Shown in pieces: positions 1 through 35,899 of a stretch of 35,899 nucleotides of DNA (its first letter is position 1; the number at the start of each line of letters is the position of its first letter). A program made the position numbers and the translations under genes. The notes below the pieces were generated by a model. That model was not told the DNA's origin and ran no database searches. It was given only the letters and a program-made list of their open reading frames with translations. This DNA comes from a virus. The DNA lies in IMG/VR virus record IMGVR_UViG_3300025887_000069, positions 1 to 35,899 of that record; one strand, written 5' to 3'.

Positions 1-48
1 CCGTCCTATAATCAAAGAGTATCTTCTATCAAACACTTCATAAGTCAT
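1..48 (-). CDS. Start of a tail or baseplate gene, cut by the window edge
   Basis: Only the first 16 codons are present (begins MTYEVFDRRYSLIIGR), reading off the left edge. The start codon lies two bases after the stop of the baseplate-plug-like gene, and a purine-rich stretch (AGGTGTGGAAT) precedes it, so it continues the virion operon. In related myoviruses the gene after the plug is usually another baseplate or hub protein. Too little is visible to name it. Confidence 0.5.
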   Translation of the reverse strand, partial: MTYEVFDRRYSLIIGR

Positions 49-50
49 TA

Positions 51-386
51 CTATTCCACACCTAGTTCTTCATTGGTTAAGTAAAATAAACCATAAGCTT
101 TACCTAGACCTGTGTTAGATAATGTAGATACGCCATCACTGTCTCCACTTCTACTTAAACAGAGAATATCACCACTGGGGAATCCATCTAGTAAGTACCT
201 GTAAAGTAAAGACTGGTTTTCCATTATCTTGACACCGCCTTTTACTAGAATATCTTCTGTATATATATCAAAGTATAAGCGATTATCTCTGCTATTTTCC
301 CTAAAGATGATGTCATAGGATATACCCCCTAATGTAACATTTATTTCAGAGAAGGTGGCTTCTGGTACTGGTATTTCTACTGCCAT
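51..386 (-). CDS. Baseplate plug-like protein (DUF6983-type)
   Basis: This 111-residue protein has the pattern I know from small phage baseplate plug proteins (DUF6983): an N-terminal 'IPVPEA' segment, a strand-rich 'GGISYDIIFREN' turn, 'LYFDIYTED' in the middle and 'GFPSGDILCL' near residue 70. Family members sit at the centre of the baseplate at the tube tip. The position fits: tape measure, then a Dit-like protein, then this gene, in baseplate order. No signal peptide or membrane segment is visible. The family assignment is from memory of the pattern; it could be another small baseplate protein. Confidence 0.6.
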   Translation of the reverse strand: MAVEIPVPEATFSEINVTLGGISYDIIFRENSRDNRLYFDIYTEDILVKGGVKIMENQSLLYRYLLDGFPSGDILCLSRSGDSDGVSTLSNTGLGKAYGLFYLTNEELGVE

Positions 387-397
387 TGTTCTGTTTC

Positions 398-1012
398 CTA
401 TTGGGCAAGGTTATTTTCACGTTCTCTTGCTAAAGCAAAAGTGATAGCACTCTTTTCAGTCCAAGTTAAACTTTGTGCTTCTGTGACCTTACTTGTAGAA
501 CTTGATTTCTTAGCCTTAGTAGTTACACTTCCAGATACTACTGAACTAGGTCTAGCTACAGCCTTTGCCCCAGCAGCAAACCTTACCTTCTGCAAAGTAA
601 AGTTAACCTTAAAGGCATTTAACCCCTCTCCAGCTCTACCTGTGATATTATCTTGTTTGTGATTAAAAGATGTAAAGTAACAATTAGTATCAGGAGATTG
701 TATATCACTATAATGTACGGTAATAGGGGATTTATTTATCTGTGCAAGTTTTAAGCTATCTAAATACTCTTTAGGTTTCTTATCAAACTTATTAATACTT
801 TTTTTATTAGGATCACTATCTCCGAAAGTAGATATATCTGTAATCATTCCAGAGAAGGATAGAACTACAGGTCTAGTTATATAGTTATCAGAACTATAAT
901 TACCATCCTCTACTAAGGAATTAGATAAAGAGCCATCGGAGTTTCTAGATATACTGGTAGTAGCATTCATAGCATAAAAATCACCATCTACTTCTAAGTA
1001 GAATATAGACAT
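398..1012 (-). CDS. Baseplate / distal tail (Dit-like) protein
   Basis: This 204-residue protein follows the tape measure gene directly, sharing one base with it. The first 150 residues are strand-rich, with a Dit-like segment 'YITRPVVLSFSGMITDIS' (residues 43-60) typical of proteins forming the ring that joins the tail tube to the baseplate. The last 55 residues are Ser/Thr/Lys/Ala-rich and probably flexible, ending in a charged tail. Position between tape measure and plug supports a hub or distal-tail role. The fold is inferred, not shown by a catalytic motif. Confidence 0.55.
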   Translation of the reverse strand: MSIFYLEVDGDFYAMNATTSISRNSDGSLSNSLVEDGNYSSDNYITRPVVLSFSGMITDISTFGDSDPNKKSINKFDKKPKEYLDSLKLAQINKSPITVHYSDIQSPDTNCYFTSFNHKQDNITGRAGEGLNAFKVNFTLQKVRFAAGAKAVARPSSVVSGSVTTKAKKSSSTSKVTEAQSLTWTEKSAITFALARERENNLAQ

Positions 1013-3255
1013 TAACCGCCTCCTGAATAAACAGTCTGTAAGTAATCTGGAACATACTTATCCATAGCTTCTCTGATTGAAGTCTGTATCACTTCTGGAT
1101 CACCATTAATATTATAATGGTTGGTCACTGTAGCTCCCCCTACTATCCTATTAGCCGCCTGTTGGCCTCTTAGTTCTAAGGGTTTTAACGCTTCTTGGAT
1201 TGGAGATTCCCCTATCCAATCCTTTACTGACCCCTTTATATCAGAATCACCTCCAAATATACTGTTTGCTGTATCTAAAAGTCCTGCGAAGTTAGTGGCA
1301 GAGCCTTTTAAAAGGGTTTCGCCTACATCTGGGAAACTTAACTTACTGAACTGTACAGCATAGCCAATAGCTTGTTGTATGCTACCAACTAAACGATCCC
1401 ACATAATTCCCATCTTCTCCCACGTTAGTAGGCCTAATCTGTAAAAACCTTGGGCTGTCTCTAATTCTTTATTAAGAGCAGCTTGTTCTTCACGGAAGGT
1501 TTTAGTGGCTTCTGTTATATCTTCAAACTGTTTGCTTGTTACAGAACCAAATAAGTTTAGTCCTAACTCTATAGCTAATAAAGGCCACAACACTCTTTTA
1601 AACGCTTGTACAGCTAAGGACAACCCTTTAACTTGTTTACTCGTTACTGTAGCTGCTGTACCCATACCTAAGAGAGATTTAGCACTATTAATACCACCTG
1701 CTACTAGGCCAAACATAGTCTTAGTTGCTGATACCATAGCAGGTATTAGTTTCATTAATAAAAGAGTAAATACACCTCTTATAGCTAGCTGTAAGCCTTC
1801 ACCTTCATTCATACCTAAAGACATGGCTAACTTATCTACCCACCTGAAAGGTGCTGCCACAGCTTCGGCTAGTAATCCAAAAGTGGTAGATAAGGCAACT
1901 AGGGCAGGTTTCACTGCATCTATTACATTACCTAAACCTCTAAATATATTCTTAAATAAATCTTCAAGACCTGCCTGTGACATCTCATCTACGGCAACTT
2001 GCAGTGAGTTCATCATCCTTGTTTCTTCGGCAGTAATAGACTGCCTAAACTTAGCTAAAGCACCTGTCTGTTTAGCTTGCTCGCTCATTATAGATGATGA
2101 TAAATCTACAAATCGTTTAGCATCTACTCCAGCTACTTTGAAAGTATCTTTAAATGATCTCTTACCATCATCTGCTACTGTACTAATATCATAACCCATT
2201 TGCACTAGGGCTTTAGACGCTGCACCATAAAATGCTGGCATCTGATCTACAATCTGGTTTATCTCTTGTGCCTGTACTACTGATCCAGACATCATCTGTC
2301 TAAAACCTAAGAAGGCTAATTTGGCTGATTCAGCATTTGTAGCTGAACCTGCCAAGGCATTAGAAATATTAGTAAACACTTCTTCTGTTTTCTGAGCCGA
2401 CACACCAGATGAACGTGCTGCAACACTAAACTTAGCATAAGCACTTGCTGTATCTTTATAACTTAATCCCAAGTCTTTAGTTAATGCAGATACAAACTTT
2501 AAATCTTTAGCAGACTTCTTAGCACTGCCTGATGCTAGTAAAGAAGCTACGCCGATATTCTCCATATCCTGCGCTGTTTTCTTTAAATAGTTTGCACCAC
2601 CTATAATAGCAAATACTGATACCCAACTTCTAGCTAAGTTCTTTAAAGAACTTCCTAAGCCATCTGCTGCAAATCGTTGAGCGTTGAAATCTTTAGTTAT
2701 ATTCTTAGTGTTTCTATTTAGAGTTTTAACCTGATCTGATGTATTTAGTAATTGTTCTTTGTACTTTAAAAAATGCCTATCACCTTTCCTGACAGACTTA
2801 TTAAGGGATATTTGAGCATTGTTTAATTCTTTAAGTGCTTTCTCTAAGGATGCAACTTTAGCTTTAGCTTCTGGAGAGCCTATACCTTTAAGACCTTCTA
2901 TTTGCTCTTCTATCTTTCTAGTAGACAGCGTAATCCTACGATTCTCTGTAAGCAACATTCCCTTGTGACGTAAGGCATTGGCCTCTGCTTGCTCACTCTT
3001 CCTTTTATGTATAGCTAAAGCTTGTTCGTGTGCTATCTCTTTTCTGGCCTCACGAGTCTTCTCTGCTGCAAGCTCCCTTCCTAGTTGGTACTGATCTTTA
3101 TCTAAACTACGAGAGCCTTCACCTGTTGACTTCCTTCTTGTTACTGCATTAAGGTTATCAAGGTTCTTTAATTTATTCTCGAAGTCCTTCAATCCTTTGT
3201 CTATGAAACGGGCATCCCAGCCCATTTGCATAGTATAGTTGTCATCTAATATCAT
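1012..3255 (-). CDS. Tail tape measure protein
   Basis: The longest gene of the tail block (747 residues). It has a charged, helical, coiled-coil-like N-terminal third rich in Lys, Glu and Arg (to about residue 200), then a tape-measure domain. That domain contains 'KDLGLSYKDTASAYAKFSVA', 'GFRQMMSGSVVQAQEINQI' and 'MPAFYGAASKALVQMGYDIS', which match the TIGR02675-type tape measure domain. Hydrophobic stretches near residues 215-225 and 490-525 could cross or destabilise a membrane during DNA ejection. It sets tail length and sits inside the tube. The tail chaperone pair lies immediately upstream, the standard order. Confidence 0.9.
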   Translation of the reverse strand: MILDDNYTMQMGWDARFIDKGLKDFENKLKNLDNLNAVTRRKSTGEGSRSLDKDQYQLGRELAAEKTREARKEIAHEQALAIHKRKSEQAEANALRHKGMLLTENRRITLSTRKIEEQIEGLKGIGSPEAKAKVASLEKALKELNNAQISLNKSVRKGDRHFLKYKEQLLNTSDQVKTLNRNTKNITKDFNAQRFAADGLGSSLKNLARSWVSVFAIIGGANYLKKTAQDMENIGVASLLASGSAKKSAKDLKFVSALTKDLGLSYKDTASAYAKFSVAARSSGVSAQKTEEVFTNISNALAGSATNAESAKLAFLGFRQMMSGSVVQAQEINQIVDQMPAFYGAASKALVQMGYDISTVADDGKRSFKDTFKVAGVDAKRFVDLSSSIMSEQAKQTGALAKFRQSITAEETRMMNSLQVAVDEMSQAGLEDLFKNIFRGLGNVIDAVKPALVALSTTFGLLAEAVAAPFRWVDKLAMSLGMNEGEGLQLAIRGVFTLLLMKLIPAMVSATKTMFGLVAGGINSAKSLLGMGTAATVTSKQVKGLSLAVQAFKRVLWPLLAIELGLNLFGSVTSKQFEDITEATKTFREEQAALNKELETAQGFYRLGLLTWEKMGIMWDRLVGSIQQAIGYAVQFSKLSFPDVGETLLKGSATNFAGLLDTANSIFGGDSDIKGSVKDWIGESPIQEALKPLELRGQQAANRIVGGATVTNHYNINGDPEVIQTSIREAMDKYVPDYLQTVYSGGG

Positions 3256-3258
3256 ATA

Positions 3259-3444
3259 TCAACCTCCACTTCTATCCTGATTCTCTTTATCATCCCTATG
3301 GCGTGCAATTTCATAAGATTCATATATATCTATCATCTCTTTCAACTTGTATAACTTAGGGAGTGTATATTGGTGGAGTAAGACGTTAAGAGATTGATCA
3401 GCGGAGGGGCAATACTTACTTGTAGCCAAACTCATGATCAACAT
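3259..3444 (-). CDS. Tail assembly chaperone extension, probably made by -1 frameshift
   Basis: The part from the first ATG is only 61 residues, but this frame stays open upstream of that ATG. It runs without a stop through the last ~37 codons of the preceding gene and sits in the -1 frame relative to it. No good ribosome binding site precedes the ATG at 3444. Together with its place just before the tape measure gene, this fits the two-product tail chaperone system (lambda G/GT, P2 E/E'). No canonical X XXY YYZ heptamer is visible in the overlap. The alternative is a separate weakly started gene. Confidence 0.55.
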   Translation of the reverse strand: MLIMSLATSKYCPSADQSLNVLLHQYTLPKLYKLKEMIDIYESYEIARHRDDKENQDRSGG

Positions 3445-3476
3445 GTCATACCTATTTAATGTAGACTTCTCTTTAA

Positions 3477-3971
3477 CTAATCTTCTAACTTCTTCTCTGT
3501 ATCTTCCTGTGCTTTCGTCTGGCTCATCATTGAAAGGGTTTGAGAAATATCTACTCCTGCCATCTCCGAAAAGCCTTGGATAAAAACATTAGGGCTAATA
3601 CCATTCTCCTCTATACTCCATGCTAGAAAGACAGGAAGCTTGCCTAGATTCTTACCACGGAAGTAAGTATCAAAGTTCATAGGTACATCGTTCTCTCGCA
3701 TATTAGCAGTCAATGTTTTAAGAAGAGGTACTACACTTTTCTTTCCCAGTGCGGATACTAAAGTCATGGCAATATTCTTACCAAAATTCATATCACTTAT
3801 ATTGTCTAAACCATCGAATGCCCCTGAGTCAAATGCACTTCCAATAGGCATAGCCATTAGTTGTGTTAATTCACTAGCTGCTTCAATTGCATCGGAAGCG
3901 GAAAGCAATTTCAATGTATATTGCTTTCCTCCGATTTCCTTCATTACTGTATCTGATCCTAATAGATCCAT
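3477..3971 (-). CDS. Tail assembly chaperone (Phage_TAC_15-like)
   Basis: This 164-residue protein has the look of the TAC_15 chaperone family: a short N-terminal strand pair ('IGGKQYTLKLLSASDAIEAA'), then mostly helices, with 'NFDTYFRGKNLGKLPVFLAWSIEEN' around residues 99-123. It lies between the tail tube and tape measure genes, where tail chaperones are encoded. The chaperone coats the tape measure during tail assembly and is not kept in the virion. Its 3' end overlaps the open -1 frame that continues into the next coding segment, suggesting a longer minor product. Confidence 0.7.
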   Translation of the reverse strand: MDLLGSDTVMKEIGGKQYTLKLLSASDAIEAASELTQLMAMPIGSAFDSGAFDGLDNISDMNFGKNIAMTLVSALGKKSVVPLLKTLTANMRENDVPMNFDTYFRGKNLGKLPVFLAWSIEENGISPNVFIQGFSEMAGVDISQTLSMMSQTKAQEDTEKKLED

Positions 3972-3998
3972 TACATAATCCCCTCTGAATTATTTTTA

Positions 3999-4499
3999 TT
4001 ATGCTTTAAACTGGCTTAATGTTTCTACTGTAGCTAAGACACCACCTAACGCAGCGGCGGATTCTGTCATACCCTCTGGCAACTCTAAGTAGACATAATC
4101 TGAACAGAAAAGAGTCCATGTTCTATCTTGAGCCTGAGAGCCAAAACCTAATGTTGGCCCTTTCTTAATATGACAATCACGTAATTGTACTAATACACTT
4201 CCTGATGGGTCAGATAAAGTTAAAGATCCTCTGTAAAGAGTTTTAGCTAATCTTTGAGCTACAATAACATTAGCTAAAAATTTATTAGCTAATGATGTTT
4301 GTTGTAATGTCAACTCAAACATACCTGTATGGTCTGGACTGATGGAGATACCAACTTCTCCAAAAGCACCTACATCTTCATTAGTAAAATCTGAGTTCTG
4401 TTCAATACTTGCAAAGCTATCTGCTACGCCTGTGATACTTTGTTCTAGAAAGGATATTTCTACTTCCCTGCTCGAATAAACGGGTAATTTGTCAGCCAT
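3999..4499 (-). CDS. Tail tube protein (DUF3277-like)
   Basis: This 166-residue protein follows the sheath gene. The segment 'YSSREVEISFLEQSITGVAD' near the start and 'GISISPDHTGMFELTLQQTS' near residues 50-70 match DUF3277, a family that makes the inner tail tube in myoviruses with DUF3383 sheaths. It reads as a strand-rich, beta-barrel-like protein with no membrane segment. The pairing of this family with a DUF3383 sheath in the same order strongly supports the call. Confidence 0.75.
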   Translation of the reverse strand: MADKLPVYSSREVEISFLEQSITGVADSFASIEQNSDFTNEDVGAFGEVGISISPDHTGMFELTLQQTSLANKFLANVIVAQRLAKTLYRGSLTLSDPSGSVLVQLRDCHIKKGPTLGFGSQAQDRTWTLFCSDYVYLELPEGMTESAAALGGVLATVETLSQFKA

Positions 4500-4513
4500 C
4501 TATCTAATACTCC

Positions 4514-5866
4514 TTATGATTCTGCTTCGTATGTTAAGCTGCCTAAGATGACAACAATTTGGATACCACCTGCTAAGTATGCAGTGAAGCCTCCATTATA
4601 AATCCTATTAGCCACATCTGAAAAACTTACGCTTGAGCGATCAGGAAAGCTAATTACATAAGGATTATCTTTCTGTAGAATATTAGCTTGTGTTTCTGTT
4701 TCGATGTAACGATCTAAAGTAGAAGTTAATACATTCTTTAGACGGGCAATACCTGAGTCTGTATAAGCGATCTTCTTCTCGCGTATCATAAAGTTCTGAT
4801 AGTTCTCTTTAACTCGCGCTGTTAAGAAATCTCTATCTCGCATAACATCTGCAAAGATTGTAGCTGAACCTGATGAAGTGCCTTGACGTGTAATTGCAAT
4901 ACCACCGGCTACTTCTGTGAATGAACCATTCTTATTAACAAGATTGGTCTTATCAGTAGTATTTAAGTAGTTACCTGTTAATGGGTTTCTAGCTGCTTCA
5001 ATCTTAGTAGTATTATTAGCTACAAGCTGTTTACCTGCATCATAAGGTGCTAAGATAGAAATATATTCCATCTCTGGGAACTTAGTATCTGCATCGTGGT
5101 GAAACCAATAGAATGTTCTAGTACGTATCTCTTGTTTTAACTGAGAAGGTGTGTCTGTAGCTACGTCTGTATAAACACCTAAATCTGCTTGCTCTTGTGT
5201 AGTCACCCAGTATTGCTTAGTGCGTGATTCTATATCCTGAGCTAATGCTAATACAAACGCTTGACTGTGATCGTTACATGCTACAAAATAGAAGTCATCA
5301 TCTGCATCTGTAATAGTTGCCATCATGTCTGCTGCTGTCTGAGTAGTAACAGTAGTGTAAGTAAACTTAGCTACGTCTGTAACTGCATAAGCTGCTGTAC
5401 CAGTTTTAGACAATGTAATACTTCCTGTATCATCTACAACAGTAACACCTGTTGGTGATCCTAGTGCAGTGACGATAGCAGTAGCAATAGTAGAAGCTGT
5501 CTCTGAACCAGTAGTAGTTGTAAATGAAGCAGTAGTGGTTACATCTGCTGTATCTAATACTTCTAAAGTATAAACTTGACCTGCTGCTGTAGCGGCTTCT
5601 GGTGTGAAAGTAATAGTATCTACTTCTCTACGACCTACCTTGACGATAATAGGGTCTACGTCTTGAGCATAAGCTGATTGCATAGCTGCATAAACGTTAG
5701 AGCTAGTAGGGATATCATCTGCAACTGCATCGAATGATGTGTATGATCGTGTTTGTTCTTTAAACCAGACGTGATCGGCAATGAAAATAGGAGTACCAAA
5801 AGAGGCTCTATTGACTGCTGTAACATCCAGTGCTATATTCACCGTTACAAAGGGTTGATATGACAA
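4514..5866 (-). CDS. Contractile tail sheath protein (DUF3383-like)
   Basis: A 450-residue protein starting 'MSYQPFVTVNIALDVTAVNR', with 'FGTPIFIADH' and 'IIVKVGRREVDT' in the first 110 residues, as in DUF3383 tail sheaths. Residues ~100-170 form a Thr/Ala-rich inserted domain, probably on the outer surface. The C-terminal part ('NGGFTAYLAGGIQIV') carries the strand that would interlock with neighbouring subunits. This gene shows that the tail is contractile. It begins 33 bases after the tail terminator gene and precedes the tube gene. Confidence 0.85.
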   Translation of the reverse strand: MSYQPFVTVNIALDVTAVNRASFGTPIFIADHVWFKEQTRSYTSFDAVADDIPTSSNVYAAMQSAYAQDVDPIIVKVGRREVDTITFTPEAATAAGQVYTLEVLDTADVTTTASFTTTTGSETASTIATAIVTALGSPTGVTVVDDTGSITLSKTGTAAYAVTDVAKFTYTTVTTQTAADMMATITDADDDFYFVACNDHSQAFVLALAQDIESRTKQYWVTTQEQADLGVYTDVATDTPSQLKQEIRTRTFYWFHHDADTKFPEMEYISILAPYDAGKQLVANNTTKIEAARNPLTGNYLNTTDKTNLVNKNGSFTEVAGGIAITRQGTSSGSATIFADVMRDRDFLTARVKENYQNFMIREKKIAYTDSGIARLKNVLTSTLDRYIETETQANILQKDNPYVISFPDRSSVSFSDVANRIYNGGFTAYLAGGIQIVVILGSLTYEAES

Positions 5867-5899
5867 AGTATTTCTCCTGTAAGAAATGTTATTTAATTA

Positions 5900-6481
5900 T
5901 TATGGTGGTGTTGATATAGTTATATCCATATCTATTGTGGTAATTTCACCCTCATCTGTGAGGACTCCATCTAGGTCTACGGTGGTTATAACACCACCCT
6001 CTTGATCTGTAGTAATGTCCTCTACATTAAATGTAAGATTAAATCCAGCCACTTCTACAAACTTTCCTGCTAACTTCTCTGGGAGCGAACTGATAGAGAA
6101 TACATCTTCAATAGAACCACAAGTGTTAGTAGTTATCTCTCCTAGTACTCTATTCACCCTAAAAGCATTCTTTAACTTGCTGGCTATTCTTAAAGAGTCT
6201 TGTCCATACACTGTGTATTGCATTAGCATTTTTACATTAGCTGTATAATAAGGATTATCACTATCATCAAGCCCTTGACGTAATAGCCAACTTCCTGTAT
6301 CATCTATGCTAAGAATATCAAATGTAATATAAGGAAGGTCTGGAGTGTTATCCGCATCTCTCTCAAATATAATAGAAGGTACTTGTTGACCTGCTCTACT
6401 TATAGTACTAAGCTCATCCCCTACAAAGTTAGAAGCTACTCTTACAAATTCATTCCTAATGCCAGTTATATCTAGTGCCAT
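5900..6481 (-). CDS. Neck / tail terminator protein (gp12-like)
   Basis: This 193-residue protein has the layout of phage neck terminator proteins: an N-terminal helix, 'PDLPYITFDILSIDDTGSW' around residues 48-66, a central 'YTVYGQDSLRIASKLKNAF' helix and a strand segment 'VEVAGFNLTFNVED' near residue 145. Such proteins cap the finished tail and join it to the head. The last 40 residues are very acidic and repetitive (DLDGVLTDEGEITTIDMDIT). Position before the sheath gene fits. The call rests on pattern and gene order. Confidence 0.6.
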   Translation of the reverse strand: MALDITGIRNEFVRVASNFVGDELSTISRAGQQVPSIIFERDADNTPDLPYITFDILSIDDTGSWLLRQGLDDSDNPYYTANVKMLMQYTVYGQDSLRIASKLKNAFRVNRVLGEITTNTCGSIEDVFSISSLPEKLAGKFVEVAGFNLTFNVEDITTDQEGGVITTVDLDGVLTDEGEITTIDMDITISTPP

Positions 6482-6493
6482 TTAGTAACTCCT

Positions 6494-6859
6494 TTAAGAT
6501 AACTTCTCTTCTTTAATGAAGACTGATTCATAATGATCTGATCTGCTACCGTGGAATGACCAGTTAGCTACATTGTGAGCAACATAACTCTTACCCTCTA
6601 TGACTACCTTATCTGCTTTAGTTTTAGGAGTGGCATCACTGTCTGCTTCCTTGATAGGTGTAGTACCATACAATACATAAGCATCTGATGACCTGATACC
6701 GTCTGGAAGGATTAACAACTCACTACCTTTCTGGAATGGCTGTATACTAAATTCAGCGTCTATGTATTCAGGAGGAAAGTCATAGTATCTATTATTAGCA
6801 TCTAGTTCTCCTCCTGTATGCCGCTCTACAGTGAGTTTTGTTTTTACTATCCTACTCAT
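6494..6859 (-). CDS. Head-tail joining (head closure/stopper-like) protein
   Basis: A 121-residue strand-rich protein with 'IDAEFSIQPFQKGSELLILPDG' (residues 33-54) and 'ADKVVIEGKSYVAHNVANWS' (82-101). This pattern ('...A..QP....L..LP.G.R...') is common in head-closure or stopper proteins that plug the portal after packaging. It overlaps the preceding neck gene by four bases (stop and start share ATGA), indicating coupled translation. It lies between the head and tail blocks, as connectors do. It could be a tail-completion protein instead. Confidence 0.5.
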   Translation of the reverse strand: MSRIVKTKLTVERHTGGELDANNRYYDFPPEYIDAEFSIQPFQKGSELLILPDGIRSSDAYVLYGTTPIKEADSDATPKTKADKVVIEGKSYVAHNVANWSFHGSRSDHYESVFIKEEKLS

Positions 6860-7353
6860 ATAGAACCTATTTCCTTAACTTTATTATTATAAGAACTTTT
6901 ATAAGCTGCCTTACTCTTCAACTCACCTGTATCTAGTAAAGGAGTGGATGTAGCTTCTGTGATAGGCATAAATAACCCTGCCTTACCAAATATATCAGAA
7001 TACTCTTCCCTGAGAACTTCACCCATTTCCATTAGGAATGCTTCTGATGCTCCCTCTCTTAGGAGATTCTTAGACCACTTCTTATATACTTGCCTGACTT
7101 TAGCATTCCTTAGAAAACCTTTATTACTAATCTGTGTAAATGTAAAGTTAGCTAATGGGTTCTTGATAACACCAGACTGTGTAGCTCCAGCAGACCATAG
7201 TTGTAAAAGCTCTACATTGGTAATATCTGAATCTCCATGATTCTTACCATCTTCAAAGTGACCTATCTGTAAATTATTAGCTGATAGACTATTGAGATTT
7301 TTTAGTAGCTTTTCTATCTTTCCTTTCTTTCGTATAACTTTGGTCTTTATCAT
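6856..7353 (-). CDS. Neck protein (HK97 gp10-like, tail completion)
   Basis: This 165-residue protein has an N-terminal basic segment, 'ANNLQIGHFEDGKNHGDSDITNVELLQLWSAG' around residues 25-56, and the segment 'TPLLDTGELKSKAAYKSS' near the C-terminus. That last motif is a hallmark of HK97 gp10-like neck proteins. These proteins join head and tail at the neck. It overlaps a small frame-shifted gene upstream (7289-7432) and the closure gene downstream. No enzymatic motif is seen. Confidence 0.55.
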   Translation of the reverse strand: MIKTKVIRKKGKIEKLLKNLNSLSANNLQIGHFEDGKNHGDSDITNVELLQLWSAGATQSGVIKNPLANFTFTQISNKGFLRNAKVRQVYKKWSKNLLREGASEAFLMEMGEVLREEYSDIFGKAGLFMPITEATSTPLLDTGELKSKAAYKSSYNNKVKEIGSI

Positions 7354-7432
7354 CTGAACCCTTCTTAGGAATATCTAATTCAATATCCTCTATAATGTTT
7401 CCATCTTTATCTTTAACTATTCTTTTAATCAA
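7289..7432 (-). CDS. Small charged protein, TTG start, overlapping the neck gene
   Basis: A 47-codon frame begins with TTG at 7432, six bases after a strong AGGAG site, and ends inside the next gene in another frame. The product begins MIKRIVKDKDGNIIEDIELD and becomes Lys/Asp/Arg-rich. It fills the 88-base gap between the connector and neck genes, and about 65 bases overlap the neck gene. The ribosome site is better than that of many neighbours, so I think it is translated. No function is recognisable. It may also serve to couple translation. Confidence 0.45.
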   Translation of the reverse strand: MIKRIVKDKDGNIIEDIELDIPKKGSDDKDQSYTKERKDRKATKKSQ

Positions 7433-7441
7433 GATTATCTC

Positions 7442-7876
7442 CTATAAAATTAAAGTAGAACTATCAGTACAAGAGTTAACCTTAACTTCTGCACCTCTTA
7501 TAACTTGAATACCAAAAGCTCTGGGAATGTTATACCCCCCTTTAGGTAAATAAGGGCATATATTAGGGAGAGATTTATTAACAAAGTCTTTCCATAAATT
7601 CTTCTGGTGATCTTCTGAGTATTGATAAGTTACCTTACCTACTTGCTCTCTTATCAACCCTGCACCATCAACTGTGTGCTTACCATCATTAATAAGTCCA
7701 GCCACTCTAAGAGCCTTACAAAGAGCTTCCGAGTAGTTAGCTTCATCGTCTAGTTCTATATGATTACTTATTACATTACTAATAACAGTTTCTAGCTGAG
7801 TATTGGTTAGTACATTTTCATTGGGTAAATATTCTAAGAGATCACTTAGCATCTCTGTTTGGTTTATCACTGGCAT
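7442..7876 (-). CDS. Head-tail connector-region protein, unknown family
   Basis: A 144-residue protein in the slot directly after the capsid block and before the neck genes, where head completion or adaptor proteins are encoded. The middle has 'ALRVAGLINDGKHTVDGAGLIREQVG' (residues 55-80). The later part has 'YSEDHQKNLWKDFVNKSLPN' (86-105) and a Cys-containing 'ICPYLPKGGYNIP'. I do not recognise a named family; the assignment to the head-tail interface rests on position only. It is separated from the capsid gene by a terminator and an inverted repeat. Confidence 0.45.
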   Translation of the reverse strand: MPVINQTEMLSDLLEYLPNENVLTNTQLETVISNVISNHIELDDEANYSEALCKALRVAGLINDGKHTVDGAGLIREQVGKVTYQYSEDHQKNLWKDFVNKSLPNICPYLPKGGYNIPRAFGIQVIRGAEVKVNSCTDSSTLIL

Positions 7877-7891
7877 ATATTTAATTCCTAT

Positions 7892-7931
7892 GTTTTATAA
7901 TAAACACTTAATAAAATATTTATTATAAAAC
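7892..7931. repeat. 13-bp perfect inverted repeat between connector and capsid genes
   Basis: Arms 7892-7904 and 7919-7931 are perfect reverse complements, very AT-rich, with a 14-base spacer. On the minus strand it directly follows the stem-loop at 7931-7952, and its 5' arm supplies that hairpin's T-rich tail. It may extend the terminator, act as an RNA processing or stability element, or be a protein site. Confidence 0.6.
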
Positions 7932-7952
7932 AGGCCACTTCCTTGTAGCCTG
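7925..7952 (-). terminator. Stem-loop plus T-run after the capsid gene
   Basis: On the minus strand the sequence reads CAGGC, a 12-base loop, GCCTG, then TTTTATAATAAA. It lies 20 bases past the major capsid stop codon. The stem is short (5 bp) with a GC core, so termination is probably partial. That would give high capsid and lower tail transcript levels. Confidence 0.5.
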
Positions 7953-7972
7953 AATTATTAACTAATTATGGA

Positions 7973-9064
7973 TTAGTTAGATGAAGTTACTGGCTTAACC
8001 AATAGTGCATTACGGTTCATGTAAAGAGCGTTACACTCTTCAAACAAAGTAATACCGCGACGATTATGCTCTTCCATAAACGCATACTTTTCCATACCCA
8101 TACTGTTTACATAATCCATAGTCTGTGAAGGACTATAAACAGTAGCAAACATATTCTCTGCACCTACAGGAATTAAGTAGCCTTTGTTAGTACCATTCAT
8201 TAGAGAGATACCACCAATACTATCTGCCATACGGATGTATGTAACACCAGTAAGTGAAGAAGTAAAGTGTCTACGCATGAATACTGATTCATCAGCAGAG
8301 AAGCCGCCACGATCACCAGCAAGTACTCGTAGGTCTAGAGTAGTGCTAGTGTTGATAGCAGCAATGCCACCCATCTTAGCTACTTCGTATGCAAATAGTT
8401 TGTCATACAAGTCACCACTACATACCATAGCCAATGAAGAGTAAGTTACACCAGCTTTCGCACAATCTTCTTGTAAAACATCTACTAGATCATTAATAAT
8501 CTTTTCTGATGTAGTACCACCCAGCAATAGGTCTTTAGCTGCTGCACGCGAAGCACCATAAACATCAGTGTAGAAGTTGTAAGAAGGTGCTGCACCATTG
8601 AATGTGTAGTTAGTATCTGTAGATAGTACTTTAGCAATAGACAACTCTTTAAAAGCTACCCATGCACTGTCCATCTTACGTGACATTTCAGATACACGTT
8701 CTGCGGTTGTGTAGAGATCATTAGAGAAAGGTTTACGCTTACCTGATACATCAGCAGGAGCTACATTAGCACTAATACCGTAAGAACCTGTACGGAACAA
8801 CTTCTCTTTAGCACTATCTTTACTAATACGTGCTGCACCTAGCTCATCAAAACGCTTACCTTCTGGCAACTGAATTGTCTCAGTTAATTCATCGTAAGCA
8901 ACTTTATCATTACTTACAGAAATCTTATCCATATTACCTAGCAAGAGTGCAGTTAGAAAGCCTGACTTGACAGATGACTTACGTGTAATACCTTCTGTTA
9001 CATCCTGTAACTCAAAAGAGTTCATCTCAGAACGTACAGCCTTATCAATTGGTTGAATACTCAT
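7973..9064 (-). CDS. Major capsid protein
   Basis: This 363-residue protein has the pattern of an HK97-fold major capsid protein. Residues ~25-80 form a basic N-arm ('GITRKSSVKSGFLTALLLGN') and E-loop region. A helical spine follows ('TTAERVSEMSRKMDSAWVAFKELS', about 120-143). The rest is strand-rich, with 'YLIPVGAENMFATVYSP' late and a C-terminal 'FEECNALYMNRNALLVKP'. No long N-terminal scaffold domain is present, which fits the separate scaffold gene upstream. Order protease, scaffold, decoration, capsid is standard. A terminator follows it. Confidence 0.85.
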   Translation of the reverse strand: MSIQPIDKAVRSEMNSFELQDVTEGITRKSSVKSGFLTALLLGNMDKISVSNDKVAYDELTETIQLPEGKRFDELGAARISKDSAKEKLFRTGSYGISANVAPADVSGKRKPFSNDLYTTAERVSEMSRKMDSAWVAFKELSIAKVLSTDTNYTFNGAAPSYNFYTDVYGASRAAAKDLLLGGTTSEKIINDLVDVLQEDCAKAGVTYSSLAMVCSGDLYDKLFAYEVAKMGGIAAINTSTTLDLRVLAGDRGGFSADESVFMRRHFTSSLTGVTYIRMADSIGGISLMNGTNKGYLIPVGAENMFATVYSPSQTMDYVNSMGMEKYAFMEEHNRRGITLFEECNALYMNRNALLVKPVTSSN

Positions 9065-9080
9065 ATTATTTTAATTCCTC

Positions 9081-9566
9081 TTATGCCAAGTATGAAGCGG
9101 CTGCATCAGCGGCTTGTTTAGTAGTTGTAATACGCTGTGCTTCTAATTGTGCTAGGAAAGCAGCTTGTGCCCCTGCATCTGCACCATTCCAGATAATACC
9201 TTCTTCTAGTACAGCAGCATCGCCTCGATATAGAACAGTCATCTTAGGAGCAGTACCACCTAGATCAGTGTCTTCATCATTGAAGCCTTTACCTTGATAG
9301 TTACCTACAGATAAAGCAACTACAGAACCATCTTTAAGTGGTGAACCACCTGTAGAGATGACTGTTGCAATAGTTTGTGCAACATAAGGTTCAAACTCTG
9401 ATGTGGTATCATTCCATATCATAGCAACACCAATATTATCAACCGTACCTGACGCACCTACGTCAACAGTGGCATAGTTAAAGTCAACTGCATTATCCAT
9501 AGCAAAAGAATCTTCTGCTGCAATCAACTCACTCAATAGTTTACGACTCGTAGAAACTGTTGGCAT
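9081..9566 (-). CDS. Head decoration protein-like
   Basis: A 161-residue, Ala/Gly/Thr-rich, strand-rich protein directly before the capsid gene. Segments 'GVAMIWNDTTSEFEPYVAQT' (46-65) and 'GGSPLKDGSVVALSVGNYQGKG' (73-94) resemble capsid-stabilising decoration proteins of the lambda gpD type. 'LYRGDAAVLEEGIIWNGAD' (112-130) is also found in that group. It would bind the outer surface of the expanded head. The C-terminus is a helix rich in Ala and Gln. The call uses order as well as pattern. Confidence 0.65.
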   Translation of the reverse strand: MPTVSTSRKLLSELIAAEDSFAMDNAVDFNYATVDVGASGTVDNIGVAMIWNDTTSEFEPYVAQTIATVISTGGSPLKDGSVVALSVGNYQGKGFNDEDTDLGGTAPKMTVLYRGDAAVLEEGIIWNGADAGAQAAFLAQLEAQRITTTKQAADAAASYLA

Positions 9567-9567
9567 A

Positions 9568-10224
9568 TTATTTAGCCTCCTTGTTTAATTCTTTTAGTTC
9601 TTCATTAATATTTAGAGATTTAGTAACAGCTTCCGCTTCACCATCTTCACCTAATTCACCAAACTTCTTATCAATGGCATCCTGCTTACTTGCAGACTTC
9701 TCTAGTGATTCTTTAGACTCTACCAACTCAGCGAATGCTTTAGTGATAGCTTCTTTTTCATCTACAGAGACACCTTGTAATACTTTAACAACATCTTCTG
9801 TATTACTTAGTTTAAACTTCTCTACTTCCGATGTAAGCTCTTGTGTCTCTTTGGCTTGCAACGCTTTTTTGAGGATTGCAATTTCATCTTGTGCTTCTTG
9901 TAAAGCATCTTTTTGTGCATCTGACATTTCGTTTCCTTTTGTCATAGTTTGCTCTTCCCCTGCATCACTCTTGACAGAGGAGAGGGAGTTGGTATCACTC
10001 TGTTGCTTTCGCAATGGAGAGAATATTTCGCCGTATCTTTCTAACTTAGCGGCTTGTTCTGGGGTGAGATCATCTTCTGTAGGTTGTTTTCCTGACTTAC
10101 ATAAGACAGTAGTTAGTCCCGATGCAGGCCCACCTTGAGATTCATCAGTCATTGATATTTCTGCTGTCTCTGGATCAAAATGTATGTTTTTTAATGAGCG
10201 TGTTGCTTTAGTGCTATTAGTCAT
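9568..10224 (-). CDS. Head scaffolding protein-like
   Basis: A 218-residue protein rich in Glu, Lys, Ala and Ser with no Trp. Residues ~95-200 read as a long coiled coil ('DAQKDALQEAQDEIAILKKA'). That suits an internal scaffold removed before packaging. It sits between the protease-like and decoration genes and overlaps the former by 8 bases. In-frame Met codons at residues 94 and 100 each follow purine-rich sites (GGGGAAGAG and AAAGGAAA). A short coiled-coil-only form may therefore be made, as in lambda C/Nu3-type nested scaffolds. Confidence 0.6.
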   Translation of the reverse strand: MTNSTKATRSLKNIHFDPETAEISMTDESQGGPASGLTTVLCKSGKQPTEDDLTPEQAAKLERYGEIFSPLRKQQSDTNSLSSVKSDAGEEQTMTKGNEMSDAQKDALQEAQDEIAILKKALQAKETQELTSEVEKFKLSNTEDVVKVLQGVSVDEKEAITKAFAELVESKESLEKSASKQDAIDKKFGELGEDGEAEAVTKSLNINEELKELNKEAK

Positions 10225-10969
10225 TAATTAATTCCTCTATATTAGCTAAAGCTCCAATAGAAGGGGCGTTTAGTTCATTAGTTTTCTTATCTTCCCATGC
10301 TTCTTTATTATGCCATTTTGCTGTAATCAAAGGAGTACCTGCTTTTACGGTAGTATCTCCTATCTTAGCATCTACCTCCTGAACCCAAGCACGTTGCCAT
10401 GAGAATACATTAGTCTTGTGTAGGTGGAATAATCCAGCTTGCATTTGACCTTTATCTATTAGCTTATTAGCACTATCTACCATACCCCTGATAGCTTCTA
10501 TATCTGCCGTATCTCCATGTAAGTCTGTATAACCCGCTGGTATATACATAGGCTCAATAGAGATCATCTGTTCATCATCGAACTGCTTAATAATGACTTC
10601 ATGCTCATCTTTCTTAAAGAAGTTTTTAAGTACTTTAAGCACAGACTTTTCTACATCAGTTTCACCTGTAGGTACGTCCTTCCACTCTGTCAGTTTAGTA
10701 ACAAAACTAGCTTCTTCTTCTACAAGAGTAACTACGTTATCTACATAAGTGTAAGCAATTTTAAATTGACAATACTTCTCTTTAGGTGCATACCATAATG
10801 TAAAGTAAACATACTCATCATCATGATCTTCGTAGTAAGCCCACTCTTTGTAATCATTTACTTCAAATACATATTCGATGGACTCTCGAATTAACCTTAC
10901 TTTATCTTGTGCAGTGTTCTTAGTAATACTAACTGCATCTTGTTTAACGAATAAATCTTTTAAGTTCAT
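10217..10969 (-). CDS. XkdF-like putative prohead protease
   Basis: This 250-residue protein matches the phage XkdF pattern in its second half: 'MISIEPMYIPAGYTDLHGDTADIEAIRGMV', then 'QAGLFHLHKTNVFSWQRAWV', 'IGDTTVKAGTPLITAKWHN' and 'NAPSIGALANIEEL'. XkdF proteins are thought to be serine proteases processing head proteins. His residues at 'HGD' and 'HLH' are candidate catalytic positions, but I cannot place a triad with confidence. The first 120 residues are a separate acidic domain rich in Tyr. The gene lies between portal and scaffold, the usual place for head proteases. Confidence 0.65.
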   Translation of the reverse strand: MNLKDLFVKQDAVSITKNTAQDKVRLIRESIEYVFEVNDYKEWAYYEDHDDEYVYFTLWYAPKEKYCQFKIAYTYVDNVVTLVEEEASFVTKLTEWKDVPTGETDVEKSVLKVLKNFFKKDEHEVIIKQFDDEQMISIEPMYIPAGYTDLHGDTADIEAIRGMVDSANKLIDKGQMQAGLFHLHKTNVFSWQRAWVQEVDAKIGDTTVKAGTPLITAKWHNKEAWEDKKTNELNAPSIGALANIEELIND

Positions 10970-10977
10970 ATTATTTC

Positions 10978-12474
10978 CTATGCAGCGTTTTCATTATTTG
11001 TATCACTACCTGCTCCGTCTTTTTGTGAATCACCATTACCACTACCTTCGTTGTACTTACCCATAGCAGCTTCTAAGTCTATCTCCTCAATACCTTCTAA
11101 TGGTAATCCCATCCACTCATACAGCTTTTCTAATCCAGCTTTAGTCATAATGCCGCCACTAGCTAAACGGGATGCACCTTTGGTTAAGGAGTCTATGTCA
11201 GGCTTGGTAGGATCATCTGCCTCAAAGTAAGGCATATCTTTCCAATCTACTTCCATACCATTAGCTTCTAGTATCATTGGAAGTAATTGATTATTGATAA
11301 CATCTGTTATCCACATAATTAGGCGTTGTACATAATAATCATGTGTTGACATTTGATTAGATGATAAAGCATTAGAGCCATGTCCATTTTGACCTAGTAG
11401 TTTAAAACCAGCTCCGAATACATTATATATACTCTTCTTCTTTATCTCTATAATTTCAGATGTTTTGTATTGCTTGCCACCACCATCTATACCTTTCTGC
11501 TCAAAGTCATACATCTTGGTTTTACTTTGAGCATCTACATCACTAGCTAGGACTATTAAGTTACCCTTAGCGTTTTGTATATTAGATGCGTTCTCTATGA
11601 TAGATAGGTATTGCTGGTAGTCATCTGGAAACTCTTCTGGATTAGATGCTTTCTCCATTAACTCTAAAGGCATGTAGATAATACCTACGCCGCCTAAATC
11701 CTTACTAACACCAATAAGTTCATACTGTTCAATTAACTTCTTCTCAGAATAAGCATCATAACAATAGAATAATGGGCTATAACCTTGTGGGTTATTATCA
11801 GCAGGATTAAACCTAAAATGGAGTAATCTACTAGAAGGTATAAATGTATACTTACTATCTTTGTAGTAACCTTTACTCACATCAGAGTAAGATATCTTCC
11901 CAGCCTTATAATCACCTAATGTGCTTTCACGTTGAGCTAACTTCATAGGCTTCTGAACAACACCCTTTAAGTCTCGTCCGTTCTTATCCCAAGCCCATCC
12001 ATAAGTACTGGATTGTGTTCTAGGGGCTAATTTCTTTAAGACCACTTTACCTTTGTATTGTCCGTAGTCTCTCACTTCTAATACTGGATTGATTAGCGCA
12101 TAGCCGTGTATTAGGCAAGAAGTGGCATTCTGCATTGCCTCTAGCCACGTACCTTGTGATATATTCCGTAGGGTATAATTTAGAAAGTCAGCTACTTCTA
12201 CGGCTTTTTTATTCTTAGACCTAGCTTTAACCTTACCTTGTTCTAATGCAGGAAGTGTTTTAACTAAGATACTATCAACAGCATCGGCTACATCAGCATC
12301 ATTCATCATTTCCTTAAAGGTGCAAGGTAAGTGGGCTGGATGTAACTCTTGCTTTTTCTGTTGCTTAATTAATCCAAAACCATCTACTATGTAAGGTTGC
12401 CCTACCTCTTTAGGTAATCTAGATAGGTCTGCTGAGGTTTTTTTAGACTCTGCTTTATTAATATTCTCAGTCAT
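10978..12474 (-). CDS. Portal protein
   Basis: A 498-residue protein located between terminase and protease genes. It contains portal-like features: 'ADAVDSILVKTLPALEQGKVKAR' (61-83), 'YALINPVLEV', a 'FIPSSRLLHFRFNPADNNPQGYSPL' segment near 210-235, and the long helix 'YVQRLIMWITDVINNQLLPMIL' near 385-405. The last feature is typical of Mu gp29/DUF935-like portals. Twelve copies form the DNA channel at one capsid vertex and dock the terminase. The C-terminal 35 residues are a low-complexity Gly/Asn/Ser tail. Family subtype is uncertain; the portal role is well supported by position. Confidence 0.8.
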   Translation of the reverse strand: MTENINKAESKKTSADLSRLPKEVGQPYIVDGFGLIKQQKKQELHPAHLPCTFKEMMNDADVADAVDSILVKTLPALEQGKVKARSKNKKAVEVADFLNYTLRNISQGTWLEAMQNATSCLIHGYALINPVLEVRDYGQYKGKVVLKKLAPRTQSSTYGWAWDKNGRDLKGVVQKPMKLAQRESTLGDYKAGKISYSDVSKGYYKDSKYTFIPSSRLLHFRFNPADNNPQGYSPLFYCYDAYSEKKLIEQYELIGVSKDLGGVGIIYMPLELMEKASNPEEFPDDYQQYLSIIENASNIQNAKGNLIVLASDVDAQSKTKMYDFEQKGIDGGGKQYKTSEIIEIKKKSIYNVFGAGFKLLGQNGHGSNALSSNQMSTHDYYVQRLIMWITDVINNQLLPMILEANGMEVDWKDMPYFEADDPTKPDIDSLTKGASRLASGGIMTKAGLEKLYEWMGLPLEGIEEIDLEAAMGKYNEGSGNGDSQKDGAGSDTNNENAA

Positions 12475-12485
12475 TTAAAACCTTC

Positions 12486-12854
12486 TTATTTTTTATTCTT
12501 AGAGGTACGGCCTGCTTTCTTAGTTTTAGATTCAGATACAGGAGCTTCTTCTTTAATTTCTTGTTTTGGCTCTGGAGTAGGTTTAGCTTTTATAATAACT
12601 TCTTCTTTCTTCTCTACTTTAACTTTATCGCTGGGATCAGAGCCTTCTTTATATCCTACCCACTTACCTTGCATAGTACTTTGGTAGTTTCTCATGGGGA
12701 TATCTACTAATAAATCTTCACCTTTAGCTACCTTATAACCTTCATCATGTGCTTCTTGAATTGCTTCAAAGAATAAACGTTCTAGTTTAAAGCCGCTACC
12801 ACGTGAGATAATTTCAATACGATTGTTTTCTTCGTTCTTAATAATTGGATTCAA
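12486..12854 (-). CDS. Small protein between terminase and portal, Lys/Glu-rich tail
   Basis: A 122-residue protein. The first ~75 residues look folded ('GFKLERLFFEAIQEAHDEGYKVAKG', 'MQGKWVGYKEGS'). The last 50 are a low-complexity run of Lys, Glu, Pro and Ser, ending 'KKAGRTSKNKK'. The basic end might contact DNA or the portal. Similar tails occur in minor head proteins. I do not recognise a named family; its place suggests a role in packaging or head maturation. Confidence 0.5.
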   Translation of the reverse strand: MNPIIKNEENNRIEIISRGSGFKLERLFFEAIQEAHDEGYKVAKGEDLLVDIPMRNYQSTMQGKWVGYKEGSDPSDKVKVEKKEEVIIKAKPTPEPKQEIKEEAPVSESKTKKAGRTSKNKK

Positions 12855-12866
12855 TTTATATTCCTC

Positions 12867-14465
12867 TTAAAGTCTTCTTGATGATAATAGATCAGAAGCT
12901 AATGTTTTATATTTAGATAAGTTTGCGAAATGTGGAGTTTTATATGTTTTAGTCTGACAGGCTGTATTGAATGCACTTGATGTAGCATCCACCCAATCAT
13001 CTCGTCTAGACGTACTACTTTTCTTATCTGGGTCAAAGTTCTCTAGCTCTTTTAGATATAATTCCATAGTAGCTTTATTAGGGAAACTCTCTGGTACTAT
13101 GTACACTAATCCATTAGAGCAAGCATTGCAGAAAGGTTGAAAGTCTTTCAACTTCTTATCTGCTGTATTATTAGGAGTCTTATCTGAAACAACTCTTATA
13201 CCGTTCTCTACAAGTTTAGCTAATGTATAAGTATGGTCTGTTATACCAGAAGCGTTATCCTTAGTTAGTACAGTAGTTGTATCTTCCCCATCATGTTGTG
13301 CTTGAGCTAATATCAGATTATCTCTTGCTCCAGCTAGGTGTCTAAATCTGCCATATATCCTCTCAGACTCCTTCTTATCTCTCTGATCTGGATCGAAACA
13401 ACTTGGAGCATAATTACCTATAAGCCAATAAAACCCCTGATGATCTTTTAGTATTTCAGGAGATGCTGCTGTATAGTTAGCAGAAGGGTTCTCCTTAGAT
13501 ACTTCTGTATATCCTTTATCCCAAGCTCTATATCTTTTACAATCTAAAGGTATATCTGATATACGTTTAACTTTACTATCATCTTCTCCAAACACCCACT
13601 CTCTTCTCCAGAGAGAAGCACCTTTAGGTCTTGAATACCAGTTGCCCCATAGTTGAGTATCACGTTCATGATCTGGTAAGTTATTAAGTTCTGATAGGTA
13701 AGCTGTATTCTGCTTTAAACCTAATGGATTATCAAATATATTAAAGAATACAAATGTAAATGTCTTAGGTCTAACGTAAGTTCTTCCTGTTTCAGATGTA
13801 GGGTCATCTACCCATACCGCATCTGTATGGTGTTCTTGAAAGTACTCTTCTGAATCACCAAATATTACTTCATCATCTTTAATGATGAAATGTCTTATGA
13901 CACCTACCTTATCTGGATCAGGAAGCCCTTTCTCGTCTAGGAAGTACTCTACCCAAGGCAAGCACCAAGAGTCAGGGTCGGGGTTTAATGTGCCAACCAT
14001 GAAGCTATCTGTTTGTGCTTTTGATCGTAAACAAGTCATAAGGAAAGTAACTTGTTCTTGTGAGAATTTGTTTATTTCATCAAATGCAATTAATGTCTGA
14101 CCTGAACCCCGATAACTTTCTTTATCTTGTTCATATTGCATGTGCCTGTACTGTACTTGTGCCCCAGATGGGAACTTCCAAGTCATGCTAGATGGAAAAC
14201 CCTTGCCTTTAAATAAAGGATACATGCTCTGTGCTTTATCCCACAGACCAGAAGATTGCATAATCTCCGAGTACGTTCTACGGAAGTAAACAGCTCTGAA
14301 CTCTGGATCATTATAGAAAGGCAGAGGTATCATAGAAAGCAATTCTGACTTACCTCCAAAACGGCTACCACCCCATAGCATGAAATCTACCTTACCTAAG
14401 AGGCTAAAGGCTAGTGCTTGTTTCCCCTCTTGAGGTTTGATATCTTTCCACGACTTATAGGACAT
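12867..14465 (-). CDS. Large terminase subunit (packaging ATPase-nuclease)
   Basis: A 532-residue protein with a Walker A motif 'GGSRFGGKS' at residues 32-40 and a Walker B 'LIAFDE' at 125-130. A motif-III-like 'MVGTLNPDPDS' lies at 156-166. The nuclease domain begins near 'YRAWDKGY', where Asp316 is the likely first metal ligand, and an acidic 'RRDDWVDATSSAF' near 505-515 provides later ones. It pumps DNA into the prohead and cuts the concatemer. The small subunit candidate is directly upstream, portal follows downstream. All key motifs look intact. Confidence 0.92.
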   Translation of the reverse strand: MSYKSWKDIKPQEGKQALAFSLLGKVDFMLWGGSRFGGKSELLSMIPLPFYNDPEFRAVYFRRTYSEIMQSSGLWDKAQSMYPLFKGKGFPSSMTWKFPSGAQVQYRHMQYEQDKESYRGSGQTLIAFDEINKFSQEQVTFLMTCLRSKAQTDSFMVGTLNPDPDSWCLPWVEYFLDEKGLPDPDKVGVIRHFIIKDDEVIFGDSEEYFQEHHTDAVWVDDPTSETGRTYVRPKTFTFVFFNIFDNPLGLKQNTAYLSELNNLPDHERDTQLWGNWYSRPKGASLWRREWVFGEDDSKVKRISDIPLDCKRYRAWDKGYTEVSKENPSANYTAASPEILKDHQGFYWLIGNYAPSCFDPDQRDKKESERIYGRFRHLAGARDNLILAQAQHDGEDTTTVLTKDNASGITDHTYTLAKLVENGIRVVSDKTPNNTADKKLKDFQPFCNACSNGLVYIVPESFPNKATMELYLKELENFDPDKKSSTSRRDDWVDATSSAFNTACQTKTYKTPHFANLSKYKTLASDLLSSRRL

Positions 14466-14477
14466 ATTTAACTCTTA

Positions 14478-14891
14478 TTATTTAACTGCTTTTAAGTGAC
14501 CGCTCATATCTGGTGCATCTTCTTTATTCTCCTCTTTAGGAGAACCGCCACCTGAGACTTTCTTCTTATCCTGAGCCTTCTTATATTCGAATATATCAGC
14601 TTGAATCTCTACACCTATTAACTCTTTAAAACAATTAAAGCTTAGTTTAGGATCAAACATCTTATTTTCTACTACTTTCTTTTCACCTGTAACATCATCA
14701 AACTCTTCTGAATAAGGTTGCATACTATCTCTGGCTAATTGTTCAATAGCATCAAAGTAGGATTGCTTACGTTTACCTAGATATTGTAATACTTGAGTGT
14801 TGGTCATTCTTTTGTTGCGAACACCTTTAGTCCTACCATTAGGATTGCCACTCTTACCTTTCTGGAATTGACCTTTATTCTTATCAGTCAT
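14478..14891 (-). CDS. Small terminase subunit-like (DUF5681 N-terminus)
   Basis: I choose the ATG at 14891 (MTDKNKGQFQKG) because a GGTGGG stretch precedes it; a further ATG at 14903 adds four residues and overlaps the preceding gene more. The start 'FQKGKSGNPNGRTKGVRNKR' is the DUF5681 motif, often found in terminase small subunits or packaging-site proteins. It is basic and fits DNA binding. A helical middle ('KQSYFDAIEQLARDSM') could drive ring formation. It lies immediately before the large subunit gene. The acidic C-terminus may contact it. Confidence 0.65.
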   Translation of the reverse strand: MTDKNKGQFQKGKSGNPNGRTKGVRNKRMTNTQVLQYLGKRKQSYFDAIEQLARDSMQPYSEEFDDVTGEKKVVENKMFDPKLSFNCFKELIGVEIQADIFEYKKAQDKKKVSGGGSPKEENKEDAPDMSGHLKAVK

Positions 14892-15225
14892 ACACCCACC
14901 CATCTTTAACTTTTATTTCAACTATATTATCCGGATCTTCTATCTTCTGGCTCGTAGTAGTATTCCTAAACTCCACTCCTAATACATAATCACCTCTAGT
15001 AATATTTGTCTCTGTACCTGTGAGAGTGATTACAAAAGCATCTTCTGCTATATTCTTAGTAGTGACTTCCCTGTCTACGCTTCCGGCGATTACTTTAGTT
15101 GTCTTATTTCTTAATTGAATATGACAAGTCCAATCTGTTAAATCTGTAATTTGTACACCATCTATCTTTAATATAGACTTGAATGATTTAGTGCTTTGTT
15201 TAACAACTACTATTTGTTTCGACAT
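14884..15225 (-). CDS. Strand-rich virion-associated protein, fibre neighbour
   Basis: A 113-residue, Thr/Val/Ile-rich protein likely to form an immunoglobulin-like or BppU-N-like beta sandwich: 'DLTDWTCHIQLRN', 'DAFVITLTGTETNITRGDYVLGVEF', 'IVEIKVKDGWVYD'. Proteins of this look often accompany receptor-binding fibres. It overlaps the genes on both sides by 8-26 bases, so translation is coupled. Function is not established; it might be a fibre attachment or adaptor domain encoded as a separate protein. Confidence 0.5.
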   Translation of the reverse strand: MSKQIVVVKQSTKSFKSILKIDGVQITDLTDWTCHIQLRNKTTKVIAGSVDREVTTKNIAEDAFVITLTGTETNITRGDYVLGVEFRNTTTSQKIEDPDNIVEIKVKDGWVYD

Positions 15226-15436
15226 TCTCTGTTATTCCTTCTACGGTAAGATCATCTTCTAAAACTTCTGTTATTATTTCTATAGTCTCAGAAGTGATCT
15301 CTATGTCATCGACAGCAGCTTCTACTACAATTTCTTCTGTTATTACATTAAACTCCACAGAATCTACAGGTTCAAAGTAATTATTAACTTGCCCCACTTG
15401 AGCATTATTTAACGCTGGAGGTAGTATCATAATCAA
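15200..15436 (-). CDS. Small very acidic protein, unknown
   Basis: A 78-residue protein with an extreme run of Glu, Asp, Ile, Val and Thr in its second half ('TEEIVVEAAVDDIEITSETI'), ending in a lone Cys ('ETNSSC'). It overlaps its neighbours at both ends (four bases with the large fibre gene), in a tightly coupled group. The alternating acidic/hydrophobic pattern could form a beta structure on the fibre. No family is recognised. Confidence 0.4.
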   Translation of the reverse strand: MIMILPPALNNAQVGQVNNYFEPVDSVEFNVITEEIVVEAAVDDIEITSETIEIITEVLEDDLTVEGITENVETNSSC

Positions 15437-18400
15437 TTGTAACCTGTAGCCTGTAGGAGATTAGTAGGATTATTACTTGAATCAACAGCATTTATTCTTC
15501 TTATTTCTGTTAATCCATCTGCACTTCTTAGTGAAATGTAGTAGGCTTCTGGTTGCTCTACACGAGTAGTACCATCTGCGCCAAAGTAATAAGTAGGGTT
15601 ATTGTGATTAGCTAATATCTCATCTATGTCAGATTGAATACTTACTAAGCCTGTCACATCCGCTGTGAGCCAATTTCCCTGATTCCCTTGTAACTCATTA
15701 GTATCTTCTAGTATAAGAGATACAGACGTATTATCTGGCTCTACATAAGCAGAACCTAATAAAGCATTATCTGTACCTCTCATGTCTGTATTAGTAGTTA
15801 CTGTATCCACTAAGGCTACGTTAGCTACTACGTCAGTAGAAGGATTGAAATCATTTAAAGCTGTAATATCAGCAGTAGTAGCTAAACTAGATACATCTAT
15901 AGCATCAACACTGGTTTGTGTAGCTCTTGAGCTTATAGCTGCATCTAAGTATTGATCTACTAAAGCTTTAATATCTGTTATTTGAGAATTATTAGCATTA
16001 TATAGTCTATCGTTAGGAACCCATATAATAGTAGCAGAATCATCTGCAATAATAGAATCGCCTAAATAATGTGACCATATACCATTTATAATAGTTAACT
16101 CAGAACCTATTTTAGCATTTTTTATCTTTAATCTGCCTTGAAGTTCAATATTATACTCATCTGGTTTATAGACTAAGCCTAGTGCATCATATATTAATGC
16201 TCCCTGCTCTGTAGTGTTAACCCAACGCCACCAAGCAATACCTCTACGACAATCGAATATATCATTACTATCATTGATATTAACTTCTACATCCGTGAGA
16301 TTAGCTGTTAATTCACCACCATTTGAGCTGTCTACTAGACTACCATCTAAACCTACAACACCATCGAAGATCATGTTATTGTGTATTTCATCATCTTCTT
16401 GTGAATCAATAGCAATAATGCCATTTTCTGTCAACACAGTGAATATTCTAAGAGGAAGTTTAGCTAGTTTACCTGATTGCCAATTAGCCTTTATAAGTAT
16501 AGTATCTCCTACTTCATTAGTAGCGTCTAGTTCTATATCAAAACTATAACCACTACCTCCTGATACGATACTGTTGTCAATTAATTCTGGAACTGTAATT
16601 ATATCATCTACTATAGTTGATTTAGAATAGTTTATAACTACTACTCTAGTATCATCTATGATGTTAGGTAAGTTTATTGGTACAGGCTCAAGTTCAGCTT
16701 GCCATAAGTAAGTATTATCACAAGGAGCAATAAAGCTAATATCTGTCAAGTACCCTGTTTCTATAGGATTGGATATTTTCTCAACCTTTACCCTGAAATA
16801 TGAATCAGTTGTAAGAGATAACCCTTGAGCATCATAATCGTTTTGTATATTAACTAGAGTATAAGGTTTGTATGTAGGAGGCTCAGTAGTTCCTTTTAAC
16901 CATAATTTATACTCAACTTCAAAATAGTTAGTAAGGAAGCCGCTAATACTAATTGCAGTAGGCCTACCAAAAGCTGTTAGTGTATTAGATTTAGTTTGTA
17001 CAGAAGTCCCTATATCAGCATATATACGGTCACTGGAATACTTAATACTGTTTTCATCGCCACTGATAAAACCAGAATCATTACTATCAGGATGAGGTTT
17101 AAAATGAACACTACATTCAGTTTTATCAGCTACAGTATATACGACACTACTGTTCATACCCCTGCCAGACCTAAGCGTCCTACCCTGCATGTGACAGAAG
17201 TTAAACTCAGTATTATCTTCTGCTGAATTACCTACATTTGTATCATTAGGTGACTCAATATTATTGAACTGCCATCCTAATGGGGAGAATATATCAAAAT
17301 CTTTATCAGTGCTGTTAGACTCCCCATTAAACAACATCCTATCAACTACGCCTGAACTACTACCACCTAGTCTAAATATTCTTGTAAAAGATGTACCAAT
17401 TGGAATAATGAATTGACTGTCTTTTGAACCTATCTGCCAAGTACCGGCTTGTATATCAAATAAGTATGAAGCCCTATTACTCCAATCTACGCTCCCTATG
17501 TAGGTGATAGTGCGTACATCATAATTACCTGCAAAAGAGTTATAAATAACAGCAGATGGTACATTATCTCCTATTTTATAACTATCAGACCATTCTAGGT
17601 GTAGAACCCCTGACACTCCTCCTGCAAAGGATATAGAAGGACACCCACTACAGAAACTTTTTACAGTGCCTTCACCTTTTTCTAAATAAAACCTGACTCT
17701 ACTAAATGTAGAATTGTATGGTGTAATAGCTCTACACTCAGCTATCCCATTGAAAGCAACCCTGCTGTTTTTGAAAACCTCAGCAGATGAATTATTGTTA
17801 GTTTGAAACAATATATAATCTTGTGAATCTATGTCCCCAATAGTAAGTTTTGTGTTGACAGAGGTATTAACTCCTATCCAGTCCCACAGACCTACTATAT
17901 GTTTTGAAAATTCATTCATGATTGTACTAGAAGGACTATCTACAATACACCAATTAGCTAAGTAATCCATGCGACAAGAAAAACTTGAAGGTACGGATGG
18001 TTCAATAATGGTGCAATTACCTGTACCTGTTATCTCACCAGCTATGACAGTTAAACTACTACCTCCAAATTCCATGAAGATATTATTACATTTAATACCA
18101 CCATTAGGTATTTTACCGTTTACCCCATCTCCAAATACAACATCGCCACTGGCGTTATCGTAAGTAAAATGCTGACCTCTATGATCTGCCCTAATATTTA
18201 CTAAGTCTGGGAGTTGTGTCCACCTTTCATCAACACCTACTATCAAGCTGCCAATTTTAGAAGGCCTGTTACCTTCTGAATCTACAGGAACATTTACTGT
18301 TATATTTGCAGTTACTCCATCTCCCGTGCCTAATAATATCTTCCTACCATCTAGTTCTAATGTTGCATTAGATGAGTCTAGTGTACTGGTCAGTGGGACT

Positions 18401-18585
18401 ATAATAGGCTGAGTCGTAGATAAGTTTTGAAGTAATACTTTCTGGAATGTAGAACGTGCTGTTATCCCATTTATAGGTAAAGCTGTTGTATCTATTGTAA
18501 ATGTTACAGCTCCACTTAGAGTGAAACTCTCTCCACTGACAGGGCTATAAGATGAATATGTAGAATCAGAACTAACTGTTATCAT
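15433..18585 (-). CDS. Large tail fibre / spike-like virion protein
   Basis: A 1050-residue, Ser/Thr/Asn/Gly-rich protein with few charged residues. Residues ~150-480 read as short irregular strands and turns ('GGIKCNNIFMEFGG', 'FAGNYDVRTITYIGSVDW'), suggesting a right-handed beta-helix. A second region (~730-870, 'DCRRGIAWWRWVNTTEQG', 'GRLKIKNAKIGSELTI') is a module common in phage fibre proteins. A helical linker ('NSQITDIKALVDQYLDAAIS') and a small C-terminal domain follow. It probably contributes to host recognition. Its location before terminase rather than after the baseplate is unusual. Confidence 0.65.
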   Translation of the reverse strand: MITVSSDSTYSSYSPVSGESFTLSGAVTFTIDTTALPINGITARSTFQKVLLQNLSTTQPIIVPLTSTLDSSNATLELDGRKILLGTGDGVTANITVNVPVDSEGNRPSKIGSLIVGVDERWTQLPDLVNIRADHRGQHFTYDNASGDVVFGDGVNGKIPNGGIKCNNIFMEFGGSSLTVIAGEITGTGNCTIIEPSVPSSFSCRMDYLANWCIVDSPSSTIMNEFSKHIVGLWDWIGVNTSVNTKLTIGDIDSQDYILFQTNNNSSAEVFKNSRVAFNGIAECRAITPYNSTFSRVRFYLEKGEGTVKSFCSGCPSISFAGGVSGVLHLEWSDSYKIGDNVPSAVIYNSFAGNYDVRTITYIGSVDWSNRASYLFDIQAGTWQIGSKDSQFIIPIGTSFTRIFRLGGSSSGVVDRMLFNGESNSTDKDFDIFSPLGWQFNNIESPNDTNVGNSAEDNTEFNFCHMQGRTLRSGRGMNSSVVYTVADKTECSVHFKPHPDSNDSGFISGDENSIKYSSDRIYADIGTSVQTKSNTLTAFGRPTAISISGFLTNYFEVEYKLWLKGTTEPPTYKPYTLVNIQNDYDAQGLSLTTDSYFRVKVEKISNPIETGYLTDISFIAPCDNTYLWQAELEPVPINLPNIIDDTRVVVINYSKSTIVDDIITVPELIDNSIVSGGSGYSFDIELDATNEVGDTILIKANWQSGKLAKLPLRIFTVLTENGIIAIDSQEDDEIHNNMIFDGVVGLDGSLVDSSNGGELTANLTDVEVNINDSNDIFDCRRGIAWWRWVNTTEQGALIYDALGLVYKPDEYNIELQGRLKIKNAKIGSELTIINGIWSHYLGDSIIADDSATIIWVPNDRLYNANNSQITDIKALVDQYLDAAISSRATQTSVDAIDVSSLATTADITALNDFNPSTDVVANVALVDTVTTNTDMRGTDNALLGSAYVEPDNTSVSLILEDTNELQGNQGNWLTADVTGLVSIQSDIDEILANHNNPTYYFGADGTTRVEQPEAYYISLRSADGLTEIRRINAVDSSNNPTNLLQATGYN

Positions 18586-18619
18586 TTCTAGCCCTTGTAG
18601 GTATTATATTAATAATTAA

Positions 18620-18892
18620 CTATCTTTCTAGTAGTAAGTAATCTCCAACAGCCGCAACCAGTGATGTGGCTGTTGTACCTGTCGCCCATACGCGTCTAGC
18701 TTTATAAGGCAGAGTACTTCCTGCTGCGCGATTAAAGAATGTTATATCTTCCCCTTTTGGAGTAGTTATTCTAACATCCCCAGCACCTCCGACTTCAATA
18801 GCTGCCGCATCTGTTTGGATTCCTTGAAAGATTAAGTCTTCTGAATCATTTGGTGTTATATTAAAAGCATTTGTAGCTGTGTTTAATGCCAT
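18620..18892 (-). CDS. Small virion surface protein, unknown
   Basis: A 90-residue protein between two fibre genes. The core 'AIEVGGAGDVRITTPKGEDITF' and 'PYKARRVWATGTTATSLVAAVGD' is a pattern I have seen in small phage structural proteins next to fibre or capsid genes. It is predicted to be all-beta, probably an oligomer on the virion surface such as a spike tip or head fibre. The exact place in the virion is unknown. Confidence 0.5.
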   Translation of the reverse strand: MALNTATNAFNITPNDSEDLIFQGIQTDAAAIEVGGAGDVRITTPKGEDITFFNRAAGSTLPYKARRVWATGTTATSLVAAVGDYLLLER

Positions 18893-18902
18893 GTTTTATC
18901 CT

Positions 18903-20261
18903 TTATATAAATCCGATACCGATACCAATACCAATTTTGGTATCATTTATTAACCCTGTTATGTTATTACTTAAAAACTCTGCGTAATCTATTTTTGAAT
19001 AGTCACTAAGCGTTATATAACCTGCTTTATCAGGGTGGGTAGAATCCACCCTAGTTACACCTAACCACTGAGAAGTATCTACAAAGACTAATCTAGGGTC
19101 ATTGTAAGAGTCTACTATAGATTCAATTACTGCGTTTTGTGCATTCCAGTCTGTACTTGAAGTTTGCGGAAGTATGCCTCGTGCTAAAACTTTACTATAG
19201 TTAGCTAATAGTATGTCTACTAAATCACGATATTCATCTTGTACAGAATTAACTGTTGCAATATCAGAACCCCCTGCAATGTTATTACGGCCTATAGCTA
19301 ATACAGCTACATCGCCTTCTTCTATAGTAATTTGGCTGATAACTGTAGGCATAAATCCTAAAAGAGTGTTAACCGTTGCACCAGCTTGTCCAAAAGTACA
19401 TCCTAGATAACCAAAGAAGGGGGCTGTGTTATTAACATCTACAATTGGATGACCTTCTGGAGTAGCCAAAGCATCAGTAATAGAGTCACCATATTGGTGT
19501 AAACGTCCATTGGATTCATTAGACGTTATAGGGGCATTTAGATGTCCACCCAATATAGGGTTGTTAGCCCAGATAGCTAAATCATGAGGTTGACCATCTA
19601 GAACTATCTCATGAGTGAACCCAGTCAGTGCAGTGAGATTTTCTATGTAGTTTTGCCCATCTACGCAATAGTATAAATCACCACCCTTACTTATTGTAAC
19701 AAGTATCCTGCTTGCACTTGTAGAAAAGCTGCATCTAGCTGGGCCAGCAAATACGCTTGTATTTCTTACAGTAGGGTTGGGCAAGGAATCATCTGTTGAA
19801 ATATGATGTATCCCAGTACCAAAGATATTATCGTCGAATACGCTAAAATTATAAGGTAGTATATTTAATAAGGGATTAGCACCAGTTACTACTACAGCGT
19901 TAGGCTCATTAACTAGCATATACGCGTAGTCACCAAATGCAGCACCAATCTTAACAGATACGTTATGTACTTCGTCTGACAATCCAGAAAATAACTCGTA
20001 AGTATTTCCTGAGACATAAACTCCATCTGTGTACGCTGATCCATCTACAGATACAGTTATAACACTTAACCCAGCAGGGTTAGAACCACCATTGGATGTT
20101 ATATCTATAGTAGCGTCTGTTCCTGTTATATCTGCATTCCAGACAGATCCACTAACAGTCCCGTTAGTTTTAAAGTATAAACGGCTTGCATTTTTTATGC
20201 TATCTGTACTACCTATCCAGCCATTTTGGACTTCACTGAAACTATAACTTTGAGTCGCCAT
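18903..20261 (-). CDS. Tail fibre with SGNH-hydrolase (GDSL esterase) domain
   Basis: A 452-residue protein. The first ~250 residues are strand-rich and probably hold binding domains. Residues ~252-435 form an SGNH hydrolase: block I 'GDS' with Ser260, block II Gly in 'GQAG' (291-294), block III 'GRNN' (324-327) and block V 'DSTHP' with Asp406 and His409. All catalytic positions are present. Such enzymes remove acetyl or other ester groups from surface polysaccharide, so it may trim the receptor. The C-terminus ends in an odd 'KIGIGIGIGF' repeat encoded by GGTATY repeats. Confidence 0.75.
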   Translation of the reverse strand: MATQSYSFSEVQNGWIGSTDSIKNASRLYFKTNGTVSGSVWNADITGTDATIDITSNGGSNPAGLSVITVSVDGSAYTDGVYVSGNTYELFSGLSDEVHNVSVKIGAAFGDYAYMLVNEPNAVVVTGANPLLNILPYNFSVFDDNIFGTGIHHISTDDSLPNPTVRNTSVFAGPARCSFSTSASRILVTISKGGDLYYCVDGQNYIENLTALTGFTHEIVLDGQPHDLAIWANNPILGGHLNAPITSNESNGRLHQYGDSITDALATPEGHPIVDVNNTAPFFGYLGCTFGQAGATVNTLLGFMPTVISQITIEEGDVAVLAIGRNNIAGGSDIATVNSVQDEYRDLVDILLANYSKVLARGILPQTSSTDWNAQNAVIESIVDSYNDPRLVFVDTSQWLGVTRVDSTHPDKAGYITLSDYSKIDYAEFLSNNITGLINDTKIGIGIGIGFI

Positions 20262-20276
20262 ACTTGATAGTACCTT

Positions 20277-20429
20277 TTATGAGTATGTTTGGTCTATATT
20301 AAGGTTATTATCCTCTTCTGTAGAATCTGCTATATAACAGTTCTCACAGAGATCATCTCTCTCTTGAGTATTCTGTTTATATTCTTTAACGGGGAGGTGA
20401 CAGGATATACAGCTTATTTGATTTTCCAT
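20277..20429 (-). CDS. Small zinc-ribbon protein, first gene of the virion operon
   Basis: A 50-residue frame from ATG 20429 that reads as a zinc ribbon: Cys7 and Cys10 ('CISC') and Cys28 and Cys31 ('CENC'), with a charged spacer 'KEYKQNTQERDD'. The last 18 residues are acidic. It is the first gene after the minus-strand promoter at 20532-20561. Com-like zinc-ribbon proteins of phage Mu regulate translation; others bind DNA or RNA polymerase. A regulatory role in late gene expression is possible here but is inference. Confidence 0.6.
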   Translation of the reverse strand: MENQISCISCHLPVKEYKQNTQERDDLCENCYIADSTEEDNNLNIDQTYS

Positions 20430-20479
20430 AACATATCATTTTATTATTATTGTTTGTAAGTGGGGTTGTATGATTTAAT

Positions 20480-20501
20480 GTGAAGATGCCCCTCCCTTCA
20501 C
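20480..20501 (-). promoter_or_regulatory. Leader hairpin in the virion operon 5' UTR
   Basis: GTGAAG and CTTCAC (6 bp, perfect) enclose a 10-base loop that on the minus strand reads GGAGGGGCAT. It lies about 25-45 bases after the expected transcript start and ~50 bases before the zinc-ribbon start codon. It could protect the mRNA 5' end or present a Shine-Dalgarno-like loop to a regulator. Confidence 0.45.
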
Positions 20502-20531
20502 GCTCTTTTCTTTTACTACCTTCTATACTTT

Positions 20532-20561
20532 ATTATATACACATTTTTCATCAAAAGTCAA
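20532..20561 (-). promoter_or_regulatory. Strong sigma70-type promoter for the virion operon
   Basis: On the minus strand: TTGACT (20561-20556), an 18-base spacer, TATAAT (20537-20532). It drives the whole leftward structural block. It stands divergent to the plus promoter at 20621-20648, about 60 bases apart. A consensus promoter means host RNA polymerase could read the virion genes unless a repressor acts. Confidence 0.75.
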
Positions 20562-20620
20562 GTCTTTTATTCACTTTAGTTATAAAAAACATGAAAATAG
20601 TTTAATTTAGTACAATATGG

Positions 20621-20648
20621 TTGACATTTATAAGCAATAGTGTATAAT
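20621..20648 (+). promoter_or_regulatory. Strong sigma70-type promoter, rightward
   Basis: TTGACA (20621-20626), 16-base spacer, TATAAT (20643-20648). The start site would be near 20655 and the first gene begins at 20683 after a GGAG site. Together with the opposing promoter it makes this the main divergent control region of the window. Confidence 0.8.
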
Positions 20649-20682
20649 TCTTCACATAATTAACAACAACTTGGAGTAGTAA

Positions 20683-20985
20683 ATGAGTAGTATTAAAGAT
20701 ATCCTATGGGAAGATGGTGTAACAACAGTAGACGAGTACTATAATAGGTTGTTTTTCTATGGTAATATGACGAAGACAGGTGAAGGCAGTATGCCACTTA
20801 TGGGTTATATGGACGAGATAGGGGCTAGAGTGGATGTAATGCAAGAGACTTTAGCTAACACTAGGTTATTCTGTGGAGGGGGTGATATAGTAGTTGATGA
20901 CTTTGGATGGAAAGAAGGGTATGATAAGGAGATGCAGGACTACCTAGAGCGTGGTTATGACTCCTTTAAACTAGATGATGAATAG
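20683..20985 (+). CDS. Small hypothetical phage protein
   Basis: A 100-residue acidic protein with a proper GGAG site seven bases before its ATG, read from the promoter at 20621. Its composition is rich in Asp, Glu, Gly and Met, with 'EGSMPLMGYMDEIGARVDVMQET' in the middle and a C-terminal 'DYLERGYDSFKLDDE'. No membrane or DNA-binding motif is obvious. It precedes the promoter of the long noncoding region by only a few bases. Function unknown; position suggests early expression. Confidence 0.6.
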   Translation: MSSIKDILWEDGVTTVDEYYNRLFFYGNMTKTGEGSMPLMGYMDEIGARVDVMQETLANTRLFCGGGDIVVDDFGWKEGYDKEMQDYLERGYDSFKLDDE

Positions 20986-20988
20986 TGC

Positions 20989-21018
20989 TTGACATTATCT
21001 AATAAATATGTATATAAT
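20989..21018 (+). promoter_or_regulatory. Consensus promoter of the noncoding RNA region
   Basis: TTGACA (20989-20994), 18-base spacer, TATAAT (21013-21018), starting three bases after the stop codon of the preceding gene. The expected start is about 21025, just before the first helix at 21029. No open reading frame with a ribosome site follows for about 1.3 kb. This promoter probably serves a stable RNA. Confidence 0.8.
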
Positions 21019-21028
21019 AGAGTATAGA

Positions 21029-21153
21029 GACAGGATTAATTATCTAAGTGGCATATTAAGTATTTATAATTAGTGTAAATAAATCTTGATATCTAAGTGT
21101 AAATACCTTATACTACAGGTAAGAGGTAAGTAAAAGAATTAATATTCCCTGTC
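21029..21153 (+). other. Closing stem at the 5' end of the noncoding transcript
   Basis: GACAGGATTAAT (21029-21040) pairs with ATTAAT (21138-21143) and CCTGTC (21148-21153), leaving a 4-base bulge. It begins about four bases after the expected start site and encloses ~97 bases. Its 3' strand overlaps the acceptor strand of the first tRNA-like element (ATTCCCT, 21144-21150), so the two folds exclude each other. That could make a folding switch or mark a processing choice. Confidence 0.4.
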
Positions 21154-21228
21154 CCCACACCAGTCTTCTAAACTGGCGACATTAAATAGTGGGATGGAAG
21201 TCAAGGAGTTCAATACTCTCAGGGAATG
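21144..21228 (+). tRNA. tRNA-like element, Arg(TCT) anticodon arm, no D arm
   Basis: Acceptor ATTCCCT (21144-21150) pairs perfectly with AGGGAAT (21221-21227). A perfect 5-bp anticodon stem (21160-21164/21172-21176) holds the 7-base loop CTTCTAA, anticodon TCT at 21167-21169. The T loop TTCAATA (21209-21215) has a weak stem. Only nine bases (21151-21159) lie where a D arm should be, and 27 bases separate the anticodon and T arms. CCCAC (21154-21158) can pair with GTGGG (21189-21193). It may be a degenerate or atypical tRNA, or a tRNA mimic inside a larger RNA. Confidence 0.35.
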
Positions 21229-21235
21229 CCGTATT

Positions 21236-21313
21236 AATATTGTAGTTTAAGTGGATAAAACATCTACTCCTTCTGGGGTAGGAGATATGAGGTTCAAGTC
21301 CTCGTCAATATTA
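21236..21313 (+). tRNA. tRNA-like element with abnormal anticodon loop
   Basis: Acceptor AATATTG (21236-21242) pairs with CAATATT (21306-21312). T8 and A9 are present, followed by a normal D arm (GTTT/AAAC, loop with GTGG). The T arm has TTCAAGT (21293-21299) with a 5-bp stem. The anticodon arm is odd: 21264-21268 pairs with 21277-21281 leaving an 8-base loop CCTTCTGG. With T21268 bulged it becomes a 7-base loop with TCT. One extra base (21305) sits between T stem and acceptor. CCA is not encoded. Functional status is unsure. Confidence 0.45.
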
Positions 21314-21648
21314 TCTAAATACTCCTTGATGGAGAGTATAGTGCAAATGACCTAGAGTCACTTACATCAAAACGTAATCCTGATGCCACTATAGAGCATC
21401 CCCAGAGGCTAGTAACTGGGCAACCCTGCACCACTTATGAAGTACGGGACTATACAGTAGTAATCCGATGGAGTAAGTATATTAAGAGTGTACCTAGACG
21501 TTTGGTAACTGGGACTAATAAAACATACACGCCTATCATAGAAGCGCAACCTTGTATGTTATTATACGCTATCATTACCTGTCGGTGATAGAAGAGATAA
21601 TAAACTCTCCCGTAGAGGGTAAGGGGATATATGGCAGGGTATTTAGAT

Positions 21649-21765
21649 TGGGAAGTGGCGAAATGGTAAACGCAACAGGTAGCTGTGGATGAGTGTGGGT
21701 AGCAACCACTTAAAGGTATCACGTGGTATCATCATCAATTATAGGTTCGAGTCCTATCTTCCCAA
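21649..21765 (+). tRNA. Leu-like tRNA element with expanded anticodon/variable region
   Basis: Acceptor TGGGAAG (21649-21655) pairs perfectly with CTTCCCA (21758-21764). The D arm GGCGAAATGGTAAACGC is typical of tRNA-Leu. The T arm ATAGG-TTCGAGT-CCTAT is perfect, and A21765 is the discriminator. Between D and T arms lie about 66 bases instead of ~30, and no standard 5-bp/7-base anticodon arm is found. Small hairpins are 21675-21678/21683-21686, and 21695-21698/21706-21709 with loop GTAGCAA. GGTATCA is repeated (21715, 21725). It is too short for a group I intron. Possibly a tRNA-derived structural element. Confidence 0.45.
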
Positions 21766-21772
21766 CCTAAGT

Positions 21773-21903
21773 ATTATTTAAAAAGAACATTAGTAAGCGG
21801 TGGACGTAACCCACAAATACATATAATGGATAGTTCCTCTAGGCTACGTGAGCCAAAAGGTAAGTTATATCACTTTTTGGTACTAATGTTCTTTTTAAAT
21901 AAT
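21773..21903 (+). repeat. 23-bp perfect stem enclosing an 85-base structured loop
   Basis: Arms 21773-21795 and 21881-21903 are perfect reverse complements. The enclosed part holds hairpins GTGG-ACGTAAC-CCAC (21800-21814) and GGCT-ACGTG-AGCC (21842-21854). An alternative CCAAAA/TTTTGG stem is possible (21853-21858/21875-21880). Both hairpin loops carry the self-complementary ACGT, allowing a loop-loop contact. The 3' arm contains TTCTTTTT, so it could also stop transcription. Such a long perfect stem would be a good RNase III substrate. Confidence 0.6.
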
Positions 21904-22184
21904 TAATGTATTGTATATAACTCATTAATATACTTAATGATTACTATATGATAAAATTAGCGGTTTTACAATGCAGTAAGTCTACCGCTATATAAACAAG
22001 ACTAGACCAACTCAGTAATGAGTCTAAACTAGAACACAAAGTAAATCCATGCACTGTCCACCCCTGACAACATGGTGAGAGGAGCTACATCAGGTATGGT
22101 GTAGACCTATACGATACTACTAAGGGATTGTTAAGATAAGAGTAATACTTATAAGTTTATTATAGATTATTTATAGTAAACAAC

Positions 22185-22213
22185 TTGACAATCATGCCAA
22201 TCCTTAGTATTAT
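22185..22213 (+). promoter_or_regulatory. Strong sigma70-type promoter before the small-gene cluster
   Basis: TTGACA (22185-22190), 17-base spacer, TATTAT (22208-22213). The -10 box lies inside one arm (22209-22219) of an 11-bp perfect inverted repeat whose other arm is 22257-22267. An inner 8-bp hairpin (22231-22238/22245-22252) would be at the start of the transcript. Confidence 0.75.
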
Positions 22214-22238
22214 ACTTACTAGATTACTGAGACATATA

Positions 22239-22267
22239 TTGGTTTATATGTCTTATGTAAGTATAAT
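22239..22267 (+). promoter_or_regulatory. Possible second tandem promoter
   Basis: TTGGTT (22239-22244), 17-base spacer, TATAAT (22262-22267). The -10 box lies in the second arm of the inverted repeat that also contains the upstream promoter's -10 box. The -35 is weak, the -10 perfect. One regulator binding both arms could control both starts. Confidence 0.4.
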
Positions 22268-22376
22268 CAATCTATTATAGAGAGCCTGATAAGTGCATCA
22301 GTAGTGTGTGATTAGTTATTATGACTATGACCATACTCCTCTCTATAATGGGGTAATTGTATCTGGAGAATATAGA

Positions 22377-22694
22377 ATGGCTTATTTACACAAAGAACGT
22401 ATCAAGATTGAGAGAAAAGAGTACATTAATTACTTTAAAGATAATATGGAAGATTTAGATAATTTCCTATTGCAAACTAAAGTACTAGGTGCTAATATAT
22501 ATGTAGTAGACGTAACTGATTATGAAGGAATGGATTCAACACCTAAATGTTTATATGCTTTAAAGGGTAATATTAAGCAAGGTGGAAATAAGAAGCTGAT
22601 TGGAGCTATATCTAAATCAGGTATGAAGATAGTAGATGGTTATGAGAGTAACTTCCAAAGTAAAGGTAGGAAGTTTTTAACGTTAGGTATCTAA
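22377..22694 (+). CDS. Small hypothetical phage protein
   Basis: I start at ATG 22377, because GGAG lies eight bases before it; an upstream GTG in frame at 22308 has no ribosome site. The 105-residue product begins MAYLHKERIKIERKEYINYF, is Lys-rich and mixed helix/strand, with 'LGANIYVVDVTDYEGMDSTP' in the middle. No motif or membrane segment is recognised. It is the first gene after the promoters at 22185-22267. Probably an early host-interaction gene, by position only. Confidence 0.55.
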   Translation: MAYLHKERIKIERKEYINYFKDNMEDLDNFLLQTKVLGANIYVVDVTDYEGMDSTPKCLYALKGNIKQGGNKKLIGAISKSGMKIVDGYESNFQSKGRKFLTLGI

Positions 22695-22751
22695 TTATAA
22701 AGAATACTTAAGATTGTTATGTAATTTAACTATTGGGTATATAGGTTTAGT

Positions 22752-22937
22752 ATGAGTACAAACAAAGATAAGCCTTTTGAAAAAGGTGAGATAATAGATT
22801 ATTGTGGCGAAATTCATGAGGTTGTTGAAAACTTTGGAAATAGTGGTATTGTTAAGTATCCAAATGACGATAGCGGAGAGCAGTTTTCATACCGTTGGAG
22901 TGTATATAGTGAAGATTGTAAGAGAGTAAACATATAA
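22752..22937 (+). CDS. Small hypothetical protein ahead of the repeat cassette
   Basis: A 61-residue acidic protein ('KPFEKGEIIDYCGEIHEVVENFGNSGIV', then 'GEQFSYRWSVYSEDCKRVNI'). The pattern resembles small beta-barrel SH3-like phage proteins (a KG-D-Y...V sequence, then strands), but I cannot name a family. Its stop codon lies within the first bases of the 64-base palindromic repeat, so that repeat forms its 3' UTR as well as the leader of the next micro-gene. Confidence 0.5.
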   Translation: MSTNKDKPFEKGEIIDYCGEIHEVVENFGNSGIVKYPNDDSGEQFSYRWSVYSEDCKRVNI

Positions 22938-22997
22938 CGTTGTAATGTGTGGCAAGTGAAGCGTAGCGGAACTTGTCCATACTATTACCTTGTTATA
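22934..22997 (+). repeat. 64-base palindromic leader repeat, copy 1
   Basis: Identical to 28395-28458 at 61 of 64 bases. It folds as one long imperfect hairpin: ATAAC/GTTAT at the base, GTAAT/ATTAC, then GGCAAGT/ACTTGTC with a G-T pair, and a 13-base loop GAAGCGTAGCGGA. Two of the differences between copies are in the lower internal loop, one in the apical loop, none in the stems. It ends 34 bases before a micro-gene with an AGGTGA ribosome site. No own promoter is evident in this copy. Confidence 0.8.
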
Positions 22998-23031
22998 AAT
23001 AGTAGTTAAATTAAATAAAAGGTGAATAAAG

Positions 23032-23142
23032 ATGGGTTACGAAGATAAAAATAAGGCAGAAAGGCACTGTATGTACGGTATGTGGGCTGCAATTATTTTG
23101 CCTCCGTTAATTAGTGTTATGTACAAATTATTATTTCAATAA
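23032..23142 (+). CDS. 36-residue single-pass membrane peptide, cassette 1
   Basis: ATG at 23032 follows AAAGGTGA by about eight bases. The peptide has a charged, Lys/Glu-rich first half and a hydrophobic second half (MWAAIILPPLISVMYKLLF), so it is a likely one-pass membrane peptide. Its last 26 bases overlap the 3' end of the convergent gene 23117-23539. The same layout recurs at 28484-28588 with a different peptide sequence. The structured leader and small hydrophobic product resemble type I toxins or small phage membrane effectors. Function is not known. Confidence 0.5.
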   Translation: MGYEDKNKAERHCMYGMWAAIILPPLISVMYKLLFQ

Positions 23143-23539
23143 TAGTTATAGAGGTAGATAAGGTAACAGGTATTAACCATTTCCAGTTTTCTTTTAGGAA
23201 GTGCCTGATAGGGAATTTATACTCGAAGGCTTTATCATAGCCTATTTTTGTAAGGGTAATGCTTAACTTATGTTTTGAGTTATCACTGTCCGAATTAGGT
23301 TGGGAATATGGGTACTCTGTGTAACCAAGATTTTCAGTTTTGTCACACCAACGTATAGCTTGACTGGTAGTTTTTAATTCTGGGAATCTTCTGAATAAGT
23401 CACCATCTGGTTTAGTAGTAGAGCGAATTAAACCAAAACTATAATTGCCTAATTCAGATAAGTCTTCGGGATGTTCTTTTGTATAAGTGTCATACAGATA
23501 TATTAGAAATTCTTTTTCTTTATATTCTGGATTAGACAT
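23117..23539 (-). CDS. Winged-helix-like protein with C-terminal membrane anchor, paralogue 1
   Basis: 140 residues. The first ~105 residues have a winged-helix look: a start helix 'YKEKEFLIYLYDTYTKEHPEDLS', and a late wing segment 'LSITLTKIGYDKAFEYK' like the 'LT.kGy.kA' motif of small winged-helix proteins. The segment 'WCDKTENLGYTEYP' is nearly identical in the paralogue at 28580-28981. A C-terminal hydrophobic stretch (WLIPVTLSTSITIIEIIIC) should anchor it in the membrane with the domain in the cytoplasm. It is convergent with the micro-peptide and has its own promoter with a palindromic site. Confidence 0.6.
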   Translation of the reverse strand: MSNPEYKEKEFLIYLYDTYTKEHPEDLSELGNYSFGLIRSTTKPDGDLFRRFPELKTTSQAIRWCDKTENLGYTEYPYSQPNSDSDNSKHKLSITLTKIGYDKAFEYKFPIRHFLKENWKWLIPVTLSTSITIIEIIICT

Positions 23540-23569
23540 AACTCCCCCTAGGGATTATTAAAATAGTAA

Positions 23570-23593
23570 AGTATAGCACCTAACTATTAGGTG
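23570..23593 (-). promoter_or_regulatory. Extended -10 promoter with palindromic operator, cassette 1
   Basis: On the minus strand, TGC-TATACT forms an extended -10 box (TATACT at 23575-23570). Right upstream is the 17-bp palindrome CACCTAA-CTA-TTAGGTG (23577-23593), which would block polymerase when bound. No good -35 is seen. The paralogous gene has the same arrangement with matched changes in both half-sites. Confidence 0.6.
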
Positions 23594-23615
23594 TGTTTAT
23601 AACACTGTAAAACAA

Positions 23616-23659
23616 AGGATTCTCTGTTATCAGCAAATACACGAAAACAATGGAATCCT
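23616..23659 (+). promoter_or_regulatory. Leader stem-loop before the 62-residue gene
   Basis: AGGATTC (23616-23622) pairs with GAATCCT (23653-23659), enclosing 30 bases. It lies 20 bases before the start codon at 23680. A comparable hairpin stands at the same relative place after cassette 2 (29058-29085). No clear plus-strand promoter is seen, so its transcript start is unknown. Confidence 0.4.
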
Positions 23660-23679
23660 GTATAAAAAGGTAATTAACA

Positions 23680-23868
23680 ATGTTTAATTTATTCACAGAT
23701 GCAGTAGAAAACACACTAGACATAGGAAGCAACCTACTAGATGGTGAACTCCCTAGTAAAAATCAAGTAGCTAAATTAGTAGATGCAGGATTAACTGTTT
23801 ATGCTATTAGTGATGTTACAGGGTTGGCTGTAGATGTTATTGAAGATATGATGGAGGATAATATATGA
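23680..23868 (+). CDS. Small acidic phage protein
   Basis: A 62-residue protein starting 'MFNLFTDAVENTLDIGSNLLDGE', followed by 'LPSKNQVAKLVDAGLTVYAISDVTGLAVDVIEDMME'. Small proteins of this kind (NLFTDAVENTLDI... and a Gly/Val/Ala-rich helix) are common in phages, but no function is known to me. The central Ala/Val helix may be amphipathic. Its stop overlaps the next start (ATGA), so the two genes are coupled. Confidence 0.55.
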   Translation: MFNLFTDAVENTLDIGSNLLDGELPSKNQVAKLVDAGLTVYAISDVTGLAVDVIEDMMEDNI

Positions 23869-24431
23869 AAATGAAAACTAAAAAGAACTACGAAGCACTG
23901 TATTCTGACTTAGAAAAACACAAGGATCTACTAGAAGAAGATTATAACCTACCATCTTTAAACGTAATCAAAAATAAGATATTTACATTTGAACTTATTG
24001 AAGATTATAAGTGGGAGATACCTGAATATGTAACAGGAAACTCTAATTGGTTTAAAATTGAAGATGGGCTAAGTGCTGGCACTTTTGGAGGAGATACTAA
24101 TAGAACAATAACTTGGGAAGATGATGGTAAAGATCCTCAAGGTGAGTTCCTATTGCAAGTTTCCTTTCCGACAGGTGCATACTACTTCGGAGAGGATTAT
24201 GATACAGGGTTCTTTAATAAATTCTTTTCAGAACTAAAAAGTTATAATCCTAAATTTAAAGATAGTGCAAATAGTAAGCTATACTTTTCAAAGAAGGAGG
24301 CTGGATTACTATTACAAAATTATGATAATATAGTAAGTAAATATAGAAAGCTTTATAGAGAAGAGGAAGATAAACGAAGAGCTGAAGTGTTACGAGAAGA
24401 GTTAAGCAAATTAGAAAATAGAAATAGTTAA
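23865..24431 (+). CDS. Hypothetical phage protein, coiled-coil C-terminus
   Basis: 188 residues, overlapping the previous gene by four bases. The middle is rich in aromatic residues ('SNWFKIEDGLSAGTFGGDTNRTITWEDDGKDPQGEFLLQVSFP') and probably beta. The C-terminal 45 residues are a charged helix ('KYRKLYREEEDKRRAEVLREE'), likely coiled coil. Not recognised as a named family. It lies just upstream of the reductase genes but is separated by 78 bases with a small hairpin (24456-24472). Confidence 0.5.
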   Translation: MKMKTKKNYEALYSDLEKHKDLLEEDYNLPSLNVIKNKIFTFELIEDYKWEIPEYVTGNSNWFKIEDGLSAGTFGGDTNRTITWEDDGKDPQGEFLLQVSFPTGAYYFGEDYDTGFFNKFFSELKSYNPKFKDSANSKLYFSKKEAGLLLQNYDNIVSKYRKLYREEEDKRRAEVLREELSKLENRNS

Positions 24432-24509
24432 ATAAGAGTGCAGCATTAGTCATACATCTAATAGTGATGTGGGGATTTAATTAAATAATAATAGAGATAA
24501 GGAATTAGA

Positions 24510-26780
24510 GTGATCAAAGTAGTAATTAAACGTGATGGCACAAAAGAAGATTTTGATGCAACTAAGTTAAATAAATGGGGAGAATGGGCTTCACAGAAGT
24601 TAAAACGAGTGGATTGGCCTACAGTGGTTATGGATGCAGTATCTATATCATCAGTAGAGTGTGAATCTACTAAGCTGCAAGCTAATCTAATCCGAGCTTG
24701 TCTAGATCAAGATTCATGGGAATACAACAAGATGGCAGGTAGATTACTATCTGTTATGATGGTTAAGGAAGTATTTGGTAGTTCAGTACATCCTCATTTG
24801 GAGGCAGTACATGCAAAACTGTTCCTCCAAGGCTTGATGTGTAAACTAAACTACACAGCACTAGAATATGAAGAATTAAATAATCACATTGATCACACTA
24901 AAGATCAGCAAGCAGCTTACTTCGAGATTACACAGACTAGGGATAAATATGCCCTACGGGACTCTGTAACAGGACAAGTATTTGAGACTCAGCAATTCAC
25001 GTACATGCGTATGGCTATGGCATTAGCTGAGAGCAGATTTAAAGATGAAGAGAAAGTTCAACATGCTAAAGATTGGTACGATGTATTTAGTAATAACTTA
25101 TTAAATGCACCTACACCTAACTTCATTAACTTAGGAACTAATCTCAATGGTTATGCGAGTTGCGCTATTTACACTACAAATGACAGTGCCAAGTCTTTAG
25201 CTATAGGGGATCACATAGCCTATACTATGACCTGTATGAGTGCTGGTATGGGCGGTATGGTGAAAACCCGTTCAGAAGGTTCTCCTATCCGTAATGGCGC
25301 AGTCAAGCATAGTGGAAAGTTACCATACTACAGGTCTTTAGTGGGTGCTATTAATGCCAATAAGCAAGCTGGACGTGGAGGAGCATGTACTACTTATTAT
25401 AACGCTTTTGATCCTCAAGTAGAAACTATTATGCGTTTGAAGAATCAACGCTCTACTGATTCCAAAAAGATTAGAGGATTAGATTACGCTTTCTGCCAGA
25501 ATAAACTATTTGCGCGTAAGGCTGCAATGAATGAAGATATTGCTGTATTTGATTGCTACTCCGAGCCAGAACTGTTTGAAGCAATGTATGGTAAAGATCC
25601 TCTAGTCTTTGAACGCATGTATGAAGAATATGTAAACAATCATGCTAAAGTAAAGAAATTTATTAATGCACGTAGTTTATTACTACAAGCGTTTGATGAG
25701 GCATTTGAAACAGGTCGTCATTATTTATTCCAAATAGACGAAGCTAATCGTCACAATCCTTTTAAAGATAGTGTATATAGTAGTAATCTATGTCTAGAGT
25801 ATATCAGCCCTACTAAGGGTTATGATGATATGCGTGACCTATACTCTACAGAAGATCACGGTAGAGGTGAGATTGGTTTATGCTCTCTTGCAGCTATTAA
25901 TGTAGCTAATATTAAGAATGACGCAGAGTATAAGAAAGTAGCTTACTTAGCACTATTAATGATTGATATTTGTATCCATAAAAATGAATGGTCATTACCA
26001 CATCTAGGTGTAACTGCATTATCTAGACTAAACGCTGGTGTAGGTATGGTAGGATTAGCTCATTTGATGGCTAAGGAAGATAAGAAGTATTCATCTCAAG
26101 AAGGTAGAGACTTTGTACATGAACTAGCTGAAACACATGCTTGGCACTTATATAGTGCCTCTCTTGAACTGGGTAAGAAATATGGTAACGCTCCTTGGAT
26201 GCACAAGACACTGTGGCCTGATGGCTGGTTACCTTTAGATACTTATAACAAAAACGTTGATAGTGTTGTCACAGTAGATAATAAACGAGATTGGGAAGGA
26301 TTACGTCAACAGATTATTGATAATAAAGGTGTACGATTTAGTATCTGTATTAACTTTATGCCAGCAGAGACTTCTTCTAAGGCATCTGGAACTACTAATG
26401 CTATCTACCCTATAAGAGAGTTAACACTAAAGAAATCTGACAATGGTTCTAATACTAACTGGGCTGCTCCAGATGGTGAGAAGTTAAAAGACAAGTACGA
26501 GTTTGCTTGGGATATCCCAGTTAAAAGAATGATTGATATCTACTCTATCTTACAGAAATGGTGTGATCAATCTATTTCTGCTGACTTCTATAAGAAGGTG
26601 GAGCTAAGTAAGATACCATCTGATGAACTTATTGATGAGTATTTGTATATGGTTAAAATGGGTATGAAGACTCGTTACTACTATAATAGCATGACAAGTA
26701 AGAAAGTTAAGTATGATGAAACAGAAGATGTATTAGACGATGACTCAGGAGAATGCGAAGATGGGGTATGTAAGCTGTGA
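24510..26780 (+). CDS. nrdA: Ribonucleotide reductase class Ia, large subunit
   Basis: 756 residues, starting with GTG after AAGGA. It makes deoxynucleotides from ribonucleoside diphosphates for phage DNA synthesis. The N-terminus (1-90) looks like an ATP-cone. Catalytic residues are all seen by comparison with E. coli: Cys218 (redox), Asn426-Leu-Cys428-Leu-Glu430 at the active site, Cys458 (redox partner), tyrosines in 'RYYYNSM' near the end for radical transfer, and the C-terminal pair Cys749/Cys754 ('CEDGVC') for re-reduction. It shares bases with nrdB (GTGA), so the subunits are made together. No intron or intein is visible. Confidence 0.95.
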   Translation: MIKVVIKRDGTKEDFDATKLNKWGEWASQKLKRVDWPTVVMDAVSISSVECESTKLQANLIRACLDQDSWEYNKMAGRLLSVMMVKEVFGSSVHPHLEAVHAKLFLQGLMCKLNYTALEYEELNNHIDHTKDQQAAYFEITQTRDKYALRDSVTGQVFETQQFTYMRMAMALAESRFKDEEKVQHAKDWYDVFSNNLLNAPTPNFINLGTNLNGYASCAIYTTNDSAKSLAIGDHIAYTMTCMSAGMGGMVKTRSEGSPIRNGAVKHSGKLPYYRSLVGAINANKQAGRGGACTTYYNAFDPQVETIMRLKNQRSTDSKKIRGLDYAFCQNKLFARKAAMNEDIAVFDCYSEPELFEAMYGKDPLVFERMYEEYVNNHAKVKKFINARSLLLQAFDEAFETGRHYLFQIDEANRHNPFKDSVYSSNLCLEYISPTKGYDDMRDLYSTEDHGRGEIGLCSLAAINVANIKNDAEYKKVAYLALLMIDICIHKNEWSLPHLGVTALSRLNAGVGMVGLAHLMAKEDKKYSSQEGRDFVHELAETHAWHLYSASLELGKKYGNAPWMHKTLWPDGWLPLDTYNKNVDSVVTVDNKRDWEGLRQQIIDNKGVRFSICINFMPAETSSKASGTTNAIYPIRELTLKKSDNGSNTNWAAPDGEKLKDKYEFAWDIPVKRMIDIYSILQKWCDQSISADFYKKVELSKIPSDELIDEYLYMVKMGMKTRYYYNSMTSKKVKYDETEDVLDDDSGECEDGVCKL

Positions 26781-27880
26781 TACCTAGTAAGATATTAAAT
26801 ACAACTAAGACGGATTACGAAAGTAATCCTGTCTTCTTAGGAGAACAAGATCAGGGACTATTTGATACCATACATAAAAATCATCCTAATATTTGGGGGT
26901 TCTATAAAGAGATTCGTAGCCTAGATTGGAGTGAAGATGAGTTTGATTTCTCATCTTGTAATCTTATGTTTAAGCAGTGTCCAGAGGATATTAAAGATAA
27001 GATGATAAAAACGCTCTCTTGGCAATGGGAAGCAGATACGGTGGCTAGTAGACAGTTGTTTGCTATCTTAGCACCATTTGTAACGTCAGACGAGATGACA
27101 GCCTACCTACTTCGTGTTTGCGAAAACGAAGTTGTACATGCTGCTACTTACTCTGAAATAGTTAGGATGTCTTTTGATAAGCCAGAAGAAGTATTGCAAG
27201 ATATATTAAGTATTAATGAATCTCTTCAACGTCTTGAGACAGTAGGCAAGGTGTTTGAAGAAACTCGTATTAAAGGTCTTAGATATGCACTAGGAGAGTT
27301 AGAGAATACTCAAGAGTTATACAACACAGTATTTAAGTTTTGTGTTACTATGTATGCACTAGAGGCTATCCAATTCATGAGTAGTTTTGCTATTACATTT
27401 GCTATATGCGAAGCAGGTATGTTTCAGCCTATTGGTAAGGCAGTGCAAAAGATTGCTCAAGATGAGTATGAAGTCCATAAAGAGTTCTGGAAAGATTTAG
27501 TTAAGCAAGAACTTAAAACTAAACGTGGTGAAGTAGCTCTTGAACAATGTAAAGATGAAATAGAGATTATTTTAAATGAAATTGTAGATTCTGAACACTT
27601 GTGGTTAAAAGAGGGGATGTTTAAGGATGGTAAGGAATTAGCAGGTGTAAATGAGGAGTTATGTGGTAAGTGGACTTTATTTAATGCCAAACCCGTATAT
27701 AGATCATTAGGTATTAAATCTAAATATACTATGCCAGTTAAGAACCCATTAAAGTTTATGGAACATTGGTTAGACATATCTAAGACTCAACCAGCACCTC
27801 AAGAAGAAGATGTAGCAGCATACAAGGTAGGTATGATTAAACGTACAGATGAAGGTAAGACTTTTTTAATTGACTTCTAA
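26777..27880 (+). CDS. nrdB: Ribonucleotide reductase class Ia, small subunit
   Basis: 367 residues, GTG start overlapping the nrdA stop. It carries the di-iron tyrosyl radical needed by the large subunit. Aligned by eye with E. coli, likely ligands are Asp87 (or Glu85), Glu118, His121, Glu196, and Glu230/His234; the radical tyrosine is Tyr125, four after His121. The last ligand pair is 'DEYEVH', with three residues between Glu230 and His234, one more than in E. coli (DEALH). The C-terminus ends in hydrophobic/aromatic residues, as required for docking on NrdA. Confidence 0.93.
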   Translation: MIPSKILNTTKTDYESNPVFLGEQDQGLFDTIHKNHPNIWGFYKEIRSLDWSEDEFDFSSCNLMFKQCPEDIKDKMIKTLSWQWEADTVASRQLFAILAPFVTSDEMTAYLLRVCENEVVHAATYSEIVRMSFDKPEEVLQDILSINESLQRLETVGKVFEETRIKGLRYALGELENTQELYNTVFKFCVTMYALEAIQFMSSFAITFAICEAGMFQPIGKAVQKIAQDEYEVHKEFWKDLVKQELKTKRGEVALEQCKDEIEIILNEIVDSEHLWLKEGMFKDGKELAGVNEELCGKWTLFNAKPVYRSLGIKSKYTMPVKNPLKFMEHWLDISKTQPAPQEEDVAAYKVGMIKRTDEGKTFLIDF

Positions 27881-27889
27881 GGAGAACCT

Positions 27890-28222
27890 ATGGTATTTGT
27901 ATTTGGAAGTAACCAAGCAGGTAGGCACGGTAAAGGTGCAGCACTATACGCTAGACAATATCATGGTGCTGTATATGGAGTAGGCGAAGGTATTACAGGT
28001 AATAGTTATGCCCTCCCTACTAAAGATAAATACATGAAGACTAGATCATTAAATAGTATTAAACGTAGCGTAGATAGATTTATAAGATATGCTAATAATA
28101 ATCCTGATCTACAATTTGAAGTTACTAAGGTAGGTTGTGGTTTAGCTGGGTATAATGAAGAAGATATATCACCTATGTTCAAGGATGCACCTAGTAACTG
28201 TGTATTACCAGAAGGATGGTGA
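27890..28222 (+). CDS. A1S_2505-family phage protein, Macro-like
   Basis: 110 residues, nine bases after nrdB with an AAGGAG site. The pattern 'VFVFGSNQAGRHGKGAALYA', 'GITGNSYALPTKD', 'VTKVGCGLAGYNEEDISPMF' and 'APSNCVLPEGW' matches the A1S_2505 family of non-structural phage proteins. Glycine-rich loops and the 'GxGxAGY...I.P.F' ending recall Macro domains, which bind ADP-ribose. A nucleotide or ADP-ribose binding role is reasonable but unproven. Its place after the reductase genes suggests a link with nucleotide metabolism or with countering ADP-ribose-based defence. Confidence 0.7.
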   Translation: MVFVFGSNQAGRHGKGAALYARQYHGAVYGVGEGITGNSYALPTKDKYMKTRSLNSIKRSVDRFIRYANNNPDLQFEVTKVGCGLAGYNEEDISPMFKDAPSNCVLPEGW

Positions 28223-28229
28223 AAGTTAG

Positions 28230-28258
28230 TTGACTTCTAAATACAACCATGATACCAT
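28230..28258 (+). promoter_or_regulatory. Promoter of a possible small RNA
   Basis: TTGACT (28230-28235), 17-base spacer, TACCAT (28253-28258), eight bases after the previous stop codon. The expected start is about 28265. No gene with a ribosome site follows before the stem-loop ending at 28336. Confidence 0.55.
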
Positions 28259-28264
28259 ACAAAA

Positions 28265-28342
28265 GTTAAAAGAATAAGCATAACAATTCCGTAAGGATAA
28301 TAAATAAGCATTGTGGATTCGCGGTGGATTGTTATGTTTTAA
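28265..28342 (+). ncRNA. Candidate small RNA ending in a stem and T-run
   Basis: CATAACAAT (28279-28287) pairs perfectly with ATTGTTATG (28328-28336), extended by CC/GG with one bulge, and is followed by TTTTAATT. The loop of ~35 bases contains CC-GTAA-GG, a possible GNRA-type hairpin. With the promoter at 28230 this makes a unit of about 80 bases. It has no coding potential. It could be a regulator of the adjacent cassette or an ordinary leader. Confidence 0.35.
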
Positions 28343-28359
28343 TTAAATAAGATAAAGTG

Positions 28360-28388
28360 TTGCAATTAGGTATTAGTTGTGATACTAT
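28360..28388 (+). promoter_or_regulatory. Promoter of cassette 2
   Basis: TTGCAA (28360-28365), 17-base spacer, TACTAT (28383-28388). The expected start, about 28395, is exactly the first base of the repeated 64-base leader, so the hairpin would be the 5' end of the transcript. Confidence 0.6.
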
Positions 28389-28394
28389 ATGAAG

Positions 28395-28458
28395 ATAACG
28401 CCGTAATGTGTGGCAAGTGAAGCGTAGCGTAACTTGTCCATACTATTACCTTGTTATA
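28395..28458 (+). repeat. 64-base palindromic leader repeat, copy 2
   Basis: Second copy of 22934-22997 with three base differences, all in loop or internal-loop positions. The hairpin (ATAAC/GTTAT, GTAAT/ATTAC, GGCAAGT/ACTTGTC) is conserved. It starts at the predicted transcription start and ends 25 bases before the micro-gene ATG at 28484. Its conservation over 64 bases, while the peptides it precedes differ, shows that the leader itself is under selection or was recently copied. Confidence 0.8.
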
Positions 28459-28483
28459 AACAATTAATTAAAAGGTGAATATT

Positions 28484-28588
28484 ATGAGTGACAATTACAA
28501 CCAAGACAAAGATTTAATTCCATTTATTATTTTTTGTGCAGTTCTAAGTTTACTATATTGGGAAATTTTGGACGTTTGGTTAGCTTAG
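28484..28588 (+). CDS. 34-residue single-pass membrane peptide, cassette 2
   Basis: ATG at 28484 after AAAGGTGA. The peptide has an Asn/Asp-rich start followed by a hydrophobic stretch (LIPFIIFCAVLSLLYWEIL), thus one membrane pass with the N-terminus probably inside. It shares layout but not sequence with the 36-residue peptide of cassette 1. Its last nine bases overlap the convergent gene. It is close to the endolysin gene, so a holin-like role cannot be excluded, although 34 residues is very short for a holin. Confidence 0.5.
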   Translation: MSDNYNQDKDLIPFIIFCAVLSLLYWEILDVWLA

Positions 28589-28981
28589 GTAAATTTTTAA
28601 TAAACTGATAATTATAGGCATAGCTATTACAGCTATTATCCACTTATAGTTTACTTTTAAAAAACTTTTGAGTGGATGTTTATATGAATATGCTTTCCAA
28701 TAACCTTTTTCAGTAAGGGTGATACTTAACTTGGATTCTGAATCTCCAGATGGGTATTTGGTGTAACCAAGATTTTCAGTTTTGTCACACCAATATATAG
28801 GATCGCTTATATTATTATTTTTACACAATTCAGGGAATCTTTTACATATTGGGTTATTACTAGAAGGTATTAAGCCAAAACTATGATTGTCTAACGCAGA
28901 TAAGTCTTTAGCATTCTTGTTTGTGTAGTTGTCATACAGATATATTAGAAATTCTTTTTCTTTATACTCTGGACGTAACAT
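28580..28981 (-). CDS. Winged-helix-like protein with C-terminal membrane anchor, paralogue 2
   Basis: 133 residues, clearly paralogous to 23117-23539: both share 'PEYKEKEFLIYLYD', 'SFGLI', 'RFPEL', 'WCDKTENLGYT' and 'LSITLT..GY.KA'. The central segments differ and contain small indels, so the copies have diverged. The C-terminus (WIIAVIAMPIIISLLKIYL) is a membrane anchor whose sequence differs from copy 1. A good AGGAGGGA site precedes the start. Probably a membrane-tied regulator or effector acting with the adjacent micro-peptide; no family name known to me. Confidence 0.6.
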   Translation of the reverse strand: MLRPEYKEKEFLIYLYDNYTNKNAKDLSALDNHSFGLIPSSNNPICKRFPELCKNNNISDPIYWCDKTENLGYTKYPSGDSESKLSITLTEKGYWKAYSYKHPLKSFLKVNYKWIIAVIAMPIIISLLKIYLS

Positions 28982-29015
28982 AATTTATCCCTCCTAGGGA
29001 TTATTAAAGTAGTAA

Positions 29016-29039
29016 AGTATAGCACCTGATGGTCAGGTG
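29016..29039 (-). promoter_or_regulatory. Extended -10 promoter with palindromic operator, cassette 2
   Basis: Same design as at 23570-23593: minus-strand TGC-TATACT (TATACT at 29021-29016) and a 17-bp palindrome CACCTGA-TGG-TCAGGTG (29023-29039). Compared with copy 1, one position changed in both half-sites so symmetry is kept. That argues for a dimeric protein or RNA hairpin that needs the symmetry. Confidence 0.6.
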
Positions 29040-29057
29040 TGTTTATAACAGTCTGTT

Positions 29058-29085
29058 CAGAGGCGTTGCAGTTTAACGTCCTCTG
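29058..29085 (+). promoter_or_regulatory. Strong leader hairpin before the endolysin gene
   Basis: CAGAGG-CGTT pairs with AACG-T-CCTCTG (10 bp, one bulged T, 7-base loop). It stands 38 bases before the endolysin ATG. It lacks a T-run so is not a standard terminator; it may stabilise the mRNA or gate translation. Confidence 0.45.
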
Positions 29086-29123
29086 TAACGGGTTTGTTAT
29101 TCTAATTAAATAGAGGTTAAATA

Positions 29124-29549
29124 ATGTATAAATTAAGTAAACGCTCCCACCAAAACCTAATAAGTGTACATCCTGACTTAGTAGCTGTAGTAGAACGTGC
29201 TATCCAGATTACACCTACAGACTTTGGTGTTAGTGAAGGTGTACGTACAGTAGAACGGCAGAAACAGTTAGTTGCAGAAGGTAAGTCTACTACTATGAAT
29301 AGTAAACATATTCCTATACACTTTAAACCAGACTATTACCTACCAGAAGGTAAATATGGAGCTGCCGTAGATTTATTCGTATTAGTCGATGGTAAGGTTA
29401 CATGGGAACACAAGCATTTTCGCAAGTTGGTGCAGGCTGTATTCACAGCAGCTATTGAGCTAGGTGTTCAAGTAGAAGCTGGGGCATTATGGCGTGACTT
29501 TTTAGACTCTCCTCATATACAATTAAATATGAAATATTATAATAAATGA
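29124..29549 (+). CDS. Endolysin, M15-type peptidase
   Basis: 141 residues. It matches small M15 L-alanyl-D-glutamate/D-Ala peptidases such as the T5 lysin. The region 'DFGVSEGVRTVERQKQLVAEG' precedes 'SKHIP' (His62), 'GAAVDLFV' (Asp83) and 'SPHIQL' (His131); these three are the likely zinc ligands. It would cut cross-linked peptidoglycan peptides at lysis. No signal peptide or anchor is present, so it needs a holin. No certain holin is seen nearby; the small membrane peptides of the adjacent cassette are possible but weak candidates. The gene starts a chain of ATGA overlaps. Confidence 0.85.
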   Translation: MYKLSKRSHQNLISVHPDLVAVVERAIQITPTDFGVSEGVRTVERQKQLVAEGKSTTMNSKHIPIHFKPDYYLPEGKYGAAVDLFVLVDGKVTWEHKHFRKLVQAVFTAAIELGVQVEAGALWRDFLDSPHIQLNMKYYNK

Positions 29550-29824
29550 ACATTATAAATAAATTCCACGAATTATCAGCACTAAAACCTACCCCTATAT
29601 CCCTAGTTAAATCCAGTAAAGGTGTATACTTGTGGTTAGGTAATGGAGGAATGGGGGAAGTTATGCTATCTGAAATTAGTGATGATCACTTGAATGAGAT
29701 AAATGTATTAGATAAATATGGTTACATTACATTAGAAGATGAACCTGTACCAGTACCTATTTATTTAGATAATGATTCAGTGGTTACATATAAAGTATAC
29801 AAAGTCAGGAGTATTAATTTATGA
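29546..29824 (+). CDS. Hypothetical protein coupled to the endolysin gene
   Basis: 92 residues, start overlapping the endolysin stop (ATGA). It is strand-rich ('KSSKGVYLWLGNGGMGEVMLSE', 'PVPIYLDNDSVVTYKVYKVRS') with no membrane segment, so it is not a holin. No family recognised. Tight coupling suggests joint expression with lysis, but it may simply be part of the compact small-gene run. Confidence 0.5.
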   Translation: MNIINKFHELSALKPTPISLVKSSKGVYLWLGNGGMGEVMLSEISDDHLNEINVLDKYGYITLEDEPVPVPIYLDNDSVVTYKVYKVRSINL

Positions 29825-30006
29825 ACCTTTTCTGGCAAATTAAACCTACTATAACACATTCTAATCGTAGAGGTGGTAATCATACTTGGATTACTCAGAC
29901 TGTTGAGAGAAAGAATAGTAAGAATGAATGTTTCTATACAATTCCTAGTAATAGATGGGCTACATCATTCTTTCATAATATTAAAAATAGAGGATATTAT
30001 AAATGA
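29821..30006 (+). CDS. Small basic hypothetical protein
   Basis: 61 residues, Asn/Arg/Thr-rich, 'HSNRRGGNHTWITQTVERKN' in the middle, ending 'FFHNIKNRGYYK'. It overlaps both neighbours through ATGA junctions. The basic, aromatic composition would allow nucleic acid binding, but no motif is clear. Confidence 0.45.
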   Translation: MNLFWQIKPTITHSNRRGGNHTWITQTVERKNSKNECFYTIPSNRWATSFFHNIKNRGYYK

Positions 30007-30191
30007 GTGCTAATAGTGCATATAAACAGTGGAAAATTAATCATCAAAAACAAGATAAAACTATAGAACATAGGGAAGGTTGCAAGTTCACAAATACTCA
30101 TACACCCCTGAATGAATGTTTATGTGATTGTTATGAATTGTCTATATTCAGGTCAGGGTACTTTGCAGCTAAGGGTACAAGAGATGTATGA
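30003..30191 (+). CDS. Small Cys/His-containing hypothetical protein
   Basis: 62 residues. Residues ~23-48 hold His, Cys and His/Cys clusters ('EHREGCKFTNTHTPLNECLCDCYE'), a possible small zinc site reminiscent of phage proteins with an 'H..GC.......C.C' pattern. It follows by ATGA overlap and overlaps the next gene by eight bases. Confidence 0.45.
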   Translation: MSANSAYKQWKINHQKQDKTIEHREGCKFTNTHTPLNECLCDCYELSIFRSGYFAAKGTRDV

Positions 30192-30393
30192 AGTGAGTAG
30201 TCATTATACCTTCTGGGGTGAAGAAGACAGGTTATATAGTAGACAATTCACCTCGCTTTGGGATGCTTATGATTATCTAATCTCAGAGGATGATTTTGAT
30301 ACTAGCCATAAAATATTCAGAATAGATAGTAGAGGGAAGCAAGAGGTGTGTAAGAGATTACTAGATAAACATAGATTTAAAGAGGTACTATAA
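30184..30393 (+). CDS. Small hypothetical protein
   Basis: I place the start at ATG 30184, inside the end of the previous gene, because the earlier in-frame ATG (30112) overlaps that gene by 80 bases. The 69-residue product begins MYEVSSHYTFWGEEDRLYSR and contains 'LWDAYDYLISEDDFDTSHKI', then a basic end. Mixed helix/strand, no recognised family. Confidence 0.45.
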   Translation: MYEVSSHYTFWGEEDRLYSRQFTSLWDAYDYLISEDDFDTSHKIFRIDSRGKQEVCKRLLDKHRFKEVL

Positions 30394-30603
30394 ATGAATA
30401 TACATAATAATACACCGTGGACTCTTCCTAATAGGTATTTACCTAATTGGGCAAGATTATGCGGAGTAGAAACTACGGTAATGGATAGGTATTGTTATTC
30501 AATACACTTAAATGATAAACTACCTAGAGGTATGGAGAAAAAGCTCTATAGACTTAGAACAATTACATTAAAAGCTGTACGTCAATGTAATTCACCACAA
30601 TAG
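30394..30603 (+). CDS. Small hypothetical protein, end of the coupled run
   Basis: 69 residues, starting directly after the previous stop. Trp/Arg/Tyr-rich ('TPWTLPNRYLPNWARLCGVETT') with a basic C-terminus. Its last 22 bases overlap the 3' end of the convergent gene 30582-30842. No function recognised. Confidence 0.4.
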   Translation: MNIHNNTPWTLPNRYLPNWARLCGVETTVMDRYCYSIHLNDKLPRGMEKKLYRLRTITLKAVRQCNSPQ

Positions 30604-30842
30604 AATACCAACCCTTCCTTAACACTATTAATACTATAATCATAATAATAGAAGATATTACCCACATCATTTAACACAGTATCATCTGTAGCGAATATTA
30701 ATAAGTCTCCTATAGGGTATCCATAGTGTTCAGATATGTGTAATAACTTACTGTGAAGTGTAATGGTACATACAGGTATAGTAGATAGTTTGTTATATAA
30801 ATTAGCTACATCTCTGGCAAGTAAATCAAGGTTATCTTTCAT
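30582..30842 (-). CDS. Hypothetical protein, convergent small gene
   Basis: I choose ATG 30842 because AGGAG lies seven bases before it and the promoter -10 box (30870-30875) is upstream; an in-frame ATG at 30881 would lie before the promoter. The 86-residue protein begins MKDNLDLLARDVANLYNKLS and contains 'YGYPIGDLLIFATDDTVLND' and an aromatic 'IFYYYDYSINSV'. No family recognised. It is an isolated minus-strand gene between plus genes, with its own extended -10 promoter, an accessory-gene style. Confidence 0.5.
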   Translation of the reverse strand: MKDNLDLLARDVANLYNKLSTIPVCTITLHSKLLHISEHYGYPIGDLLIFATDDTVLNDVGNIFYYYDYSINSVKEGLVFYCGELH

Positions 30843-30869
30843 GTATATTCTCCTAAAGTTTATATGTAA

Positions 30870-30878
30870 ATTATAGCA
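30870..30878 (-). promoter_or_regulatory. Extended -10 promoter for the isolated minus gene
   Basis: Minus-strand TGC-TATAAT (30878-30870), a perfect -10 with the TGn extension and no clear -35. The start would be near 30863, giving a ~20-base leader with AGGAG. Confidence 0.5.
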
Positions 30879-30916
30879 CAACTAATTAATAATAACAATA
30901 ATAAATAGGTAATAAA

Positions 30917-31129
30917 ATGGCTACAAACAGACAAATACATTTCTTAAAGGAATACTCCGAAATAAAATCTAAAGAAGATTACGAGGAAGTTATGCACAAG
31001 TATAAATGCTCACTCCAGTTAGATGAGCGTGATAATAGGTGGGAAGCTTTTCTACCATCGACTAATAATAGAACACAAGCAGTGGTATTTGATTTAGATG
31101 AGCTGTGTGGACATGAGAAAGAGGATTAA
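30917..31129 (+). CDS. Small hypothetical protein
   Basis: 70 residues, starts after a GGTAATAAA leader. Charged and helical in the first half ('RQIHFLKEYSEIKSKEDYEEV'), then 'RWEAFLPSTNNRTQAVVFDLDEL'. No known domain. It is coupled to the next gene, two bases away. Confidence 0.45.
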   Translation: MATNRQIHFLKEYSEIKSKEDYEEVMHKYKCSLQLDERDNRWEAFLPSTNNRTQAVVFDLDELCGHEKED

Positions 31130-31131
31130 CT

Positions 31132-31344
31132 ATGAATGGTAAAGGTAATACCCCAAGAAGTGTACATTGGGATAAATATTCAATAAAACATGACTTAGCA
31201 TTCTCTAAGAATAACCCCTACACTAATGAAGAATTAGATAGTTTTATTAAGGAAGGGTGGATTACTGAGAAGGACAAGGAAAAGTTCAGAGAGAAGAATT
31301 TAGATGAAATGGTCAGATTAGGGCAAGAGATGGGGCTGGATTAG
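31132..31344 (+). CDS. Small hypothetical protein
   Basis: 70 residues, highly charged, 'SVHWDKYSIKHDLAFSKNNPYTNEELDSF' followed by a Lys/Glu-rich helix ending 'DEMVRLGQEMGLD'. The stop codon is inside a GC-rich hairpin. No function recognised. Confidence 0.45.
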   Translation: MNGKGNTPRSVHWDKYSIKHDLAFSKNNPYTNEELDSFIKEGWITEKDKEKFREKNLDEMVRLGQEMGLD

Positions 31345-31348
31345 CCCC
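31332..31348. terminator. Bidirectional terminator-like hairpin over the stop codon
   Basis: GGGGCT-GGATT-AGCCCC, a perfect 6-bp GC-rich stem. It covers the stop codon of 31132-31344 and separates convergent plus and minus genes. No T-run follows on either strand, so it may act as an RNA 3'-end barrier rather than as an intrinsic terminator. Confidence 0.4.
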
Positions 31349-31364
31349 TATACCAATTTAGATT

Positions 31365-31607
31365 CTATACTTCTGTATTCTCTAACAAACCATCTTCATA
31401 CTCTAAATCGCCATACCTGTCTATAGCACGTTCCAGAATATACTGTACAGTATCATAAGTAGGCCACATACAGTTCTTAGTAGTAAACCCCTTGCACTTA
31501 GTAATCAATACATCTAACTCCTCCATATCTAATGTATCTACTTGCTTATGTGTATCCTCTATCCAATCCCAGAAACTCTTTACACGTTCATTTATAATGT
31601 CACTCAT
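31365..31607 (-). CDS. Small hypothetical protein
   Basis: 80 residues, Trp/Asp/Glu-rich, helical ('ERVKSFWDWIEDTHKQVDTL', 'DTVQYILERAIDRYGDLEYED'). Last gene of a minus-strand run whose members overlap by a few bases (here 8). No recognised family. Confidence 0.45.
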   Translation of the reverse strand: MSDIINERVKSFWDWIEDTHKQVDTLDMEELDVLITKCKGFTTKNCMWPTYDTVQYILERAIDRYGDLEYEDGLLENTEV

Positions 31608-31803
31608 ATACTACTCCGTTATTTAAGTTCTCTAATGTCTTTAAGATAAATGGGAAAATACTAGGATTAGCGTCTTGGCTTATAACACCTAGTATATCAA
31701 AACACCATTCCCCGTCCCGCATTATAAAAGTACCTACGTGCTTAACGCCTTCCCATAATCTATAATGGGAGTGTTCTACATTTTCTATTTCAAACATATT
31801 CAC
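31600..31803 (-). CDS. Small hypothetical protein
   Basis: 67 residues with a strand-rich 'EHSHYRLWEGVKHVGTFIMRDGEWCFDILGVIS' core, perhaps a small beta sheet. It overlaps both neighbours by 4-8 bases. No family recognised. Confidence 0.45.
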   Translation of the reverse strand: MNMFEIENVEHSHYRLWEGVKHVGTFIMRDGEWCFDILGVISQDANPSIFPFILKTLENLNNGVVYE

Positions 31804-32018
31804 ACCTCTTTATTAATCAATATATGCCAATCTTCCATATTGTATATAGCCTCACTGATGGCCTCATCCTGTAACCTCACCTTAATACTATCATCTAATT
31901 GATCCCAATGCCCCATAATACTACTTACTATTTGATAAGCAGCTCCAGTGGGACGTGTGTGAGCATATCTAGCTGCGTAGAGTAAGCATGATTGGGTGTA
32001 GGGTGGTAGTTTATTCAT
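31800..32018 (-). CDS. Small hypothetical protein
   Basis: 72 residues, all-helical look ('QSCLLYAARYAHTRPTGAAYQIVSSIMGHW', 'VRLQDEAISEAIYNMED'). Similar short proteins are common in phage early regions, function unknown. Its start is one base after the stop of the upstream membrane protein gene. Confidence 0.45.
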   Translation of the reverse strand: MNKLPPYTQSCLLYAARYAHTRPTGAAYQIVSSIMGHWDQLDDSIKVRLQDEAISEAIYNMEDWHILINKEV

Positions 32019-32019
32019 A

Positions 32020-32193
32020 TCACCAACACTCCTCTATTAAATCACACATCTCTCCATATCCATAATCTACAGCAGCTACAATGAATACAATAGGTGCTAG
32101 AAGTAATGTAGCTGATCTTCGTAGCCAAGGACGTTGTACGTGTTCTAATGGTAAGTAGAACTCTTCTATAAATGTATTTGTATATTTAGTCAT
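32020..32193 (-). CDS. 57-residue membrane protein
   Basis: Short frame from ATG 32193 to TGA at 32020. The product has a soluble N-terminal 25 residues ('KYTNTFIEEFYLPLEHVQRPWLRR') and one hydrophobic segment (LLLAPIVFIVAAVDYGYG) after positive charges, so the N-terminus is probably cytoplasmic. The end is acidic with Cys. It fits between its neighbours with one- and nine-base gaps and has a GAGAAGA site. Function unknown. Confidence 0.5.
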   Translation of the reverse strand: MTKYTNTFIEEFYLPLEHVQRPWLRRSATLLLAPIVFIVAAVDYGYGEMCDLIEECW

Positions 32194-32202
32194 AATCTTC
32201 TC

Positions 32203-32427
32203 CTAATCATTAAGTAAATAAGGTAGATCACTCTCATTTATATCACAGATATCCCAATCTCCTAAATCGAATCCATCTCCATAGCTTCCTGTAGGATTCT
32301 CATAACCTTGTGATGCCCATAAATCCTCTGCTTTCTCATAATACTCTTCAATAGTATCAAACTCAACTTCTCCAATACTAGTAGATGCTGTAGTTCGGAT
32401 ACCAACGTTTGTTTTATACTTACTCAT
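32203..32427 (-). CDS. Small acidic hypothetical protein, first of the run
   Basis: 74 residues. Residues 15-55 resemble small phage proteins with 'GEVEFDTIEEYYEKAEDLWASQGYENP', then Asp/Gly-rich 'YGDGFDLGDWDICDINESDL'. It is the first gene after the promoter at 32461-32489 and leads the minus-strand run down to 31365. Function unknown. Confidence 0.5.
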   Translation of the reverse strand: MSKYKTNVGIRTTASTSIGEVEFDTIEEYYEKAEDLWASQGYENPTGSYGDGFDLGDWDICDINESDLPYLLND

Positions 32428-32460
32428 AATGTCATCTCTCTAACTAATTAATGTTGATGT

Positions 32461-32489
32461 ATTAAATCATATAACAGGGTAAATGTCAA
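32461..32489 (-). promoter_or_regulatory. Promoter of the minus-strand small-gene run
   Basis: Minus strand: TTGACA (32489-32484), 17-base spacer, TTTAAT (32466-32461). It drives 32427 to 31365. Confidence 0.6.
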
Positions 32490-32820
32490 CATTCTATATG
32501 CCCCTGTAAGCCTCTGTGTGAGCTTGTCTCACCACCCCTACCTACCCTACCACTTCATCCTAAAACGCTCTAATAGACCCCTTAAAACGCCATCTCAGGG
32601 GTCTATAGATACACTCTAATACTCCTATATTATCCATATAAATAAACAGGAGAAACAGGATATCTACTAGGACTATATGAAATCACTACTAAATATCTCT
32701 ACAAGCCGCATCATATCTACACTTGATGGGTATAATATACACATAATCTCAGATAAAATCAAGCTATTTTAGCCTGTTAATTATAAATATTTATTAAATA
32801 AAGCTTGACTTTTGGTAAGA
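32490..32820 (-). other. Gene-free stretch with two hairpins
   Basis: No gene is seen here. Hairpins are GTGAG-CTTGT-CTCAC (32518-32532) and a perfect 10-bp stem ATAGACCCCT/AGGGGTCTAT (32573-32582/32597-32606) with a 14-base loop. On the minus strand GCGTTTTA occurs twice around this stem. Short words GTAGGGTAG and GGCTTAYAGGRGC occur in the same order in the other gene-free stretch at 33490-33600. The part 32610-32820 is AT-rich with no other structure noticed. Confidence 0.4.
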
Positions 32821-33456
32821 TTATAATAATTCTTCTAAATTATCAGCCAATTCATGTAAAATTGTTATGACAATAATATCTGTTTCTGAATTAGCAAGAT
32901 TTCTAAAATGTTTTGCCTTCTCCAATCTCCAAATATTATGAGCTTCATTTTCAGTTGAGTAAGTTCCTAAATAATGATTCTTAGATGGAATACCTTTTCT
33001 AACCCTAGATGAGTATTTACCATTATTTTTATCTAATCTTACTCCAGCTAGTAAGCTGCTGTCATTTTTACTACTTCTACTTTCCGCAATTGCCTTATTA
33101 GTAGATGAGTTGATAAATACACATCGACTGGGACTATATATCTTATTACCCTTAATCAACAAGTCCTTATCTAAGTCTTTACCCTGCCAATCTTGAGCAA
33201 TCATCCATTTTCTGAAATTAGAGAACCTTAGCCAGTCACTACATACCCTACAACCCTCGTAAGTGGGTCGTTTATCTAAATAAGTACGGCTATAACACCT
33301 TTTCAACATATTCCTCCACTTACGGTAGAATGGACACACTACCTCTTTGCCCTCCACTTTGTAAGTAGTTACATAATCTGCATCATTGATACCTACCCCT
33401 TGCACTAGACTTTTACGTGTACTTTTAGCTGGTTTTCTTACAAACTCCATACCCAT
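32821..33456 (-). CDS. HNH/AP2-like DNA-binding or homing-type protein
   Basis: 211 residues. The region 'FYRKWRNMLKRCYSRTYLDKRPTYEGCRVCSDWLRFSNFRKWM' (42-84), then 'GKDLDKDLLIKGNKIYSPSRCVFI' (91-114), is the phage pattern often annotated as HNH endonuclease or AP2-type protein. The His residues of a full HNH site are not visible, so nuclease activity is doubtful. The C-terminal part ('LAGVRLDKNNGKYSSRVRKG', 'HYLGTYSTENEAHNIWRLEKA') is an AP2-like DNA-binding domain. It stands alone between two gene-free structured stretches, as expected for a mobile gene. Confidence 0.65.
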   Translation of the reverse strand: MGMEFVRKPAKSTRKSLVQGVGINDADYVTTYKVEGKEVVCPFYRKWRNMLKRCYSRTYLDKRPTYEGCRVCSDWLRFSNFRKWMIAQDWQGKDLDKDLLIKGNKIYSPSRCVFINSSTNKAIAESRSSKNDSSLLAGVRLDKNNGKYSSRVRKGIPSKNHYLGTYSTENEAHNIWRLEKAKHFRNLANSETDIIVITILHELADNLEELL

Positions 33457-33493
33457 AATTTCTCTCCAATTCTATTAATATTAGTAAATCTCT

Positions 33494-33597
33494 CTAGAAG
33501 CTCCTATAAGCCATTCTAAGCGACTCTAGTTTTACCCTATGCTACCCTACAGGGTCATGTCTAAAAAGCCCGTCACGGCCTCGTATGGAGCTTCTAG
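33494..33597. repeat. 11-bp perfect inverted repeat around an intergenic structured stretch
   Basis: CTAGAAGCTCC (33494-33504) and GGAGCTTCTAG (33587-33597) are perfect reverse complements 82 bases apart. Between them lies the hairpin ACCC-TACA-GGGT (33544-33555) and the terminator at 33563-33581. The whole 165-base gap upstream of the HNH/AP2-like gene is non-coding. Whether it is an RNA element, a mobile-element end or a mere terminator region is unclear. Confidence 0.45.
33563..33581 (-). terminator. Intrinsic terminator after the small coiled-coil gene
   Basis: Minus strand: AGGCC-GTGACG-GGCTT-TTT, a short stem followed by a run of five T. It is placed to end transcripts coming from 35150 down to 33622, so the HNH/AP2-like gene needs its own start. 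Confidence 0.5.
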
Positions 33598-33621
33598 GGG
33601 CATGTCTGATATAGGGCTAGA

Positions 33622-33855
33622 CTAATCCTCCTTATCTACCATGATATCCATCTTATCCGCCCTCGATTGCATCTCTCCTATCAAACTTTTCAGTTGTTTA
33701 ATACTATTCTCTAGCTCTAACTTCTGCATCTCAATAGCTAAAGCTTGTTCCTTCCAATCTGCATACTCTTCCAGCACTCTCTTCATACTACAAGTTACTG
33801 TCTCTGTGTATCCCATATCCTTGCAAAACTGCTCTACTGATTTATTCATCATCAT
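33622..33855 (-). CDS. Small coiled-coil protein
   Basis: 77 residues. After 'SVEQFCKDMGYTETVTCSMKRVLEEYADWK' comes a heptad-like helix 'LEIEMQKLELENSI'-type segment (residues ~37-70: AIEMQKLELENSIKQLKSLI), so it likely dimerises. Overlaps the upstream gene by 14 bases. It ends before the terminator at 33563. Function unknown. Confidence 0.45.
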   Translation of the reverse strand: MMMNKSVEQFCKDMGYTETVTCSMKRVLEEYADWKEQALAIEMQKLELENSIKQLKSLIGEMQSRADKMDIMVDKED

Positions 33856-33934
33856 ATTCCTCCACTCCTACATCCAACACCTCTTGAGCTGTCATAGTCT
33901 CCAACTGGTGTCCATATTGCCCTAGTTTAGCCAT
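33842..33934 (-). CDS. 30-residue peptide, hypothetical
   Basis: I place the start at ATG 33934 (MAKLGQYGHQLETMTAQEVL), because AGAGG lies nine bases before it; the longer frame to 34039 overlaps the previous gene by 89 bases and has no ribosome site. Acidic end 'DVGVEEYDDE'. It overlaps the next gene by 14 bases. Small size makes it uncertain. Confidence 0.35.
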   Translation of the reverse strand: MAKLGQYGHQLETMTAQEVLDVGVEEYDDE

Positions 33935-33950
33935 TATCTTATCCTCTTGA

Positions 33951-34187
33951 TTAAATACTATATTCTGTGTAATTGGCAATACCTTTTGATCCCCGATGCC
34001 ACCTTTTGTAGTTATGACATCTAGATAAAGCAAGACCATTAGATTCTAAGGGGTAGTCTAGATGATCTTCACTGTATAGTCCATAACCATTAGGATGCTT
34101 ACCTATAGTTTGCCAGCCACTAATCCAACCATGATAAACCTGTGCAAAATGCCCTATATTTGGAATATGTTTCACTCTAAATTTCAT
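33951..34187 (-). CDS. Small hypothetical protein
   Basis: 78 residues, basic, aromatic and Gly-rich ('HFAQVYHGWISGWQTIGKHPNGYGLYSEDHL', 'RCHNYKRWHRGSKG'). The start overlaps the previous stop in TAATG, so it is coupled. No family recognised. Confidence 0.45.
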   Translation of the reverse strand: MKFRVKHIPNIGHFAQVYHGWISGWQTIGKHPNGYGLYSEDHLDYPLESNGLALSRCHNYKRWHRGSKGIANYTEYSI

Positions 34188-34474
34188 TATACAACATCCT
34201 CATTATACCCATCAATCACATTAGTTAACTCAGCTACCAACCCCTCTAACCCTCTTACATTGGATAACCCCTCTGGATAGTCTAGAATAGCTTGCATCTC
34301 CCATTGAATAACCTCTAAGTCTTCCACTAGGCTATCTACATATTCCTCTACATTGTATTCCTCTACACCATCTGTGAATATAACATCTTCGATGCATCCC
34401 TCATCCGAGTGGGAAGAAATAGGCTTCTTATGTTTAAAAGGGAGAATATTGTTTCCAATAATATCATCAGTCAT
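34187..34474 (-). CDS. Acidic hypothetical protein
   Basis: 95 residues, Glu/Asp/Val-rich ('DGVEEYNVEEYVDSLVEDLEVIQWEMQAI'), helical in the C-terminal two thirds. The first 25 residues hold His/Lys ('NNILPFKHKKPISSHSDEGCIED'). Four-base gap to the upstream gene. Highly acidic small phage proteins sometimes mimic DNA, but nothing here proves that. Confidence 0.45.
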   Translation of the reverse strand: MTDDIIGNNILPFKHKKPISSHSDEGCIEDVIFTDGVEEYNVEEYVDSLVEDLEVIQWEMQAILDYPEGLSNVRGLEGLVAELTNVIDGYNEDVV

Positions 34475-34478
34475 GGGA

Positions 34479-35150
34479 TTATCCTGCCAGTGGTTTGTAT
34501 TGTTCTAGTAAGTCTGCATTCTCACGTAGTACTCGCTCGGCTCTTTCTTTGGATTTAAATACTAGAAATGAGTTGTAATCATTACAATGATCTATACTAT
34601 ACTTATCTGTGTTGCATATAATACAGTACTTGTTCTGATATGGATCCTTCCAATCAGCCTCCCAATCCCCATTAACATCTCTCATAATCTGAGATAACTT
34701 GGCCTGAGCAAGGTGAGCCTTGCATTGATGCATAGTGGCGTATGTGTTAGCATTGGCGGCGTGTGCATCATTACCATACTCATAACACCTTACATCTGCC
34801 ACACTATCAGTATAATACCCCTCAATACCCTTCAAGTCCTCCCAACGCGTACTCTTCACTTTCTTCTTGAATACAATCTTCTGTAGCGTAGACTTCTCCA
34901 TATCCACTTCCATACCTTCTGGCGTGTTATCTTCTAGTAATCCTTTTAGGTCTAATTCATTGTTATTCATACTGTTTTCCTCTTTAGTTGATTGATTATA
35001 ATCGTATGCCACTTGTCTAGCCATCGTATTAGCAAATACACGTTGTTCTGTTGTTCTGAAATCCATACTCTCAAGCCTCTGAGAACTGACACCTCTTAAA
35101 AAAGAGTGCATAATAGGGTTATAAGGTGTTGTATGCTTAGTAGGACTCAT
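34479..35150 (-). CDS. Hypothetical early phage protein, first of its operon
   Basis: 223 residues. AGAGGG before ATG 35150 and the promoter at 35184-35212 support this start; a good internal site (AAGAGG) precedes Met61 (ATG 34970), so a 163-residue form may also be made. The last 100 residues ('MHQCKAHLAQAKLSQIMRDVNGDWEADWKDPYQNKYCI' then 'FLVFKSKERAERVLRENADLLEQYKPL') match a pattern widespread in phage and prophage proteins of unknown role: an Ala/Gln/Leu helix, then 'W.adW.d..q.Ky.i', then 'F.s.E.Ae..l'. It has several Cys/His but no clear zinc site. Confidence 0.6.
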   Translation of the reverse strand: MSPTKHTTPYNPIMHSFLRGVSSQRLESMDFRTTEQRVFANTMARQVAYDYNQSTKEENSMNNNELDLKGLLEDNTPEGMEVDMEKSTLQKIVFKKKVKSTRWEDLKGIEGYYTDSVADVRCYEYGNDAHAANANTYATMHQCKAHLAQAKLSQIMRDVNGDWEADWKDPYQNKYCIICNTDKYSIDHCNDYNSFLVFKSKERAERVLRENADLLEQYKPLAG

Positions 35151-35183
35151 GTTTATTCCCTCTTAATCTATAATTGAATACAC

Positions 35184-35212
35184 ATAATAATGCATATTAT
35201 TGTAAATGTCAA
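35184..35212 (-). promoter_or_regulatory. Strong sigma70-type promoter, leftward
   Basis: Minus strand: TTGACA (35212-35207), 17-base spacer, TATTAT (35189-35184). It drives 35150 down to 33622, ended by the terminator at 33563-33581. Confidence 0.75.
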
Positions 35213-35252
35213 TAGGTTTGTCCGATATTAGGGGTGTTATTCCGGACAAGAG

Positions 35253-35438
35253 TTAATCTCCTGAGATAAAATAAACTATAGATGCTATAAAATCAAATAC
35301 TATAGCTAAAGGTATGGATACCACTAGCCACACAATAATACAAGGAACTACTAACATGTAGTAATAAAAACAGAAGGATTCTGCATAATTCACAGGGTGC
35401 ATAATAGCTTTATATAGAAATGTCTCTTTGAATGTCAT
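35253..35438 (-). CDS. Small membrane protein
   Basis: 61 residues with two hydrophobic stretches: 'FCFYYYMLVVPCIIVWLVV' (about 22-40) and 'PLAIVFDFIASIVYFISG' (43-60). A short basic N-terminus precedes them. It could be a membrane effector or holin-like protein; too little to tell. It follows the 60-residue gene after one base. Confidence 0.5.
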   Translation of the reverse strand: MTFKETFLYKAIMHPVNYAESFCFYYYMLVVPCIIVWLVVSIPLAIVFDFIASIVYFISGD

Positions 35439-35439
35439 A

Positions 35440-35622
35440 TTATTCCTCCTTATTCTTAGCTAAAATCATATCAATAACATCGTTTAAGGCATCAGTGTAG
35501 CCTGTATCATACTGATCTTCAACCCATTCAGGTCTTAGCTTTGCTATACCATCTAGGATAACCTCACGTTCTATCTTCACGTTATGATATATTACCATCC
35601 CCTGTGCTGGTAATACACTCAT
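35440..35622 (-). CDS. Small hypothetical protein
   Basis: 60 residues, strand then helix: 'QGMVIYHNVKIEREVILDGI' then 'RPEWVEDQYDTGYTDALNDVIDMILAKN'. The latter 'GY.DALN.VI..I' segment is a common small-phage-protein pattern. AGGAGAAT precedes the ATG. Function unknown. Confidence 0.45.
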   Translation of the reverse strand: MSVLPAQGMVIYHNVKIEREVILDGIAKLRPEWVEDQYDTGYTDALNDVIDMILAKNKEE

Positions 35623-35705
35623 AGTATTCTCCTAATTATTAATAAAATTTATATATAAAACGCTATATTAACATGATTATCGTGTGTTGTCTAGGATGAA
35701 ATACA

Positions 35706-35899
35706 TTAATGATAATGAGTAATACCGCCTAAATCAGAAGTAACATATCTATCCATTACATAAGATTCATCTCCATCATAACACTGAGTATCCGATATAT
35801 CTTTATATTTACTGATTTTCATATACTTAGCCTTAAGGTTGCCACTTGTAAATAGGAACCCTTCTATAGTCTCTTCATTCTTGATATAGCCTATTCTTA
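35706..35899 (-). CDS. Hypothetical protein, cut by the window edge
   Basis: An open frame runs from the right edge to a TAA at 35706-35708, 63 codons visible. It includes 'EETIEGFLFTSGNLKAKYMKISKYKDISD' and ends 'RYVTSDLGGITHYH'. The sequence upstream of the internal Met reads like protein, so I think the start is outside the window. No family recognised. Confidence 0.4.
   Translation of the reverse strand, partial: RIGYIKNEETIEGFLFTSGNLKAKYMKISKYKDISDTQCYDGDESYVMDRYVTSDLGGITHYH

Follow-up and report, generated by a model that had tools for sequence, protein, structure and literature searches.

A predicted pseudoknotted tRNA, apparently of a widespread undescribed class, in a promoter-led phage tRNA gene cluster

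The window analysed here, a virus record of 35.9 kb (35,899 nucleotides), carries genes of a contractile-tailed phage, including those for the terminase, portal, capsid, sheath, tape-measure protein and ribonucleotide reductase. Within it, a consensus promoter leads into about 1.1 kb of DNA (20989-22140) with no credible ORF on the plus strand from the promoter to about position 22300. What does this stretch encode? The original prediction was a single giant structured noncoding RNA, either of the GOLLD or ROOL kind or of a new class. Our results indicated that these 1.1 kb hold a small cluster of phage tRNA genes headed by a promoter, not one giant RNA, and that one of its units is apparently a tRNA with a pseudoknotted core (pk-tRNA). 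The units of the cluster are listed below; L009 is a sister contig of the window.

20989-21018, plus strand: sigma-70 promoter, TTGACA-18-TATAAT, 12/12 match, heading the tRNA cluster and kept in L009
21144-21231, plus strand: predicted pseudoknotted tRNA-Arg(UCU), 88 nt including the discriminator and CCG (from alignments and the search model R1, 100.4 bits, a training row)
21236-21313, plus strand: second tRNA-like element, Rfam tRNA at 37.9 bits, ARAGORN-negative
21320-21435, plus strand: element E, four-hairpin and cloverleaf-like by folding, with the first GTAACTGGG; kept in L009 after the HNH gene
21649-21765, plus strand: third tRNA-like element, Rfam tRNA at 42.7 bits; its acceptor, D and T arms are normal and its middle is expanded
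21773-21903, plus strand: hairpin with a perfect 23-bp outer stem (21773-21795/21881-21903), z -5.98
21956-22035, plus strand: small element, conserved in part in L009

Several parts of the original prediction stood up. The consensus promoter and the absence of a credible gene were both confirmed, GTAACTGGG occurs at 21412 and again at 21505 (0.13 copies are expected in the whole window), and the 23-bp stem is a perfect inverted repeat (z -6). Three tRNA-like elements had also been proposed; ARAGORN called no tRNA in the window, Rfam matched two in the region, at 21236-21313 and 21649-21765, and the third is the pk-tRNA. In the fold of 21236-21313, the anticodon stem is apparently 7-8 bp long with a 4-nt loop, UUCU. 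In 21649-21765, about 62 nt lie between the D and T arms, with no clear anticodon arm. The structured segment 21320-21520, of no known family, holds two GTAACTGGG hairpins and is well conserved at 5125-5370 of L009, starting shortly after the HNH gene there. Farther downstream, a second promoter-like site (11/12) in 22185-22275 overlaps a 5' hairpin that folds strongly and precedes the next gene (hairpin z -4.2; window scan z -5.5).

The unit at 21144-21231 belongs to a group of elements that possess an anticodon arm of 5 bp with a 7-nt loop, U33, A37, a TTCRA T-loop and a CCA end (CCG in the window copy, CCA in the sister copy), as canonical tRNAs do, but lack the D-hairpin between the acceptor and anticodon stems. 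Because just 8 nt separate the 8-bp acceptor strand from the anticodon stem, a D-hairpin is impossible there. A C-rich strand pairs across the anticodon arm with a GTGGG strand to form a helix, D', and two short strands (GAC/GTC in the window copy) pair across D' to form a pseudoknot helix, which is 3-5 bp long in the class. Along the gene, the order is acceptor strand, 2 nt, C-rich strand, anticodon arm, short strand, GTGGG-like strand, NN-GG-NN, short strand, T-arm, acceptor strand and N-CCA, a plan that is constant across the relatives' loci. Pair 8-77 (GC/CG) extends the acceptor stem to 8 bp and leaves a 4-bp T-stem, giving an 8/4 domain. A few members (L005, L048) have a degenerate T-loop. 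The parts of the window copy are as follows.

21144-21151, plus strand: 5' strand of the acceptor stem, 8 bp with 21220-21227; compensatory changes in 7-8 of 8 pairs
21154-21158, plus strand: 5' strand of D', CCCAC, partner GTGGG at 21189-21193; 4/5 pairs compensatory, top mutual information
21160-21176, plus strand: anticodon arm, 5 bp, loop CTTCTAA, anticodon UCU at 21167-21169; from alignments and covariation
21178-21180, plus strand: pseudoknot strand GAC, partner GTC at 21200-21202; middle pair AU/UA/GC, 100% paired
21189-21193, plus strand: 3' strand of D', GTGGG; from covariation and mutual information
21194, plus strand: A, proposed tertiary Watson-Crick partner of T-loop U 21214; Watson-Crick in 35/37, 4 pair types
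21196-21197, plus strand: conserved GG, proposed counterpart of G18G19; 36/37 and 37/37
21205-21219, plus strand: T-arm, 4-bp stem, loop TTCAATA; from alignment and covariation

The pattern scans behind the first alignment fixed part of D' and of the pseudoknot, and we therefore performed a scan that fixed the anticodon loop, T-loop and CCA spacing only. This second scan yielded two clean groups, one of elements with intact D', pseudoknot and acceptor helices and the other of ordinary tRNAs with CTTCTAA in the D-loop. In the initial alignment, 99.2% of the pair cells were standard and 18 pairs were changed on both sides. In 18 sequences of the first group, 98.7% of the pair cells were standard, compensatory changes were present in 21 of the 25 pairs, and the covariation score was 0.83 vs. 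0.24 for shuffled and at most 0.16 for slid controls; CG, UA, AU and GC pairs were all seen in D'. For D' and the pseudoknot alone, 99.3% of cells were paired across 37 sequences. When mutual information was calculated for the 37 sequences with no structure supplied, the top 15 column pairs all fell on the proposed helices. The next pair joined column 51, the residue after D', to column 71, T-loop position 59 (Watson-Crick in 35/37, four types), which suggests that D' may dock on the T-loop as a D-loop would. Read by eye, D' appears as CTGAC/GTTAG in a distant form from a Nitrincola phage, and the pseudoknot as CCCT/AGGG, CCGT/ACGG and GCCCG/CGGGC in distant chromosomal and Bacteroidota forms.

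To what extent is this element distributed? When the region was compared with named phages by BLAST, the 21144-21231 piece alone had significant matches, in phages of Acinetobacter, Vibrio and Escherichia (Av-05) and in Zobellviridae; a search of this element against plasmids found nothing, and BLAST of two other pk-tRNA members matched no named phage. With the search model R1, training rows scored 75-106 bits, members outside the training about 32-96 bits and canonical tRNAs about 28 bits at most, and most members exceeded 70 bits. In all, the relatives amount to more than 60 distinct members, carried by phages of Acinetobacter, Escherichia, Vibrio and Nitrincola, by jumbo phages, by a small number of chromosomes and in metagenomes. 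The Acinetobacter carriers include YMC13/03/R2096, Bestia, AM24, P577, KissB, phiAB441, ME3 and the T4-like Lazarusvirus group; other named carriers are Escherichia phage Av-05, Vibrio phage 1.084.O and Nitrincola phage 1M3-16, and those in IMG/VR reach 342 kb. The carriers are independent phage lineages. HNH or Seg-like homing endonuclease genes adjoin the pk-tRNA in L005, L006, L009, L052 and L208.

The pk-tRNAs are missed by ARAGORN, tRNAscan-SE and Rfam, and in records annotated with tRNAscan-SE or ARAGORN, their place is blank or called a hypothetical protein. At >29 bits, RF00005 recovered neither the window pk-tRNA nor those of L005-L008. The tRNA-Sec model RF01852 gave 22-30 bits against a gathering threshold of 47, and the anticodon is UCU, not UCA.

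Chromosomal copies were rare. Among sampled cellular genomes of four phyla, a pk-tRNA was present in 1/195, 1/398, 0/398 and 1/395, and chromosomal pk-tRNAs, for Tyr (GUA) and Cys (GCA), occurred in 8 of the 249 genomes from one Pseudomonadota order. The chromosomal loci include L213 (G533:C1:1787500-1807400), L257, L259 and L262. In four of the five readable flanks (G533, G1442, G1615 and G1566), pk-tRNA-Tyr was directly followed by a gene of one 125-aa protein family, which had no match in Pfam, NCBIfam or PADLOC, and this pair lay directly downstream of argG in two cases. One such genome has a full canonical tRNA set, and the pk-tRNA there is thus an addition, not a replacement.

To our knowledge, the topology of the pk-tRNA is unlike that of any known tRNA. 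In plant RNA viruses, tRNA-like structures use a pseudoknot to build the acceptor arm at the 3' end of the viral RNA; they share with the pk-tRNA the use of a pseudoknot in tRNA mimicry, whereas the acceptor of the pk-tRNA is ordinary and its pseudoknot forms the core of a tRNA with a free-standing gene. The canonical bacterial or phage tRNA-Arg(UCU) is similar in its CTTCTAA loop, U33, TTCRANN T-loop, CCA end, location in tRNA clusters and match to phage AGA usage, but the pk-tRNA has no D-hairpin, places its D-stem across the anticodon arm, adds a crossing pseudoknot and is 8/4 instead of 7/5. A longer acceptor, a shorter T-stem and a 12-bp acceptor domain are also found in tRNA-Sec, selC*-tRNA and allo-tRNA (8/4 or 9/3; PMC7609411), which differ in that their D-hairpin is genuine and their cloverleaf nested. 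The D-hairpin is likewise missing from the laboratory mini-HisT (PMC11551756) and from D-armless mitochondrial tRNAs; however, these do without the arm, whereas the pk-tRNA rebuilds it from other sequence and appears still to contact the T-loop. The text of a review of tRNA diversity includes no pseudoknotted form (PMC7609411), and according to a 2024 statement, every known bacterial tRNA is a canonical cloverleaf (PMC11551756); on this basis, we argue that the pk-tRNA is new. In the open-access literature, we found no description of a tRNA with a pseudoknotted core, and an earlier description elsewhere is possible. The pk-tRNAs thus apparently constitute a widespread undescribed tRNA class.

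Most of the pk-tRNAs carry the anticodon UCU; CCU (L075) and ACG (L014), also for Arg, were found as well, together with GUA for Tyr (L020, L064, L086, L144, L147, L212 and L048; loop CTGTAAA), GCA for Cys (L210) and UAU for Ile (L021). The discriminator base of the Arg forms is mixed and often U, and the Tyr forms mostly retain G1-C72 and A73. A canonical tRNA-Arg(UCU) was present at none of the 32 loci that hold a pk-Arg(UCU) form plus at least one canonical tRNA, vs. 24 of 62 loci without the pk form (Fisher 8.8e-6, an optimistic value because the loci are not phylogenetically independent). Moreover, in phage records that have 13-28 canonical tRNAs, the missing types are exactly those present as pk-tRNAs. 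For example, R2096 has 17 canonical tRNAs with no Arg among them, and G200 has 28, from which Tyr and Arg(UCU) are missing, both being present as pk-tRNAs; G202 is similar. One of the 28 canonical tRNAs of G200 (L197-L199) has a CTA (amber) anticodon. AGA accounts for 20-42% of Arg codons in carrier records and for 39% in the window. One contig holds both pk-Tyr and canonical Tyr, and this, together with the chromosomal copies beside a full canonical set, indicates that replacement is not universal.

The gaps in the canonical sets, the exclusion of tRNA-Arg(UCU) and the AGA usage led us to read the element as a working tRNA, with charging and use being inferred. Judged from these sequence comparisons, 21144-21231 very probably encodes a functional phage tRNA-Arg(UCU) of new architecture. 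It would be transcribed from the promoter at 20989 together with the other tRNA units, and host enzymes would trim it and finish the CCA. The conserved GG after D' may act as G18G19, so that the molecule would dock on the T-loop and adopt an L-like shape; charged with arginine, it would read AGA codons and stand in for the canonical tRNA-Arg(UCU) that the phage lacks. An artificial D-armless tRNA is usable by E. coli without changes to the translation machinery (PMC11551756), which makes the use of so odd a core plausible.

A different function would be that of a decoy or sponge, a tRNA mimic that does not translate and instead occupies or inhibits a synthetase, a modification enzyme or an anticodon nuclease of the host. 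Phage tRNAs directed against tRNA-targeting defences are known (PMC10264068, PMC11555353, PMC13096335), and the CTTCTAA anticodon loop is nearly invariant among the members found, partly by selection, both of which would suit such a role. However, a decoy need not exclude the canonical tRNA-Arg(UCU), yet the pk and canonical forms exclude each other, and translation better accounts for the encoded CCA and for the occurrence of several anticodons (Arg, Tyr, Cys, Ile) among sets of tRNA genes. We therefore consider a decoy unlikely, and a translating tRNA remains the preferred reading.

For the whole of 20989-22140 to be one giant structured RNA, GOLLD/ROOL-like or new, appears very improbable. 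The strong promoter, the long stretch free of ORFs, the presence of several hairpins and the recurrence of GTAACTGGG speak for it, and the region resembles GOLLD and ROOL (PMC12286853) as phage-associated structured RNA near tRNAs; it differs from them in having no model match and, apparently, no giant transcript unit. First, Rfam was searched at gathering and permissive thresholds with the window, its relatives and the sister contig. In the window, no GOLLD or ROOL match appeared even at E<=10, and tRNA was the sole family above threshold. Weak abiF, miRNA and plastid matches fell below threshold and were rejected, and no group I intron was reported in the window. Second, the dense series of helices in the original prediction did not exceed chance outside the 23-bp stem: the MFE z of the whole region was -3.2 because of that stem, 21024-21770 alone gave z -0.66, and most 160-nt windows in 21024-21770 fell inside the coding-control range of folding energy.

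Third, the units are rearranged in the sister contig. A search by two flanking proteins gave L009 as the only useful result (L010 reached just 30%). In L009, the upstream 100-aa gene is 96% identical, the promoter is shared and the leader is similar; after the leader come an added tRNA-Met-like element, a near-unchanged counterpart of 21144-21231 and an inserted HNH endonuclease gene, which replaces the second tRNA, and the middle of the region is retained in parts only. The added element (L009 4460-4536) resembles a gene for tRNA-Met(CAU), with a 5' acceptor strand that does not complement the 3' strand. This shuffling of units between the window and L009 indicates a tRNA-region mosaic, not one large RNA, and the 88-nt unit stands alone in many phages. 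What survives of the proposed tRNA-like parts and new class is thus one 88-nt covarying pseudoknotted tRNA element, and the claim is not supported for the region as a whole.

That the elements are decaying tRNA pseudogenes that have lost the D-arm can be dismissed almost entirely, even though the other tRNA units of the window look odd, because all five helices are upheld by compensatory changes across unrelated phages and the gain of a covarying pseudoknot is not expected during decay.

Returning to the translating tRNA, we lean towards the broader view that the pseudoknotted-core tRNAs for Arg, Tyr, Cys and Ile across diverse phages and some chromosomes form a set that is able to serve in translation and is overlooked by current tRNA finders, the selective force probably being resistance to tRNA-targeting immunity or some special translation. 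More tentatively, the rerouted core might let a phage tRNA escape host tRNA-targeting nucleases or tRNA surveillance, a possibility favoured because a role of phage tRNAs against such defences is known (PMC10264068, PMC11555353, PMC13096335). If true, a natural and recurrent tRNA with its D-stem rerouted into a pseudoknot would be an exception to the cloverleaf rule, would account for unexplained holes in phage tRNA sets and require new gene-finding models, and would make it possible to test why phages carry tRNAs and to what extent an altered tRNA core is tolerated by ribosomes, synthetases and nucleases.
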